Of a stretch of 52,444 bases of DNA, positions 1 through 52,444 are shown in pieces. The position numbers were made by a program, and so were the translations under genes. Source of the stretch: an uncultured SAR116 cluster alpha proteobacterium (lineage in GTDB: Bacteria; Pseudomonadota; Alphaproteobacteria; Puniceispirillales; Marisalimonadaceae); the NCBI GenBank assembly GCA_902589185.1, contig CACIRZ010000006.1, positions 1-52,444 of the forward strand, in the 5' to 3' direction. The notes below the pieces were generated by a model. The model was not told the DNA's origin and made no database searches. It saw only the letters and a program-made list of their open reading frames with translations. Every line of letters begins with the position of its first letter. The first letter of the stretch is position 1.

Positions 1-142
1 TAAACCTTTGGTTGTAAGATTGGCTGGCACAAATGTAGAAGAAGGTAAACAGATTCTTAGAGATTCTGGATTGCAAATTATACCTGCGGATGACTTAGAT
101 GAAGCGGCAATAAAAATTGTCAGTGCTGTTAATGGAGATTAG
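1..142 (+). CDS. sucC: Succinyl-CoA synthetase beta subunit, C-terminal end (partial)
   Basis: The window opens inside this gene. The frame beginning at base 2 gives 46 codons and a TAG at 140-142. The peptide begins [16 protein letters not shown] and ends in the helix around [11 protein letters not shown]. This is the characteristic tail of the ADP-forming succinate-CoA ligase beta subunit, the ATP-grasp partner of SucD in the TCA cycle. The sucD start follows after 4 bases, so the two are almost certainly co-transcribed. Only the C-terminal CoA-ligase domain end is visible, so nothing can be said about the nucleotide-binding part. Confidence 0.9.
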
Positions 143-146
143 CTAA

Positions 147-1028
147 ATGTCTGTATTGATAAACAAAGATACAAAAGTTATTTGCCAGGGATTTACTGGA
201 GGTCAAGGAACTTTTCATTCAGAACAAGCGATTGCATACGGTACTAAAATGGTTGGAGGGGTTACGCCAGGTAAGGGTGGTACTAAACATTTAAATCTTC
301 CTGTTTTTAATACTGTCCAAGAGTGTGTTGACGAAGTTAATCCTGATGCAACGGTAATATATGTCCCTCCCCCTTTTGCGGCTGATTCAATATTAGAGGC
401 GATAGCATCTAAAGTACCTCTGATAATCTGTATCACAGAAGGTATACCTGTCCAAGATATGATCAAAGTTAAACAGTTTTTAAAACAGTCAAACTCCAGA
501 CTTATAGGTCCTAACTGTCCAGGTGTAATCACCCCTGATCAATGTAAAATTGGAATTATGCCAGGCCATATTCATGCTCCCGGTAAAATAGGAATTGTTT
601 CTAGGTCTGGTACATTAACTTACGAAGCTGTTGCACAAACCACAGCTGCTGGTTTAGGTCAATCAACGTGTATTGGCATTGGTGGTGATCCAATTAATGG
701 AACAAATTTTATAGATTGTTTGGATATGTTTCTAAATGACGAACAGACAGAAGCAATATTAATGATTGGTGAAATTGGTGGAAATGCAGAAGAAGAAGCA
801 GCAAATTTTTATAAAAATCATAAAATTAAAAAACCAATTGCTGGTTTTATTGCTGGAAAAACTGCTCCCCCAGGAAGAACAATGGGCCATGCCGGTGCAA
901 TAGTTAGCGGTGGAAGTGGAGGTGCAGATGCAAAAGTTAAAGTCATGAGTGAGTGTGGTTTTATAATGTCAGAATCTCCATCAGGTTTGGGAGAAGCTGT
1001 TGTAAAAGCTATAGAAGAATGGAAATAA
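147..1028 (+). CDS. sucD: Succinyl-CoA synthetase alpha subunit
   Basis: The 293-residue product has the usual length for SucD and catalyses the substrate-level phosphorylation step succinyl-CoA to succinate together with SucC. The N-terminal CoA-binding Rossmann domain shows the [10 protein letters not shown] motif near residues 15-24. The C-terminal ligase domain carries [11 protein letters not shown], whose His248 is the phosphohistidine. The start at 147 lies 4 bases after the sucC stop, with a GGAG-like sequence inside the sucC end. It is the second visible gene of a sucC-sucD-sucA-sucB-lpdA operon, an order common in Alphaproteobacteria. Confidence 0.97.
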
Positions 1029-1096
1029 CTTGATTTAATTGTTAAGTTTTTGTTTATTGTATTTTAGGCATATTACACTTTAAAAGGATTAAAACC

Positions 1097-3991
1097 ATGA
1101 ATGACCAAAGCTCTGACCAAAGCTTTCTTTCTGGTGCCAATGCTACCTTCATAAATGATTTGTATAAAGAATGGAAAGAAAACTCAAATTCAGTTCCAAA
1201 GGAATGGGACTTATGGTTTAAAACAAACGCAGACGACAAATTATTAGATGAAGGACCTAGTTGGGCAAAAAAAAATAGTAAGGTCATTGGAGCTGTTGAT
1301 ACTGTTGAGAGTGTAAAAGCAGTTGCTCGAGGAATAGCAGGAAAAGGCAATTTATCTGCTACAGATTTGAGAGCGGCAACAACTGACTCTATAAGAGCTA
1401 TTATGCTTATTAGAGCATATAGGATAAATGGACATCTTTTAGCTAAATTAGATCCCCTCAATTTACAAGAACAGGCCATTCATCCAGAACTAGACCCAAA
1501 GACTTATGGATTTACTGATGATGACTGGGATAGACCTATATTTATAGACTACGTCCTAGGTATGGAGTCAGCCACGCTCAGACAAATTATGGAAATAGTC
1601 AAAGAAACTTATTGTGGTTCCATAGGAATTGAATTTATGCACGTTCAAGATCCAGCTCAGAAAGGATGGATACAAGAAAGAATTGAGTCTATTCGCAATG
1701 CTACAGAATTCACCAAAAGGGGTAAAAAGGCTATATACGAACGTTTAGTTGGAGCAGAAACATTCGAACAATTTCTTCATAAAAAATATGCTGGGACTAA
1801 AAGATTTGGACTAGATGGGTCGGAATCAGTGGTGCCAGCAATAGAGCAAATATTGAAACGCGGTAGTCAGTTAGGAATGAAAGAAGTTGTCATAGCGATG
1901 GCTCACAGAGGAAGGCTCAACCTATTATACAATATTTTAAACAAACCTTTTCGAGCAATTATTTCTGAATTTTTAGGTAACCAAGCAAATCCAGAAGATG
2001 CTGGAGGTTCTGGAGACGTTAAGTACCACATGGGAGCTTCAGCTGACAGAGAGTTTGATGGAAAGACAGTTCACTTATCTTTGCAAGCTAATCCTTCACA
2101 TTTAGAGGTTGTTGCACCAGTTGTAATAGGTAGAGTTAGAGCTAAACAAAACCAACATAATGATACGAATGATAGATTGTCTGTATTAGGAATTGTTCTA
2201 CACGGTGATGCCGCTTTTGCAGGTCAGGGTATAGTCGCTGAAACTTTTGATTTCTCAGGTCTTAGAGGTTACAGGACTGGCGGAACAATACATATAGTGG
2301 TCAATAATCAAATTGGTTTCACTACCAGCCCAAATTACTCTCGCTCTAGTCCTTATTGTACTGACGTCGCTAAAATGGTAATGGCTCCTATTATTCATAT
2401 CAATGGAGACGACCCAGAGGCTGTGGTTCATGCCTCCAGAATTGCAACTGAATTCAGGCAAAAATTTGCATGTGACGTAGTGCTAGATATCATAAGTTAT
2501 CGACGTTATGGTCATAATGAAGGTGATGAGCCGGCATTTACTCAACCAGTAATGTATAACACAATAGGTTCTCATGATAGCATTAGTAAAATTTATGCTC
2601 AAAAGCTAATTAATCAGGGAATAATAACTCAAAAGGAAGCTAAGGACGAAGTTGATAACCACAACAAGTTTTTAGAAAAAGAATTTATAGCTGGCTCAAG
2701 TTACAAACCAAATAAAGCTGACTGGTTAGAAGGACAATGGTCCAATCTAAGGTCTGCGCATGGTGACGCAAGAAGAGGTGAAACTTCTGTTTCAACAAAA
2801 ATGCTAAAAGAAGTTGGTAAGGCAATTACCACCGTTCCTGAAGGTTTTCAAATCAATAAAAAATTATCAAGAGTTGTTGATGCTCGAAAAAAAGCCATCG
2901 AAAGTGGAGAAGGAATTGACTGGTCTACTGCAGAGCACCTTGCGTTTGGCTCGTTGCTTTTAGAGGGTCATCCAGTAAGATTGTCTGGTCAGGACAGTGG
3001 TAGAGGAACTTTTTCTCAAAGACATTCTGTTTTCATAGACCAAATTTCTGAAAATAGATACATTCCCTTAAATAATATAAAAGATAAACAAGAAACATTT
3101 GAAGTAATTGATTCACCATTGTCTGAAGCTTCTGTACTTGGGTTTGAATATGGTTATTCTTTGACTGAACCGACAGCTTTAGTTATGTGGGAGGCACAAT
3201 TTGGAGACTTTGCCAACGGTGCTCAAGTCATAGTTGACCAATTTATTTCAAGTGGAGAGGCAAAATGGTTAAGAATGTCAGGCCTGGTTATGCTTTTGCC
3301 ACATGGTTATGAAGGTCAAGGACCAGAGCACTCATCAGCCAGATTAGAAAGATATTTACAGCTATGTGGTGAAGATAATATGCAGGTGTTGAATTGCAGT
3401 ACACCTGCAAACTATTTTCATGCGTTGCGAAGGCAACTTAAACGAGATTTTCGAAAACCTCTGATAATTATGACACCTAAGAGTTTACTTAGACATAAAA
3501 TGTGCGTATCTAGTCTGTCAGATATGGCAGAAAAAACTGCTTTTAGAAGAGTCATTAGAGATCCAAATGTAAATCTTAAGGATAGTGAAATAAAAAGAGT
3601 AGTAATTTGTTCAGGTAAAGTATTTTATAATTTATTGGAAGAAAGAGAAAAAAGAAAAATTAATAATATTCGAATACTTAGACTTGAACAAATATATCCT
3701 TTTCCTTCGAAAACATTAAAAGAAATGTTATCAAAAACCCCAAATGCTGAAATCGTTTGGTGTCAGGAAGAGCCAAAGAACATGGGTGCATGGTTTTTTG
3801 TTGATAGAAGAATAGAGCAAGTGTTAGTTGATATTAAAGCTAAGTTAACAAGACCAACTTACGCAGGTAGATTAGAAGCCGCTTCTCCAGCAACGGGTTC
3901 TTTTTCTAGACACAACAAAGAGCAAAATGATTTAGTAAATGATGCTCTAGAATTAACCACAAAGAAAGCTAGCAGACATGCAGCAGAGTAG
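1097..3991 (+). CDS. sucA: 2-oxoglutarate dehydrogenase E1 component
   Basis: The 964-residue product is a full-length thiamine-diphosphate-dependent E1o that decarboxylates 2-oxoglutarate and passes the succinyl group to the lipoyl arm of E2. Visible marks include the N-terminal E1o segment with [17 protein letters not shown] (E2 contact region), [32 protein letters not shown] for cofactor and magnesium binding, the NNQIGFTT stretch, and the transketolase-like C-terminal half with [16 protein letters not shown]. The start is preceded by AAAAGGA at a good distance. The 68-base gap after sucD contains no convincing terminator, and sucB follows after 8 bases, so the operon continues. Confidence 0.97.
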
Positions 3992-3999
3992 ATGATTTA

Positions 4000-5289
4000 A
4001 TGAATAATAAAAATAAAATTATTCAAAAGCTTGCAATGCCATCTGCCGCAAAGCTTATAAAAGAAAAAAAAATAGATATAAATACTGTGGTTGGTACGGG
4101 TGTTGATGGAAGAGTAACAAAAGGGGATGTTCTTCTTCACTTAAACTTAATTAAAAATAATAAAATAGAAGAAGAAACTTCTAAGTCCCAGAAAAATATT
4201 CTTAAAGGAAAGGAAAATGGTATGGATGTTATAGTACCAGTGTTAGGAGAATCTGTTGTAGAGGCGACTGTTTCCAAATGGATAAAGAAAAAAGGCGACT
4301 ATGTTGAAGTTGACGATCCAATTGTAGAATTAGAAACAGATAAGGTTACCTTAGAAGTTCCTGCTTCTATCACGGGGATATTAGAAAATACTGTTGTTTC
4401 TGAGGGAGACACAGTTGAAGTTGGAGCTTTATTAGGGACAATAATTGCTGGAGAAAAACAAGACAAAAAGGAAGAAGTTTCTGAAGAAGTAGAAGTTAAA
4501 GATGAAGAAAAAGAAAAACCAATTACAAATAAACTTGAAGTTAAATCTAATAATCAAGTAACAGAAAACATTCGAAATGAAGATAATGTTAATCTTGAAG
4601 AGAGAGTTCCTATGTCTCGTCTTCGTCAAGCTATAGCAAGGAGATTAAAAGAAGCTCAGAATACTGCAGCGATGTTAACAACTTACAATGAAGTTGACAT
4701 GTCAGCACTAATGGAAATGCGTAAGAATTATCAAGAAAGTTTTGAAAAGAAGAATGGTGTAAGACTTGGTTATATGAGCTTTTTTGTTAAAGCATCAATA
4801 GACGCTTTGAGTGAATTTCCAGCTGTGAATGCTGAAATAGACGGTAATGATATTATTTATAAGAATTATTATAATATAGGTGTAGCTGTCGGAACATCCC
4901 AGGGTTTAGTTGTTCCTGTTCTAAAAAATGCAGATAAAATGTCTTTTGGTGAAACTGAAGCAACAATTGCTGAATTTGGAAAAAGAGCAAAAGAAGGTAA
5001 TTTAGCAATGTCTGACATGGCAGGTGGAACTTTTACTATCTCAAATGGGGGTGTTTATGGATCATTGATGTCTTCACCAATTTTAAATCCACCTCAATCC
5101 GGTATTTTAGGGATGCACAAAATTCAAAAAAGACCAGTTGCAATAGGTGATAATATTGAGATTAGACCAATGATGTATCTCGCGCTTTCATATGATCATA
5201 GAATAATTGATGGCCGTGAAGCAGTTTCTTTTTTAGTTAGGATCAAAGAAATAATAGAAGATCCTAGACGTCTTGTAGTAGGTGCATAG
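4000..5289 (+). CDS. sucB: 2-oxoglutarate dehydrogenase E2 (dihydrolipoyl succinyltransferase) with permuted domain order
   Basis: E2 core of the 2-oxoglutarate dehydrogenase complex, 429 residues. The C-terminal catalytic domain (about 203-429) has the acyltransferase motif DHRIIDG with His400 and Asp404. The lipoyl domain spans about 76-149, with the modified lysine at Lys115 in ETDKVTLEV. The odd part is residues about 10-46: [15 protein letters not shown] followed by [13 protein letters not shown] is a classic peripheral-subunit-binding (E3-binding) domain. It sits before the lipoyl domain, while the usual order is lipoyl, E3-binding, catalytic. Between lipoyl and catalytic domains there is only a Glu/Lys-rich linker (about 150-200) with no second E3-binding domain. 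An internal ATG at 4222 with a good AAAGGAAAGGA sequence upstream could give a 355-residue short form starting exactly at the lipoyl domain. Family assignment is certain; use of the internal start is inference. Confidence 0.96.
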
Positions 5290-5311
5290 TTTTTTAAGTT
5301 GAAGGTGTTTA

Positions 5312-6724
5312 ATGTCTGATAAAAAATTTGATCTTGTTGTTATTGGCGCAGGCCCTGGAGGTTATGTTGCTGCTATTGTCGCTGCTCAAAAAGGTATGAG
5401 AGTTGCCTGTGTTGAAAAACGAAAAACTCTAGGTGGAACATGTTTGAATGTTGGATGTATTCCATCTAAAGCATTATTATATGCTTCAGAACAATATGAA
5501 AATTCCATCAAATCTAATGGTAATGAAGAATGGGGTATTAGATACAAGGAAGTAAGCCTTGACTTACCAAAATTACTTAAAAAGAAATTGGGTATAGTAG
5601 ATGAGCTAACAAAAGGGATAGATTTCCTGTTTAAAAAAAATAAAGTTACTAAATATATTGGTGCTGCAAAAATTTTATCTCCCAATGAAATTGAAATTAT
5701 GAATAATGAAAAAGCTGAAATAATTAATGCAGATAAAATTATTATTGCCACAGGATCTGAATCTTCAAATCTTCCAAATATAAATGTAGATGAGAAAAAA
5801 ATTGTAACATCAACTGGCGCTTTAGAATTGGATAAGGTTCCGGAGAAGATGATAGTCATTGGTGCTGGAATAATTGGACTTGAAATGGGTACTGTCTGGA
5901 GAAGACTTGGTGCGGAAGTCGAGGTAGTAGAATATCTTCCTAGAATTTTACCAGGTATAGATGATGAAATAGCCAACAATTTTATGAAAATACTTCAAAA
6001 ACAAGGTGTAAAATTTAAATTAGCTCATTCGGTAGAAAAAGTAAAAATCATTAATGACAAAGTATTGCTATCCGTTAAAGATATTAATAATAACGCCTAT
6101 GATGAATTAGAAGCAGACGTTGCGTTGGTATCTGTTGGAAGAAAACCAAATACTAATGGATTGGGTTTAGAAAAATTAAGTTTGAAAATAGACAAGCATG
6201 GTTTCATAGAAACAAATGAAAATTTTCAAACTTCAATATCAAATATTTATGCAATTGGTGATGTGATTAAGGGACCAATGTTAGCTCATAAAGCTGAAGA
6301 AGATGGTGTGGCAGCTGTAGAGATAATAAATGGGGAAGCAGGTCACGTTGATTACAATCTTGTACCAGGTATCATATATACTTCACCTGAAGTGGCTGTT
6401 ATTGGCAAAACAGAAGAAGAATTGAAAGCAGAAGGCATTGCTTACAACAAAGGAACATTTCCTCTAATGGCTAATAGTAGGGCTAAGGCTATTAGCCATA
6501 CGGATGGTATGGTAAAAATCCTATCAGATAAATCTACGGATAAGATACTAGGGGCTCACATGATTGGGCACGAGGCAGGAACTGTAATACACGAGTTATC
6601 TATTGCAATGGGATTTGGTGCTTCATCTGAGGATGTAGCTAGAATTTGTCATGGTCATCCTACGGTAAATGAGGCAATCAAAGAAGCGGCTTTAGCAACC
6701 TACTCAAAAGCAATACATTTTTAA
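5312..6724 (+). CDS. lpdA: Dihydrolipoamide dehydrogenase (E3)
   Basis: FAD flavoprotein of 470 residues that reoxidises the dihydrolipoyl arm of E2 with NAD+. It shows the N-terminal FAD motif VIGAGPGGYVAAI, the redox disulfide Cys44/Cys49 in GGTCLNVGCIPSKALL, the NAD-binding motif VIGAGIIGLEMG, and the C-terminal interface base pair His449/Glu454 in HGHPTVNEA. AAGGTG precedes the start, 22 bases after sucB. It is the last gene of the operon. Its stop overlaps the stop of the converging SMR gene in a shared TTAA at 6721-6724. Being in this operon, it is most likely the E3 of the 2-oxoglutarate complex, possibly shared with other complexes. Confidence 0.97.
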   Translation: MSDKKFDLVVIGAGPGGYVAAIVAAQKGMRVACVEKRKTLGGTCLNVGCIPSKALLYASEQYENSIKSNGNEEWGIRYKEVSLDLPKLLKKKLGIVDELTKGIDFLFKKNKVTKYIGAAKILSPNEIEIMNNEKAEIINADKIIIATGSESSNLPNINVDEKKIVTSTGALELDKVPEKMIVIGAGIIGLEMGTVWRRLGAEVEVVEYLPRILPGIDDEIANNFMKILQKQGVKFKLAHSVEKVKIINDKVLLSVKDINNNAYDELEADVALVSVGRKPNTNGLGLEKLSLKIDKHGFIETNENFQTSISNIYAIGDVIKGPMLAHKAEEDGVAAVEIINGEAGHVDYNLVPGIIYTSPEVAVIGKTEEELKAEGIAYNKGTFPLMANSRAKAISHTDGMVKILSDKSTDKILGAHMIGHEAGTVIHELSIAMGFGASSEDVARICHGHPTVNEAIKEAALATYSKAIHF

Positions 6725-7050
6725 TTTGCGCCCATTTTACTGTAAAAAACCAATAATATTACCCCAAGGATAATAAGTCCTAGACCTAAAATAGCTAATA
6801 AATCAGGTATTTCTTTATATTTCAATGCGCCTAAAATTGTTATTGCAGAAATTCCAATAGCTGCCCAAATTGAATATGCTATAGCAATAGGAATGGTTTT
6901 CATAGCAAGCATCATAAAATAAAAAGCTGTTGCAAAACCTAATACAACATAGGTGGTAGGTAATAACTCTGTGAAATTATTGGTACTCTTAAGATGAGTG
7001 GTGCCAATTACTTCGCCAATAATTGCAATTAAAAGATAAAAATATCCCAT
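6721..7050 (-). CDS. Small multidrug resistance (SMR/EmrE family) transporter
   Basis: A 109-residue protein, the size of SMR proteins, with four hydrophobic helices. It has the conserved membrane-embedded glutamate at residue 13 in AIIGEVIGTTHLK and the YSIWAAIG motif in helix 3. SMR proteins work as dual-topology dimers exchanging protons for cationic compounds, or guanidinium in the Gdx subgroup. I cannot decide the subtype by eye, but TTHLK after the glutamate is closer to EmrE-like Qac proteins. It converges on lpdA and shares TTAA with it. It is divergent from the aldolase-like gene across 85 bases. Confidence 0.92.
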   Translation of the reverse strand: MGYFYLLIAIIGEVIGTTHLKSTNNFTELLPTTYVVLGFATAFYFMMLAMKTIPIAIAYSIWAAIGISAITILGALKYKEIPDLLAILGLGLIILGVILLVFYSKMGAN

Positions 7051-7135
7051 ATATATTCCTTCATTTAGTTTTGTTTATACTATTTGACTTTTTCAAATAC
7101 AATATGAGAGAATTAAAATTTTACGGTGTTATATA

Positions 7136-7912
7136 ATGGACGAAATAAAACTAACAGAAAATCATTTATCGAATGATAATTATCTTGAAGAACGAAAAGA
7201 CTTGGCCGCTGCATTTAGATGGGCAGAAAGAAATAATTTGCATGAAGCAGTAGCTAATCATTTCAGTCTTGCAGTAAATCCAGAAGGCACTCAATTTTTA
7301 ATGAATCCAAATATGTGGCATTTTTCAAGGATAAAGGCTTCTGATTTACTTTTACTAAATGTTGATGATAAGTCAGTTCTTTCAAGAGATAATCCACCAG
7401 ATGCAACAGCATGGGGATTACATGGAGCTATTCATAAATTATGTCCACACGCAAAATGCATAATGCATGTTCACTCAGTTTATGCAACGACTTTAGCTTC
7501 TATTGATGAATGTATCTTACCTCCAATAAATCAAGTTGCATCTATGTTTTTCAACAGACAGGTAGTAGATAAAAATTATGGGGGCTTGGCATTTGAAGAG
7601 GAAGGTAAAAGGTGTGCAGATTTACTCTCTGATCCAAAAAAACATACTTTTATAATGGGCAATCACGGAATATTAATATTTGGGCAAAATGTTGCTGAAA
7701 CTTTCAATAGACTATTTTATTTTGAAAGAGCAGCTAAAATATATGTGCTAGCTCTTCAAACTGGAAAAACACTAAGCATATTAGACGATGTTATTGCTGA
7801 GAAAACTGCTCAGGAATTAGAAAATGAAGAAAATCCTAATCCTGCTGGAACTGCTTTTTTGAGAGAAATAAAACTTATTCTTGATCAAGAAAACTCTGAT
7901 TATTCTCAATAA
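7136..7912 (+). CDS. Class II aldolase/adducin family protein
   Basis: A 258-residue protein of the zinc-dependent class II aldolase/adducin fold (fuculose-1-phosphate aldolase relatives). Zinc ligands are seen as His111 and His113 in IMHVHSVYATTL and His177 in GNHGILIFG. NHFSLAV near residue 41 resembles the substrate loop of the family. Members either split phosphorylated sugars or act as dehydratases or decarboxylases. The substrate here is not evident, and no sugar kinase or isomerase is adjacent. It is monocistronic: SMR lies divergently upstream and htpG follows after 158 bases of AT-rich sequence. Confidence 0.88.
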   Translation: MDEIKLTENHLSNDNYLEERKDLAAAFRWAERNNLHEAVANHFSLAVNPEGTQFLMNPNMWHFSRIKASDLLLLNVDDKSVLSRDNPPDATAWGLHGAIHKLCPHAKCIMHVHSVYATTLASIDECILPPINQVASMFFNRQVVDKNYGGLAFEEEGKRCADLLSDPKKHTFIMGNHGILIFGQNVAETFNRLFYFERAAKIYVLALQTGKTLSILDDVIAEKTAQELENEENPNPAGTAFLREIKLILDQENSDYSQ

Positions 7913-8008
7913 TAACATAAATCCAGAATAGTATTTTAAACTTATTTACGAATATTTATATAAGTAAATTTAAAGACTTTTAATAAAGTCAAAAATATAA
8001 ATTTTACA

Positions 8009-8038
8009 CTTGAAAAACTAGTTTTAATTACCAATTTA
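8009..8038 (+). promoter_or_regulatory. Candidate heat-shock sigma factor (RpoH) promoter of htpG
   Basis: CTTGAAA at 8009-8015, a 15-base spacer and CCAATTTA at 8031-8038 match the sigma-32 pattern CTTGAAA...CCCCATNTA in most fixed positions. The element ends 32 bases before the htpG start, which suits a short leader. Assignment rests on the motif and on htpG being a classic RpoH target. No transcript start has been measured. Confidence 0.5.
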
Positions 8039-8070
8039 CAATATAAATCAACAAAATTAAGGTAATTTCT

Positions 8071-9969
8071 ATGACTAATATGAACAACAAATTTGAAGCT
8101 GATACTGGGAAAATTCTAGATATAGTCATCAATTCATTGTACTCAGAAAGAGAAATATTTTTACGTGAATTGATTTCAAACGCTTCAGATGCGATAGATA
8201 AAAGAAAATATCTTGGTTTAACAGATAAAAATATTGCTAATTCATCAGAAACCCCAGAGGTAATAATAGAAGTTGATAATAAAGAAAAAACTCTAACTAT
8301 TTCTGATAATGGTATAGGTATGAATGAGGAAGACCTTAAGTCATCATTAGGAACAATAGCAAGGTCAGGAACAAAAGCTTTTTTAGAACAAATTTCAAAA
8401 AGCAATAAAGATAAAAAAACTGACATGTCAATGATTGGTCAATTTGGTGTAGGTTTTTATGCTTCATTTATGGTAGCTGACGACGTTGAAGTAATATCTA
8501 AGAAAGCAGGTGACAGCCAAGCTTGGAAGTGGTCTTCAGATGGTAAAACTGGTTTTAATTTAGTTAAGGCTGAAAAAGATAATTTTGGAACTTCTATTTT
8601 ATTAAAACTTAAAAAAGATGCAAAAGAGTTTCTGGAAGAAACTAGACTTCAATTTATTGTAAGGAAGTATTCGGATCATATTTCTTATCCTGTAAAATTA
8701 AGCCAGAAAGATAAAAAAGACACTGAAATTAAAACATTAAATGAAGCTTCTGCCCTTTGGACTCGTCCTGCTAAAGAAATTAAAGATGAACAATATCAAG
8801 AATTTTTCTCTCATATTGGTGCGGGATATGGAAAGCCACTCTTAACAATGCATAATAACACAGAAGGAACAATTAGTTATACTAATCTTATTTGTATACC
8901 ATCTACTAGACCTTTTGATTTATTTAATCCTGATAGAAAATCATCTTTAAAATTATATATTAACAGAGTTTTCATAACTGATAAATGCGATGCATTGATA
9001 CCTAGTTATCTAAGGTTTATAAAAGGACTTGTTGATACACAAGACATAGATTTGAATGTTAGTAGAGAAATGCTTCAAAATAATCCTGCTGTTGCAAAAA
9101 TAAGCAAATCTTTAGTTGGTAAAATTTTAAGAGAGCTTAAAAAAGTTAGTGAAAAAGATTTGGATGGTTACAAGAACTTCTGGAAAGAATATGGAGCCGT
9201 TCTTAAAGAAGGTCTATATGAGGATGCAGAAAGAAAAGAAGTATTGTTAGATTTATGTAGGTTTTCGACTAATGAAAGTGAAGATCCAATATCTCTATCA
9301 CAATATTTAGAAAAAATGCCTGATACGCAAAAAGAAATTTATTACATTTCAGCTGAAACAAGCGCTCAAGCCTTAGCTAGTCCACATTTAGAAGGTTTTA
9401 AATCAAAAAACATACCAGTGCTAATAATGACAGATGCAATAGATCAATTTTGGTTGCCAATGGTTGGATCATTTAAAGAAAAGAAATTTACATCAATCAC
9501 TCAAGGTAAAATAAATTTAGATGAATTAGACTCAAAAAATAAAGATAAAAAAAATAAGTCTAATAATGATAAAGATAAACAAGACAAAGAGTATGTAGAT
9601 TTAATCGCTCAACTAAAAGTTGTTTTGGGAGATCAAGTCAAAGACATTAGGTTATCCTCTAAATTGACAGATAGTCCGGTATGTCTAGTAGCAGACGAGG
9701 GTGATATGGATATAGCCATGGAACAATTAATGGCTCAAAGAGACTCCAACTATAAAGGAGCCCCGAGAATATTAGAAATTAATGGAGATCATTCTTTAAT
9801 CAAAAATATGAAATCCCTTCTAAGTAAAAAAGAAAGTAATGATTTAGTAAGTGATGCTGGAACGCTTTTATTTGAACAAGCAAGGCTAATGGAAGGTAAG
9901 ATGCCAGCTGACCCTGCACAATTTAGTAAGATAATGAACCAATTTTTATTAAAGGCCATACCTAACTAA
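8071..9969 (+). CDS. htpG: Chaperone protein HtpG (bacterial Hsp90)
   Basis: A 632-residue ATP-dependent chaperone with the full Hsp90 layout: N-terminal GHKL ATPase domain, middle domain and C-terminal dimerisation domain. Visible nucleotide-site motifs are ELISNASDAIDK, DNGIGM and GQFGVGFYASFMVAD. SREMLQNNPAV marks the middle domain. A lysine-rich charged stretch (about residues 486-508) follows. The start is preceded by AAGGTAA. A heat-shock-like promoter lies just upstream. The gene converges on an MFS gene with only 9 bases between the stops. Confidence 0.97.
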   Translation: MTNMNNKFEADTGKILDIVINSLYSEREIFLRELISNASDAIDKRKYLGLTDKNIANSSETPEVIIEVDNKEKTLTISDNGIGMNEEDLKSSLGTIARSGTKAFLEQISKSNKDKKTDMSMIGQFGVGFYASFMVADDVEVISKKAGDSQAWKWSSDGKTGFNLVKAEKDNFGTSILLKLKKDAKEFLEETRLQFIVRKYSDHISYPVKLSQKDKKDTEIKTLNEASALWTRPAKEIKDEQYQEFFSHIGAGYGKPLLTMHNNTEGTISYTNLICIPSTRPFDLFNPDRKSSLKLYINRVFITDKCDALIPSYLRFIKGLVDTQDIDLNVSREMLQNNPAVAKISKSLVGKILRELKKVSEKDLDGYKNFWKEYGAVLKEGLYEDAERKEVLLDLCRFSTNESEDPISLSQYLEKMPDTQKEIYYISAETSAQALASPHLEGFKSKNIPVLIMTDAIDQFWLPMVGSFKEKKFTSITQGKINLDELDSKNKDKKNKSNNDKDKQDKEYVDLIAQLKVVLGDQVKDIRLSSKLTDSPVCLVADEGDMDIAMEQLMAQRDSNYKGAPRILEINGDHSLIKNMKSLLSKKESNDLVSDAGTLLFEQARLMEGKMPADPAQFSKIMNQFLLKAIPN

Positions 9970-9978
9970 TTGAATAAT

Positions 9979-11211
9979 TTAGCTTTTCCTAATTAAAAAA
10001 TAAAAGCCAGTTACAATAAGACATATTAAACCAAGATACACGTTTATTCGAAGGGTTTGGTCAACTGGGATTAGTGTTATTATCCACGACAAGTTAATCA
10101 ATCCAAGTGGGGCTGTTCCAATACAAGTTACTAATATACCAAAGTTATTACCCCTAGAAGTTGTTGAGGCCTGGTATACTAATGCGCCTTGCATTGTGCT
10201 GAACCCTGAAAGAAAGATCCCTCCACAAGTTAAACTTATAAAAGCTATTAATAAGTTAGGTGAATAAGAAAACAAATACATACCAAAAAAGAAACCTCCC
10301 ACACCAGTAATAAAAATTAAAGAAAGAAATTTTTGAGGTGAAATATTTCCAATGAGTAAGGCACCTATAAGTGCTCCTAAACCTTCTGATGATGCCAGAA
10401 TGCCAATATTAAATTCAGATAACATTAGCTTTTCTCTTCCTAATACAGGTATTAACGAAACTAATGGAAAACCAAAAACATTAAAAATTAGGGTGGTTAT
10501 TAATACAAACCTTAAACTAATTAAACTATAAGCATTTTTACTAGTTTTTAAGATTTCACCTAAAAGTCCATGTGCCCAATGCTCTTTGATGTTTGAAACT
10601 ATTTTGTTTGAAGAGGTTAAAGACTTTTTATTATTTGTGTTATCTTTAAACCTAAATATTAATCCGAGCGCAAAAATATACATCAATAATTGAAGACAAA
10701 AAATACCTGATAAACCCACAAAAGCATATAAAGATCCAGCACAAAGAGGTCCAATTAACCGTGTTGCGTTGTTAGAAAGAGTTTCCATTGCAAGAGAAGA
10801 ACTTAAAAGATTTTTTTTAATATTCTCTGCTAATACACGTCTTCTAACAGCAAGATCTACAACCCAAGTAATTCCATTTATAAATGCAAGAATAAATGCA
10901 AAATAAACATTAAAATTATTTGTAATGACTAATATTACGCTTGTCGCAGTGAAAATATTAGATAAAGAATAAATAATTTTAATTAATAACAATGGTGATA
11001 TTCTTTCTGAGATAGTACCTATTATTATTCCTAAGAGGCTCATAGGTAACATTCTTGCTGCAAAAATTATCGTAACTAAATATGGAAGTCCTAGCTCTTG
11101 CAGGGCGTATAAACTTAGTGCTAAAAACTCCATTGCTCTTGCAATGCCCGTCATTCCACCGGCACCCCAAAGAACTCTAAAGTCTCGATTTTTAAAACAT
11201 TCTTTAATCAT
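9979..11211 (-). CDS. MFS transporter (EntS-like MFS_3 type)
   Basis: A 410-residue polytopic membrane protein with about 12 hydrophobic segments. Its N-terminus, CFKNRDFRVLWGAGGMTGIA, is typical of the enterobactin-exporter-like MFS group, where FRxLW precedes the first helix. RRRVLAENIKKN lies in the central part of the N-terminal half. Members export small molecules, and the substrate cannot be read here. The start lies 8 bases after the stop of the VOC-family gene, so the two form one transcript, which could couple export or resistance with a small binding or lyase protein. Confidence 0.85.
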   Translation of the reverse strand: MIKECFKNRDFRVLWGAGGMTGIARAMEFLALSLYALQELGLPYLVTIIFAARMLPMSLLGIIIGTISERISPLLLIKIIYSLSNIFTATSVILVITNNFNVYFAFILAFINGITWVVDLAVRRRVLAENIKKNLLSSSLAMETLSNNATRLIGPLCAGSLYAFVGLSGIFCLQLLMYIFALGLIFRFKDNTNNKKSLTSSNKIVSNIKEHWAHGLLGEILKTSKNAYSLISLRFVLITTLIFNVFGFPLVSLIPVLGREKLMLSEFNIGILASSEGLGALIGALLIGNISPQKFLSLIFITGVGGFFFGMYLFSYSPNLLIAFISLTCGGIFLSGFSTMQGALVYQASTTSRGNNFGILVTCIGTAPLGLINLSWIITLIPVDQTLRINVYLGLICLIVTGFYFLIRKS

Positions 11212-11219
11212 TTAAGTTG

Positions 11220-11636
11220 TTATGAAATTTTTTGATGGACTTCAATGACATTACCCTCTGGATCTTGAAAGAAAACTTGGTGCCATTCTCTAGCAAAAGT
11301 AGTTCCGTAGTCTGAAAATGGTATATTATTATCCCTTAATTTTTTTAGAAATGACTTAATATCATTTGTTCTAAATGCTATATGCCCTTGATCAACAGGA
11401 TTAATTGTTTGGCTATTTTTAAAAGCAACATTTAAGTCTCTTTCAGCTAAATGCATTTCTATTTTACCCTCAGTAACAAAATTTATTTTTCCACTATATC
11501 CACTATCAGCTGTTTCTTCTGTTCTGGGAAAGTTTTCAATAGGAATGCTATCCATACATAAAATGTTTTTATAAAAATCATTCATTTTGTCTACATCTTT
11601 AGATACAAAGTTAATGTGGTGGAATTCTAACTTCAT
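11220..11636 (-). CDS. VOC family (glyoxalase/dioxygenase fold) protein
   Basis: A 138-residue protein with the paired beta-alpha-beta-beta-beta repeats of the vicinal oxygen chelate fold. It starts MKLEFHHINFVSKDVDKMNDFY and ends VFFQDPEGNVIEVHQK. Metal-ligand candidates are His7 (first module), His94 in GHIAFRTND and the Glu of VIEVHQ. I chose the ATG at 11636 because GGAG lies 6 bases upstream; a TTG 12 bases earlier in frame would overlap that ribosome site. It is first in a two-gene unit with the MFS exporter. It could be a lyase, a dioxygenase or a resistance protein; the sequence does not settle this. Confidence 0.85.
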   Translation of the reverse strand: MKLEFHHINFVSKDVDKMNDFYKNILCMDSIPIENFPRTEETADSGYSGKINFVTEGKIEMHLAERDLNVAFKNSQTINPVDQGHIAFRTNDIKSFLKKLRDNNIPFSDYGTTFAREWHQVFFQDPEGNVIEVHQKIS

Positions 11637-11770
11637 TTTAATCTCCAAAGTATTTATTGATTATCAATTTTTAGTTATTTAAATTAATATTAATTAATAT
11701 AAATAAGCTAGTAATATATAAATAAATTTATATATATATAATTCAAATTCATGTGCAAATGAGGACCAAT

Positions 11771-12961
11771 ATGCCAGACACCACCATTCAAGTAGAAAAT
11801 TCTGTTTCTAATGATGAAATGATAACAGAGGTTAGAGACTCTGTAGCTAAACTATGTGGAGATTTTCAAGGAGAATATTGGCGAAAACTTGATAGAGAAC
11901 AAGCTTATCCAACAGAATTTGTCAAAGCATTAACTGATGCTGGTTTTTTAGGAGCCCTTATACCAGAAGAATATGGAGGTGTTGGTTTAGGAATGGTAGC
12001 TGCCTCGGTTATTTTAGAAGAAATTCATCATCAAGGATGCAATGCCGCAGCATGTCATGCGCAAATGTATACTATGGGAACCGTTCTTAGACATGGCTCT
12101 CCTGAACAAAAACAAGAATATTTACCAAAAATAGCTGACGGATCTTTAAGATTACAAGCGTTTGGTGTAACAGAACCAACAAGTGGCACAGATACAACAA
12201 GTTTGCGTACAGTAGCAGTTCGTGATGGTGATGATTTTGTAATTAACGGTCAAAAAATTTGGACAAGTAGAGCAGAACATTCAGATTTAATGTTGCTCTT
12301 AGCAAGGACAACACCCTTAAATGAAGTTAAAAAGAAAACGGAAGGTCTTTCTGTTTTTCTCTTAGATATGAGAAAAGCAAAAGGTAATGGGCTTACAATT
12401 AGACCAATACGAACAATGATGAACCATTCTACAACTGAAGTATTTTTTGATAATTTAAAAATACCAGCCTCGAACCTTGTTGGCGAAGAAAATAAAGGTT
12501 TTAGATATATTTTATCTGGCATGAATGCAGAAAGAATACTCATAGCTGCAGAGTGCATAGGGGATGCTAAATGGTTTACTAAAAAATCCACAAATTATGC
12601 TAATGATAGAAATATTTTCGGAAGAGCAATTGGTCAGAATCAAGGTATTCAATTCCCAATAGCAAGGGCATATGCGCAAATGAAAGCAGCTGAATTAATG
12701 GTATACCACGCAGCAAGGCTTTATGAAGCCGGGAAGCCCATAGGAGAAGAGGCTAATACAGCCAAATTACTTGCAGCGGATGCGTCATGGGCAGCAGCAG
12801 AAGCATGCGTTCAAACTCATGGGGGATTTGGATTTGCAGAGGAATATGACGTAGAGAGAAAGTTTAGAGAGGCTAGGTTGTATCAAGTGGCTCCAATATC
12901 AACCAATTTAATTTTATCTTATTTAGCTGAGCATGTTTTAGGAATGCCGAGGTCTTATTAA
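11771..12961 (+). CDS. Acyl-CoA dehydrogenase family protein
   Basis: A 396-residue FAD enzyme of the acyl-CoA dehydrogenase family. It has the alpha-helical N-terminal domain, the middle beta domain with FGVTEPTSGTDTTSLRT and KIWTSRAEHSD (flavin contacts), and the C-terminal four-helix domain with QTHGGFGFAEEYDVER. The usual C-terminal catalytic glutamate position is not obvious. The glutamate of GMNAERILIAAE is a likely base, as in the isovaleryl-CoA and long-chain subgroup. The ATG at 11771 was chosen because GAGG sits 6 bases upstream; in-frame GTG and ATG codons just before lack such a site. The substrate is unknown. Its stop shares TTAA (12958-12961) with the converging DUF4340 gene. 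Confidence 0.93.
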   Translation: MPDTTIQVENSVSNDEMITEVRDSVAKLCGDFQGEYWRKLDREQAYPTEFVKALTDAGFLGALIPEEYGGVGLGMVAASVILEEIHHQGCNAAACHAQMYTMGTVLRHGSPEQKQEYLPKIADGSLRLQAFGVTEPTSGTDTTSLRTVAVRDGDDFVINGQKIWTSRAEHSDLMLLLARTTPLNEVKKKTEGLSVFLLDMRKAKGNGLTIRPIRTMMNHSTTEVFFDNLKIPASNLVGEENKGFRYILSGMNAERILIAAECIGDAKWFTKKSTNYANDRNIFGRAIGQNQGIQFPIARAYAQMKAAELMVYHAARLYEAGKPIGEEANTAKLLAADASWAAAEACVQTHGGFGFAEEYDVERKFREARLYQVAPISTNLILSYLAEHVLGMPRSY

Positions 12962-13989
12962 GATTTTTTATCTTTTGCCGCAAGATCTTTAAGGTTCCAT
13001 CTTAAAATATCGCTGGTAATTATGTTGGCTAAAAATTCATAGCCTTTAGTTTTTTTTGTTATTTCTTGAGCAATTTTTTCTGATTTCTTGTCATTAGACT
13101 TTGCATTAATAATTACCCAACTTTCTCCCCCATCGTCAGGGTTAACAGAGGATATTGTTAATATTAATCCGTCTTTAACTTCATACGACAACCTGGGTAA
13201 ATTTTTTGAATATTTTTGCGTGGATTTTTTGACATCATAAAAATAAAAGCTATTAATTACATCTCTTGCATCACTTAGTTGTGTATCGTCAATTTTAAAC
13301 TTTACAGATTTTGGCATCGTCAGACTCAATTTATCGCCTTTGGATTGAATTTCAATTATTCCATTTTTATTACTTAAGTTAATTTTTTGAACATCATCCT
13401 TTTTAATAGATAAAAGCAAACTTTCAAACCAATCAGATTTTGTTGTAGGCATCCTAATTGCACCTTTAATAAGGTATGTCTGATCTTCATTTGGAAATCT
13501 AGCAAACTGACCTCCACTTATTCCACCAACACTTCTATCTACCATCCCAAATAGTATTGAAGAAAAAATAGTTCCGTCTTCTTTCTTTAATGTGATTTTT
13601 GTTCCATAACCTTCGTCCTCATCTTTACTTTTATTTTGTTCAGGAAGAAGCAGATTTAGTTGTGGGTGCCTAGATGGGTCATTTGTTTTCAACTCTTCAA
13701 TTCTTAACAAAGATAAACTTGTAATCAAATTTTCCCACAATCCTTTTTTAAGTGGATAGCCTGACTCTGATATATAACTATTATTTTGTTTAACTAAATT
13801 AATATTATTTTCAAAAGAATTAATTGATATTGTTGTAATATCATTAACATTTTTGGTGAAGTTATCTAAAAACAACTTACCTCTATTTTCAAAACCATAA
13901 TTACTTGTATTAAGGTTTATTGAAATAATTGCTAAAACAACTAGTGCTGCAGTTGTTATTGATATGTTTAAAAATCTTTTTTTAGTCAT
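12958..13989 (-). CDS. DUF4340 domain-containing protein of a Gld-type ABC system
   Basis: A 343-residue protein with one N-terminal membrane anchor (about residues 8-26) and a long, probably periplasmic, beta-rich region. The pattern of repeated short modules and its position directly after a GldG-like gene fit DUF4340 proteins. These accompany ABC-2 transporters of the GldA/F/G type in many bacteria. The biochemical role of DUF4340 is not established. It is the last of four genes, 19 bases after the GldG-like stop, and it converges on the acyl-CoA dehydrogenase with a 4-base overlap. Confidence 0.8.
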   Translation of the reverse strand: MTKKRFLNISITTAALVVLAIISINLNTSNYGFENRGKLFLDNFTKNVNDITTISINSFENNINLVKQNNSYISESGYPLKKGLWENLITSLSLLRIEELKTNDPSRHPQLNLLLPEQNKSKDEDEGYGTKITLKKEDGTIFSSILFGMVDRSVGGISGGQFARFPNEDQTYLIKGAIRMPTTKSDWFESLLLSIKKDDVQKINLSNKNGIIEIQSKGDKLSLTMPKSVKFKIDDTQLSDARDVINSFYFYDVKKSTQKYSKNLPRLSYEVKDGLILTISSVNPDDGGESWVIINAKSNDKKSEKIAQEITKKTKGYEFLANIITSDILRWNLKDLAAKDKKS

Positions 13990-14008
13990 TATTTATCCAA
14001 AATTTATT

Positions 14009-15817
14009 TTAGTAGAATAATTTTTTTCTTCTTAAAGATATAATTAATGCCAGGCCTGCAAAAATTATGGGAATTATTGCTACGTTTAAAGCTATAACCC
14101 ATCGTTTTAAATTTTCAACATCTCTTCTAAGATCAAATTTAACACTCCTTAACTGTGATCTTGTTGACATCATTTCTGCTTTAAAACCATCAATCGCCTC
14201 AATAGTTTCAGGAGACAAGACATCTGAGTTGTTGTCATTATTTTGTGTTAAATTTCTAATTTTATTTTCCATTTCTTTTAATTGTTTAGCTAGTCTTTGT
14301 TCTTCTAAAAGAAATTTTTCTTCAGCAATTTTTTCTAATTCAATTATTTTATCAAATGGACGCCATGATGTGCTCTTACCTCTAAGATCAGATAAGGCAT
14401 TACCACCAACCATTTGTTCAACTACATTTAAAACAAAGTCTCCATTGTTAGCAAAAGCGCCTCGTTGCGTTAACCAATTTCGATCCATCAACATATCAGC
14501 GTCAGAAACTAAAAGGATGTTTGATTTATTTTGGGATTTTAAAAGTTGTCCATCTTTTTTACTAAATGATGATTTGAGATTTGTTTTTATCCATCCTGCT
14601 AAAATTAAATTGTCGTTATCAGACTTTATGCTTGATAAAAAATCTCTTGGGTCATTTTTAGGATCTCCTGCTTTTTGTGCATCACCTAAACCAGATTTTC
14701 TACTAGTGGTAATAATTGGTTCAAGAACTGTGTCTTTTTTGGCTTTTTCTAATGAGCCAGCGGTAGTCATAACAATTGTGCTTAAATTTGATAATGAACC
14801 TTCGTTTTTATTCAAGCCATCTCCCCTAATATTTAACCAAGGGTAGTTGGTAACTTGTATATCGCGACCATCAATGTTCCTGGTGATCCTGAAACCAAAT
14901 TCTGAGTCTAAGACAGTTTTTTTATTATCAAATTTTATTCCCCATGTATCTAATAATTTTTTTAGATTTGATCTTGGGTTCATTGGTGGCATGCCCGGTT
15001 GTCTGCTAATCTCTGTTTCAGCATAAGGGTCTAAAAATATTAAAGTTGATCCTCCCTTAAGAACCCACTGATCTATCATATATAACGTTTCATCCGATAA
15101 AAACTTTGGATGAATAATCATAAGAACTTTTGTGTTTTTATTAAGCTTATTATCGTTTTCACTAACCATTTCAACTTTAAACATTTCGTTCATTTGTTTT
15201 AAAATTTGTTGTTCTGGTTTTCCAATTCTACTGTCTGCCATTAGTCCAAGGTTATCAAGAATACTTATTACTGGTTTTTGAATCTGGCTTAATTCTGAAA
15301 TTAAACTTGAAAGATCATATTCAAGGAAAGTTTCTCTTTCTGGAGAAAAAATAGGTATATTTTTTTGCCCTGTAGTTGAATTTGTAGCTGCCAGTCCAAA
15401 ATATAATGCATCTGACATTTCTGTTGCAGAAAATGAGTTTATACCCATTCCAACAGCTCTATCTTCTTCATCTGAGAAAGGTTTTGGATCAATCACTTCT
15501 AATGTTATTTTTCCATTAGATATATCGCTGTAAGCTTTCAGTATAGCCTCAACTCTGTTTGCATATGTGGAAAGCTGAGGTACTTCTTTAACCAAATTTC
15601 CTGATACAAAAAGCCTCACATGTATTGGCTCAGTCAAATTTTTAAGGAGATCAGTTGTGCTATTAGATAAGGAGTAAAGTTTTTTTTCTGTGAAGTCTAT
15701 CCTTAATGAATTAAAGACATTGTTCGTAATTATATTTACACAAAGAAATATAATTACAGAAAATAATATTGATAATTTAACAAGATTTTTAGGTCTTATC
15801 TTATTTAAAAAGTCCAT
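14009..15817 (-). CDS. GldG-like ABC transporter auxiliary component
   Basis: A 602-residue protein with an N-terminal membrane helix (about 13-33), a large extracytoplasmic region, a coiled-coil-rich segment (about 485-570) and a C-terminal helix ending in a basic tail. TEKKLYSLSNSTTDLLKNL after the first helix and the segment VLMIIHPKFLSDETLYMIDQ match the GldG/'ABC-type uncharacterised transport auxiliary' family. In Bacteroidetes GldG works with GldA and GldF and is linked to gliding. In Proteobacteria the same set occurs without gliding and its cargo is unknown. GAGGTT precedes the ATG. The permease stop lies 7 bases upstream. Confidence 0.85.
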   Translation of the reverse strand: MDFLNKIRPKNLVKLSILFSVIIFLCVNIITNNVFNSLRIDFTEKKLYSLSNSTTDLLKNLTEPIHVRLFVSGNLVKEVPQLSTYANRVEAILKAYSDISNGKITLEVIDPKPFSDEEDRAVGMGINSFSATEMSDALYFGLAATNSTTGQKNIPIFSPERETFLEYDLSSLISELSQIQKPVISILDNLGLMADSRIGKPEQQILKQMNEMFKVEMVSENDNKLNKNTKVLMIIHPKFLSDETLYMIDQWVLKGGSTLIFLDPYAETEISRQPGMPPMNPRSNLKKLLDTWGIKFDNKKTVLDSEFGFRITRNIDGRDIQVTNYPWLNIRGDGLNKNEGSLSNLSTIVMTTAGSLEKAKKDTVLEPIITTSRKSGLGDAQKAGDPKNDPRDFLSSIKSDNDNLILAGWIKTNLKSSFSKKDGQLLKSQNKSNILLVSDADMLMDRNWLTQRGAFANNGDFVLNVVEQMVGGNALSDLRGKSTSWRPFDKIIELEKIAEEKFLLEEQRLAKQLKEMENKIRNLTQNNDNNSDVLSPETIEAIDGFKAEMMSTRSQLRSVKFDLRRDVENLKRWVIALNVAIIPIIFAGLALIISLRRKKLFY

Positions 15818-15824
15818 TTTAACC

Positions 15825-16571
15825 TCAATCTGCTTTTTTAACTTGAACGAGCTGTACGTTTATCCAAAGACATAAAATTATCATTGAAATAAAGAAGACC
15901 AGAGTACTTAAATCAAAAACACCCATTTGTATCCTACTAAAATGTGATAAAAACGACATTGAGCTAATTGTTTCTGTAATCCAATTTGGTGACCATGACC
16001 TTACAGCTGATAAAACTAGATTAAAGCCAGCCATTATAAGTACAAAACCACTAATGGATGATATTATAAATGCTATTACTTGATTTTTGGTTAGTGCCGA
16101 CAGGCAAGAAGTAAGAGCTAAAAAAGCTCCTGCCATTAACCAGCTACCAAAGTAGGATATTAAAATAACATGATTATCTGGTTCACCCAAATAATTGACT
16201 GTTATCCAAATAGGCATTGTTAGAATAAGGGCAATCAGAGTAAAAATCCAACTTGCTAAAAATTTACCAACGACCAACTGTGTATTAGTGACAGGTAAAG
16301 TTATTAACAACTCAATTGTACCTGACCTTCTTTCTTCAGCCCATAATCTCATACCGATAGCTGGCATCAAAACAAGGAATAGCCAAGGATGCCATGAAAA
16401 AAATGCCGTTAAATCAGCCTGATCTCTCTCAAAAAACCTTCCCAAAAAGAATGTCATACCTGAAGATAAAGCTAAAAAGACAAGCAAAAAAATTGATGCT
16501 AACGGAGTTCTAAAATATCCCTTTAATTCTCTATCTAAGATTATATATGTTTTGTTTAAGTAGTTATTCAT
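15825..16571 (-). CDS. ABC-2 type permease (GldF-like)
   Basis: A 248-residue membrane protein with six predicted helices. ILDRELKGYFRTPLASIFL before helix 1 and MRLWAEERRSGTIELLITLPV between helices are the standard ABC-2 permease features. It would form the transmembrane path for the ATPase encoded 13 bases upstream (16585-17541). The compact size and partner genes fit GldF/NosY-like permeases. Cargo is unknown. Confidence 0.9.
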   Translation of the reverse strand: MNNYLNKTYIILDRELKGYFRTPLASIFLLVFLALSSGMTFFLGRFFERDQADLTAFFSWHPWLFLVLMPAIGMRLWAEERRSGTIELLITLPVTNTQLVVGKFLASWIFTLIALILTMPIWITVNYLGEPDNHVILISYFGSWLMAGAFLALTSCLSALTKNQVIAFIISSISGFVLIMAGFNLVLSAVRSWSPNWITETISSMSFLSHFSRIQMGVFDLSTLVFFISMIILCLWINVQLVQVKKAD

Positions 16572-16584
16572 GGGTTTTTACCAA

Positions 16585-17541
16585 TTATTTTGAATTGTTG
16601 TCTGAGGTTATTGTTCTAAAGATTTCTTCAAGACTTACCTTTTGAAAATTTGCCTCAATTACATCAAGCTTGAGTTTGTTTATCTGTTTTAAAACTGTAT
16701 TAAGATTTGGATTTTTCTGGTTATCACTAACTAAAATTGTATGAGTTGAAATGTCTGTTTTTTGAATTTTGACGTCATCATATTTTAATAATGATTTTAT
16801 TTCTTTAGAGATAACATTATTAATTTTATTAGATACTTTAATAGATACAGTATTTTTGTTTAAAAATTTATTTTCTAAATTTTTAGGAGTGTCATTTGCA
16901 AGTAACTTTCCATTTGCAATAATTACAGCCCGTGAACATACTGCCTCAACCTCTTCTAAGATATGTGTTGAAATAACAATAGCTTTATTAGTAGATATTC
17001 TTTTTATGAGGTTTCTCATTTCGTGTTTTTGGTTAGGATCTAAGCCATCAGTTGGTTCATCTAATATCAATATATCAGGATCATGTATTAATGCTTGTGC
17101 AATACCAACCCTTCTTTTAAAACCCTTAGAAAGCGTCTCTATAGGTCTGTTCCACATTTCTTTTAAGTTAATTTTATTAGCCATTTCTTCTAAGCGATTG
17201 CTTAGAGAATTATTATTCAACCCTCTCATTTTTCCAATAAATGACAAAAAGTCTTCAACTATCATATCTGAATATGATGGAGCACCTTCAGGTAGGTACC
17301 CTATGTATTCTTTTGCTTTTAATGGATCAGATTTAAGATTAATATTGTTAATAAAAATCTCACCATTATCTGGTTCTAAAAAACCAGTTAGCATCTTCAT
17401 TGTTGTAGACTTTCCTGCACCATTTGGACCAAGAAAGCCAACCACCTCACCTCTTGATACTGACAAATCAATATTATCTACTGCAATAAATTGATCAAAA
17501 GATTTTTTTAAGTTAGTTGCGTTTATAAGTTTATCGGACAA
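16585..17541 (-). CDS. ABC transporter ATP-binding protein (GldA-like)
   Basis: A 318-residue ATPase with Walker A GPNGAGKST (about 38-46), the ABC signature in LSKGFKRRVG, Walker B DILILDEPTDGLDP, and an extra C-terminal domain of about 100 residues as in GldA and other ABC-2 exporters. The frame opens with TTG at 17541, preceded by AAAGGT about 8-9 bases upstream. No ATG lies near, so TTG is the likely start. It is the first gene of the four-gene operon running 17541 to 12958. Upstream, 17542-17664 is AT-rich with no clear promoter consensus. Confidence 0.92.
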   Translation of the reverse strand: MSDKLINATNLKKSFDQFIAVDNIDLSVSRGEVVGFLGPNGAGKSTTMKMLTGFLEPDNGEIFINNINLKSDPLKAKEYIGYLPEGAPSYSDMIVEDFLSFIGKMRGLNNNSLSNRLEEMANKINLKEMWNRPIETLSKGFKRRVGIAQALIHDPDILILDEPTDGLDPNQKHEMRNLIKRISTNKAIVISTHILEEVEAVCSRAVIIANGKLLANDTPKNLENKFLNKNTVSIKVSNKINNVISKEIKSLLKYDDVKIQKTDISTHTILVSDNQKNPNLNTVLKQINKLKLDVIEANFQKVSLEEIFRTITSDNNSK

Positions 17542-17664
17542 ATTATTTACCTTTTAAGAGCGATGTCTCATTAATACTTGAATATTAATTAATTTTTTAA
17601 ATTATAAATTTCAAGATAAAAAAGTTATTTTTTTATATTTGAGTTATTCTTTATAAATCTAAAA

Positions 17665-19083
17665 TTATAAAAACTTGCTGACGTCAGGAAGTTGAGGCTC
17701 TCCCAGATAATTTTCTAAAGCTAGAGCAATTTCAACTGCTTTCTCATCTTCGTTTTTACCACATATGATTTGTAAACCAATTGGTAATGTTTTGCTATTT
17801 TTATTATTCAATAAATTATGAATGGGAAAAGAAATTCCACATAATCCAAAAATATTTACAGGTTGTGTGTTCGCCGATGCAAGAAGGCTTCTTTCGTGGA
17901 GTTCTCCACCTATTGTTGATTTGTCAACTTCAAGGGCCTGCATTACAGTTGTAGGTGAGATAAGAGCATCATATTTTGTAAAATATTTTCCAATAATGTT
18001 TTCTAATTCTGAGACTCTATTTTTTGCCTTAATGTATTCAAATGATGATACTTTAAGACCTAACTTGGCCCTGTTTCCAGTTACTGGATCCATTTTTTCA
18101 ACATTTTTATTAAACCTATCTATTCCAAAAGCACTAATAATTTCTGATCCAACAATTGCAGGAAACAAAGTTGCTTTTTCATTTGCCTCAGAAATTATAA
18201 CGTCTTCAATAGTTGCACCTAAATTTACTAATTTATCACAAATAATTTCGTATGCTTCTGCAACTTCTGGATCCAAATTTGATGTAAAGGGTTCTTTCAG
18301 TTTTCCAAAAGTCATACCATCAAGCTTTATGGGTTTTTGATCTATAGTTATACCATTATAAGTATTAAAAATTAATTTTGTATCTTTAACATTTCTTGCT
18401 ATGGGTCCAGGTGTGTCTAAAGTAGGAGATAATGGAAAAATACCATCGGTTGGCCACCTATTTTTTGTTGTTTTTAATCCAACTATACCATTAAGTGAAG
18501 CAGGAATTCTAACTGAACCTCCAGTGTCTGTGCCAATGGCGAAAGCAGCAAGACCAGAAGCAACAGCTACAGCAGAGCCGCTACTTGATCCTCCTGGCAT
18601 CCTATGTATTATTTTATCCCATGGATTTTTAGGGGTGCCTTTATATTTATTTAGCCCAGTCGCGCCTAAAGCAAATTCAACAGTATGTGTTTTACCTAAA
18701 ATTACACAACCAAGAGATTTCAACCTTTTAACTAAATTGCCTTCTGGTCCCGTTATATCATCACTTTTTATTTGTGAACCATTAGTTGTTGGCATTTCAT
18801 TTACTGAACAAATATCTTTAATTGCAACAGGAATACCCATTAGGGGGCCCAAATCAACACCACAAGAAAATAGTTTGTCTATTCCATCTGCCCACGTTAG
18901 CCCTTTTTTTTCATCTGTATAAATATATGCGTGAAGGTATGGATTTAAAATTTTTATTCTTTCATAATATATAGATGTAACTTCTTTGCAGCTTACTAAA
19001 CCATTTCTAAACTTTTTACCTAAATCTCTTATTGATATTCCGGAGAGAGGATCACTTGGTAAATTTATTTTTGAACTTTTCAT
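17665..19083 (-). CDS. Amidase (amidase signature family)
   Basis: A 472-residue amidase-signature hydrolase. The Ser-cisSer-Lys triad is visible as Lys89 in PVAIKDICS, Ser166 in MPGGSSSGSAVA and Ser190 in GTDTGGSVRIPA. GatA shares this fold, but no gatB or gatC is adjacent and the C-terminal part looks like a stand-alone amidase acting on small amides. I start at ATG 19083, which has AAGGG upstream, rather than an in-frame GTG nine bases earlier. It follows a small anchored protein gene (start 19493) by 11 bases, so both probably share a transcript. Confidence 0.92.
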   Translation of the reverse strand: MKSSKINLPSDPLSGISIRDLGKKFRNGLVSCKEVTSIYYERIKILNPYLHAYIYTDEKKGLTWADGIDKLFSCGVDLGPLMGIPVAIKDICSVNEMPTTNGSQIKSDDITGPEGNLVKRLKSLGCVILGKTHTVEFALGATGLNKYKGTPKNPWDKIIHRMPGGSSSGSAVAVASGLAAFAIGTDTGGSVRIPASLNGIVGLKTTKNRWPTDGIFPLSPTLDTPGPIARNVKDTKLIFNTYNGITIDQKPIKLDGMTFGKLKEPFTSNLDPEVAEAYEIICDKLVNLGATIEDVIISEANEKATLFPAIVGSEIISAFGIDRFNKNVEKMDPVTGNRAKLGLKVSSFEYIKAKNRVSELENIIGKYFTKYDALISPTTVMQALEVDKSTIGGELHERSLLASANTQPVNIFGLCGISFPIHNLLNNKNSKTLPIGLQIICGKNEDEKAVEIALALENYLGEPQLPDVSKFL

Positions 19084-19094
19084 TAAAAACACCC

Positions 19095-19493
19095 TTAATT
19101 TTTAAATTGATTTTTCATTGAACCAAAAATTCCTTTTAATCTTGGTGATGTGGAACAATCAGCTTCTAAAATCATTTTTTTTTCTACAGGAACGTGGATG
19201 CCTATGTAGCGTACCGATTTATATTTTGGATTAGATATGAGTTGTACCTTTCTATCTGATTTTAATCTATACCTTGCTACCCCTTTTTTAAATGGGAAAA
19301 TTATGTCTGTACCTGGAACTGCAACTACAAAACTATCATCATCTACTGAGCATTTATTATTTAAAGTAATTGTAACAGAAATTACTTCGATAGGTTTTAG
19401 AGCTTGCTGAATGTTCGGCATACCAAACCATAGCATTAACCCGATAACAGTTATTCCTGAGATTAAAAAAATAATTTTACTTAAAAAACGCAT
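19095..19493 (-). CDS. Hypothetical protein with N-terminal membrane anchor
   Basis: I do not recognise this 132-residue protein. It begins MRFLSKIIFLISGITVIGLM, a positively charged start followed by a hydrophobic helix (signal anchor or signal peptide). The remaining roughly 100 residues form an alternating polar and hydrophobic pattern consistent with a small beta-sandwich outside the cytoplasm. It has two cysteines (in NKCSVDD and EADCSTS) that could form a disulfide. The ATG at 19493 has AAGG upstream and was preferred over an in-frame TTG 12 bases earlier. It lies just before the amidase gene, perhaps co-transcribed. Confidence 0.65.
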   Translation of the reverse strand: MRFLSKIIFLISGITVIGLMLWFGMPNIQQALKPIEVISVTITLNNKCSVDDDSFVVAVPGTDIIFPFKKGVARYRLKSDRKVQLISNPKYKSVRYIGIHVPVEKKMILEADCSTSPRLKGIFGSMKNQFKN

Positions 19494-19604
19494 TGATACC
19501 TTCAAATAAACATATTACATATCAATATAATATTAATTATATCAATTTTATAGCCGAAATAAGTAATTTTTAAATATAATTATAGGAACATATAAAAGAA
19601 TTTT

Positions 19605-20789
19605 ATGCGAAACGAATTTGATAGGATTAAAAGATTACCGCCATATGTCTTTGCTGAAGTAAATAATCTTAAAGCTAAACTTAGGTCTATGGGTAAAGAC
19701 ATAATTGACTTTGGAATGGGAAATCCAGATATGCCAACACCAGAGCATATCAGACAAAAATTAAAAGAAACTGTAGAAAAACCTGGCACTGGAAGATATT
19801 CTACAAGTAAAGGTATCAACGGGCTTAGAAAAGCTCAGGCTGCTTACTATAAAAGACGATTTAATGTTAATTTAGATCCTGAAAATGAAGTAATAGTTAC
19901 TTTGGGTTCGAAAGAAGGCCTAGCTAATTTAGCGCAGGCAATAACATCACCTGGGGATATAATACTATCTCCGAACCCTTCATATCCCATTCATCCTTAT
20001 GGGTTTATTATTGCAGGTGCTTCATTACGTCATTTGCCAGCCATGGATGATGGAATTTTTAATCCTGATTTATATTTAGAACGATTAGAAAGGTCTATTA
20101 TTGAAAGTATACCTGCTCCAGTAGCTGTTATTGTGTCCTTTCCCTCAAATCCAACTGCACAAGTCGTTTCATTAGAATTTTACGAAGAAGTGGTTAAAAT
20201 TGCTCTTAAATATAATGTATATATATTATCTGATCTTGCATATGCAGAAATATATTATGATAGTTCTCCACCTCCTTCAATCCTTCAAATACCAAGAGCA
20301 AAAGAAGTGGCAGTAGAATTTACTTCAATGTCTAAGACGTACGCAATGGCAGGATGGAGAATAGGTTTTGCCGTTGGAAATAGAAGTCTTATTAACGCAC
20401 TAACCAGGATTAAGTCGTATTTAGATTATGGGGCTTTTACTCCTGTCCAAGTTGCTGCAGCTGCCGCATTGAATGGACCTCAAGATTGTGTACGAGATAT
20501 AAGAAACACTTATCAAAAAAGAAGAGATGTTTTAATTGATTCTATGGCACGCTCTGGATGGAACATACCTAGCCCAAAAGCGAGTATGTTTGCTTGGGCC
20601 CCAATACCTGATAAATATAAAGATAGAGGATCTCTGGAATTTGCAAAAGAATTAATGCTTAAAGCCGATGTTGCAGTATCTCCTGGTATAGCTTTTGGTG
20701 AATTTGGAGAAGGTTTTGTAAGAGTTGGTTTAGTTGAAAACGAACAAAGAATTCGACAAGCGGCCAAAAATATAAAAAAAATATTATAA
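19605..20789 (+). CDS. alaC: AlaC-like pyridoxal-phosphate aminotransferase
   Basis: A 394-residue class I/II aminotransferase. The PLP lysine is Lys244 in SMSKTYAMAGWRIGF, with NPTAQ and DLAYAEI as further cofactor-site motifs. The N-terminus, FDRIKRLPPYVFAEVNNLK, and the overall pattern match the AlaC/YfdZ group (glutamate-pyruvate transaminase), often annotated as LL-diaminopimelate aminotransferase. I favour alanine synthesis, but the two cannot be separated by eye. The frequent downstream partner, homoserine dehydrogenase, is absent; a Wzz-like gene converges instead. Confidence 0.88.
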   Translation: MRNEFDRIKRLPPYVFAEVNNLKAKLRSMGKDIIDFGMGNPDMPTPEHIRQKLKETVEKPGTGRYSTSKGINGLRKAQAAYYKRRFNVNLDPENEVIVTLGSKEGLANLAQAITSPGDIILSPNPSYPIHPYGFIIAGASLRHLPAMDDGIFNPDLYLERLERSIIESIPAPVAVIVSFPSNPTAQVVSLEFYEEVVKIALKYNVYILSDLAYAEIYYDSSPPPSILQIPRAKEVAVEFTSMSKTYAMAGWRIGFAVGNRSLINALTRIKSYLDYGAFTPVQVAAAAALNGPQDCVRDIRNTYQKRRDVLIDSMARSGWNIPSPKASMFAWAPIPDKYKDRGSLEFAKELMLKADVAVSPGIAFGEFGEGFVRVGLVENEQRIRQAAKNIKKIL

Positions 20790-20823
20790 TAGTTAAAAAT
20801 TATAGCTAATATAGTTGTAAAAT

Positions 20824-21618
20824 TTATATTTTATTTTCTTCATCTTTATGCTGTCTAAAAGATTGTAAAATTAAAACATAAAATGATCCAATTATTAAAC
20901 CTAATACTAAAGACACAGACATTAAAATTGACAATCTAGGAGGGCTGGTTCTTATTGGAACTGTTGGACGTTTAATAGTTAACACAGTGTATTCTTCTTT
21001 TGCATTATTAAGATAACTATTTAAATCCATGAGTTTCTGCAACGAATTTATCTGAGATTGATTGCTAAAATCATTAGATGAAAATCCTCTGATAAAATTC
21101 TTTGTAATAGTTAATTCTTCCTCAACTTTTGAAATATATTTCGTCATCAAGTTTCTATTTATGTAATTAAGATAGTTAAAAAAATCATTAATCATACTAA
21201 GATTTTTAGATTTAATACTGATAGCATGCAAACCATCAATTTGTATAAATTCTATAAAAAGTTGATCTTTTCTCTTTTGAAAAACAAAACCATTCAAAAT
21301 CTCTGTGTTTAAAAACTCTTCATAATTTATAGACGTCTTTTTTGTATAAATATTTTTCCATTTATTAAACATTTTTTCTGAAAAAAAATAATTATTCAAA
21401 TCATTATGTATTATTTTAGATTGTACAAAAGGTGGAGGATTCGTGATTTCATAATATAATTTTGACTGATATACATGATCTTTAATAAAATAATAAGATA
21501 AACCACTTAAAATAGAAATTAAAACAAATAGACTTATTACCCATTTACCTTTGTATAATCTATTCAATAAATCAAATATGTCTATTTCATCATTATAACT
21601 TGATTGAATATTATTCAT
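20824..21618 (-). CDS. Wzz-like polysaccharide chain-length determinant
   Basis: A 264-residue protein with the polysaccharide co-polymerase layout. A cytoplasmic N-terminus (DEIDIFDLLNRLYKGKW) is followed by a membrane helix (about 29-49), a helical periplasmic domain and a second helix (about 228-252) preceded by a proline-rich PTVPIRTSPPRLS. Such proteins set the chain length of Wzy-made O-antigen or exopolysaccharide. It stands alone, far from the sugar cluster at 41-52 kb. No kinase domain is fused, so it resembles Wzz rather than a tyrosine-kinase PCP2 fusion. Confidence 0.82.
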   Translation of the reverse strand: MNNIQSSYNDEIDIFDLLNRLYKGKWVISLFVLISILSGLSYYFIKDHVYQSKLYYEITNPPPFVQSKIIHNDLNNYFFSEKMFNKWKNIYTKKTSINYEEFLNTEILNGFVFQKRKDQLFIEFIQIDGLHAISIKSKNLSMINDFFNYLNYINRNLMTKYISKVEEELTITKNFIRGFSSNDFSNQSQINSLQKLMDLNSYLNNAKEEYTVLTIKRPTVPIRTSPPRLSILMSVSLVLGLIIGSFYVLILQSFRQHKDEENKI

Positions 21619-21795
21619 AAATTTTCGTTTTACCTAAATCAGTTAAATCAAAAAACAATTTTGAAAAATAATTTTCACGTAATTAAATATATCAGAAGAT
21701 ATAATTATACAATAGATTTGATGAATAAAAATATATATGTTGTAATAATTTTATTTATGGGTTCATAACTATATAATATTATGAAGTGCTAATTA

Positions 21796-23403
21796 ATGAA
21801 TAATCTTTTCAAAGAAAAAAAAGGAAGAAATTTTTCTAAAAATGGTCGTTCAAATGTATTAAGCTCTAAAGCAATGTTAGCATCATCTCATCCAATAGCC
21901 TCATCCGTTGGAATTGAAATTTTAAAAAATGGCGGAAATGCTGTTGATGCTGCAATAAGTATGAGTGCAGTTCTATGTGTGGCTGAGCCGCACATGACTG
22001 GTGTTGGTGGTGATTGTTTTGCGATGTTATCTGTTGATGGTAGTGCTAATATAAAAGCTCTAAACGGTTCAGGAAAATCTTCAACTAAGGCAAAGGCATC
22101 TAATCTTCGAAAAAAAAAAATATTAGAAATTAATCCGGAAATGTCAGATGCTATTACTATACCTGGTGCTGTTGCTGCATGGTATTTACTTCATCAAGAG
22201 TATGGGCATATGAGTTGGAAAGAACTTTTCAACCCAGCTATAAAATACGCTGAACAAGGTATAAAAGTTCATGAAAGAGTAGCTTTAGATTGGGAAAAAA
22301 ATACCAAAAAATTATCTCTAGACTCTGACACTTCAAATATTTTTTTACAAAATGGTAAACCGTTTCAATTTATGGATAATTTTAAAAATGAAAACTTATC
22401 AGAAACTTTAAGTACAATAGCTGATGAGGGTCGCGATGGTTTCTACCGCGGGTGGGTTGCTGAAGACATGGTCAAAAAACTAAAATCAATAGGTGGTTAT
22501 CATACTCTAGAAGACTTTAGTAATGCTAAATCAGAATGGGTAAGGCCTATTTCTTCAAATTATCGAAATTTTAGAGTGCATGAATGTCCGCCAAACGGAC
22601 AAGGTATAGTTGCGCTAATCATATTATCATTACTAGAAAAATTTAATTTAAAAAAACTGTCTAAGACTGACTATATCCATATATTTTGTGAGGCAACAAA
22701 AATAGGGTATTTTCTAAGAGATGAATATCTTGCAGATCCAGTGCTAAACAAATTAACTGTCGATCATTTTCTAAGATCAGATTTGTTAGATAAATATGCG
22801 TCTAGCATTGATATGAATAAAGCAAAGATTTACAGTTTAAGTGATTTTCCAGATCATCCAGATACAATTTACCTTACTGTAAGAGATAAAAATGGTATGA
22901 TAATTTCATTTATCAACTCTCTCTTTGATGCCTTTGGTAGTGGTATTACAGCTCCTAAAAGTGGGGTTCTTTTTCATTGTAGAGGAAGAGCTTTTAATAT
23001 TATTGAGGGTCACCCCAATGAGTTAAATCCAAATAAAAGGCCGGTACATACCATAATTCCAGCTATGATTTCAAAAAATAATAAACTAGTAGGTTCATTT
23101 GGGGTCATGGGTGGTCAATACCAAGCAGCAGGTCATGCTTATGTTTTATCCCAAATGATTGATTTCGGACTTAACCCACAACTTGCCTTAGATCATCCCC
23201 GTATTTTCCCCAATAATAATGTGTTAGAAGTCGAAAATGATTTTGACTTAAATTTAATAAATGAATTAAAGTTAAAGGGTCACAAAATTAATTATCCAGT
23301 ACCTCCTTTAGGTGGTGGTCAAATGATTTTAATAGATGAAGAAAAGGATGTGTTAATTGGTGCAAGCGATTGGCGTAAGGATGGCCTTGCAATTGGATAT
23401 TAA
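21796..23403 (+). CDS. ggt: Gamma-glutamyltranspeptidase family protein
   Basis: A 535-residue N-terminal-nucleophile hydrolase that would be autocleaved. Aligning TIYLTVRDKNG with the family motif TTHYSVVDKDG puts the nucleophile at Thr357. GGNAVDAAISMSAVL, EPHMTGVGGDCFAML and NSLFDAFGSGI are family hallmarks, and GVMGGQYQAAGH matches the substrate-site glycine pair region. No clear signal peptide is seen (KEKKGRNFSKNGRSN at the start), unlike the periplasmic E. coli enzyme. A cytoplasmic or YwrD-like role is therefore possible. An 11-A run at 22110-22120 is in frame. It converges on an EamA transporter gene with 1 base between the stops. Confidence 0.9.
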   Translation: MNNLFKEKKGRNFSKNGRSNVLSSKAMLASSHPIASSVGIEILKNGGNAVDAAISMSAVLCVAEPHMTGVGGDCFAMLSVDGSANIKALNGSGKSSTKAKASNLRKKKILEINPEMSDAITIPGAVAAWYLLHQEYGHMSWKELFNPAIKYAEQGIKVHERVALDWEKNTKKLSLDSDTSNIFLQNGKPFQFMDNFKNENLSETLSTIADEGRDGFYRGWVAEDMVKKLKSIGGYHTLEDFSNAKSEWVRPISSNYRNFRVHECPPNGQGIVALIILSLLEKFNLKKLSKTDYIHIFCEATKIGYFLRDEYLADPVLNKLTVDHFLRSDLLDKYASSIDMNKAKIYSLSDFPDHPDTIYLTVRDKNGMIISFINSLFDAFGSGITAPKSGVLFHCRGRAFNIIEGHPNELNPNKRPVHTIIPAMISKNNKLVGSFGVMGGQYQAAGHAYVLSQMIDFGLNPQLALDHPRIFPNNNVLEVENDFDLNLINELKLKGHKINYPVPPLGGGQMILIDEEKDVLIGASDWRKDGLAIGY

Positions 23404-23404
23404 T

Positions 23405-24319
23405 TTATTTTTTCTTAATTTCTCGGTATGTAATTAAAAGACAAGAGCCAATCACAACTAAGCCACCAACAACTTGATTGTATGCTGGTATTTCATTCCA
23501 AATGATAAATCCAAAAAGCGTGGCTAATGGAATTGCTAAATATCTCAATGTTACTAAAATTGTAGCCTCTGCATATTTATAACTCTGGGCCATAAGATAC
23601 TGAACAAATGACCCCATCATTCCAAGCGCAATCAAAGTATAGAGTATGTTGTTAGGAGTAATCAAAATTTCAATTCCATAATCTCCTGTTTTTCCATAGA
23701 ACTTAGTTCCAAAAAAGATAATAGTAAAAGTGATAACTAAGGAAGTTAATAGATTATGAATTAGAGCTGTAGAGGCAGGGTGTTCAGTTTTACCAATTCT
23801 TCTTAATATAAGAGCAAGCGCCGCGTGTGTTAATGCACTTCCAAACGCAAGGTAAATACCTAATGTAGACAATTCGGATGTCTCATTAATAATACTTATT
23901 GGATTTATCATTAAACAAACACCAATTAACCCAAATATAACTGCTGACCATCTAACTAGACCTATTTTTTCTCCTAAGACAATTGGAGATAAGAGTGTTA
24001 CATAAATGGCTGAACTCTGCGCAAGAGCAGTAGTAAGTCCAATAGGAATTAACTGTAGAGAGGAAAAAACCATTATCATAGTAACAAAACCAAAAAACGA
24101 TCGTAAAGCGATATTTTTCCAACTATTCAATTGAAATAAAAGCGTTTTTCTAGCTAAGTAGGCTAAAATAAATAAGATTGGTAATGAATATACAAACCTA
24201 GCAAATAAAGTAATAATAAAATCCACTTCACCTGTCAAAGACTTGATTATCATATGAGTAAATAGCGATAAAAATATAAATATAATCCAAATTAGAGAAC
24301 CAATTATATTTGAAGACAT
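23405..24319 (-). CDS. EamA/DMT family transporter
   Basis: A 304-residue membrane protein with about ten hydrophobic helices arranged as two EamA repeats. The region around ALAQSSAIYVTLLSPIVLGE, at the end of the first repeat, is a well-conserved DMT feature. Such proteins export or import metabolites such as amino acids; substrate unknown. It converges with ggt and diverges from the TcuA-like operon across 103 bases. Confidence 0.88.
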   Translation of the reverse strand: MSSNIIGSLIWIIFIFLSLFTHMIIKSLTGEVDFIITLFARFVYSLPILFILAYLARKTLLFQLNSWKNIALRSFFGFVTMIMVFSSLQLIPIGLTTALAQSSAIYVTLLSPIVLGEKIGLVRWSAVIFGLIGVCLMINPISIINETSELSTLGIYLAFGSALTHAALALILRRIGKTEHPASTALIHNLLTSLVITFTIIFFGTKFYGKTGDYGIEILITPNNILYTLIALGMMGSFVQYLMAQSYKYAEATILVTLRYLAIPLATLFGFIIWNEIPAYNQVVGGLVVIGSCLLITYREIKKK

Positions 24320-24422
24320 ATTAAGCCAAATAATAAAATGAACTTGAAATAAATATATTAAAGAATAACAATAAATTTAACAATCTAATAAGAAATAGTC
24401 TTCGCAAAAAGGATAAAATTAA

Positions 24423-25895
24423 ATGACAAAAACAGTTATAATCGTTGGCTCTGGTAACGCTGCGTTATCTGCTGGTATAGCCGCTTTAGAAAAGGGTGCA
24501 GATGTAACTATTTATGAAAAAGCAGACAAAAAATTAGCTGGCGGAAACACTAAGTATACAGCTGGTGCAATGCGATTTGCCTATGATAATAGTGATCAGT
24601 TAATGGATCTTTTAAAAAACCCTTATGATGAGAGGCTTAAGGACACGGATTTTGGTTCTTACACTCAAGAAAAATTTGAAAAAGACTTGTTAAACTTTAA
24701 TGATGGTAGACCACTAAGCCACGAACAAATAATTTTAGTCTCTAAATCATTAGAGACAATAAAGTGGCTTTCTTCTCACAATATAAAATTTGAACCCATC
24801 TTTTCAAGGCAAAGCTTTTTGAAAAATGGAAAGCATATTTTTTGGGGAGGCTTAACACTTGCATCACAAAACGAGGGTGTTGGTTTATTTGACCAAGAAT
24901 TAGCAGCCTTTTTAGCGTTAGGTGGAAAAATTTTTTATAAAAGCCCTGTCACAAATCTTTTTTATGAAGCTAGAGAGGTGAAGGGTGTTTATGTGAATGA
25001 AGAAAAAGTAATTGCTGACGCAGTTATTTTAGCATCAGGGGGGTTCGAGGCTAATGATGAACTTAGAAAATCCTACATTGGCAACAACTGGCTTAAGGCC
25101 AAAGTAAGAGGAACTCCTCATAATACAGGAGATGGTCTGAAGATGGCTTTAGAAATTGGTGCAGCCAAACATGGTTTATATGATGGATGTCATGCTACTC
25201 CCATGGATTTACATATGAAAAATTATGGTGGCTTAGATTTAGAACCAAGTGAAAGAAAAAATTATAGAAAGATATGCTATTTTTTAGGAATTATGATTAA
25301 TGCAAATGGTAAAAGATTTTTAGATGAGGGTAAAAATTTTAGAAATTATACTTATGCTCAATATGGAAAAAAAGTTTTAGATCAGCCAGGACATTTTGCT
25401 TGGCAGATTTTTGATAGTAAAGTTTTTGATTTACTCTATGAAGAATATACATTCCATGATGCTCACTTTATTGAAGCTGATACTATTGACGATTTAATAA
25501 AAAAAATGGATGGTGTTGATAAAACTGAAACCAAGAAAACAATTGATCAATATAATAATTCAGTAAATCTTAATGTTACTTTTGATCCGACAATTCTTGA
25601 TGGAAAGTCAACCAAGCATCTCGAAATTGAAAAATCTAATTGGGCACAGAAAATAGATAAAGGACCTTTTAAAGCGTTTCCTGTTACAGGTGGTATTACC
25701 TTTACATATGGTGGATTAAAAGTAGATAAAAATGGATCAGTATTAGATATTAAAGATAATCCTATAAAAGGCTTATTTGCTTGCGGAGAATTAGTAGGGG
25801 GTGTCTTTTTTAATGGATATCCCGGTGGATCAGGCTTAACGTCAGGCGCAGTATTTGGAAGAATGGCTGGTTATGGTGCAGTAAAAGAAGGATAG
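24423..25895 (+). CDS. FAD-dependent dehydrogenase, tricarballylate dehydrogenase (TcuA)-like
   Basis: A 490-residue flavoprotein of the fumarate reductase/succinate dehydrogenase flavoprotein fold. The FAD motif is VGSGNAALSAGIAALEKGAD at the N-terminus. The C-terminal FAD loop is GLFACGELVGGVFFNGYPGG followed by SGLTSGAVFGRMAG. The overall pattern fits TcuA-like or 3-ketosteroid dehydrogenase-like soluble members that lack an iron-sulfur partner. No tcuB electron-transfer gene is nearby, so the acceptor is unknown. AAAAAGGAT precedes the start. A 2-hydroxyacid dehydrogenase follows after 3 bases, suggesting a shared catabolic pathway for a carboxylic acid. Confidence 0.85.
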   Translation: MTKTVIIVGSGNAALSAGIAALEKGADVTIYEKADKKLAGGNTKYTAGAMRFAYDNSDQLMDLLKNPYDERLKDTDFGSYTQEKFEKDLLNFNDGRPLSHEQIILVSKSLETIKWLSSHNIKFEPIFSRQSFLKNGKHIFWGGLTLASQNEGVGLFDQELAAFLALGGKIFYKSPVTNLFYEAREVKGVYVNEEKVIADAVILASGGFEANDELRKSYIGNNWLKAKVRGTPHNTGDGLKMALEIGAAKHGLYDGCHATPMDLHMKNYGGLDLEPSERKNYRKICYFLGIMINANGKRFLDEGKNFRNYTYAQYGKKVLDQPGHFAWQIFDSKVFDLLYEEYTFHDAHFIEADTIDDLIKKMDGVDKTETKKTIDQYNNSVNLNVTFDPTILDGKSTKHLEIEKSNWAQKIDKGPFKAFPVTGGITFTYGGLKVDKNGSVLDIKDNPIKGLFACGELVGGVFFNGYPGGSGLTSGAVFGRMAGYGAVKEG

Positions 25896-25898
25896 AGA

Positions 25899-26855
25899 AT
25901 GAAAAAAATTAAGGTAGCAATTTTGGATGATTATCAAAATGTTACTCATCATTTTGCTAATTGGGAAACCCTTAGTCATAAAATAGAGCTGAAGGTGTTT
26001 AATGAATATATTGGAGACGATCCTAACTTGTCAGAAAGACTGATAAATTATGATGTTTTATGTTTGATGAGAGAAAGAACTCCATTACCTGAAAAGTTAA
26101 TCAATAAACTTCCAAACCTAAAGTTAGTTATTACAAGCGGAATGTGGAATGCATCTGTAGACGCAGAAGCTCTTAAGAAAAGAAATATTATTTTTTGTGG
26201 AACAGATACTAAAATTCATTCCACGGCTGAATTAGCATGGGCTCTCATTATGAATTCATGGAGAGGACTGCAGACAGAAATTCAAAACATGAAAGATGGT
26301 AATTGGCAAACCAGTATTGGAAGAGGTCTGAAGGGGAATACTTTAGGCATTTTTGGCCTTGGTAAACAAGGTTTGCAAGTTGCTGGTTATGCTAAAGCAT
26401 TTGGAATGAAAGTTATAGCTTGGAGTCATAATTTAAAAAAAGAAGATTGCAAAAGGGTTGGCGTTGAATATGTAAGTAGTACAGATTTATTCAAAATCTC
26501 AGATATTTTAACAATTCATACAAGATTATCAGATAGAACAATAGGTTATGTTGATAAAGATAATCTTAAGTTAATGAAAAAAAATTCTGTAATTGTAAAC
26601 ACTAGTAGAGGCCCTATCATAAAGGAGAAAGATCTAATAGATGCACTTAACAATGATGTTATTTCATTTGCAGCTCTGGATGTTTATGATCAAGAACCCC
26701 TTCCTAGAAATCATATCTTAAGAAAGACAAAAAATTTAATTCTTACACCACACATTGGTTATGTCTCAGAAGAAGCATATGAAAAATTTTTTAATGGTTA
26801 CTTAAAAGCAATTGAATCTTTTATAAATAAAAACCCAATCAATAAAATTTCTTAA
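25899..26855 (+). CDS. D-isomer-specific 2-hydroxyacid dehydrogenase
   Basis: A 318-residue NAD(P)-dependent dehydrogenase. The cofactor motif GIFGLGKQGLQVAGYAKAFG is in the middle. The active-site set is visible as the arginine in VNTSRGP, the glutamate in DVYDQEPLP and the histidine in LTPHIGYVSEEA. It resembles the SerA/GyaR branch, but has no ACT domain. Its start is 3 bases after the TcuA-like stop, with AAGGATAGAG as ribosome site inside that stop region, so translation is coupled. The substrate is probably a 2-oxo or 2-hydroxy acid linked to the flavoprotein's product. Confidence 0.9.
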   Translation: MKKIKVAILDDYQNVTHHFANWETLSHKIELKVFNEYIGDDPNLSERLINYDVLCLMRERTPLPEKLINKLPNLKLVITSGMWNASVDAEALKKRNIIFCGTDTKIHSTAELAWALIMNSWRGLQTEIQNMKDGNWQTSIGRGLKGNTLGIFGLGKQGLQVAGYAKAFGMKVIAWSHNLKKEDCKRVGVEYVSSTDLFKISDILTIHTRLSDRTIGYVDKDNLKLMKKNSVIVNTSRGPIIKEKDLIDALNNDVISFAALDVYDQEPLPRNHILRKTKNLILTPHIGYVSEEAYEKFFNGYLKAIESFINKNPINKIS

Positions 26856-26857
26856 GT

Positions 26858-27595
26858 TTATAACCAGTTATCTAAAACCCATTGAGGAGTTTTTAATTGT
26901 TTATAAAGTTTTTTATAAATTTGCGATTTTTTTACTGGCCAAACACCCTTAATAACATCATCAGGGTCTGGTTTACCTGTAAAAGCTACTATAGATGTTT
27001 CACTAGGAAGTTTTGCTGGTTGCCATAATCTAAGAGGCCATCTAGGAAGAAGATCATGTTTGAAGCTTCTACACCATTCAGACGGCCAAAAAACTTGATC
27101 ATTTATTTGATAACTTAAATAAATTTGTTCTATGTGATATTTCTTCCAATATTTTGTAGGGTTTTTTTCGAATTCTTTAAATACTGAACTATATTTTCCA
27201 ATAGGAAACCTAAAACAACTTGTGTTTCCAATATTTTTTCCTATTTGTGTCCAATTTTCAATTACACAATAAAAGCCGGGCTTGAAATCAAAAAAGCGAT
27301 CTAAATTACCTGTAATCACTAAATCTAGGTCCAAGAATAGTACATCTCCCTTTAGATCGTATAGAGGATATTGCCATAAACTCATTTTTCGCCAAGGTGT
27401 TGAAGAAATAGTCTTTGGCAAAGAGATTTTTGGCAAGGGTTTACATGTTATATTTTTATCAATACCACTAGCATTATCAGTGAAACAATAAAGTTCAGTT
27501 GCGCGTCTGGTATGTTTTTTTATTGATTTGTAAAGTCTGTTTACGTATTCATAACCGTATTTTGAACCCCATTTCATGCATACGATGGTTTGCAA
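26858..27595 (-). CDS. Glycosyltransferase (GT8-like, GT-A fold)
   Basis: A 245-residue putative glycosyltransferase. WGSKYGYEYVNRLYKSIKKH near the start and GDVLFLDLDLVITGNLDRFF, with a DxD-type metal motif (DLD), match bacterial proteins related to family 8. The likely start is TTG at 27595: AGGA lies about 8 bases before it, and homologues begin before the VCMKWG segment. No membrane segment is seen. It converges with the hydroxyacid dehydrogenase with 2 bases between the stops and is divergent from a GT4 gene. A role in lipopolysaccharide or exopolysaccharide assembly is inferred from the surrounding sugar genes. Confidence 0.75.
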   Translation of the reverse strand: MQTIVCMKWGSKYGYEYVNRLYKSIKKHTRRATELYCFTDNASGIDKNITCKPLPKISLPKTISSTPWRKMSLWQYPLYDLKGDVLFLDLDLVITGNLDRFFDFKPGFYCVIENWTQIGKNIGNTSCFRFPIGKYSSVFKEFEKNPTKYWKKYHIEQIYLSYQINDQVFWPSEWCRSFKHDLLPRWPLRLWQPAKLPSETSIVAFTGKPDPDDVIKGVWPVKKSQIYKKLYKQLKTPQWVLDNWL

Positions 27596-27678
27596 TGTAA
27601 AATCCTATTATAATAAAATGTTAAAATTAGTAAAATAAGTCTATAACATAATTAATTATTTTAATTACAATATATAAT

Positions 27679-28785
27679 ATGAAAATAAATATTTTATTAC
27701 CCTATAAAGAAAAATTTGATGAAAACCGAGCTTCCTCAGTTTCTATTACAATTAGAAACAATTTGTCTTACTCCAACTATTTAAATCAAATAAGAGTCTT
27801 TGGTCAGGATGTAGAAACTCCCCTCTATAAAGATAATTTTATAGGGTTAAAATATTCTATTTTATCCTTTAAAGGTAAAAATGAGTTTTTAGCTCATGAG
27901 ATGTTAAAAATAATAAACAAAGATCCTGATAAGAAGCAGTTAATAGAAATTCACAATAGACCGTACCTCGTAGAACAAATAACTAAAGGTAATGAATTCC
28001 CTGTCAGCTTGTTTTTTCATAATGATCCTCAAACCATGAAAGGATCCAAATCTATTAAAGAAAGAGAAAATATTCTAAAAAAATGTGAAAAAATATTTTG
28101 TGTAAGTGAGTTCATTAAGAAAAAATTTCTTGAAGGACTAAATGAAAATTTTCAAAAAGTTGATGTCTTGTATAACGGTGTTGAAAGGAAATTAAAAAAA
28201 TTTCCAATAAAGAAAAAAGAAATTTTGTTTGTTGGAAGGTTAGTTGCTGAAAAAGGGGTCGATTTATATGTAGAAGTTATTAAAAGTATTGCTAATAGAT
28301 TTCCAGATTGGAAATTTCATCTAATAGGATCTTTTAGGTTAGGCTATGACAAGAATAAAGGCTTGTTTACAAGTAAAATTATTAAAAAATTCAAAAAAAT
28401 TGGTAACCAAACTCAATTTCATGGATTTAAAAATCAAAATTTTGTTCAAGAAAAAATGAAAAGTGCATCTATAATTATTATACCATCTATTTGGGAAGAA
28501 CCTTTTGGTTTAGTGGCTGCTGAAGCTATGAGTAATGGAATAGCTATAATAGCATCAGATATTGGAGCAATTCCTGAAATTGTTAAAAAAAATGGTATTT
28601 TAATAAAGAATATTAATCAGATAAAACTTCAAGATGAACTTGAAAAGTTAATGAATAATTCTAGTAAAATAAAAAATTTGCAAAAATTATCATGGAATAA
28701 TTTTAAACATTCTTCAAAAAATAGTTCTGAAAAGCTAGATGATTATAGGAATAGAATTCTATTTGATCATTTTGGTAATAACTAG
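27679..28785 (+). CDS. Glycosyltransferase family 4 protein
   Basis: A 368-residue GT-B fold transferase. ILFVGRLVAEKGVDLYVEV opens the C-terminal nucleotide-sugar domain, and EEPFGLVAAEAMSNG carries the E-x7-E motif of retaining GT4 enzymes. SLFFHNDPQ in the N-terminal half resembles acceptor-side loops. It probably adds a sugar to a lipid-linked glycan or LPS core; donor unknown. Its last 27 bases overlap the 3' end of the converging methyltransferase-like gene. Confidence 0.88.
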   Translation: MKINILLPYKEKFDENRASSVSITIRNNLSYSNYLNQIRVFGQDVETPLYKDNFIGLKYSILSFKGKNEFLAHEMLKIINKDPDKKQLIEIHNRPYLVEQITKGNEFPVSLFFHNDPQTMKGSKSIKERENILKKCEKIFCVSEFIKKKFLEGLNENFQKVDVLYNGVERKLKKFPIKKKEILFVGRLVAEKGVDLYVEVIKSIANRFPDWKFHLIGSFRLGYDKNKGLFTSKIIKKFKKIGNQTQFHGFKNQNFVQEKMKSASIIIIPSIWEEPFGLVAAEAMSNGIAIIASDIGAIPEIVKKNGILIKNINQIKLQDELEKLMNNSSKIKNLQKLSWNNFKHSSKNSSEKLDDYRNRILFDHFGNN

Positions 28786-29721
28786 AGAACATTGGCTATG
28801 GTTTTTGTAACCAGTAATTTCAAAAAGTTGTGGAAATGTCTTATGAAATTTTATTTTATCTAGGCAATCAGTATCTTGAAAATTTTTTAGGTAAGCTGTT
28901 CCTTTTCTGTTTCTTGATACCCAATTATATTTATCAGATTGAATAACATTATTTTTTATATCTTTTAACATTGATATTGTAGGAACGGGTGGCCATCCGT
29001 CAGAATGAATATTTAAAAGACTCAGATCATCATCAAAAAAGTTATACTCTATTTTATGCTCCTGAGAAAACTTAATTCTATCTAGTTGTGAGGTGTGATC
29101 ATCCCATAAAGCAACTACTTTTTTATTTCCAATAGGAGGAATTTTATTAGAAATATCTGAGTTTACATATTGAGCTTTTGATGAATTAAAAATTTTATTA
29201 GTAAAGTTAATATCATAGCAAAATATTTTACAATTATCATTCGTTGCTGCGTCAATAAGGTATGTGGTAAATCCTTTCATTACACCAGACTCTATGACAA
29301 TTTCAGGATTAATAATTTTCAAAATTGTAAAAAAAAATACGCCTTCGTTATAACCAAAACCACTTTCATGTTCTTTTACAGGACTTTTTTGGAAGACTTG
29401 TTCAAACTCTTCTAAATATGAGTTAATTTCTGTTTTTTCAAATTTTATCTGCGATGTCCTTAAATATGAAATTATCTCATTTGCAATTAAGTTATTTCTA
29501 TATTTTTTTAAAATATTGTCAGTTGGATAAGAGTTGTAAGCCTCATCCTCTTTAGATTTAATTTTTTTTATTCTTATACTAATTTTAAATCCAACTATTT
29601 TGTATAAATGTTCCTTAAATTTTTTAAAAAAATTATAAACATGAAAATATTTTTTTGGTGTAGTAGAGAAATTATTCCAATAGTTTGTATAAGTTTTTTT
29701 CTTGTGATAATCAAAATCCAA
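28759..29721 (-). CDS. Methyltransferase-like (SAM-type Rossmann) protein, unassigned
   Basis: A roughly 320-residue soluble protein. EIVIESGVMKGFTTYLIDAA followed by IFCYDIN looks like motifs I and II of class I SAM-dependent methyltransferases, and VALWDDH could be motif IV. I do not recognise a specific family. The first ATG lies far inside the protein, so a non-ATG start is needed. TTG at 29721 has AAAAAGGG about 8 bases upstream and begins 4 bases after the stop of the O-antigen ligase-like gene, so it is likely translated from the same message. The basic N-terminal region (YHKKKTYTNYW) is unusual. A function in glycan modification is inferred from neighbours only. Confidence 0.6.
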   Translation of the reverse strand: MDFDYHKKKTYTNYWNNFSTTPKKYFHVYNFFKKFKEHLYKIVGFKISIRIKKIKSKEDEAYNSYPTDNILKKYRNNLIANEIISYLRTSQIKFEKTEINSYLEEFEQVFQKSPVKEHESGFGYNEGVFFFTILKIINPEIVIESGVMKGFTTYLIDAATNDNCKIFCYDINFTNKIFNSSKAQYVNSDISNKIPPIGNKKVVALWDDHTSQLDRIKFSQEHKIEYNFFDDDLSLLNIHSDGWPPVPTISMLKDIKNNVIQSDKYNWVSRNRKGTAYLKNFQDTDCLDKIKFHKTFPQLFEITGYKNHSQCSLVITKMIK

Positions 29722-29725
29722 AGAA

Positions 29726-30994
29726 CTAACCCTTTTTATAGCTTTGAAATTGAGAAAGAGCAAAACCTAATGCAAACCATATAAATAGATTACCCCACTG
29801 GCCATAAAAGCTTCCAAATTGCTGCATTGGGAAAAACAGGCCTAAGGGTATTACAAAAGCTGTGGCTGCCATAGGGCAATCAAAATATTCTTTTCTTGCT
29901 TTAAGGCATGTTAAAATAATCGATATAAACATCACACATCCAAAAAATAAACCTACTATTCCAGCTTCTGCAAATAATTGAACATAAAAATTGTGAGGAT
30001 GGTTACCACAATTATTTTCTCCTGGTAACCATTTAGGCAAATTTGAATCTAGATTTATGCATGTGTATCTTGTTCCTGAAGGTCCGATGCCTTTAATAGG
30101 TGTTTCTAATCCTTGCTGTATTCCTCCCCTCCATGAACCCCAATATCCAGTATCAGTGTTTACTATGGGTATTTGTCTCATAAATTTATTGGTAAAATTA
30201 TAGCCAAGATCAGGGCGAACAAAAAAAACTGCTACAACTGCAAGAATTTCGACTATTATTAATATAATGTACAATTGAAATTTTGGTTTCCAAACTAAAC
30301 TTGCTAGCATACCCCCACAGGCTCTAATGAGAAAATGTGTTCTTTCTCCAGTCAAGATGGATACAACGATAGAAAAAAAACCAACAATTCCAGAAAACAA
30401 ACCAACTTTGCTTTTATGACTAACTGCAATAGCCATCAATACGCAAAAAACTGGCAATGAAACTTTAGCAATATAACCACCTGGAACTAAATCCCCATAT
30501 GGCCAAGACAATCTTGATTTTGGCTCAATTATTGTTTCAGCAATTAAAATTGCACACATAATTAACATTCCGATTAATATAGACAGAAACATCAAAATTC
30601 TAATATCTCTATCTTTTGCAAGCCATACTTGAGCAGCGGCAGCATATAGTGGAAATCTTATCCAAACAAAACCTTGTTGAAACGTAAAAAGTGGATCAGG
30701 TCCAGTTATTGCTGAAATTAACCCATACAACCACAAAGCAACAGCACTTTTAAACCAAAGTTGGGATGCCCATCGCCATTCTTTTTTTTTGAAACATCTT
30801 ATTAAAAAAATTATGCTAATTGTTGTTAACCACAAATCAGCTGGATCTCTTTCTATCAAATAAATGAATGGACCTAAAAACCAAAAAAGAGACATATATT
30901 TATCAAAACTACTCAAATTGTTTATTTTATTCCATCCGTTAACCCAACTAGAGTGAAGGTCAAATTCATGAATTGACAATGATTTTAAAAACAT
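29726..30994 (-). CDS. O-antigen ligase/polymerase family membrane protein (Wzy_C type)
   Basis: A 422-residue polytopic protein with about 10-12 hydrophobic helices. The large loop near the C-terminus holds GIGPSGTRY and NHPHNFYVQLFAEAGIVGL, the histidine-containing signature of WaaL/Wzy-type enzymes (Wzy_C domain). Such proteins polymerise lipid-linked repeat units or ligate them to lipid A core; sequence alone does not separate the two. It shares a transcript with the methyltransferase-like gene. The spacer 30995-31172 holds only AT-rich sequence and a weak hairpin (31092-31112). Confidence 0.85.
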   Translation of the reverse strand: MFLKSLSIHEFDLHSSWVNGWNKINNLSSFDKYMSLFWFLGPFIYLIERDPADLWLTTISIIFLIRCFKKKEWRWASQLWFKSAVALWLYGLISAITGPDPLFTFQQGFVWIRFPLYAAAAQVWLAKDRDIRILMFLSILIGMLIMCAILIAETIIEPKSRLSWPYGDLVPGGYIAKVSLPVFCVLMAIAVSHKSKVGLFSGIVGFFSIVVSILTGERTHFLIRACGGMLASLVWKPKFQLYIILIIVEILAVVAVFFVRPDLGYNFTNKFMRQIPIVNTDTGYWGSWRGGIQQGLETPIKGIGPSGTRYTCINLDSNLPKWLPGENNCGNHPHNFYVQLFAEAGIVGLFFGCVMFISIILTCLKARKEYFDCPMAATAFVIPLGLFFPMQQFGSFYGQWGNLFIWFALGFALSQFQSYKKG

Positions 30995-31172
30995 TAATAC
31001 GTCTCATAAAAAAATTAAAATTTAAGTAGTTATTATATAGTTTTCCTTTAAAAACAAGAAATATTAAAATCTTTAAACTATATTAAAGAAGAGATTATTT
31101 TCAAATTAATCTTTGTTTAAATTAGATTACTTTTTATATTTAAATTTTCAAATAATAAATAGATGTAAATAT

Positions 31173-32540
31173 TTATTTACCAATTTTTATATTATTCTTT
31201 AAAAACCACAAACAAATTAAAGACGGAATTACCATTATTGTGGTTATAATAAAAAAAGTTCCCCAATCTCCATTCAGCCAGTCAACAAGAGCTCCTGAAG
31301 ATGAAGCAAGTGTGGTTCTGCCAGCAGTTCCTAAAGACGCAAGTAAAGCATACTGAGTGGCAGTATATGTTCGATCAACTAACAACGAAATAAAAGCAAC
31401 AAACGCTACAGTTGCAAATGCTGCTGTAATATCATCTGCAATTACAGCAATTGCGAATAATAGTTCAGATTTCCCTGTCCAAGCCAAAACTGCAAAGAGA
31501 AGGTTTGTGATAGCCATTAAACCTCCAGCAAAAAACATTGTTTTTATTGTCCCAGCCCTCATTGCCATTAAACCGCCTAACAATGTAAAAAAAACAGTTG
31601 TTATCCAGCCCAATCCTTTTGAGTAAATTGCAATTTGACTCTTTGAAAATCCAATTTCTTTGTAGAAAACTATTGACATACGTCCAAGAAAAGCTTCACC
31701 GATCTTGAATAAAAAAACAAAACCTAATATTCCAACAGCTATAGCAAACCCATTTTTTTTAAAGAAGCTTATTAATGGACCCAATATAGTCCCTGAAACA
31801 TATGCTAAAATCTTAGTAAAAAAATTATTGGAACCAAGTTTACTTTTTATAATTTTGTCAGTTTCTTTTTGTTTGATTTGTCTATTAGTTTTGACTGGCT
31901 CATTAACAAACATCAAACAAATGTTCATCAAAATTATCATTACTCCTAAAAATAAAAAAGTTAATTGCCAGTAGTCTATAATACCAAGACTTTCAAAATA
32001 TTCTGCTGTAATTAAAGCTACAATACCTCCTAACTTGTAGCCTGTCCACCAACCAACCACAGCCATTGCTGCCCCAGCTGCCATTGCTTTTCCTTCATTT
32101 TCATTTATTTGTTCAATTCTTAAGGCATCAATAGTTATGTCTTGTGTTGCTGAAGCAATAGCAATTACTAATCCAATAAAAATTAAAAGAGCTAAGTTTT
32201 CAGAAGGATTTATCAAACTCCAAATTATCAAACTTAGTAAAATTGTAATTTGCATCAAAAGTATCCATCCTTTTCGATGGCCTAGTTTTTTTAAAAGGGG
32301 AATTTGAATTCTATCAATCAATGGAGCCCATAAATAATTAAATGCGTAAACACCAAAAATTAAACCTGCCCAACCAATCGTTGATCTGCTTAATCCTTCT
32401 TCTTTTAACCAAAGGTTAAGACTACTTGCAATAAGCACCCATGGAAACCCACTAATGGCACCAAGAAGTAAAATTTTCAACATCCTTAAGTCTTTATAAA
32501 CTAAAATTGAATGAAACCAGCTTTGATTTTGTTTTATCAT
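31173..32540 (-). CDS. ampG: AmpG-family muropeptide permease (MFS)
   Basis: A roughly 455-residue MFS protein with at least 12 helices. The N-terminal pattern, GAISGFPWVLIASSLNLWL then WAPLIDRIQIPLL and ATQDITIDALRIEQ, follows AmpG, the inner-membrane importer of GlcNAc-anhydroMurNAc-peptides released during wall turnover. The ATG at 32540 is preferred to an in-frame GTG 15 bases upstream. It is divergent from the YkuD gene across 90 bases. It lies next to several other recycling genes (GH84, anmK, murQ, amidase), which strengthens the call. Confidence 0.85.
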   Translation of the reverse strand: MIKQNQSWFHSILVYKDLRMLKILLLGAISGFPWVLIASSLNLWLKEEGLSRSTIGWAGLIFGVYAFNYLWAPLIDRIQIPLLKKLGHRKGWILLMQITILLSLIIWSLINPSENLALLIFIGLVIAIASATQDITIDALRIEQINENEGKAMAAGAAMAVVGWWTGYKLGGIVALITAEYFESLGIIDYWQLTFLFLGVMIILMNICLMFVNEPVKTNRQIKQKETDKIIKSKLGSNNFFTKILAYVSGTILGPLISFFKKNGFAIAVGILGFVFLFKIGEAFLGRMSIVFYKEIGFSKSQIAIYSKGLGWITTVFFTLLGGLMAMRAGTIKTMFFAGGLMAITNLLFAVLAWTGKSELLFAIAVIADDITAAFATVAFVAFISLLVDRTYTATQYALLASLGTAGRTTLASSSGALVDWLNGDWGTFFIITTIMVIPSLICLWFLKNNIKIGK

Positions 32541-32630
32541 AATTAAATCTACCACATATGTTATAAATCCTACTGTGTTTTTGAATAAAAATATATGTTT
32601 TTGATTTCATCAAAATATCTATAATCAAGT

Positions 32631-33167
32631 ATGATTGAAAATTGGGTAGTTATAAAAGTTAATAAAAAATATTTCTTAAAAGCTCGAAATAAAGTATTTC
32701 AATGTCAAATAGGCCAAGAAGGTCTTGAGAAAGCTGAAAAAAAAATTGAAGGTGATAAAAAAACACCTATCGGGAAATGGTATTTGAAAACTGTTTTTTA
32801 CAGATCTGACAAAATATTAAGACCAAAATTTAAGAAAAAAAATATTTTAAAAATAAAAAAAATCACAAAAAGCTGTGCTTGGTGCGATGATATTCAAAGT
32901 AACTATTACAATAAATATATGAATATTAATAACCTTCAATCTCTAGATATTAATTATGAAAAGTTATGGAGAGAAGATGATGCGTATGACATTTTAATTG
33001 TGATCTCACATAATATTAAGCCAATAATTAAAAATAAAGGAAGTGCAGTTTTTATCCATTGTAGTTTCTCAGATAAAAGAAAAACCGCTGGTTGTATTGC
33101 TTTGAAGAAAAAAGATCTGGCATTTCTGCTTAAAAATCTTCAATACAATACATATATAAAAATTTAA
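32631..33167 (+). CDS. YkuD-domain protein without signal peptide, probable cytoplasmic L,D-carboxypeptidase
   Basis: A 178-residue YkuD-family protein. The catalytic histidine and cysteine are His143 and Cys155 in SAVFIHCSFSDKRKTAGCIA. The protein begins MIENWVVIKVNKKYF, with no signal peptide or membrane helix, so it should stay in the cytoplasm where cross-linking makes no sense. Signal-less YkuD enzymes such as ElsL of Acinetobacter are L,D-carboxypeptidases that remove the terminal D-Ala from recycled tetrapeptides. The location next to ampG fits that role. An alternative is an unrecognised export route and true L,D-transpeptidase activity. Confidence 0.78.
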   Translation: MIENWVVIKVNKKYFLKARNKVFQCQIGQEGLEKAEKKIEGDKKTPIGKWYLKTVFYRSDKILRPKFKKKNILKIKKITKSCAWCDDIQSNYYNKYMNINNLQSLDINYEKLWREDDAYDILIVISHNIKPIIKNKGSAVFIHCSFSDKRKTAGCIALKKKDLAFLLKNLQYNTYIKI

Positions 33168-33251
33168 TTTATTATTTAAGAAACATAAAACTTTACAGAT
33201 TTAATTAATAGATTTAAAAGTAATTTTTTTAATAAATATCGAGGTTTATTC

Positions 33252-35258
33252 ATGCCATATTCATTAGTATCAGTTATTCTTGGCCTTTTGGGACTACTTT
33301 CAGCTTATCTAGTATATTTAAAGGTAAAGTCTTCCTCTGAGGGTGAAGGACGTGTTAAAGAAATTGGAGATGAAATACACCTTGGTGCAATGGTTTTCAT
33401 GTCCGCAGAATATAAGAGATTAGCAGTATTTTGTTTAGTATGCATTTTTGCATTATATTTTTCTCTTGGTTGGCAAACTGCCATATCATTTTTAATTGGA
33501 GCTTTATGTTCAGGTACAGCAGGTTTTATAGGTATGTATTCAGCAACAAAAGCAAATGTAAGAACAGCCGTTGCTGCTAAGGAAAAAGGCGCATCAGAAG
33601 CTCTAAATATAGCCTTTTTTGGAGGCTCAATTATGGGACTAACAGTAGCTGCTATGGGTTTGTTTGGAGTAGGAATTTTATTCCACTACTTTGCAGGTGA
33701 TATAAAAACAATACATGCAATTGAGGGATTTGCGATGGGTGCTTCATCTGTAGCTTTGTTTTCGAGAGTAGGTGGTGGAATATTTACAAAGAGTGCTGAT
33801 GTTGGTGCTGACTTAGTAGGTAAAGTAGAAGCAGGAATTCCAGAAGATGATCCTAGAAATCCAGGTGTAATTGCGGATAATGTAGGAGACAATGTTGGAG
33901 ATGTCGCTGGAATGGGTTCAGATATTTTTGAATCATATTGTGGATCTATGATTGCATGTATAGCTTTAGCTGCATCGATGACTAGTGCGACTATTAATTC
34001 ATTAGGTGGTAACCAATATTTGCTTCAATTTATGCCTTTAGCTTTAGCGTCATTAGGTATAATTTGTTCCTTATTGGGCATATTAACAGTCAAAGCTTTT
34101 TCCTCAAAAAGCGCAGAAACAGCATTAAGATATGGGACGATAGGATCTGCAGTTCTTTTTGTGATATTATCATACTTTTTAGTTGATTTTATGAGTGTTG
34201 CTATCGGTGTTTGGATAGCTGTATTTGTTGGTTCAGTTGGAGGGATAGTTGTTGGATTAATTACAGAATATTATACTGGTGGAAGCCCAGTAGAAAAAAT
34301 AGCTAAGGATGGAGAAACTGGTTCTGCTACTGTTTTAATATCAGGTTTAGCGACCGGAATGCAATCAGTTGCGATACCAGTGTTAACTATAGTATGCATT
34401 ATCTTTATATCAAATATATTTGCAGGTCTTTACGGAGTTGGTATAGCAGCGGTTGGAATGTTAAGTACAGTTGGTATTACAATGGCAATTGATGCATATG
34501 GACCAGTTGCTGACAATGCAGGAGGTATTGCAGAAATGTCAGAGATGGGAAAAGAAACTAGACAAATCACAGATTCATTAGATGAGGTTGGAAACACAAC
34601 TGCTGCGATTGGAAAGGGGTTTGCAATAAGTGCAGCAGCATTGGCAGCATTAGCTCTTATAAGTGCTTATATAGAAAAAATTTCGATTTCAGATGATAGT
34701 TTTGTTTTAGCTATAAATGATCCATTAGTTTTATGTGGAATGTTTTTAGGAGGGATTTTCCCATTTTTAGTTAGTTCTATGACAATGACTGCTGTTGGTG
34801 ACGCAGCTTTCGATATGATCAAGGAAATAAGAAGACAGTTTAAAGAAATTCCAGGCTTGTTGGAGGGTAAAGCAAAACCGGATACTGCAAGATGTGTTGA
34901 TATTGCAACTAGGGCTGCTTTAAGAAAAATGATAGCACCAGGAGCGCTTGCTGTATTATCACCAGTTATTATTGGTTTTACATTAGGTCCAAAAGCTCTT
35001 GGAGGAATGTTAGGTGGTGCACTTATATGTTGTGTAATGATGGCACTAATGATGTCAAATGCAGGTGGAGCATGGGATAATGCAAAAAAGTTTGTAGAAA
35101 AAGGAAACTTTGGAGGTAAAGGATCCGAAGTTCACAAAGCAGCTGTTGTTGGTGATACTGTTGGTGATCCTTTAAAAGATACTTCAGGACCATCAATGAA
35201 CATCTTAATAAATGTGATGGCTATAGTTAGCTTAGTTATAGCGCCACTTTTAGTTTAA
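33252..35258 (+). CDS. hppA: Membrane-bound pyrophosphatase (ion-pumping), potassium-dependent type
   Basis: A 668-residue polytopic pump (about 16 helices) that couples pyrophosphate hydrolysis to ion export. The signature DVGADLVGKVE and the acidic motif DNVGDNVGDVAGMGSD form the substrate site. At the potassium-dependence positions it reads NTTAAIGKG (Ala451, Gly454), the pattern of K+-dependent enzymes; K+-independent ones read NTTKAVTKG. Proton versus sodium specificity cannot be decided by eye. CGAGG precedes the ATG. It is monocistronic, ended by a strong hairpin at 35269-35297. Confidence 0.96.
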   Translation: MPYSLVSVILGLLGLLSAYLVYLKVKSSSEGEGRVKEIGDEIHLGAMVFMSAEYKRLAVFCLVCIFALYFSLGWQTAISFLIGALCSGTAGFIGMYSATKANVRTAVAAKEKGASEALNIAFFGGSIMGLTVAAMGLFGVGILFHYFAGDIKTIHAIEGFAMGASSVALFSRVGGGIFTKSADVGADLVGKVEAGIPEDDPRNPGVIADNVGDNVGDVAGMGSDIFESYCGSMIACIALAASMTSATINSLGGNQYLLQFMPLALASLGIICSLLGILTVKAFSSKSAETALRYGTIGSAVLFVILSYFLVDFMSVAIGVWIAVFVGSVGGIVVGLITEYYTGGSPVEKIAKDGETGSATVLISGLATGMQSVAIPVLTIVCIIFISNIFAGLYGVGIAAVGMLSTVGITMAIDAYGPVADNAGGIAEMSEMGKETRQITDSLDEVGNTTAAIGKGFAISAAALAALALISAYIEKISISDDSFVLAINDPLVLCGMFLGGIFPFLVSSMTMTAVGDAAFDMIKEIRRQFKEIPGLLEGKAKPDTARCVDIATRAALRKMIAPGALAVLSPVIIGFTLGPKALGGMLGGALICCVMMALMMSNAGGAWDNAKKFVEKGNFGGKGSEVHKAAVVGDTVGDPLKDTSGPSMNILINVMAIVSLVIAPLLV

Positions 35259-35268
35259 CAAAAATAAT

Positions 35269-35297
35269 AATAAAGCTATTCTAAGAATAGCTTTATT
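35269..35297. terminator. Bidirectional intrinsic terminator between hppA and mmsB
   Basis: A perfect 13-base-pair stem (35269-35281 with 35285-35297) closes a 3-base TAA loop. Its core is AAAGCTATTC/GAATAGCTTT, flanked by A-rich sequence on the left and T-rich on the right, so it can terminate both hppA (rightward) and mmsB (leftward). The right arm contains the mmsB stop codon (35293-35295). Confidence 0.85.
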
Positions 35298-36165
35298 TAT
35301 TAAATTTTGTGATAGCTGAAAAGTCTAAATTACCATAGTTTTCATTAACCATTTTTTGAAAATTTTCACGTGCTTTAATTCCGAATTTCGCTTTCGTATT
35401 TGTAACTTGTATTGCTTTTAAGGCTATAGTAAGGTCTTTTAACATTAAATCTGCTGAAAAACCGGGCTTAAAGTCATTGTCTGCTGGACTTATAGGCCCA
35501 ACATCTTTAATAGGACAATAGCTATTTATAGCCCAACATGAACCAGTCGAAGTTGACAAAATTTCAAATAATTTTTCTAGATCTAAACCTAAATTATTAC
35601 CTAGTGAAAAAGCTTCTCCTACGCCAATCATGGTAGTTGCCAACAACATATTATTACATGCTTTTGTAGCTTGTCCTGAACCAGAAGAACCACATAATAA
35701 TGATTTTTTCCCCATTATTTCAAACAAGGGCAACATTTTTTTATAAGCATCCTCTTTGCCGCCAACCATAAAAGTTAATGTTGCATTCTCGGCTCCACCA
35801 ATTCCTCCAGATACTGGTGCATCAAGAAAAAAAAGTTCTTTATCTTCACATTTTTTGTGTAATTTTTTTGCTTTATCAACGTCAATAGTAGAGCAGTCTG
35901 TTATCAATGTGCCTGGCTTTAAACTATCTATAATACTATCCAATACTTCCTCAACAATTTCTCCATTAGGTAACATTGTGATTATTATATCTACGTCTTT
36001 TGAGATATCTTTTAAATTGGAGACTTTTTTAAGTCCTATTGGCAAAAGTTGTTTCACAAACTCCTCATTAATATCATAACCAATAACTTCGTAATTAGTA
36101 TTCAGAAGATTTGTTACCATTCTGGCTCCCATATTTCCTAAGCCAATAAAACCAATTTTTTTCAT
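35293..36165 (-). CDS. mmsB: 3-hydroxyisobutyrate dehydrogenase
   Basis: A 290-residue beta-hydroxyacid dehydrogenase. It has the N-terminal NAD motif GFIGLGNMGARM, the substrate loop DAPVSGGIGGAENATL and the catalytic Lys168 in KACNNMLLA. The C-terminal stretch TGSCWAINSYCPIKD and GFSADLMLKDLTIAL follows MmsB of valine degradation more closely than tartronate-semialdehyde reductase. Its ATG overlaps the GH84 stop by 4 bases, and a strong AAGGAG lies inside the GH84 end, so the two are translationally coupled. No other valine-pathway gene is adjacent except possibly the acyl-CoA dehydrogenase far upstream. Confidence 0.88.
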   Translation of the reverse strand: MKKIGFIGLGNMGARMVTNLLNTNYEVIGYDINEEFVKQLLPIGLKKVSNLKDISKDVDIIITMLPNGEIVEEVLDSIIDSLKPGTLITDCSTIDVDKAKKLHKKCEDKELFFLDAPVSGGIGGAENATLTFMVGGKEDAYKKMLPLFEIMGKKSLLCGSSGSGQATKACNNMLLATTMIGVGEAFSLGNNLGLDLEKLFEILSTSTGSCWAINSYCPIKDVGPISPADNDFKPGFSADLMLKDLTIALKAIQVTNTKAKFGIKARENFQKMVNENYGNLDFSAITKFNK

Positions 36166-37316
36166 TTCAATTCTCCTTTTAATAAAAATTCAGATAGAGG
36201 AGCGGTTTGAGTTTTAATCTTGCGCTCCGACGTTAGAAGTTTTTGACTGATTTGTAAATCTTGCTTTAACCCAAAAATGAAGGGATACCATTCTCTTGAT
36301 AAATTACCTTTCCATTTCCACAAAAGGAAATCTAACGCTTCAAAATCTGTATAATTAAAATTTACTTTTTGGGCCGGAGGGTTAGAACCAAAATCTGGTT
36401 TTAAAAAAAATTTTTTTATTTTTATGAACTCTTTTGGGACACCGTGAATGTTCATTACTTTTAACCATTCATTTAAATTATTCTTACCCCTGAAATTATT
36501 GGAGCAAATGTCCAAAATCAGAAGATCTGTTTCTATTAGACCTGTAAGATTAATCATTACATCATTAATGTTTTGTCTTCCAAAGTAAGGTCCTACAAAC
36601 ATACGTCTAGGACAATAGTCATTTGAATAGTAATTATCCCAAAAGATTACCCTGTTTAGTAATGTTTTTTTAATCATTTTATAATTTGATAAATTTTTAG
36701 AAACAACATTTTTGCCACAATAGAAAACAGTTATTTTTGGGTCCAATATCTTACTTAAGTCTTTTAAATAAAAAGGTTCATCTTGAATTAATTCATCAGC
36801 GTATATTCTAGGTATAAAGAAAATATTTTGTCTTAATTCTTTTGAAAGCTTGTTCGCCAAAATAGCATGATATGTTCCTTCGGATACATCAACTCCAAAT
36901 TTTTTTTTAAAATCATTCGGAATGTCATCTAACATCAAAGCTATATAATCAGCTCCATCTTGAAGTAACTGTTTAGCTTTTCTTAATAGTAATTTGAAAT
37001 CAGATTTTTTATTATTTCTAGAAATATTATCTAATTCTTTAAAATTAAAGTCTAATCCTGGAGCAATACCAGCTATAACGTTTATGTTATTCTCTTGACA
37101 AAATTGAGTAAAATTTTGGAATTTCAAACGCCATTTTTTATTATATTTTTCTTTCCAGTGTAATCGATGAAAAACATCTTCCTTAGGAGCGTAGAAATAA
37201 GTATTCATATTATTTTTACGCAGTGATTTGATTATAAGCTCTCTACTTTCCCAAGATAATAGTCTGCCATAATAACCCTCTATATATCCAATTATGTTAT
37301 TTTCATTGTATTTCAT
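36162..37316 (-). CDS. GH84 beta-N-acetylglucosaminidase (O-GlcNAcase-like catalytic domain)
   Basis: A 384-residue protein whose N-terminal roughly 260 residues form the GH84 TIM barrel. Visible marks are GYIEGYYGRLLSWESR at the start (strand 1), NTYFYAPKEDVFHR (40s), the catalytic Asp130-Asp131 pair in ALMLDDIP, WDNYYSNDY and FVGPYFGR. GH84 enzymes cleave terminal beta-GlcNAc by substrate-assisted catalysis. No signal peptide is present, so it should act in the cytoplasm. Between anmK/murQ/ampG-type genes the likely substrate is GlcNAc-anhydroMurNAc (or its peptides), the job of NagZ (GH3) elsewhere; this is inference. It is divergent from the PIG-L gene across 56 bases and coupled to mmsB downstream. 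Confidence 0.87.
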   Translation of the reverse strand: MKYNENNIIGYIEGYYGRLLSWESRELIIKSLRKNNMNTYFYAPKEDVFHRLHWKEKYNKKWRLKFQNFTQFCQENNINVIAGIAPGLDFNFKELDNISRNNKKSDFKLLLRKAKQLLQDGADYIALMLDDIPNDFKKKFGVDVSEGTYHAILANKLSKELRQNIFFIPRIYADELIQDEPFYLKDLSKILDPKITVFYCGKNVVSKNLSNYKMIKKTLLNRVIFWDNYYSNDYCPRRMFVGPYFGRQNINDVMINLTGLIETDLLILDICSNNFRGKNNLNEWLKVMNIHGVPKEFIKIKKFFLKPDFGSNPPAQKVNFNYTDFEALDFLLWKWKGNLSREWYPFIFGLKQDLQISQKLLTSERKIKTQTAPLSEFLLKGELK

Positions 37317-37372
37317 TTGATATCTTTTTTAATATTGCAATACTATATTAACTAAATTAGGAGAAAAATATA

Positions 37373-38062
37373 ATGAAAGTTTTGGCAATAGGCGCACATC
37401 CTGATGATATTGAAATTTTTATGTATGGTATACTTTCTATTTATAAAAAAAAAGGAAATAAGGTATATGCCATGATTGCAACAGATGGAGCTAAAGGAGG
37501 TGCTCAAAAAGGTTTAGTCTTAGCAAAGAAAAGAGCTAAGGAAACTATTGAAGGCCTTAAAAAGTTATCTTCACCAATTTTCTTGAATATACCTGATGGT
37601 AATTTAGGAGAGGATCCTGAGCATCGAAAAATTATCAAAGAAAATATTTTAAAAATAATGCCTGATTTAATTATTACTCATTCACAAAATGATTATCATT
37701 CAGACCACAAATCATTATCTTTAATAACAAAAGAGGCAGTTAGTCATTATATACCAATTTTAAATTGTGATACATTAATGGGTATAAACTTTAATCCTAA
37801 TTATTATGTTGATATAACAGATCACTATTTGGAAAAAAAAGATGCTATACTCAAACACAAAACACAAAATCCTCAAAGATTTATAGATCTATTCAAATTA
37901 ATGAATTCTTATAGGGCAGCTCAATGCAACGCTCCTAAAGGTCATTATGCAGAAGCGTATAGTTTTACACCTTCGTTTCCTTTTGCAGATATAAGAGAAA
38001 TTTTACCATCTGCTTTAAAATTAAGACCTTTTCATATAGAGGACCAACTTGGTTTTTTATAG
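37373..38062 (+). CDS. PIG-L family N-acetylglucosaminyl deacetylase
   Basis: A 229-residue LmbE/PIG-L zinc hydrolase. The metal ligands are seen as His9 and Asp12 in GAHPDD and His112 in YHSDHKS. Family members remove acetyl groups from GlcNAc-containing molecules (PIG-L, MshB, BshB). No bacillithiol or mycothiol genes are near. Next to the GH84 gene it may deacetylate GlcNAc or a muropeptide sugar; this is inference. AGGAG lies 9 bases before the ATG. A weak promoter (TTGATA 37317-37322, 18 bases, TACTAT 37341-37346) precedes it. Its 3' end overlaps anmK by 6 bases. Confidence 0.87.
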   Translation: MKVLAIGAHPDDIEIFMYGILSIYKKKGNKVYAMIATDGAKGGAQKGLVLAKKRAKETIEGLKKLSSPIFLNIPDGNLGEDPEHRKIIKENILKIMPDLIITHSQNDYHSDHKSLSLITKEAVSHYIPILNCDTLMGINFNPNYYVDITDHYLEKKDAILKHKTQNPQRFIDLFKLMNSYRAAQCNAPKGHYAEAYSFTPSFPFADIREILPSALKLRPFHIEDQLGFL

Positions 38063-39147
38063 ATATTTAAACAACTTTCCTCCTGACAAAGGATTAAGCA
38101 CTCCAGTTGTAGAAGGAAAAGTGAATGGAAGCTTGTAAATTGACCTTGCTGACAAATAAGCAATAAGTTCTGCTTCTATATAATCAAAATTAATACCAAG
38201 TTGTTTTTCATTATAAACTTTTAATTTTAGGCTATCTTTCAAACGTTTTATTAAATGAAGGTTTCTGGAACCTCCTCCAGTTATAATTATACTTTTAACT
38301 TTTTTTGGTAAAAGTTGAAAGCTAGTGACAATAGTCTCAACAGTAAACTCAGCCAAGGTCGCCATAGTATCATGAACAGAAAATTGTTTTTTAATTAATT
38401 CATTGTACTGTGGGCTAAACCCGTTTCTATCAAGAGATTTTGGAGGAGTTATTTTAAAAAAATCATGTTTTAAAAATTTTTCTATTTCAGATTTTATTGG
38501 ATTTCCTTTAGAAGCAAAATTACCATTTTTATCAAAATTTTTGTTGAATATATTAAGCATATAATCATCCATTAGTGCATTTCCTGGTCCTGTATCAAAT
38601 CCTATTAATTCATTCCCATCCCAGTATGTTAAGTTAGAAACACCACCAATGTTTATGATGCAAGATGGAAGTTCGAGTTTAAGCTCATTAATAATAAATT
38701 TATGATAAATAGGAGCTAATGGTGCACCTTGGCCTCCAGATGCAATATCGTTTGATCTGAAATTAAAAACAATATCCTTATTGAGTAATTTTGCTAATTT
38801 CTCTGGATCACCTAATTGAATTGAAACTCTTTTTTTAGGGTTATGGTATATTGTTTGACCGTGAAATCCAATTAAATCACAGTTTTGAACAATATCCAAA
38901 TCTTTTAAAGCTGCGTAATGTTCTTTTGTTATAAATTCGTCTAAAAAACTTTTTTTTTTAAATGGATATTTATATCTTTTTTCAATATATCGTCTAAAAA
39001 TTTTTTTGTGTCAGGGCTATATTTGTAATAGAAATTTTTATTTAATCTTATTAAATCTGTACCATTAGTCCTAACTAGACTAATGTCAATTCCATCCATA
39101 CTGGTACCAGTCATTAAGCCGATGATGTTTAAGAAAGGATAATGCAA
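38057..39147 (-). pseudogene. anmK: Anhydro-N-acetylmuramic acid kinase, interrupted by a frameshift
   Basis: AnmK phosphorylates and opens 1,6-anhydroMurNAc to MurNAc-6-phosphate for MurQ. The 5' part (39147 to 38941, TTG start after AAAGG) carries GLMTGTSMDGIDISL. It then ends at a TAG just after a run of ten A on the coding strand (plus-strand T run 38950-38959). The next frame continues without a break as SFLDEFITKEHYAALKDLD and DLIGFHGQT, NIGGVSNLTYWDG, GFDTGPGNALMDD and TGGGSRN to the stop at 38057. Joined, the length (about 363) is right for AnmK. One extra A, or a -1 shift on the A run, restores the frame. It may be a real mutation, a sequencing error, or a gene rescued by slippage. 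Confidence 0.85.
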
Positions 39148-39189
39148 AATTAATTTTTACCTTTTTAATTTAATTATATAATATCAAAT

Positions 39190-39936
39190 ATGTCTAAAAA
39201 TACACCTAAAACTGAACTTTTATATCTGAAAAGTAAACCAATTGATCATTTAAGTCTTACTGATGGAATATCTCTCATGATCAAAGAGCAAAAAAATGCC
39301 GCTTTAGAGGTGAAGAGATCAATAAAATCAATAGAACATACAATAGAAGCTATTTATAAACATTTAACCTTAAACTCAAAAGGTAGACTAATATATGTAG
39401 GAGCTGGAACCTCAGCCAGAATAGGTGTACAAGATGGGGTTGAGTTATTTCCAACATTTAATTGGCCAAAGGAGCGTTTAGATTTTATTATCGCTGGTGG
39501 GATCAATGCTTTATTAAATGCAATTGAAAATGCCGAAGATAATAAATATTCAGCTGAAAAAATTGTAGAAGATAAAATGGTTTTTCACGAAGATGTTGTA
39601 ATTGGTCTTGCCGCTAGTGGTAACACTCCTTTTACATGTAAAGTTTTGGAAAAAGCTCAAAATCGAAACGCTCTTACTATTGCAATTAGTAATAACCCTA
39701 ATGGTGAAATTCTAAAATATGGTGATCATAAAATTGTTCTTAATACAAAAGCAGAGGTTATAGCGGGCTCTACTAGACTTAAGGCAGGGACAGCTCAAAA
39801 AATATGCCTTAATGTAATTTCTTCTATGGTAATGGTTAAATTGGGAAGGGTAAAAAATGGAGTGATGAATGAAATGGTGCCAACAAATGAAAAACTAAGA
39901 ATTAGGAAAAAAAAATTAATTAATTTCATTAATTAA
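39190..39936 (+). CDS. murQ: N-acetylmuramic acid 6-phosphate etherase, short C-terminus
   Basis: MurQ cleaves the lactyl ether of MurNAc-6-phosphate to give GlcNAc-6-phosphate and lactate. The SIS domain shows VGAGTSARIGVQDGVELFPT (catalytic glutamate region), ALLNAIENAEDN (second acidic site), ASGNTPF and AGSTRLKAGTAQKICLN. At 248 residues it lacks about 50 residues of the helical C-terminal domain of typical MurQ (about 300). It stops shortly after MVPTNEKLRIR, following a 9-A run. All three frames stop at once after that run, so this is not a simple frameshift. It is divergent from anmK (42 bases) and converges on the NlpC gene with 8 overlapping bases. Confidence 0.9.
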   Translation: MSKNTPKTELLYLKSKPIDHLSLTDGISLMIKEQKNAALEVKRSIKSIEHTIEAIYKHLTLNSKGRLIYVGAGTSARIGVQDGVELFPTFNWPKERLDFIIAGGINALLNAIENAEDNKYSAEKIVEDKMVFHEDVVIGLAASGNTPFTCKVLEKAQNRNALTIAISNNPNGEILKYGDHKIVLNTKAEVIAGSTRLKAGTAQKICLNVISSMVMVKLGRVKNGVMNEMVPTNEKLRIRKKKLINFIN

Positions 39937-40684
39937 AATTCATAATTCTTATTATTGGATGTCTCTTACTAGTTCGTTCTAAAATATTTAATAATGGCTC
40001 TCTTGATACCTCCATATGAAAAGCATTTGCATGAATACAATGGGTGTCATCTACCATAATTCCAACATGTCCCTCCCAAAAAACAACATACCCTCTTTTC
40101 AGTTTTTCTTTTTTGTTAATTATTTCTTTATTAAGTAATGACTGATCTATTGAGTTCCGGGGGATATTCTCACCATAAGTTTGGTATGATAACTGTAAAA
40201 GCGCAGAGCAATCTAAACCTATAGAGTTTCTTCCACCCCAAACATAAGGAGTTCCTATTAATTTTTCTGCTATGCTTACCCAATCATCAATTTTTTCTTC
40301 GTTTTTAATTATATGTTTACTTGGTATGTAAGCAAATTTCTGACTTGAATTTTTTCCAAGATAAACTTGAGCCCAGAAATCGTCAAAATCGTTTACATAA
40401 ATTTGTGAGCCTAACGGTAAGTAATTGATGCATCCTGATTTAATATCATTGTCTTTAAATAAATATGATCTATTAGAAACCACTCTATGTGACGATTTTA
40501 TTATTTCACCTAAATATTCTTTATTTACCCAACCACAATAATTATCAGTCAAAAGTTTGCAAAAATACCAATCTAGGTTCTTATCTATGATAGTTAATGT
40601 TTCTCCAAATAAACACTCGGTTTCAAGGCTGGATGATGCTTTTGCTTTTGATCTCATTGGAATAGATGGGGCAATTACATTCAT
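39929..40684 (-). CDS. SH3b plus NlpC/P60 peptidase (YkfC-like)
   Basis: A 251-residue cysteine peptidase. Two bacterial SH3-like segments (about residues 8-60 and 70-125) precede the NlpC/P60 domain, with the triad Cys159 (GLDCSALLQLSY), His206 (EGHVGIM) and His218 (HCIHAN). The layout and spacing follow YkfC, which cuts the D-Glu to diaminopimelate bond of L-Ala-D-Glu peptides. No signal peptide is seen, so cytoplasmic action on recycled peptides is likely. The start overlaps the stop of the amidase gene by 4 bases, so the pair is one operon. Confidence 0.86.
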   Translation of the reverse strand: MNVIAPSIPMRSKAKASSSLETECLFGETLTIIDKNLDWYFCKLLTDNYCGWVNKEYLGEIIKSSHRVVSNRSYLFKDNDIKSGCINYLPLGSQIYVNDFDDFWAQVYLGKNSSQKFAYIPSKHIIKNEEKIDDWVSIAEKLIGTPYVWGGRNSIGLDCSALLQLSYQTYGENIPRNSIDQSLLNKEIINKKEKLKRGYVVFWEGHVGIMVDDTHCIHANAFHMEVSREPLLNILERTSKRHPIIRIMNFN

Positions 40685-41085
40685 AAATTCTTATCTCTAC
40701 ACCACATTTGAACATTAAAATTAGGACATGTTTTTTCTGTTTTACCTGTATCACAATGTCCAATAATTTTTGCATTAGAGTATGTAGCTTTCCATGTTTT
40801 CAAAACTTTTTCGAGAGAAGTGTACTGTTGATCTGTAAAATGATCCCTTCCTATGAGGCAAACACCTAAACTAATATCGTTTTTCCCTTGAACATGAGCT
40901 CCAACCCAATACTCGGGTCTACCATTTTCTATTTTTCCAGATCTACATATTATTTTATGGTAACCTATCCCATCCCAACCAAATTTAAGATGCATTTTAT
41001 GAATATCTAAAGCGGTTAATTCTTTTCTATTGTCTGTGTCAGAGCAGTGAACAACTAATAATTTTATATTTTTTCTTATAAGCAT
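40681..41085 (-). CDS. N-acetylmuramoyl-L-alanine amidase (Amidase_2/PGRP fold, T7-lysozyme-like)
   Basis: A roughly 134-residue zinc amidase, very close in size and pattern to bacteriophage T7 lysozyme. Candidate ligands are His13 (LLVVHCSDT), His110 (IIGHCDT) and Cys120 (KTCPNF), with Tyr42 (GIGYHKII) and Lys118 at the catalytic positions. There is no signal peptide. It could replace AmpD by removing peptides from anhydroMurNAc in the cytoplasm. The ATG at 41085 is preferred over a TTG directly upstream. It is first in a two-gene operon with the NlpC/P60 peptidase, behind its own promoter at 41127-41156. A prophage remnant is an alternative, but no other phage gene is near. Confidence 0.85.
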   Translation of the reverse strand: MLIRKNIKLLVVHCSDTDNRKELTALDIHKMHLKFGWDGIGYHKIICRSGKIENGRPEYWVGAHVQGKNDISLGVCLIGRDHFTDQQYTSLEKVLKTWKATYSNAKIIGHCDTGKTEKTCPNFNVQMWCRDKNL

Positions 41086-41126
41086 CAATAAGCTTTTAAA
41101 TTAAGTGTTATATAATTTACAATTAG

Positions 41127-41156
41127 GTTATAGCATTACTAAATTTATAAGTTCAA
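41127..41156 (-). promoter_or_regulatory. Candidate sigma-70 promoter of the amidase-NlpC operon
   Basis: On the minus strand, TTGAAC (41156-41151), an 18-base spacer and TATAAC (41132-41127) with an upstream TGC form an extended -10 promoter. It would start transcription about 35 bases before the amidase ATG. Motif-based only. Confidence 0.45.
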
Positions 41157-41184
41157 TATCTACTATTAATTATTAAGGAATTAT

Positions 41185-41212
41185 TTAACAATTTAAAATG
41201 AAATGCTATAAT
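41185..41212 (+). promoter_or_regulatory. Candidate strong sigma-70 promoter of the manC polysaccharide cluster
   Basis: TTAACA (41185-41190), a 16-base spacer and a perfect extended -10 TGCTATAAT (41204-41212) point toward manC. Transcription would begin near 41219 and leave a leader of about 117 bases that contains the heptamer repeat at 41251-41284. No JUMPstart/ops element is seen. Confidence 0.55.
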
Positions 41213-41250
41213 ATATGTATAAATTTTTGATAGAGCTTAATTATTTATTT

Positions 41251-41284
41251 AATATTTAATATTTAATATTTAATATTTAATATT
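41251..41284. repeat. Heptamer tandem repeat (AATATTT), about 4.9 copies
   Basis: Four full copies of AATATTT and six bases of a fifth run from 41251 to 41284 without a mismatch. The repeat is in the predicted leader of manC, between the promoter and the start codon, not inside a gene. Copy number could vary by slipped-strand mispairing. Confidence 0.9.
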
Positions 41285-41335
41285 GATGTACTTTAAAAGA
41301 AATATATAGATGCAAAAAGGTATTAAATTTTTTAT

Positions 41336-42763
41336 ATGCTTCCTATAACACCAATATTGTTAGCTGGAGGGTCAGGAACTCGTCTTTGGCCTTCTTCACG
41401 AAAAAGCTATCCAAAACAATTTATGCAATTAAATGCCAATGAAACATTGTTTCAGCAAACAGCGCAAAGGGTTATTACATGCGAAGATTTGAAATTTAAT
41501 TCACATATAATTATTACACATTCACATTTTAGGTTTATTGTAGGGGAGCAACTGCAAGCAATTGGAATAGATCCAAGAAGAATTATAATTGAGCCTGAAT
41601 CAAAAAATACAGCACCAGCAATTGTTGCTGCAACTATTTTTGCCCAAAATGATAATAAGGACGCTATCATTATTACCACTCCTACTGATCACGTCATAAG
41701 AGATACTGAAAAATTTCATGAAGTAATCAAAGTTGGATTAAATGAAATACAAAATGGGAATATTGTTACTTTTGGTATATGTCCATTATATCCTGATACT
41801 GGGTATGGGTATCTAAAATTAGATAAGACAATTAACCAAGCCTCAAGAAAAGTGCTAAAATTTGTTGAAAAACCTAATAAGGCACTTGCACAAAGAATGC
41901 TTGAAGAAGGTGACTATTTCTGGAATTCGGGTATTTTTATGTTTCGTGCAAGAGACATGATTAATGCTTTTGAATTGTATGCAAAAGACATTAAATCAAT
42001 GGTTATGAAATCGGTAAATCTATCTGTAGAGGATTTGGCTTTTACAAAGCTTGATAAAAAACATTGGAACAAATTAGAGGCAATAAGCATTGACTATGCC
42101 ATAATGGAAAAAGCAAAAAATTTAGTTGCAATTCCATATCACTCTGGCTGGTCAGATTTGGGTAATTGGGATTCTGTTTGGCGAGAAGCGAAACAAGATC
42201 AGTATGGAGTTGCTTTATCTAAAAATGCACATGCTATAGAATGTAAAAATTCTCTTCTGCGATCAGAAAATGGTAATCAGGAGATTGTTGGCTTAGGCCT
42301 TGAAGATATAGTAGCTATTTCTATGCCAGACGCAGTTTTGGTTGCTAATAAATATAAAAGCCAGGACGTCAAAAAAGTAGTAGAGTATTTGAAATCTGAA
42401 AATATATCTCAATCAGAGTCTTTCACTAAGGATCATCGACCTTGGGGATCGTTTGAAATTTTGTCTGAAGGTGTAGGTTTTAAAGTTAAAAGAATTACTG
42501 TAAAAGCAGGAGCAGCTCTAAGTTTACAAAGTCATAAACATCGCTCTGAGCATTGGGTAGTTGTTGAAGGATCTGCGGTTGTTACAATTAACGAAAGTAC
42601 CAAAGTCATAGCTGCGGGACAGTCAACATATGTCCCATTAGGCTCAATACACCGTCTAGAAAACCAAGAAAAACAAACATTAATAATAATTGAGATTCAG
42701 ATTGGTTCTTACTTAGGTGAAGATGACATAATTAGATATGAAGATGTTTATTCACGAAAATGA
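41336..42763 (+). CDS. manC: Mannose-1-phosphate guanylyltransferase / mannose-6-phosphate isomerase
   Basis: A 475-residue bifunctional type II enzyme. The N-terminal nucleotidyltransferase has GGSGTRLWPSSRKSYPKQF and FVEKPNKA. The C-terminal cupin isomerase domain has HKHRSEHWVVVEGSAVV. It makes GDP-mannose, the precursor used by Gmd and Fcl in the same cluster. No phosphomannomutase (manB) is seen in the window. The ATG at 41336 is followed directly by PITPILLAGG, as in homologues. It opens the rightward polysaccharide cluster; the next gene follows after 10 bases. Confidence 0.96.
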   Translation: MLPITPILLAGGSGTRLWPSSRKSYPKQFMQLNANETLFQQTAQRVITCEDLKFNSHIIITHSHFRFIVGEQLQAIGIDPRRIIIEPESKNTAPAIVAATIFAQNDNKDAIIITTPTDHVIRDTEKFHEVIKVGLNEIQNGNIVTFGICPLYPDTGYGYLKLDKTINQASRKVLKFVEKPNKALAQRMLEEGDYFWNSGIFMFRARDMINAFELYAKDIKSMVMKSVNLSVEDLAFTKLDKKHWNKLEAISIDYAIMEKAKNLVAIPYHSGWSDLGNWDSVWREAKQDQYGVALSKNAHAIECKNSLLRSENGNQEIVGLGLEDIVAISMPDAVLVANKYKSQDVKKVVEYLKSENISQSESFTKDHRPWGSFEILSEGVGFKVKRITVKAGAALSLQSHKHRSEHWVVVEGSAVVTINESTKVIAAGQSTYVPLGSIHRLENQEKQTLIIIEIQIGSYLGEDDIIRYEDVYSRK

Positions 42764-42773
42764 GGCCAAATAA

Positions 42774-43529
42774 ATGTATCATTACCCACTTTTATCAAAG
42801 ATGGATATTGGTTTTATAAGAGCCCCAGGTCCAGGATTTGGTAATTTATTATTTCCGATTGGTAGAGCACTTCAAGAAGCTAATGCTAAAAAAGAAGTTT
42901 TTGTTCGCCCTACTATGTTAAATTTAAAACTAGGACCTCTTATACGTTGGGAAAAGGATTTAAGGTTATATAATAAAGAGTTTAAAAGACGTAATTATAA
43001 TGATTGGATAGATTTCCTACGAGTCAATTTTTTTAAGAATAAAGTTGTACTGCATAATGGATTAGGAAACTTTTTTCATGATATAAAAAAATCAGATTTG
43101 CTCATAAAAAATTGGCTACTTTTAAATTCTCTTGAGAAACCATTTAATAATAGAGGAAAAATTGCTGTCCATATTCGTCGTGGAGACTTTAATAAATTTA
43201 ATGTATCCCAATTTTCCTCCCAAATCCCAACTCAATGGTATCTCGATGTTGTGGATAGGTTACTTTCAAAGGTTGATAAGGATATTATTTTATATAGTGA
43301 TGCTGAAGTTTCCAATGATTGGTTAACTTTTGGGTCTAGGGTAAAGTTGTCTCGAAATATATCTGCATGTTCAAATATATTAAGTATGTCTACTGCAGAT
43401 ATTTTGGTAGCATCAAGATCTACCTTTTCCCTTTGGTCATATTTTTTATCTAAACAAAAAACACTTTTTCCTAAGGGTTTAGACTTACAAAAATATATAA
43501 GTGAAACTATAAATATACATTATGTTTAA
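42774..43529 (+). CDS. GT11-like fucosyltransferase candidate
   Basis: A 251-residue protein with GPGFGNLLFPIGRAL near the start and AVHIRRGDF (His133, Arg135, Arg136, Asp138), the HxRRxD motif of alpha-1,2/alpha-1,6-fucosyltransferases (GT11/GT23 group). ILYSDAEVS and ILVASRSTFSLWSYFLS fit the donor-binding half. It is somewhat shorter than typical GT11 (about 290). The gmd-fcl pair downstream supplies GDP-L-fucose, which supports transfer of fucose; exact linkage unknown. Its last 8 bases overlap the flippase gene. Confidence 0.72.
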   Translation: MYHYPLLSKMDIGFIRAPGPGFGNLLFPIGRALQEANAKKEVFVRPTMLNLKLGPLIRWEKDLRLYNKEFKRRNYNDWIDFLRVNFFKNKVVLHNGLGNFFHDIKKSDLLIKNWLLLNSLEKPFNNRGKIAVHIRRGDFNKFNVSQFSSQIPTQWYLDVVDRLLSKVDKDIILYSDAEVSNDWLTFGSRVKLSRNISACSNILSMSTADILVASRSTFSLWSYFLSKQKTLFPKGLDLQKYISETINIHYV

Positions 43530-44658
43530 TCAAAAGTTATTTTCTTTTTTGCAAGTTGTGGCCCAGGCTTTATTTTCATTTGTTTTTTTGAGTACATTAA
43601 TAAAATCAGGGTCTGAAGCAGATTATATTGACTGGTCATTATCTATATCAGTGGTATCAGCAATATATTCTATAAACATTTTTTCTGGTGTACTATTTAA
43701 TAAATTTATTGCCTCAGGCAAATACAGTACAAACATAATATTTCTTAATGTTATTGGTATCATTGCTATTTCTATAATAATGTTAATATATGGTGTTTTT
43801 TCAGATGAAAATATTTTTTTCTATTTAGCTATCCTATTTGCTTCCGTTATGCAGTTACATTTTTCATTATGCAATATAGTTGATGGACTTGGAAAGTTGG
43901 TCAGTCGTTGCAAAGTGCAAATAATAATTTTTACAATATTCTCCTTAATAATATTTTTTGCTCAGCATCAAAATATATCAATTGTACGAATTCTTATTTT
44001 AGCATTACTATCTTATTCTTTTATTGGAATAGTTTGTATTTTTATAGTTACAGTGAACAAAAGTTGGGATTTTAGTCTCCCTCAATATGATTGGTCTATT
44101 TTAATATCACAAAACTCTTATTCAATAGGAAGATCAGTTATACAATCGTCTATTGAACCATTGATTAAGTATAATTTGTTAGCGTATGGAGCTAGCAGCC
44201 TTGTTATATTATTTGATGTTTCAACAAGGATAGCCTCAACTATACGTACATTTATTGCCTCTTTAAATATACCTTTAATTACTGTCTGGAGCAAAAAGTA
44301 CTCACAAAATATTTTTAATAAAGAATTAATAATTAACATTTCGTTGGCACTAGTTTTAAATATTACTTATCTGTTTTTCAGCACAATGATTTTTAACTCA
44401 TTTTTTCATGTTGAAGAACAAAATTTTCTTTTTACTACAATTATTATTAGCACTTATTTTTTAATGACTCTACAAAATCTACCAAATATAAGTAATATTG
44501 CTCTAAATAAATTAGACAAAAATTTTTATGCAAGTTTATTAGTTTTAATTAGTGTTGGGGTAGGTTATTTTTTTATATCAAATGCAGAAGATTATATAGT
44601 AAGTTATTTGATAGGTTACATTTTCTCTACTGCCTATTTATTTAACCACTCTAGATGA
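43522..44658 (+). CDS. Wzx-like polysaccharide flippase / MATE-fold membrane protein
   Basis: A 378-residue, very hydrophobic protein with about 10-12 helices and few charged residues. Its place among glycosyltransferases, with an 8-base overlap with the GT11-like gene, suggests the translocase for the lipid-linked repeat unit. Sequence motifs of Wzx are weak in general, so the call rests on topology and context. A Wzy-like polymerase is an alternative, but no large periplasmic loop with the Wzy histidine motif is seen. It is slightly short for a 12- to 14-helix Wzx. Confidence 0.65.
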   Translation: MFNQKLFSFLQVVAQALFSFVFLSTLIKSGSEADYIDWSLSISVVSAIYSINIFSGVLFNKFIASGKYSTNIIFLNVIGIIAISIIMLIYGVFSDENIFFYLAILFASVMQLHFSLCNIVDGLGKLVSRCKVQIIIFTIFSLIIFFAQHQNISIVRILILALLSYSFIGIVCIFIVTVNKSWDFSLPQYDWSILISQNSYSIGRSVIQSSIEPLIKYNLLAYGASSLVILFDVSTRIASTIRTFIASLNIPLITVWSKKYSQNIFNKELIINISLALVLNITYLFFSTMIFNSFFHVEEQNFLFTTIIISTYFLMTLQNLPNISNIALNKLDKNFYASLLVLISVGVGYFFISNAEDYIVSYLIGYIFSTAYLFNHSR

Positions 44659-44725
44659 TTTTTGTATAAAGAAAAATTTTATTTTAAAATTGTAAATATA
44701 AATTTAAACTAAGGAAAATTTTTAA

Positions 44726-45808
44726 ATGAAAATTTTATTTGTACAACCATCAATTCCTCTATACAGACTTCCATTCTATAAATCTTTAGCATCTGAGTTT
44801 GGAAAGTTTTTTATAGTTCTCCATAGTGAAGGTGATTTAGGAGAATTAACACCATCTCTTAAATATTCATGGTCTAAGTGTATTGGAAAAGTTATAAAAA
44901 TTGGATTTGGCTTATTGTGGCAAAGAAATCTTACTAATTACAAAATCGAAAAAGACCATATTATAGTTATTTCAGGAAACCCTAGATATGTGTCAAATAT
45001 TTTATTTATATTAAAAGCAAAATTATTTGGTGCTAAAATATTATGGTGGGGGCAATATAGATCTCCAACGTCGAAAAACTGGCGTTTAAAATTACGTTTA
45101 GGATTAATGAAACTTGCCAATGGAATAATATTCTATACTGAAGACGAAGTTAAAAATTACTTAAGTTCAATATTAAGACAAGAAACTCGTCCAATTGTAG
45201 GGCTAAATAATGGTATAGATGTTTCACCAATTAAAAGCTTACGTAAAAAGTATGAGTCAAATTCCAGGTGTCATGAAGTTTTATTTTTGGGAAGATTAAC
45301 AGAAAAAGCTAATTTTCATATTTTACTTAGTGCTATTCAGAATCCTAAAATCAAAGATATTTCTTTAAATGTTATTGGTAATAGTAGTTTTGATCCTTAT
45401 TTGAAACTGGATAAACATAAATTTAACAATGGAGTTAAAGTTAATTATTATGGAAAATTAACAGATGAAAAACAAATTTCAAAAATAGCTAATAGATGTA
45501 GAATTTTTGTTTATCCAGGGTCTGTTGGTTTATCTCTCATACATGCTATGGCCTATGGTTTGCCATGCTTAGTACACTCGGATCCTTTGCAGCACATGCC
45601 AGAAATAGCTGCTTTTAAAGAAGGGGTTACAGGATTAACGTTTCACCGAAATGACTCACAAGATTTATCTATTAAGTTATTTTCAATGATATCAAATACA
45701 AGTCAATTGAATTTAATGTCTAAAGAATGTTTGAATGTTGTGGAAAATGAGTTTAATACAAAAAAGATGAGTGAAAGATTTATTAGATTTATCAAAGAGT
45801 TTATATAA
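44726..45808 (+). CDS. Glycosyltransferase family 4 protein lacking the usual E-x7-E glutamates
   Basis: A 360-residue GT-B fold transferase. MKILFVQPSIPLYRLPFYKS opens the acceptor domain, and VLFLGRLTEKANFHILLSAI opens the donor domain. At the place of the E-x7-E motif it reads YPGSVGLSLIHAMAYGLPCL, with Ser and His where glutamates normally stand. This variant occurs in some bacterial GT4 subfamilies, so it need not mean loss of activity. AAGGAAAA precedes the ATG. The next GT4 gene follows after 3 bases. Confidence 0.85.
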   Translation: MKILFVQPSIPLYRLPFYKSLASEFGKFFIVLHSEGDLGELTPSLKYSWSKCIGKVIKIGFGLLWQRNLTNYKIEKDHIIVISGNPRYVSNILFILKAKLFGAKILWWGQYRSPTSKNWRLKLRLGLMKLANGIIFYTEDEVKNYLSSILRQETRPIVGLNNGIDVSPIKSLRKKYESNSRCHEVLFLGRLTEKANFHILLSAIQNPKIKDISLNVIGNSSFDPYLKLDKHKFNNGVKVNYYGKLTDEKQISKIANRCRIFVYPGSVGLSLIHAMAYGLPCLVHSDPLQHMPEIAAFKEGVTGLTFHRNDSQDLSIKLFSMISNTSQLNLMSKECLNVVENEFNTKKMSERFIRFIKEFI

Positions 45809-45811
45809 GGC

Positions 45812-46936
45812 ATGCATATTTTACAGACAGTCTCATCTACAGATATTTTGTTTTCTGGAATAACCTATTGCGTTAACGAATTATCTCAAGGCTTAAACAT
45901 TCTTGGACAAAATGTAGAAATATTATCCTTATCATCAACCCCAAAAAGCTGGATTAGCTCAAAAAATGAATTTAAATTTAGAAATAATTTTCTAAATATA
46001 CCAATTTTACATAAAGCTGGCTATTCTTCTGAAATGAAAAAATATATATCTGCTAGTAAATGTGATATTATACACGCTCATGGACTTTGGATGTTACCAA
46101 ATATCTATAGAAATTCGAATGCAAAATTTGTAATATCACCTCATGGAATGCTTGCAGAGAATGCCCTTAAATTTTCACCAAAAAAAAAGAAGATCTTTCA
46201 TTCTTTGTTCCAAAAACGTGCTCTAGCTGATACTAAATTATTTTTTGCTTCAGCAGAAAGTGAGTTTGAAGACATTAGAAATTATGGTTTAAACACACCA
46301 ATAGCTCTAATTCCGCATGGGGTTAATATACCAAATATTAAAAAGAAAAAATTTAATAAAAACATAAAAACTGTAGTTTCCGTTGGCCGTTTACACCCCA
46401 AAAAAGGTTTAGACACACTTATAAAAGCATGGTCAAGAATAGAACCAATTTATACTAAATGGGATCTTAAGATTGTAGGTCCTGATGAGTCTGGATTTCA
46501 AAAAGAACTTGAAAAATTAATAAAGAAATTAAATTTAAATAGAGTTACTATTGAACCACCCGTATATGGATTAGAAAGAGACTTGTTATTATCAGGTTGT
46601 GATCTTTTTGTACTTCCCTCAAAGACAGAAAATTTCGCTATGACTGTCGCAGAAAGTCTTGCAGTTGAACTGCCAGTTATTGCAACAAAAGCAACACCTT
46701 GGTCTGGTTTAAAAACTAATCAATGTGGTTGGTGGGTAAAAGATGATGAAATTTCTTTGTTTGAGAAATTAAAAATTGCCTTAAGTCTTCCAGAAAAGGA
46801 ACTTGTTGAAATGGGTCGACGTGGGAAAAAATGGATGAAAAAAGATTTCTCGTGGCGGAGTGCTTGCCAAAAAACACTAGAAGCATATCATTGGTTAGAT
46901 AATAAAGGTAAGATACCTGATCACGTTTATATATAA
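45812..46936 (+). CDS. Glycosyltransferase family 4 protein
   Basis: A 374-residue GT4 enzyme. HAHGLWMLPN and SPHGMLAENALKFSPKKKK mark the N-terminal domain of a common subgroup. VVSVGRLHPKKGLDTLIKAW opens the donor domain, and SKTENFAMTVAESLAVELPV contains the E-x7-E pair. It adds a sugar to the repeat unit in the cytoplasm; the donor may be GDP-mannose or another nucleotide sugar. It begins 3 bases after the previous stop, so the two transferases are coupled. 129 bases of AT-rich spacer follow. Confidence 0.88.
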   Translation: MHILQTVSSTDILFSGITYCVNELSQGLNILGQNVEILSLSSTPKSWISSKNEFKFRNNFLNIPILHKAGYSSEMKKYISASKCDIIHAHGLWMLPNIYRNSNAKFVISPHGMLAENALKFSPKKKKIFHSLFQKRALADTKLFFASAESEFEDIRNYGLNTPIALIPHGVNIPNIKKKKFNKNIKTVVSVGRLHPKKGLDTLIKAWSRIEPIYTKWDLKIVGPDESGFQKELEKLIKKLNLNRVTIEPPVYGLERDLLLSGCDLFVLPSKTENFAMTVAESLAVELPVIATKATPWSGLKTNQCGWWVKDDEISLFEKLKIALSLPEKELVEMGRRGKKWMKKDFSWRSACQKTLEAYHWLDNKGKIPDHVYI

Positions 46937-47065
46937 AAGTTTAAAAATTTTATCCTGAAATTTCTTGAAAGTTGTATTTATATAGTTTTATCATTCATCT
47001 TCGTTACGTCGTTAACAAAACAAGTGTTAGGAATAATATAGTTTTAGTAGGAATAGAACTTTTAG

Positions 47066-47584
47066 ATGTTTAGTAAAATTAGAAGAAGTTTTTTTGCGAT
47101 AACTTGGTTTTGTTTTGCAAGATGGAATCCAAGAGGAACTTTGTTTTTTTGGAGAAGTTTTTTGTTAAAGTTATTTGGGGCTAAAATAGTCGGAAGGGTA
47201 AATGTTTACCCCTCAGCGAAAATATGGGACCCTAAAAATTTAACTATGTACAATGGCTCTTGCATAGATAATGATGTTTTTATCTATAATGTAGCCATGG
47301 TTTCTATCGGCGAACGATCTGTAATTAGCCGTGAAGCAAAATTATGTACTGCAACTCATGATTATAATTTAGATTCTTTTGATCTTAAAACTAAACCAAT
47401 TAATATAATGAATGATGTTTGGATATGCATGGATGTGTTTGTTGCTCCTGGAGTAAATATTGGTTCTTTTGGTGTTGCACTAGCTCGCTCAGTTATTTTA
47501 AATGATATTTTAAATTACGAGGTATTTCTTGGTAATCCTGCAAAATGTGTAAGGATGAGAAAAAAAATAAATAGTCAACTATAA
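47066..47584 (+). CDS. WcaF-type hexapeptide acetyltransferase
   Basis: A 172-residue protein with a left-handed beta-helix of hexapeptide repeats. It begins with the basic hydrophobic segment RSFFAITWFCFARWNPRG and FFWRSFLLKLFGAKIVGRV, typical of putative colanic-acid acetyltransferases. TATHDYNLDSFDLKTKPI holds the catalytic histidine, and VFLGNPAKCVRMRKKI ends the helix. It would O-acetylate a sugar of the polymer using acetyl-CoA. It begins 129 bases after the GT4 gene. Confidence 0.87.
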   Translation: MFSKIRRSFFAITWFCFARWNPRGTLFFWRSFLLKLFGAKIVGRVNVYPSAKIWDPKNLTMYNGSCIDNDVFIYNVAMVSIGERSVISREAKLCTATHDYNLDSFDLKTKPINIMNDVWICMDVFVAPGVNIGSFGVALARSVILNDILNYEVFLGNPAKCVRMRKKINSQL

Positions 47585-47659
47585 AGTGTGCTTTGAGTTT
47601 TAATATCTAAAAACATACTTTAAATAAAATATGTGTTTGATAATACCATTGGTACGAAT

Positions 47660-48562
47660 ATGAAAGAGACAATTTGTGCGATTATATTAACTAAAAATGA
47701 AGATATTCATTTAAGCCGTGTTTTAAGCCAGCTTTCAAAAGTAATGGACAATATTCTTATTATTGACTCAGGATCAACTGACCAAACATATGACATTGCA
47801 AAAAAATATAAGTGTGAATTTATTTTTAATAAGTGGAAGAATCATGCAACACAATTTAATTTTGGAATAAATTATTTAAAAAATAAATATACATGGATAA
47901 TTCGCGTTGATGCTGATGAATATTTTGATGACATAGGAAAACTAGTACAACTAGTCAATAGAATAAAAAATGGAGAATACAAAATAATTAATGGAATATC
48001 ATTTTATAGAAGGATACATTTTTTAGGGTACCGCATTAGACATGGTGGGGTTTTTCCTATAAGTGTTATTAGACTGTTTAGATCTCATTATGGTATGTGT
48101 GAAAATAGGTGGATGGATGAGCATATTGTTGTTTCTGGAAAAATTATTCACGAAGATTTAACAATTATTGATGATAACAAGATGGGTTTTGAATTTTGGC
48201 TTAACAAACACATTGGTTATGCAAAAAGAGAGGCTATAGAAATGTTATTCATTAAATACGATCACACAAATAAACATGAAAAATTTAAAAATAACTTTGA
48301 ATCTTATAAAAAAAGATTAATTAAAGAAAACTACTATAGTAAACTACCATTGTTTTTTCGACCTGTACTTTACTTTTCATATAGATATTTCATCTGTTTA
48401 GGATTTTTAGATGGGAGAATGGGTTTTTTGTATCATTTTTTTCATGCTCTTTGGTATAGACTAGTTGTTGATTTATTTATTTTTCGTGTAGAGTTACTTT
48501 ATAAAAAAAAACAATCTAACATCAAGAAAGTAATAAAAGAAGTTTTAGGAATAGATGCTTGA
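47660..48562 (+). CDS. Glycosyltransferase family 2 protein
   Basis: A 300-residue GT-A transferase. ICAIILTKNEDIHLSRVLSQL starts the fold, followed by DSGSTDQTYDIAKKY and the metal motif DADEYF. The C-terminal third is rich in aromatic and basic residues (LFFRPVLYFSYRYF), suggesting membrane contact as in WaaE/KdtX-like enzymes. I start at ATG 47660 because an upstream in-frame GTG (47633) lacks a ribosome site and homologues start near MKETI. The next GT2 gene overlaps by 8 bases. Confidence 0.87.
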   Translation: MKETICAIILTKNEDIHLSRVLSQLSKVMDNILIIDSGSTDQTYDIAKKYKCEFIFNKWKNHATQFNFGINYLKNKYTWIIRVDADEYFDDIGKLVQLVNRIKNGEYKIINGISFYRRIHFLGYRIRHGGVFPISVIRLFRSHYGMCENRWMDEHIVVSGKIIHEDLTIIDDNKMGFEFWLNKHIGYAKREAIEMLFIKYDHTNKHEKFKNNFESYKKRLIKENYYSKLPLFFRPVLYFSYRYFICLGFLDGRMGFLYHFFHALWYRLVVDLFIFRVELLYKKKQSNIKKVIKEVLGIDA

Positions 48563-49298
48563 TTTAAGCCTTTTAGTTTGCACAAAAAATTCGAGCAACA
48601 GTATAATATCTTGTTTAGAGAGTTCTTTACCTATCTTAAGAGCAAATGCCGAACTCATTTTAGTCGATGGCAGAAGTCAAGATAATACTATTGAGCTTGT
48701 TAAAGATTTTTTGAATAAAAATAATTTTGTCAATTTTAAACTTATCAGTCAATTAAAATCTAATTTGTACGAAGGTTTTAATCTTGCGATCAAAAATGCT
48801 AGTAGAAAAAAACTCTTTTTTTTACACAGTGACGATGTTTTGAAATGTTGTGACACCCTCATTGATGACATACAGTACTGTAATGCAGATGTTGTTTTTT
48901 ATGGTGTAGAAATAAAAGGCAAATTATTTAAAAGAAAATGGCATGTAAAAAGCTTAAGTGGTATTAACATAAGTTCCATGGTTATTCCTCCACATGTAGG
49001 TATTTTAATAAATAAAAAAGTTTATAATGAAGTTGGTGTTTTTCGAACTGATTACAAAATTGCAGCTGATTTTGACTGGATGCTAAGATTATTAAATTTT
49101 AGTAATATATCATTTAGTTTTTCATCTGAGATAATTTATATGATGAATAGTGGTGGTATAAGTAATACTGGTTTTTTTTCAGAAATTGAAAAGTTTAAAG
49201 AAGATGTTAGAGTTCTTAAATCAAATGGTCATAATCTAATTTATTATAAGATTTTTTTGAAAAAAATAACAAAGTTATGGCAATATCAGAAATTATAA
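48555..49298 (+). CDS. Glycosyltransferase family 2 protein
   Basis: A 247-residue GT-A transferase starting LDLSLLVCTKNSSNSIISCL, with DGRSQDNTIELVKDF for donor binding and LHSDDVL as the DxD-like metal motif (SDD). FRTDYKIAADFDWMLRLL is the usual acceptor-side signature of WcaA/EpsE-type family 2 enzymes. It overlaps the preceding GT2 gene by 8 bases, so the two are translated together. A 90-base spacer with a weak hairpin (around 49342-49366) separates it from gmd. Confidence 0.87.
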   Translation: MLDLSLLVCTKNSSNSIISCLESSLPILRANAELILVDGRSQDNTIELVKDFLNKNNFVNFKLISQLKSNLYEGFNLAIKNASRKKLFFLHSDDVLKCCDTLIDDIQYCNADVVFYGVEIKGKLFKRKWHVKSLSGINISSMVIPPHVGILINKKVYNEVGVFRTDYKIAADFDWMLRLLNFSNISFSFSSEIIYMMNSGGISNTGFFSEIEKFKEDVRVLKSNGHNLIYYKIFLKKITKLWQYQKL

Positions 49299-49388
49299 TT
49301 TGCTGTTCATAAAATTTAAAGTTTGATAAAAAAATTAAATATCAAGATTAGAAAGTTTTAATCTGATAAGACTATGGAGATATAAATT

Positions 49389-50507
49389 ATGAAAAGAGCT
49401 TTGATAACAGGTATAACAGGGCAGGATGGTTCATATTTAGCAGAATTTCTCCTCGAAAAAGGTTATCAAGTTCACGGTATCAAACGTCGTGCATCATCTT
49501 TCAATACACAACGTATAGACCATATCTATCAAGATGAACTTCTTCAACAAAACCAATTAAAACTTCATTATGGAGATTTAACAGACTCATCAAATATTAC
49601 TCGTATAATTAGAGATATTGAGCCTGATGAAATTTATAATTTAGGAGCTCAATCACATGTTGCCGTAAGTTTTGAAGCTCCAGAGTATACTGCAGACGTT
49701 GACGCCATAGGTACATTAAGGATTTTGGAAGCAATCCGTTTTTTAGGTTTAGAAAAAAAAACTCGGTTTTATCAGGCATCAACTTCTGAACTTTATGGTT
49801 CAGTTCAAGAGACACCTCAAAAAGAGACAACACCATTTTATCCACGATCACCTTATGCAATTTCAAAACTGTTCTCTTATTGGATTTGTATAAATTACAG
49901 AGAAGCTTATGATATTTTTGCATGTAATGGAATTTTGTTTAATCATGAAAGTCCACGAAGAGGAGAAACATTTGTTACTCGAAAAATCACACGTGGTTTA
50001 GCTAATGTAGCCCTTGGTTTGGAAAAATGTTTGTATATGGGGAATATTAATAGTCTTCGAGATTGGGGTCATGCAAAAGATTATGTAAAAATGCAATGGA
50101 TGATGCTTCAGCAAGAAAATCCAAAGGATTATGTTATTGCTACTGGAAAACAACATTCCGTCCGCGAGTTCATAGTATGGGCGGCAAGTGCTCTGGGTAT
50201 TGATTTAGAGTTTATTGGTAAAGGGGTAAATGAAATTGGAATTGTGTCAGGCATTTCAGGCGATCTTCCTCTCAAGGTCAATGTTGGGCAAAAAATTATT
50301 AGAGTACATCCACGCTATTTTCGTCCCACTGAGGTTAATAGTCTTTTAGGAGATTCAACTAAGGCAAAAAAAGAATTAGGTTGGAAATCTGAAATAACAG
50401 TTCAAGAAATGTGTAAGGAAATGATAGAAGAAGATTATAAAACAGCAAGTCGGTCCTTGTTATTAAAAGAACATAAACTTGATCTACCGAATTCAATAGA
50501 AGATTAA
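49389..50507 (+). CDS. gmd: GDP-mannose 4,6-dehydratase
   Basis: A 372-residue short-chain dehydrogenase/reductase that turns GDP-mannose into GDP-4-keto-6-deoxymannose. [20 protein letters not shown] binds [20 protein letters not shown] and [12 protein letters not shown] contain the catalytic Ser/Thr, Glu and Tyr-x3-Lys. [18 protein letters not shown] is a Gmd hallmark. GGAG precedes the start. Fcl follows after 8 bases, giving the two-step route to GDP-L-fucose. Confidence 0.97.
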
Positions 50508-50515
50508 GGAGTGTC

Positions 50516-51466
50516 ATGAAAAAAATATTTCTAGCAGGCCATAATGGAATGGTTGGAAGTGCAATTTATAGGTTTCTAAAATTTAGAAAAAACATAAAAA
50601 TAATAACTAGCTTACGATCTGAACTTGATTTATGTAATCAACAAGCAGTAAAAAATTTTATGGAAAATGAACGGCCCGATGAAGTCATTATAGCGGCCGC
50701 TAAAGTTGGAGGAATATATGCAAACAATACATTCCCTGCTGACTTTATCTATGAAAATTTGCAAATACAAAGTAATTTGATACATTGCTCACATTTACAA
50801 AATGTCGAAAAACTTTTGTTTTTAGGATCGTCATGTATTTATCCTAAATATGCAAAACAACCATTAAAAGAAGATGATTTATTAACAGGTTCTCTTGAAG
50901 AGACTAATGAACCTTATGCTATTGCTAAGATTGCTGGTATTAAACTATGTGAAAGCTATAATCGTCAATATGGGCGAGATTATCGTTCTGTTATGCCAGC
51001 AAACTTATATGGCCCTGGTGATAATTATCATATGGAAAACAGTCATGTGATACCTGGATTAATAAGACGTTTTCATGAAGCTAAAGTAAATAGTAGTGAA
51101 ATAGTTAAAGTATGGGGAACAGGAAATCCAAGGAGAGAATTCCTTTATGTTGATGATATGGCTGAAGCAAGCATTTTTATTCATGAATTAGATAAAGGAG
51201 TATTCGAAAAAAATATTAAAAAAATGCAATCACATGTTAACATAGGTACAGGTATAGATGTAACAATTAAAGAATTAGCTCAGACTATTAAACAGGTTAT
51301 AGGATATAAGGGTAGAATTATTTTTGATAAAACAAGACCTGATGGTACCTACAGAAAATTAATGAACATTGATTTAATAAAAAAACTAGGTTGGAAGTCA
51401 AAAACTAAATTAATTGATGGACTAGCTTTAAGTTATGATGATTACTTATCGAGAGCCAATCATTAA
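50516..51466 (+). CDS. fcl: GDP-L-fucose synthase
   Basis: A 316-residue epimerase/reductase (WcaG) that converts the Gmd product to GDP-L-fucose with [22 protein letters not shown] is the cofactor motif. [14 protein letters not shown] and [10 protein letters not shown] supply the catalytic Ser and Tyr-x3-Lys. [19 protein letters not shown] binds substrate. AAGGAG lies just before the ATG. It ends the gmd-fcl pair; 124 bases separate it from the WecA-like gene. Confidence 0.97.
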
Positions 51467-51536
51467 AAAAAATTTTTAAAAATTCAAATTGTCACTAATT
51501 TTAAAGGGGAAATTATAAATCTTACCTCTTGTCTCT

Positions 51537-51562
51537 ATGATTCATCTTTGGTAATGATTCAT
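51537..51562. repeat. Short direct repeat ATGATTCAT (two copies, 17-base period)
   Basis: ATGATTCAT occurs at 51537-51545 and again at 51554-51562. The second copy lies in a near-palindrome TAATGATTCATTA. The pair is in the spacer before the WecA-like gene and could be a protein-binding site or chance in AT-rich DNA. Confidence 0.3.
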
Positions 51563-51590
51563 TAATCAATACATTTCAGGGCACAATGAC

Positions 51591-52444
51591 TTGATAGATT
51601 TGAACTCAATTTTTGTTTTTTTATTTTCATTTTTTATAACTCTAATATCAATATTATTTCTATTGCCGGTCGCAAGAAAATTAAACATAGTTGATAGCCC
51701 ATCACAACGTAAGACTCATTTTGGGAAGGTTCCTTTAATAGGAGGTTTGTCAATTTTTATAGGTGTCTATGTGTCTGTTTTAGGTATTTTGATTAATGAT
51801 AATATATTTGTAATTTTTATGGTATGTGCGTTTTTCATTTTAATTCTTGGATTAATAGATGACTGTTATCCTCTTTCACCAAAAATTCGTATTTTAATAC
51901 AAACAGTCATAATCTTGATAACTATTGAGTTGACGGAATTAAAATTTGATACTTTGGGTCATTCTTTTGGTTTAAATGCACAAATTAACTTGGGATTTTT
52001 TTCTTATCCTATAACTGTTTTGGGGATGTTGTTGGTTACTAACGCATTTAATTTGATGGATGGCGCAGATGGTGTTGCAGGAATTTTAGTTATCGTATCT
52101 CTTATAGGAATTAACTTGACCGAAATTTTGTCTTTTAATAATAATCTCCATCCTTTAACCTTAGCACTAGTTGGGAGTTTAATTCCATTTTTAAGATTTA
52201 ACCTAGTTAAATCAAAAAATAAAATATTTCTTGGCGATGGTGGTAGTTTGTTTTTAGGATTTACTATAGCTTTTTTATTATTACATGAAACACAAATTAA
52301 TGACGTTATATCACCACCATTTGCTTTATGGATAGTTGCGATTCCAATCTTTGATGCGTGTGCTGTAATTATATATAGATTAAAAATTTCACGTTCATTA
52401 TTTAACCCTGATAGAACTCATTTGCATCATTTTTTACAAAGAGT
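51591..52444 (+). CDS. WecA/MraY-family glycosyl-1-phosphate transferase (partial, runs off the window)
   Basis: 284 codons are visible. The protein is polytopic and shows the family motifs in order: ARKLNIVDSPSQRKTHFGKV after the first helix, IGGLSIFIG, LGLIDDCYPLSPKIR (the DDxxD region), NAFNLMDGADGVAG, FLGDGGSLFLGF and RTHLHHFL. It moves a sugar-1-phosphate, often GlcNAc or QuiNAc/FucNAc, to undecaprenyl phosphate and starts the repeat unit. MraY is less likely because of the RTHLHHFL (HIHH-type) motif and the context. No ATG is usable; TTG at 51591 with AGGG 10 bases upstream is my best start, with TTG at 51600 as alternative. The C-terminus lies beyond the window. Confidence 0.9.
   Translation, partial: MIDLNSIFVFLFSFFITLISILFLLPVARKLNIVDSPSQRKTHFGKVPLIGGLSIFIGVYVSVLGILINDNIFVIFMVCAFFILILGLIDDCYPLSPKIRILIQTVIILITIELTELKFDTLGHSFGLNAQINLGFFSYPITVLGMLLVTNAFNLMDGADGVAGILVIVSLIGINLTEILSFNNNLHPLTLALVGSLIPFLRFNLVKSKNKIFLGDGGSLFLGFTIAFLLLHETQINDVISPPFALWIVAIPIFDACAVIIYRLKISRSLFNPDRTHLHHFLQR

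Follow-up and report, generated by a model that had tools for sequence, protein, structure and literature searches.

In bacteria, the sugar-cutting step of cell-wall recycling is usually carried out by NagZ, a GH3 enzyme that works through a covalent glycosyl-enzyme intermediate. Its contribution to beta-lactamase induction has made NagZ a subject of drug-target studies, and it is therefore of practical note if an unrelated enzyme cuts the same bond. Enzymes of the GH84 family, which use substrate-assisted catalysis with two aspartates, are known for removing O-GlcNAc from proteins. The replacement of single recycling components has been described before: the unrelated leaderless enzyme ElsL of Acinetobacter baumannii, which was tested experimentally, replaces LdcA (PMC8649774), and in Agrobacterium YejBEF-YepA takes the place of AmpG, while NagZ and AmpD are kept (PMC9790009). 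A cytoplasmic bacterial GH84 enzyme with O-GlcNAcase (OGA) activity is likewise known (PMC4683255). Among the open-licence literature, we found no paper proposing GH84 for peptidoglycan recycling or for the role of NagZ.

We analysed a stretch of 52,444 nucleotides (the window) from a genome of SAR116 (Puniceispirillales), a group of abundant marine bacteria. The window contains a cytoplasmic muropeptide-salvage cluster of approximately 10 kb (31173-41088; Table 1), from which, together with searches of related genomes, we conclude that a cytoplasmic GH84 exo-beta-N-acetylglucosaminidase has very probably displaced GH3 NagZ in SAR116 muropeptide recycling; the support is genomic. The same GH84 takeover of the NagZ step appears, as judged from sequence, to have occurred in some gammaproteobacteria.

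Table 1. Features of the muropeptide-salvage cluster, with positions in the window.
Feature	Coordinates	Strand	Remarks
AmpG-family muropeptide permease	31173..32555	-	TIGR00901 368 bits, cut-off 350
YkuD-domain protein, leaderless	32631..33167	+	PF03734 5.7e-10; N-terminus hydrophilic; adjoins AmpG
3-hydroxyisobutyrate dehydrogenase	35293..36165	-	TIGR01692 331 bits, cut-off 291.6
GH84 beta-N-acetylglucosaminidase	36162..37316	-	leaderless; TIM barrel and C-terminal helical domain; proposed NagZ substitute
PIG-L/LmbE-family deacetylase	37373..38062	+	PF02585 3.3e-23; divergent from GH84
AnmK, anhydroMurNAc kinase	38057..39156	-	PF03702 1.4e-63; pieces 38057-39010 and 38941-39156
MurQ, MurNAc-6-phosphate etherase	39190..39936	+	NF003915 277 bits, cut-off 168
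NlpC/P60 peptidase with SH3 domain, YkfC-like	39929..40684	-	PF00877 2e-16 and PF18348
Amidase_2, T7-lysozyme-type	40681..41088	-	PF01510 2.5e-14

A preliminary description of the window had placed the GH84 gene among AmpG, AnmK, MurQ and an AmpD-like amidase. The first three neighbors were recovered, AmpG above the cut-off of its model and AnmK and MurQ clearly, with the qualification that AnmK is split in this assembly: a six-frame reading shows a frameshift at a run of ten T near 38951-38960, with the two pieces spanning the full AnmK. Because AnmK is intact in relatives, the break is likely an assembly or sequencing error. MurQ is short, naturally so in the genus of the window genome, as close relatives encode proteins of 247-250 aa. 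The fourth neighbor is an amidase, as described, but its likeness to AmpD did not hold, since it reaches only 31 bits against the AmpD equivalog threshold of 143 and its nearest solved structure is T7 lysozyme (1.8e-20); it is a probable N-acetylmuramoyl-L-alanine amidase in AmpD's place. The nearest solved structures of the NlpC/P60 protein are 3h41 and dipeptidyl-peptidase VI, which makes a gamma-D-Glu-mDAP endopeptidase probable; at two related loci (L048:3877-5058 and L070:2801-4105) the T7-type amidase and NlpC/P60 are fused in one protein. By analogy, the YkuD protein is a candidate ElsL-type cytoplasmic L,D-carboxypeptidase; this likeness rests on its Pfam match, the absence of a leader and the gene context, because a PDB sequence search with the protein returned no significant match. 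An H+-pyrophosphatase and a 3-hydroxyisobutyrate dehydrogenase also lie within the cluster. The dehydrogenase gene overlaps the GH84 stop by ATGA and occurs in only part of SAR116; it is probably an unrelated passenger.

The GH84 gene encodes a protein of 384 aa whose sole profile match is PF07555 (2.4e-47; 162 bits, cut-off 25), covering the catalytic barrel (residues 10-249), with no match to the GH3 domain PF00933. To judge from these profiles, the protein is no NagZ by descent, and we propose its likeness to NagZ only in the way it works. Beside D130-D131, it contains the motifs WDNYYSNDY and FVGPYFGR; D130, D131, K45, W226, N228 and D233 are invariant across 41 homologs, with N256 also counted invariant and D227 nearly so. 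With a hydrophilic N-terminus and the first barrel strand (GYIEGYYG) starting as early as residue 10, the protein has no signal peptide. Both properties, the complete GH84 motifs and the missing signal peptide, had been noted in the preliminary description and are confirmed here. Among solved structures, it is closest to human O-GlcNAcase and to OgOGA from Oceanicola granulosus. An AlphaFold2 model of the protein (mean pLDDT 89.7) matches OgOGA with a Z-score of 34.8 and human OGA with a Z-score of 37, the latter over residues 5-377 (355 residues aligned), indicating that the helical bundle is also present.

No member of GH3, the NagZ family, is found in the window, as first noted from its letters, or in the whole assembly of 1.47 Mb; because that assembly is 62% complete, this lack by itself says little. 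The absence extends to the 60 relatives from the order: genome searches found GH3 in 0 of 61 Puniceispirillales genomes (23 near-complete, many of the others incomplete), and GH20 is likewise missing from all 61. GH3 is present in 230 of the 269 genomes sampled across the Alphaproteobacteria, and the model matches 10 of 14 controls. The difference between order and class in the near-complete sets corresponds to a Fisher p of approximately 2e-18, with genomes treated as independent. Since most genomes at the genus level are incomplete, the shared absences are partly due to missing contigs. Four other alphaproteobacteria in the class sample carry a GH84, of the distant OgOGA type, and GH3 is kept in all four.

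Within the order, GH84 is found in 43 and AnmK in 42 of the 61 genomes, and the two are distributed together: 41 genomes have both, 17 have neither and three are discordant (Fisher p of approximately 5e-12, kinship ignored). Among the 23 near-complete genomes, 19 have both, one has GH84 only and three have neither (p 0.002, kinship again ignored). In the discordant genomes G018 and G052, GH84 is a partial match or lies on a 4.9-kb contig. One genome with neither GH84 nor GH3 (G041) encodes NagA and, adjoining AnmK, a beta-lactamase-fold protein (L173:4077-6204). Two of the checks that the preliminary description had suggested on its reading of GH84 as a stand-in for NagZ were a search for nagZ beyond the window and a survey of co-occurrence with recycling genes; the former leaves the reading unrefuted and the latter agrees with it.

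A scan of genome contigs yielded 80 GH84 loci, 47 from SAR116 and the Granulosicoccaceae, a gammaproteobacterial family, and 33 from other lineages. AmpG, AnmK or MurQ lies within the fetched flank of GH84 at 42 of the 47, and at the remaining five the contig ends less than 0.9 kb upstream; in the same scan, none of these genes was found near GH84 at the 33 other loci (Fibrobacterota, SAR86, Verrucomicrobiota and others). Gene order around GH84 differs between SAR116 and the Granulosicoccaceae, where GH84 is divergent to AmpG or follows directly after AnmK and PIG-L is absent; AmpG, AnmK and MurQ in these clusters were confirmed by curated models. In a tree of 85 sequences, SAR116 and the Granulosicoccaceae form one supported group, with the OgOGA type far off. 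The Granulosicoccaceae fall inside the range of SAR116. The gene has thus likely been transferred between the two lineages, which are not wholly independent of each other. Among the 11 Granulosicoccaceae genomes carrying GH84, none has a GH3 over the NagZ cut-off: seven have no GH3, three a predicted lipoprotein below the cut-off and one an 806-aa glycosidase. We rejected these proteins as real NagZs, the former for their predicted lipid anchor and low scores and the latter as a xylosidase/glucosidase type; the presence of NagZ-like GH3 lipoproteins in 3 of 11 genomes nevertheless counts against a NagZ substitute. Taken with the 0 of 61 GH3 count and the co-occurrence with AnmK, the recurrence of this context in a second class supports the genomic side of the proposal in the preliminary description.

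Further GH84 loci differ in their surroundings. A gene for an M19 dipeptidase stands beside GH84, often as the next gene, in many relatives. At one locus (L029:1429-3483) GH84 is fused in frame to an M19 domain without its first 70 profile positions; we do not take this fusion as evidence of joint function, as M19 begins at profile position 72 and the fusion may be the product of a deletion or of assembly. The Fibrobacterota (L078-L084) have a related GH84; AnmK and GH3 are both missing from those of their genomes that were searched. In SAR86 (L085-L103), GH84 falls into two tree groups and belongs to a conserved operon with prfA, prmC and a ThiF-like gene (names assigned by eye). A search of 16 SAR86 genomes recovered AnmK from 14, mostly outside the GH84 operon. 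Candidate NagZs among the SAR86 GH3 proteins inspected were discarded, being long, secreted or glucosidase-like, with those fully read exceeding 600 aa. This suggests that SAR86 is a further lineage using GH84 in recycling, although the genes are not linked there.

The substrate and order of steps that we infer are as follows. AmpG would bring in GlcNAc-anhydroMurNAc, with or without its peptide, and the T7-type amidase would take off the peptide. GH84 would release GlcNAc from GlcNAc-anhydroMurNAc, whether or not the peptide is still attached, presumably by substrate-assisted catalysis with D130 and D131 through an oxazoline intermediate. AnmK would then form MurNAc-6-P, which MurQ would convert to GlcNAc-6-P. 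By analogy, the YkuD, NlpC/P60 and M19 proteins may handle the peptide steps.

Known GH84 substrates are O-GlcNAc proteins or extracellular glycans, which counts against a role in place of NagZ. As an alternative, the SAR116 protein might be a bacterial O-GlcNAcase that takes O-GlcNAc off proteins in the cytoplasm, the role suggested for TtOGA of Thermobaculum terrenum, with its place in the cluster accidental. Its fold and active site are indeed of the OGA type, and OGA activity has a precedent in a bacterial GH84 that likewise has no leader (PMC4683255). We nevertheless consider this explanation highly improbable: the linkage to recycling genes is kept across differing gene orders in two classes, GH84 is present or absent together with AnmK, and an O-GlcNAcase would leave no GH3 or GH20 exo-glucosaminidase for the recycling step.

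GH84 pockets chiefly bind the GlcNAc unit, and the aglycone can therefore not be read from the sequence; GH84 might belong to the cluster and yet cut a different GlcNAc-containing import, for instance chitobiose or a GlcNAc-MurNAc lacking the anhydro end, with anhydromuropeptides handled otherwise. The resemblance of the PIG-L protein to a diacetylchitobiose deacetylase would fit such a substrate, but AmpG and AnmK mark the anhydromuropeptide route, and AnmK, with which GH84 co-occurs, requires prior removal of GlcNAc, making this explanation improbable. There is a very slight chance that NagZ was simply missed and that a very distant GH3, or an enzyme of some other family, performs the step; many genomes are incomplete and the glucosaminidase families covered besides GH84 were GH3 and GH20, but the same GH3 model that matches the controls and most of the class finds 0 of 23 in the near-complete members of the order. 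The replacement of NagZ by GH84 accounts for these observations as a non-orthologous replacement within a known recycling pathway, and as such is well supported by genomics.

A second replacement may concern NagA. The PIG-L protein, whose nearest solved structure is a diacetylchitobiose deacetylase (8bgn, 1.2e-10), is a candidate GlcNAc or GlcNAc-6-P deacetylase and lies beside AnmK and GH84 in most SAR116. NagA exceeds its cut-off in only 6 of the 61 order genomes, and the cluster PIG-L is found in most of the others. Among near-complete genomes, NagA occurs in 0 of 14 with PIG-L and 2 of 6 without it, a statistically weak difference (p 0.08). One cluster without PIG-L (G051) has NagA adjoining AnmK, and neither protein appears to be present in two genomes (G037 and G043). 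The cluster PIG-L is a candidate NagA substitute. A wider reading, to which we give slightly less than even confidence, is that unrelated enzymes have taken over almost all of SAR116 recycling apart from a core of AmpG, AnmK and MurQ, with GH84 for NagZ, PIG-L for NagA, the leaderless YkuD protein for LdcA, the T7-lysozyme-type amidase for AmpD, and NlpC/P60 and M19 acting on the peptide, and that SAR86, with GH84 in another operon, AnmK and no NagZ-sized GH3, is a further lineage with the GH84 exchange.

If the replacement is correct, a group of bacterial GH84 enzymes has a housekeeping role in cell-wall recycling, and annotation that looks for NagZ only wrongly reports the step as missing from SAR116, from some Granulosicoccaceae and probably from SAR86. 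The SAR116 enzyme would share with NagZ its reaction, cytoplasmic location and partners (AmpG, an amidase, AnmK and MurQ), but it belongs to an unrelated family, GH84 rather than GH3. With human OGA, OgOGA and TtOGA it shares the whole fold, the catalytic aspartate pair and the pocket residues; it differs from these O-GlcNAcases in identity, which is only ~22-27% in structural alignment, in its distance in the tree from the OgOGA-type alphaproteobacterial enzymes, and in its peptidoglycan-recycling gene context. ElsL offers a precedent for the replacement of a recycling enzyme, and a leaderless YkuD protein is also found in the SAR116 cluster, although ElsL replaces LdcA, not NagZ, and was characterized by experiment, while the function of the SAR116 YkuD protein is predicted. 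YejBEF-YepA is an alphaproteobacterial precedent for the exchange of a recycling component, with the parts reversed: SAR116 keeps AmpG, and it is NagZ that is gone.
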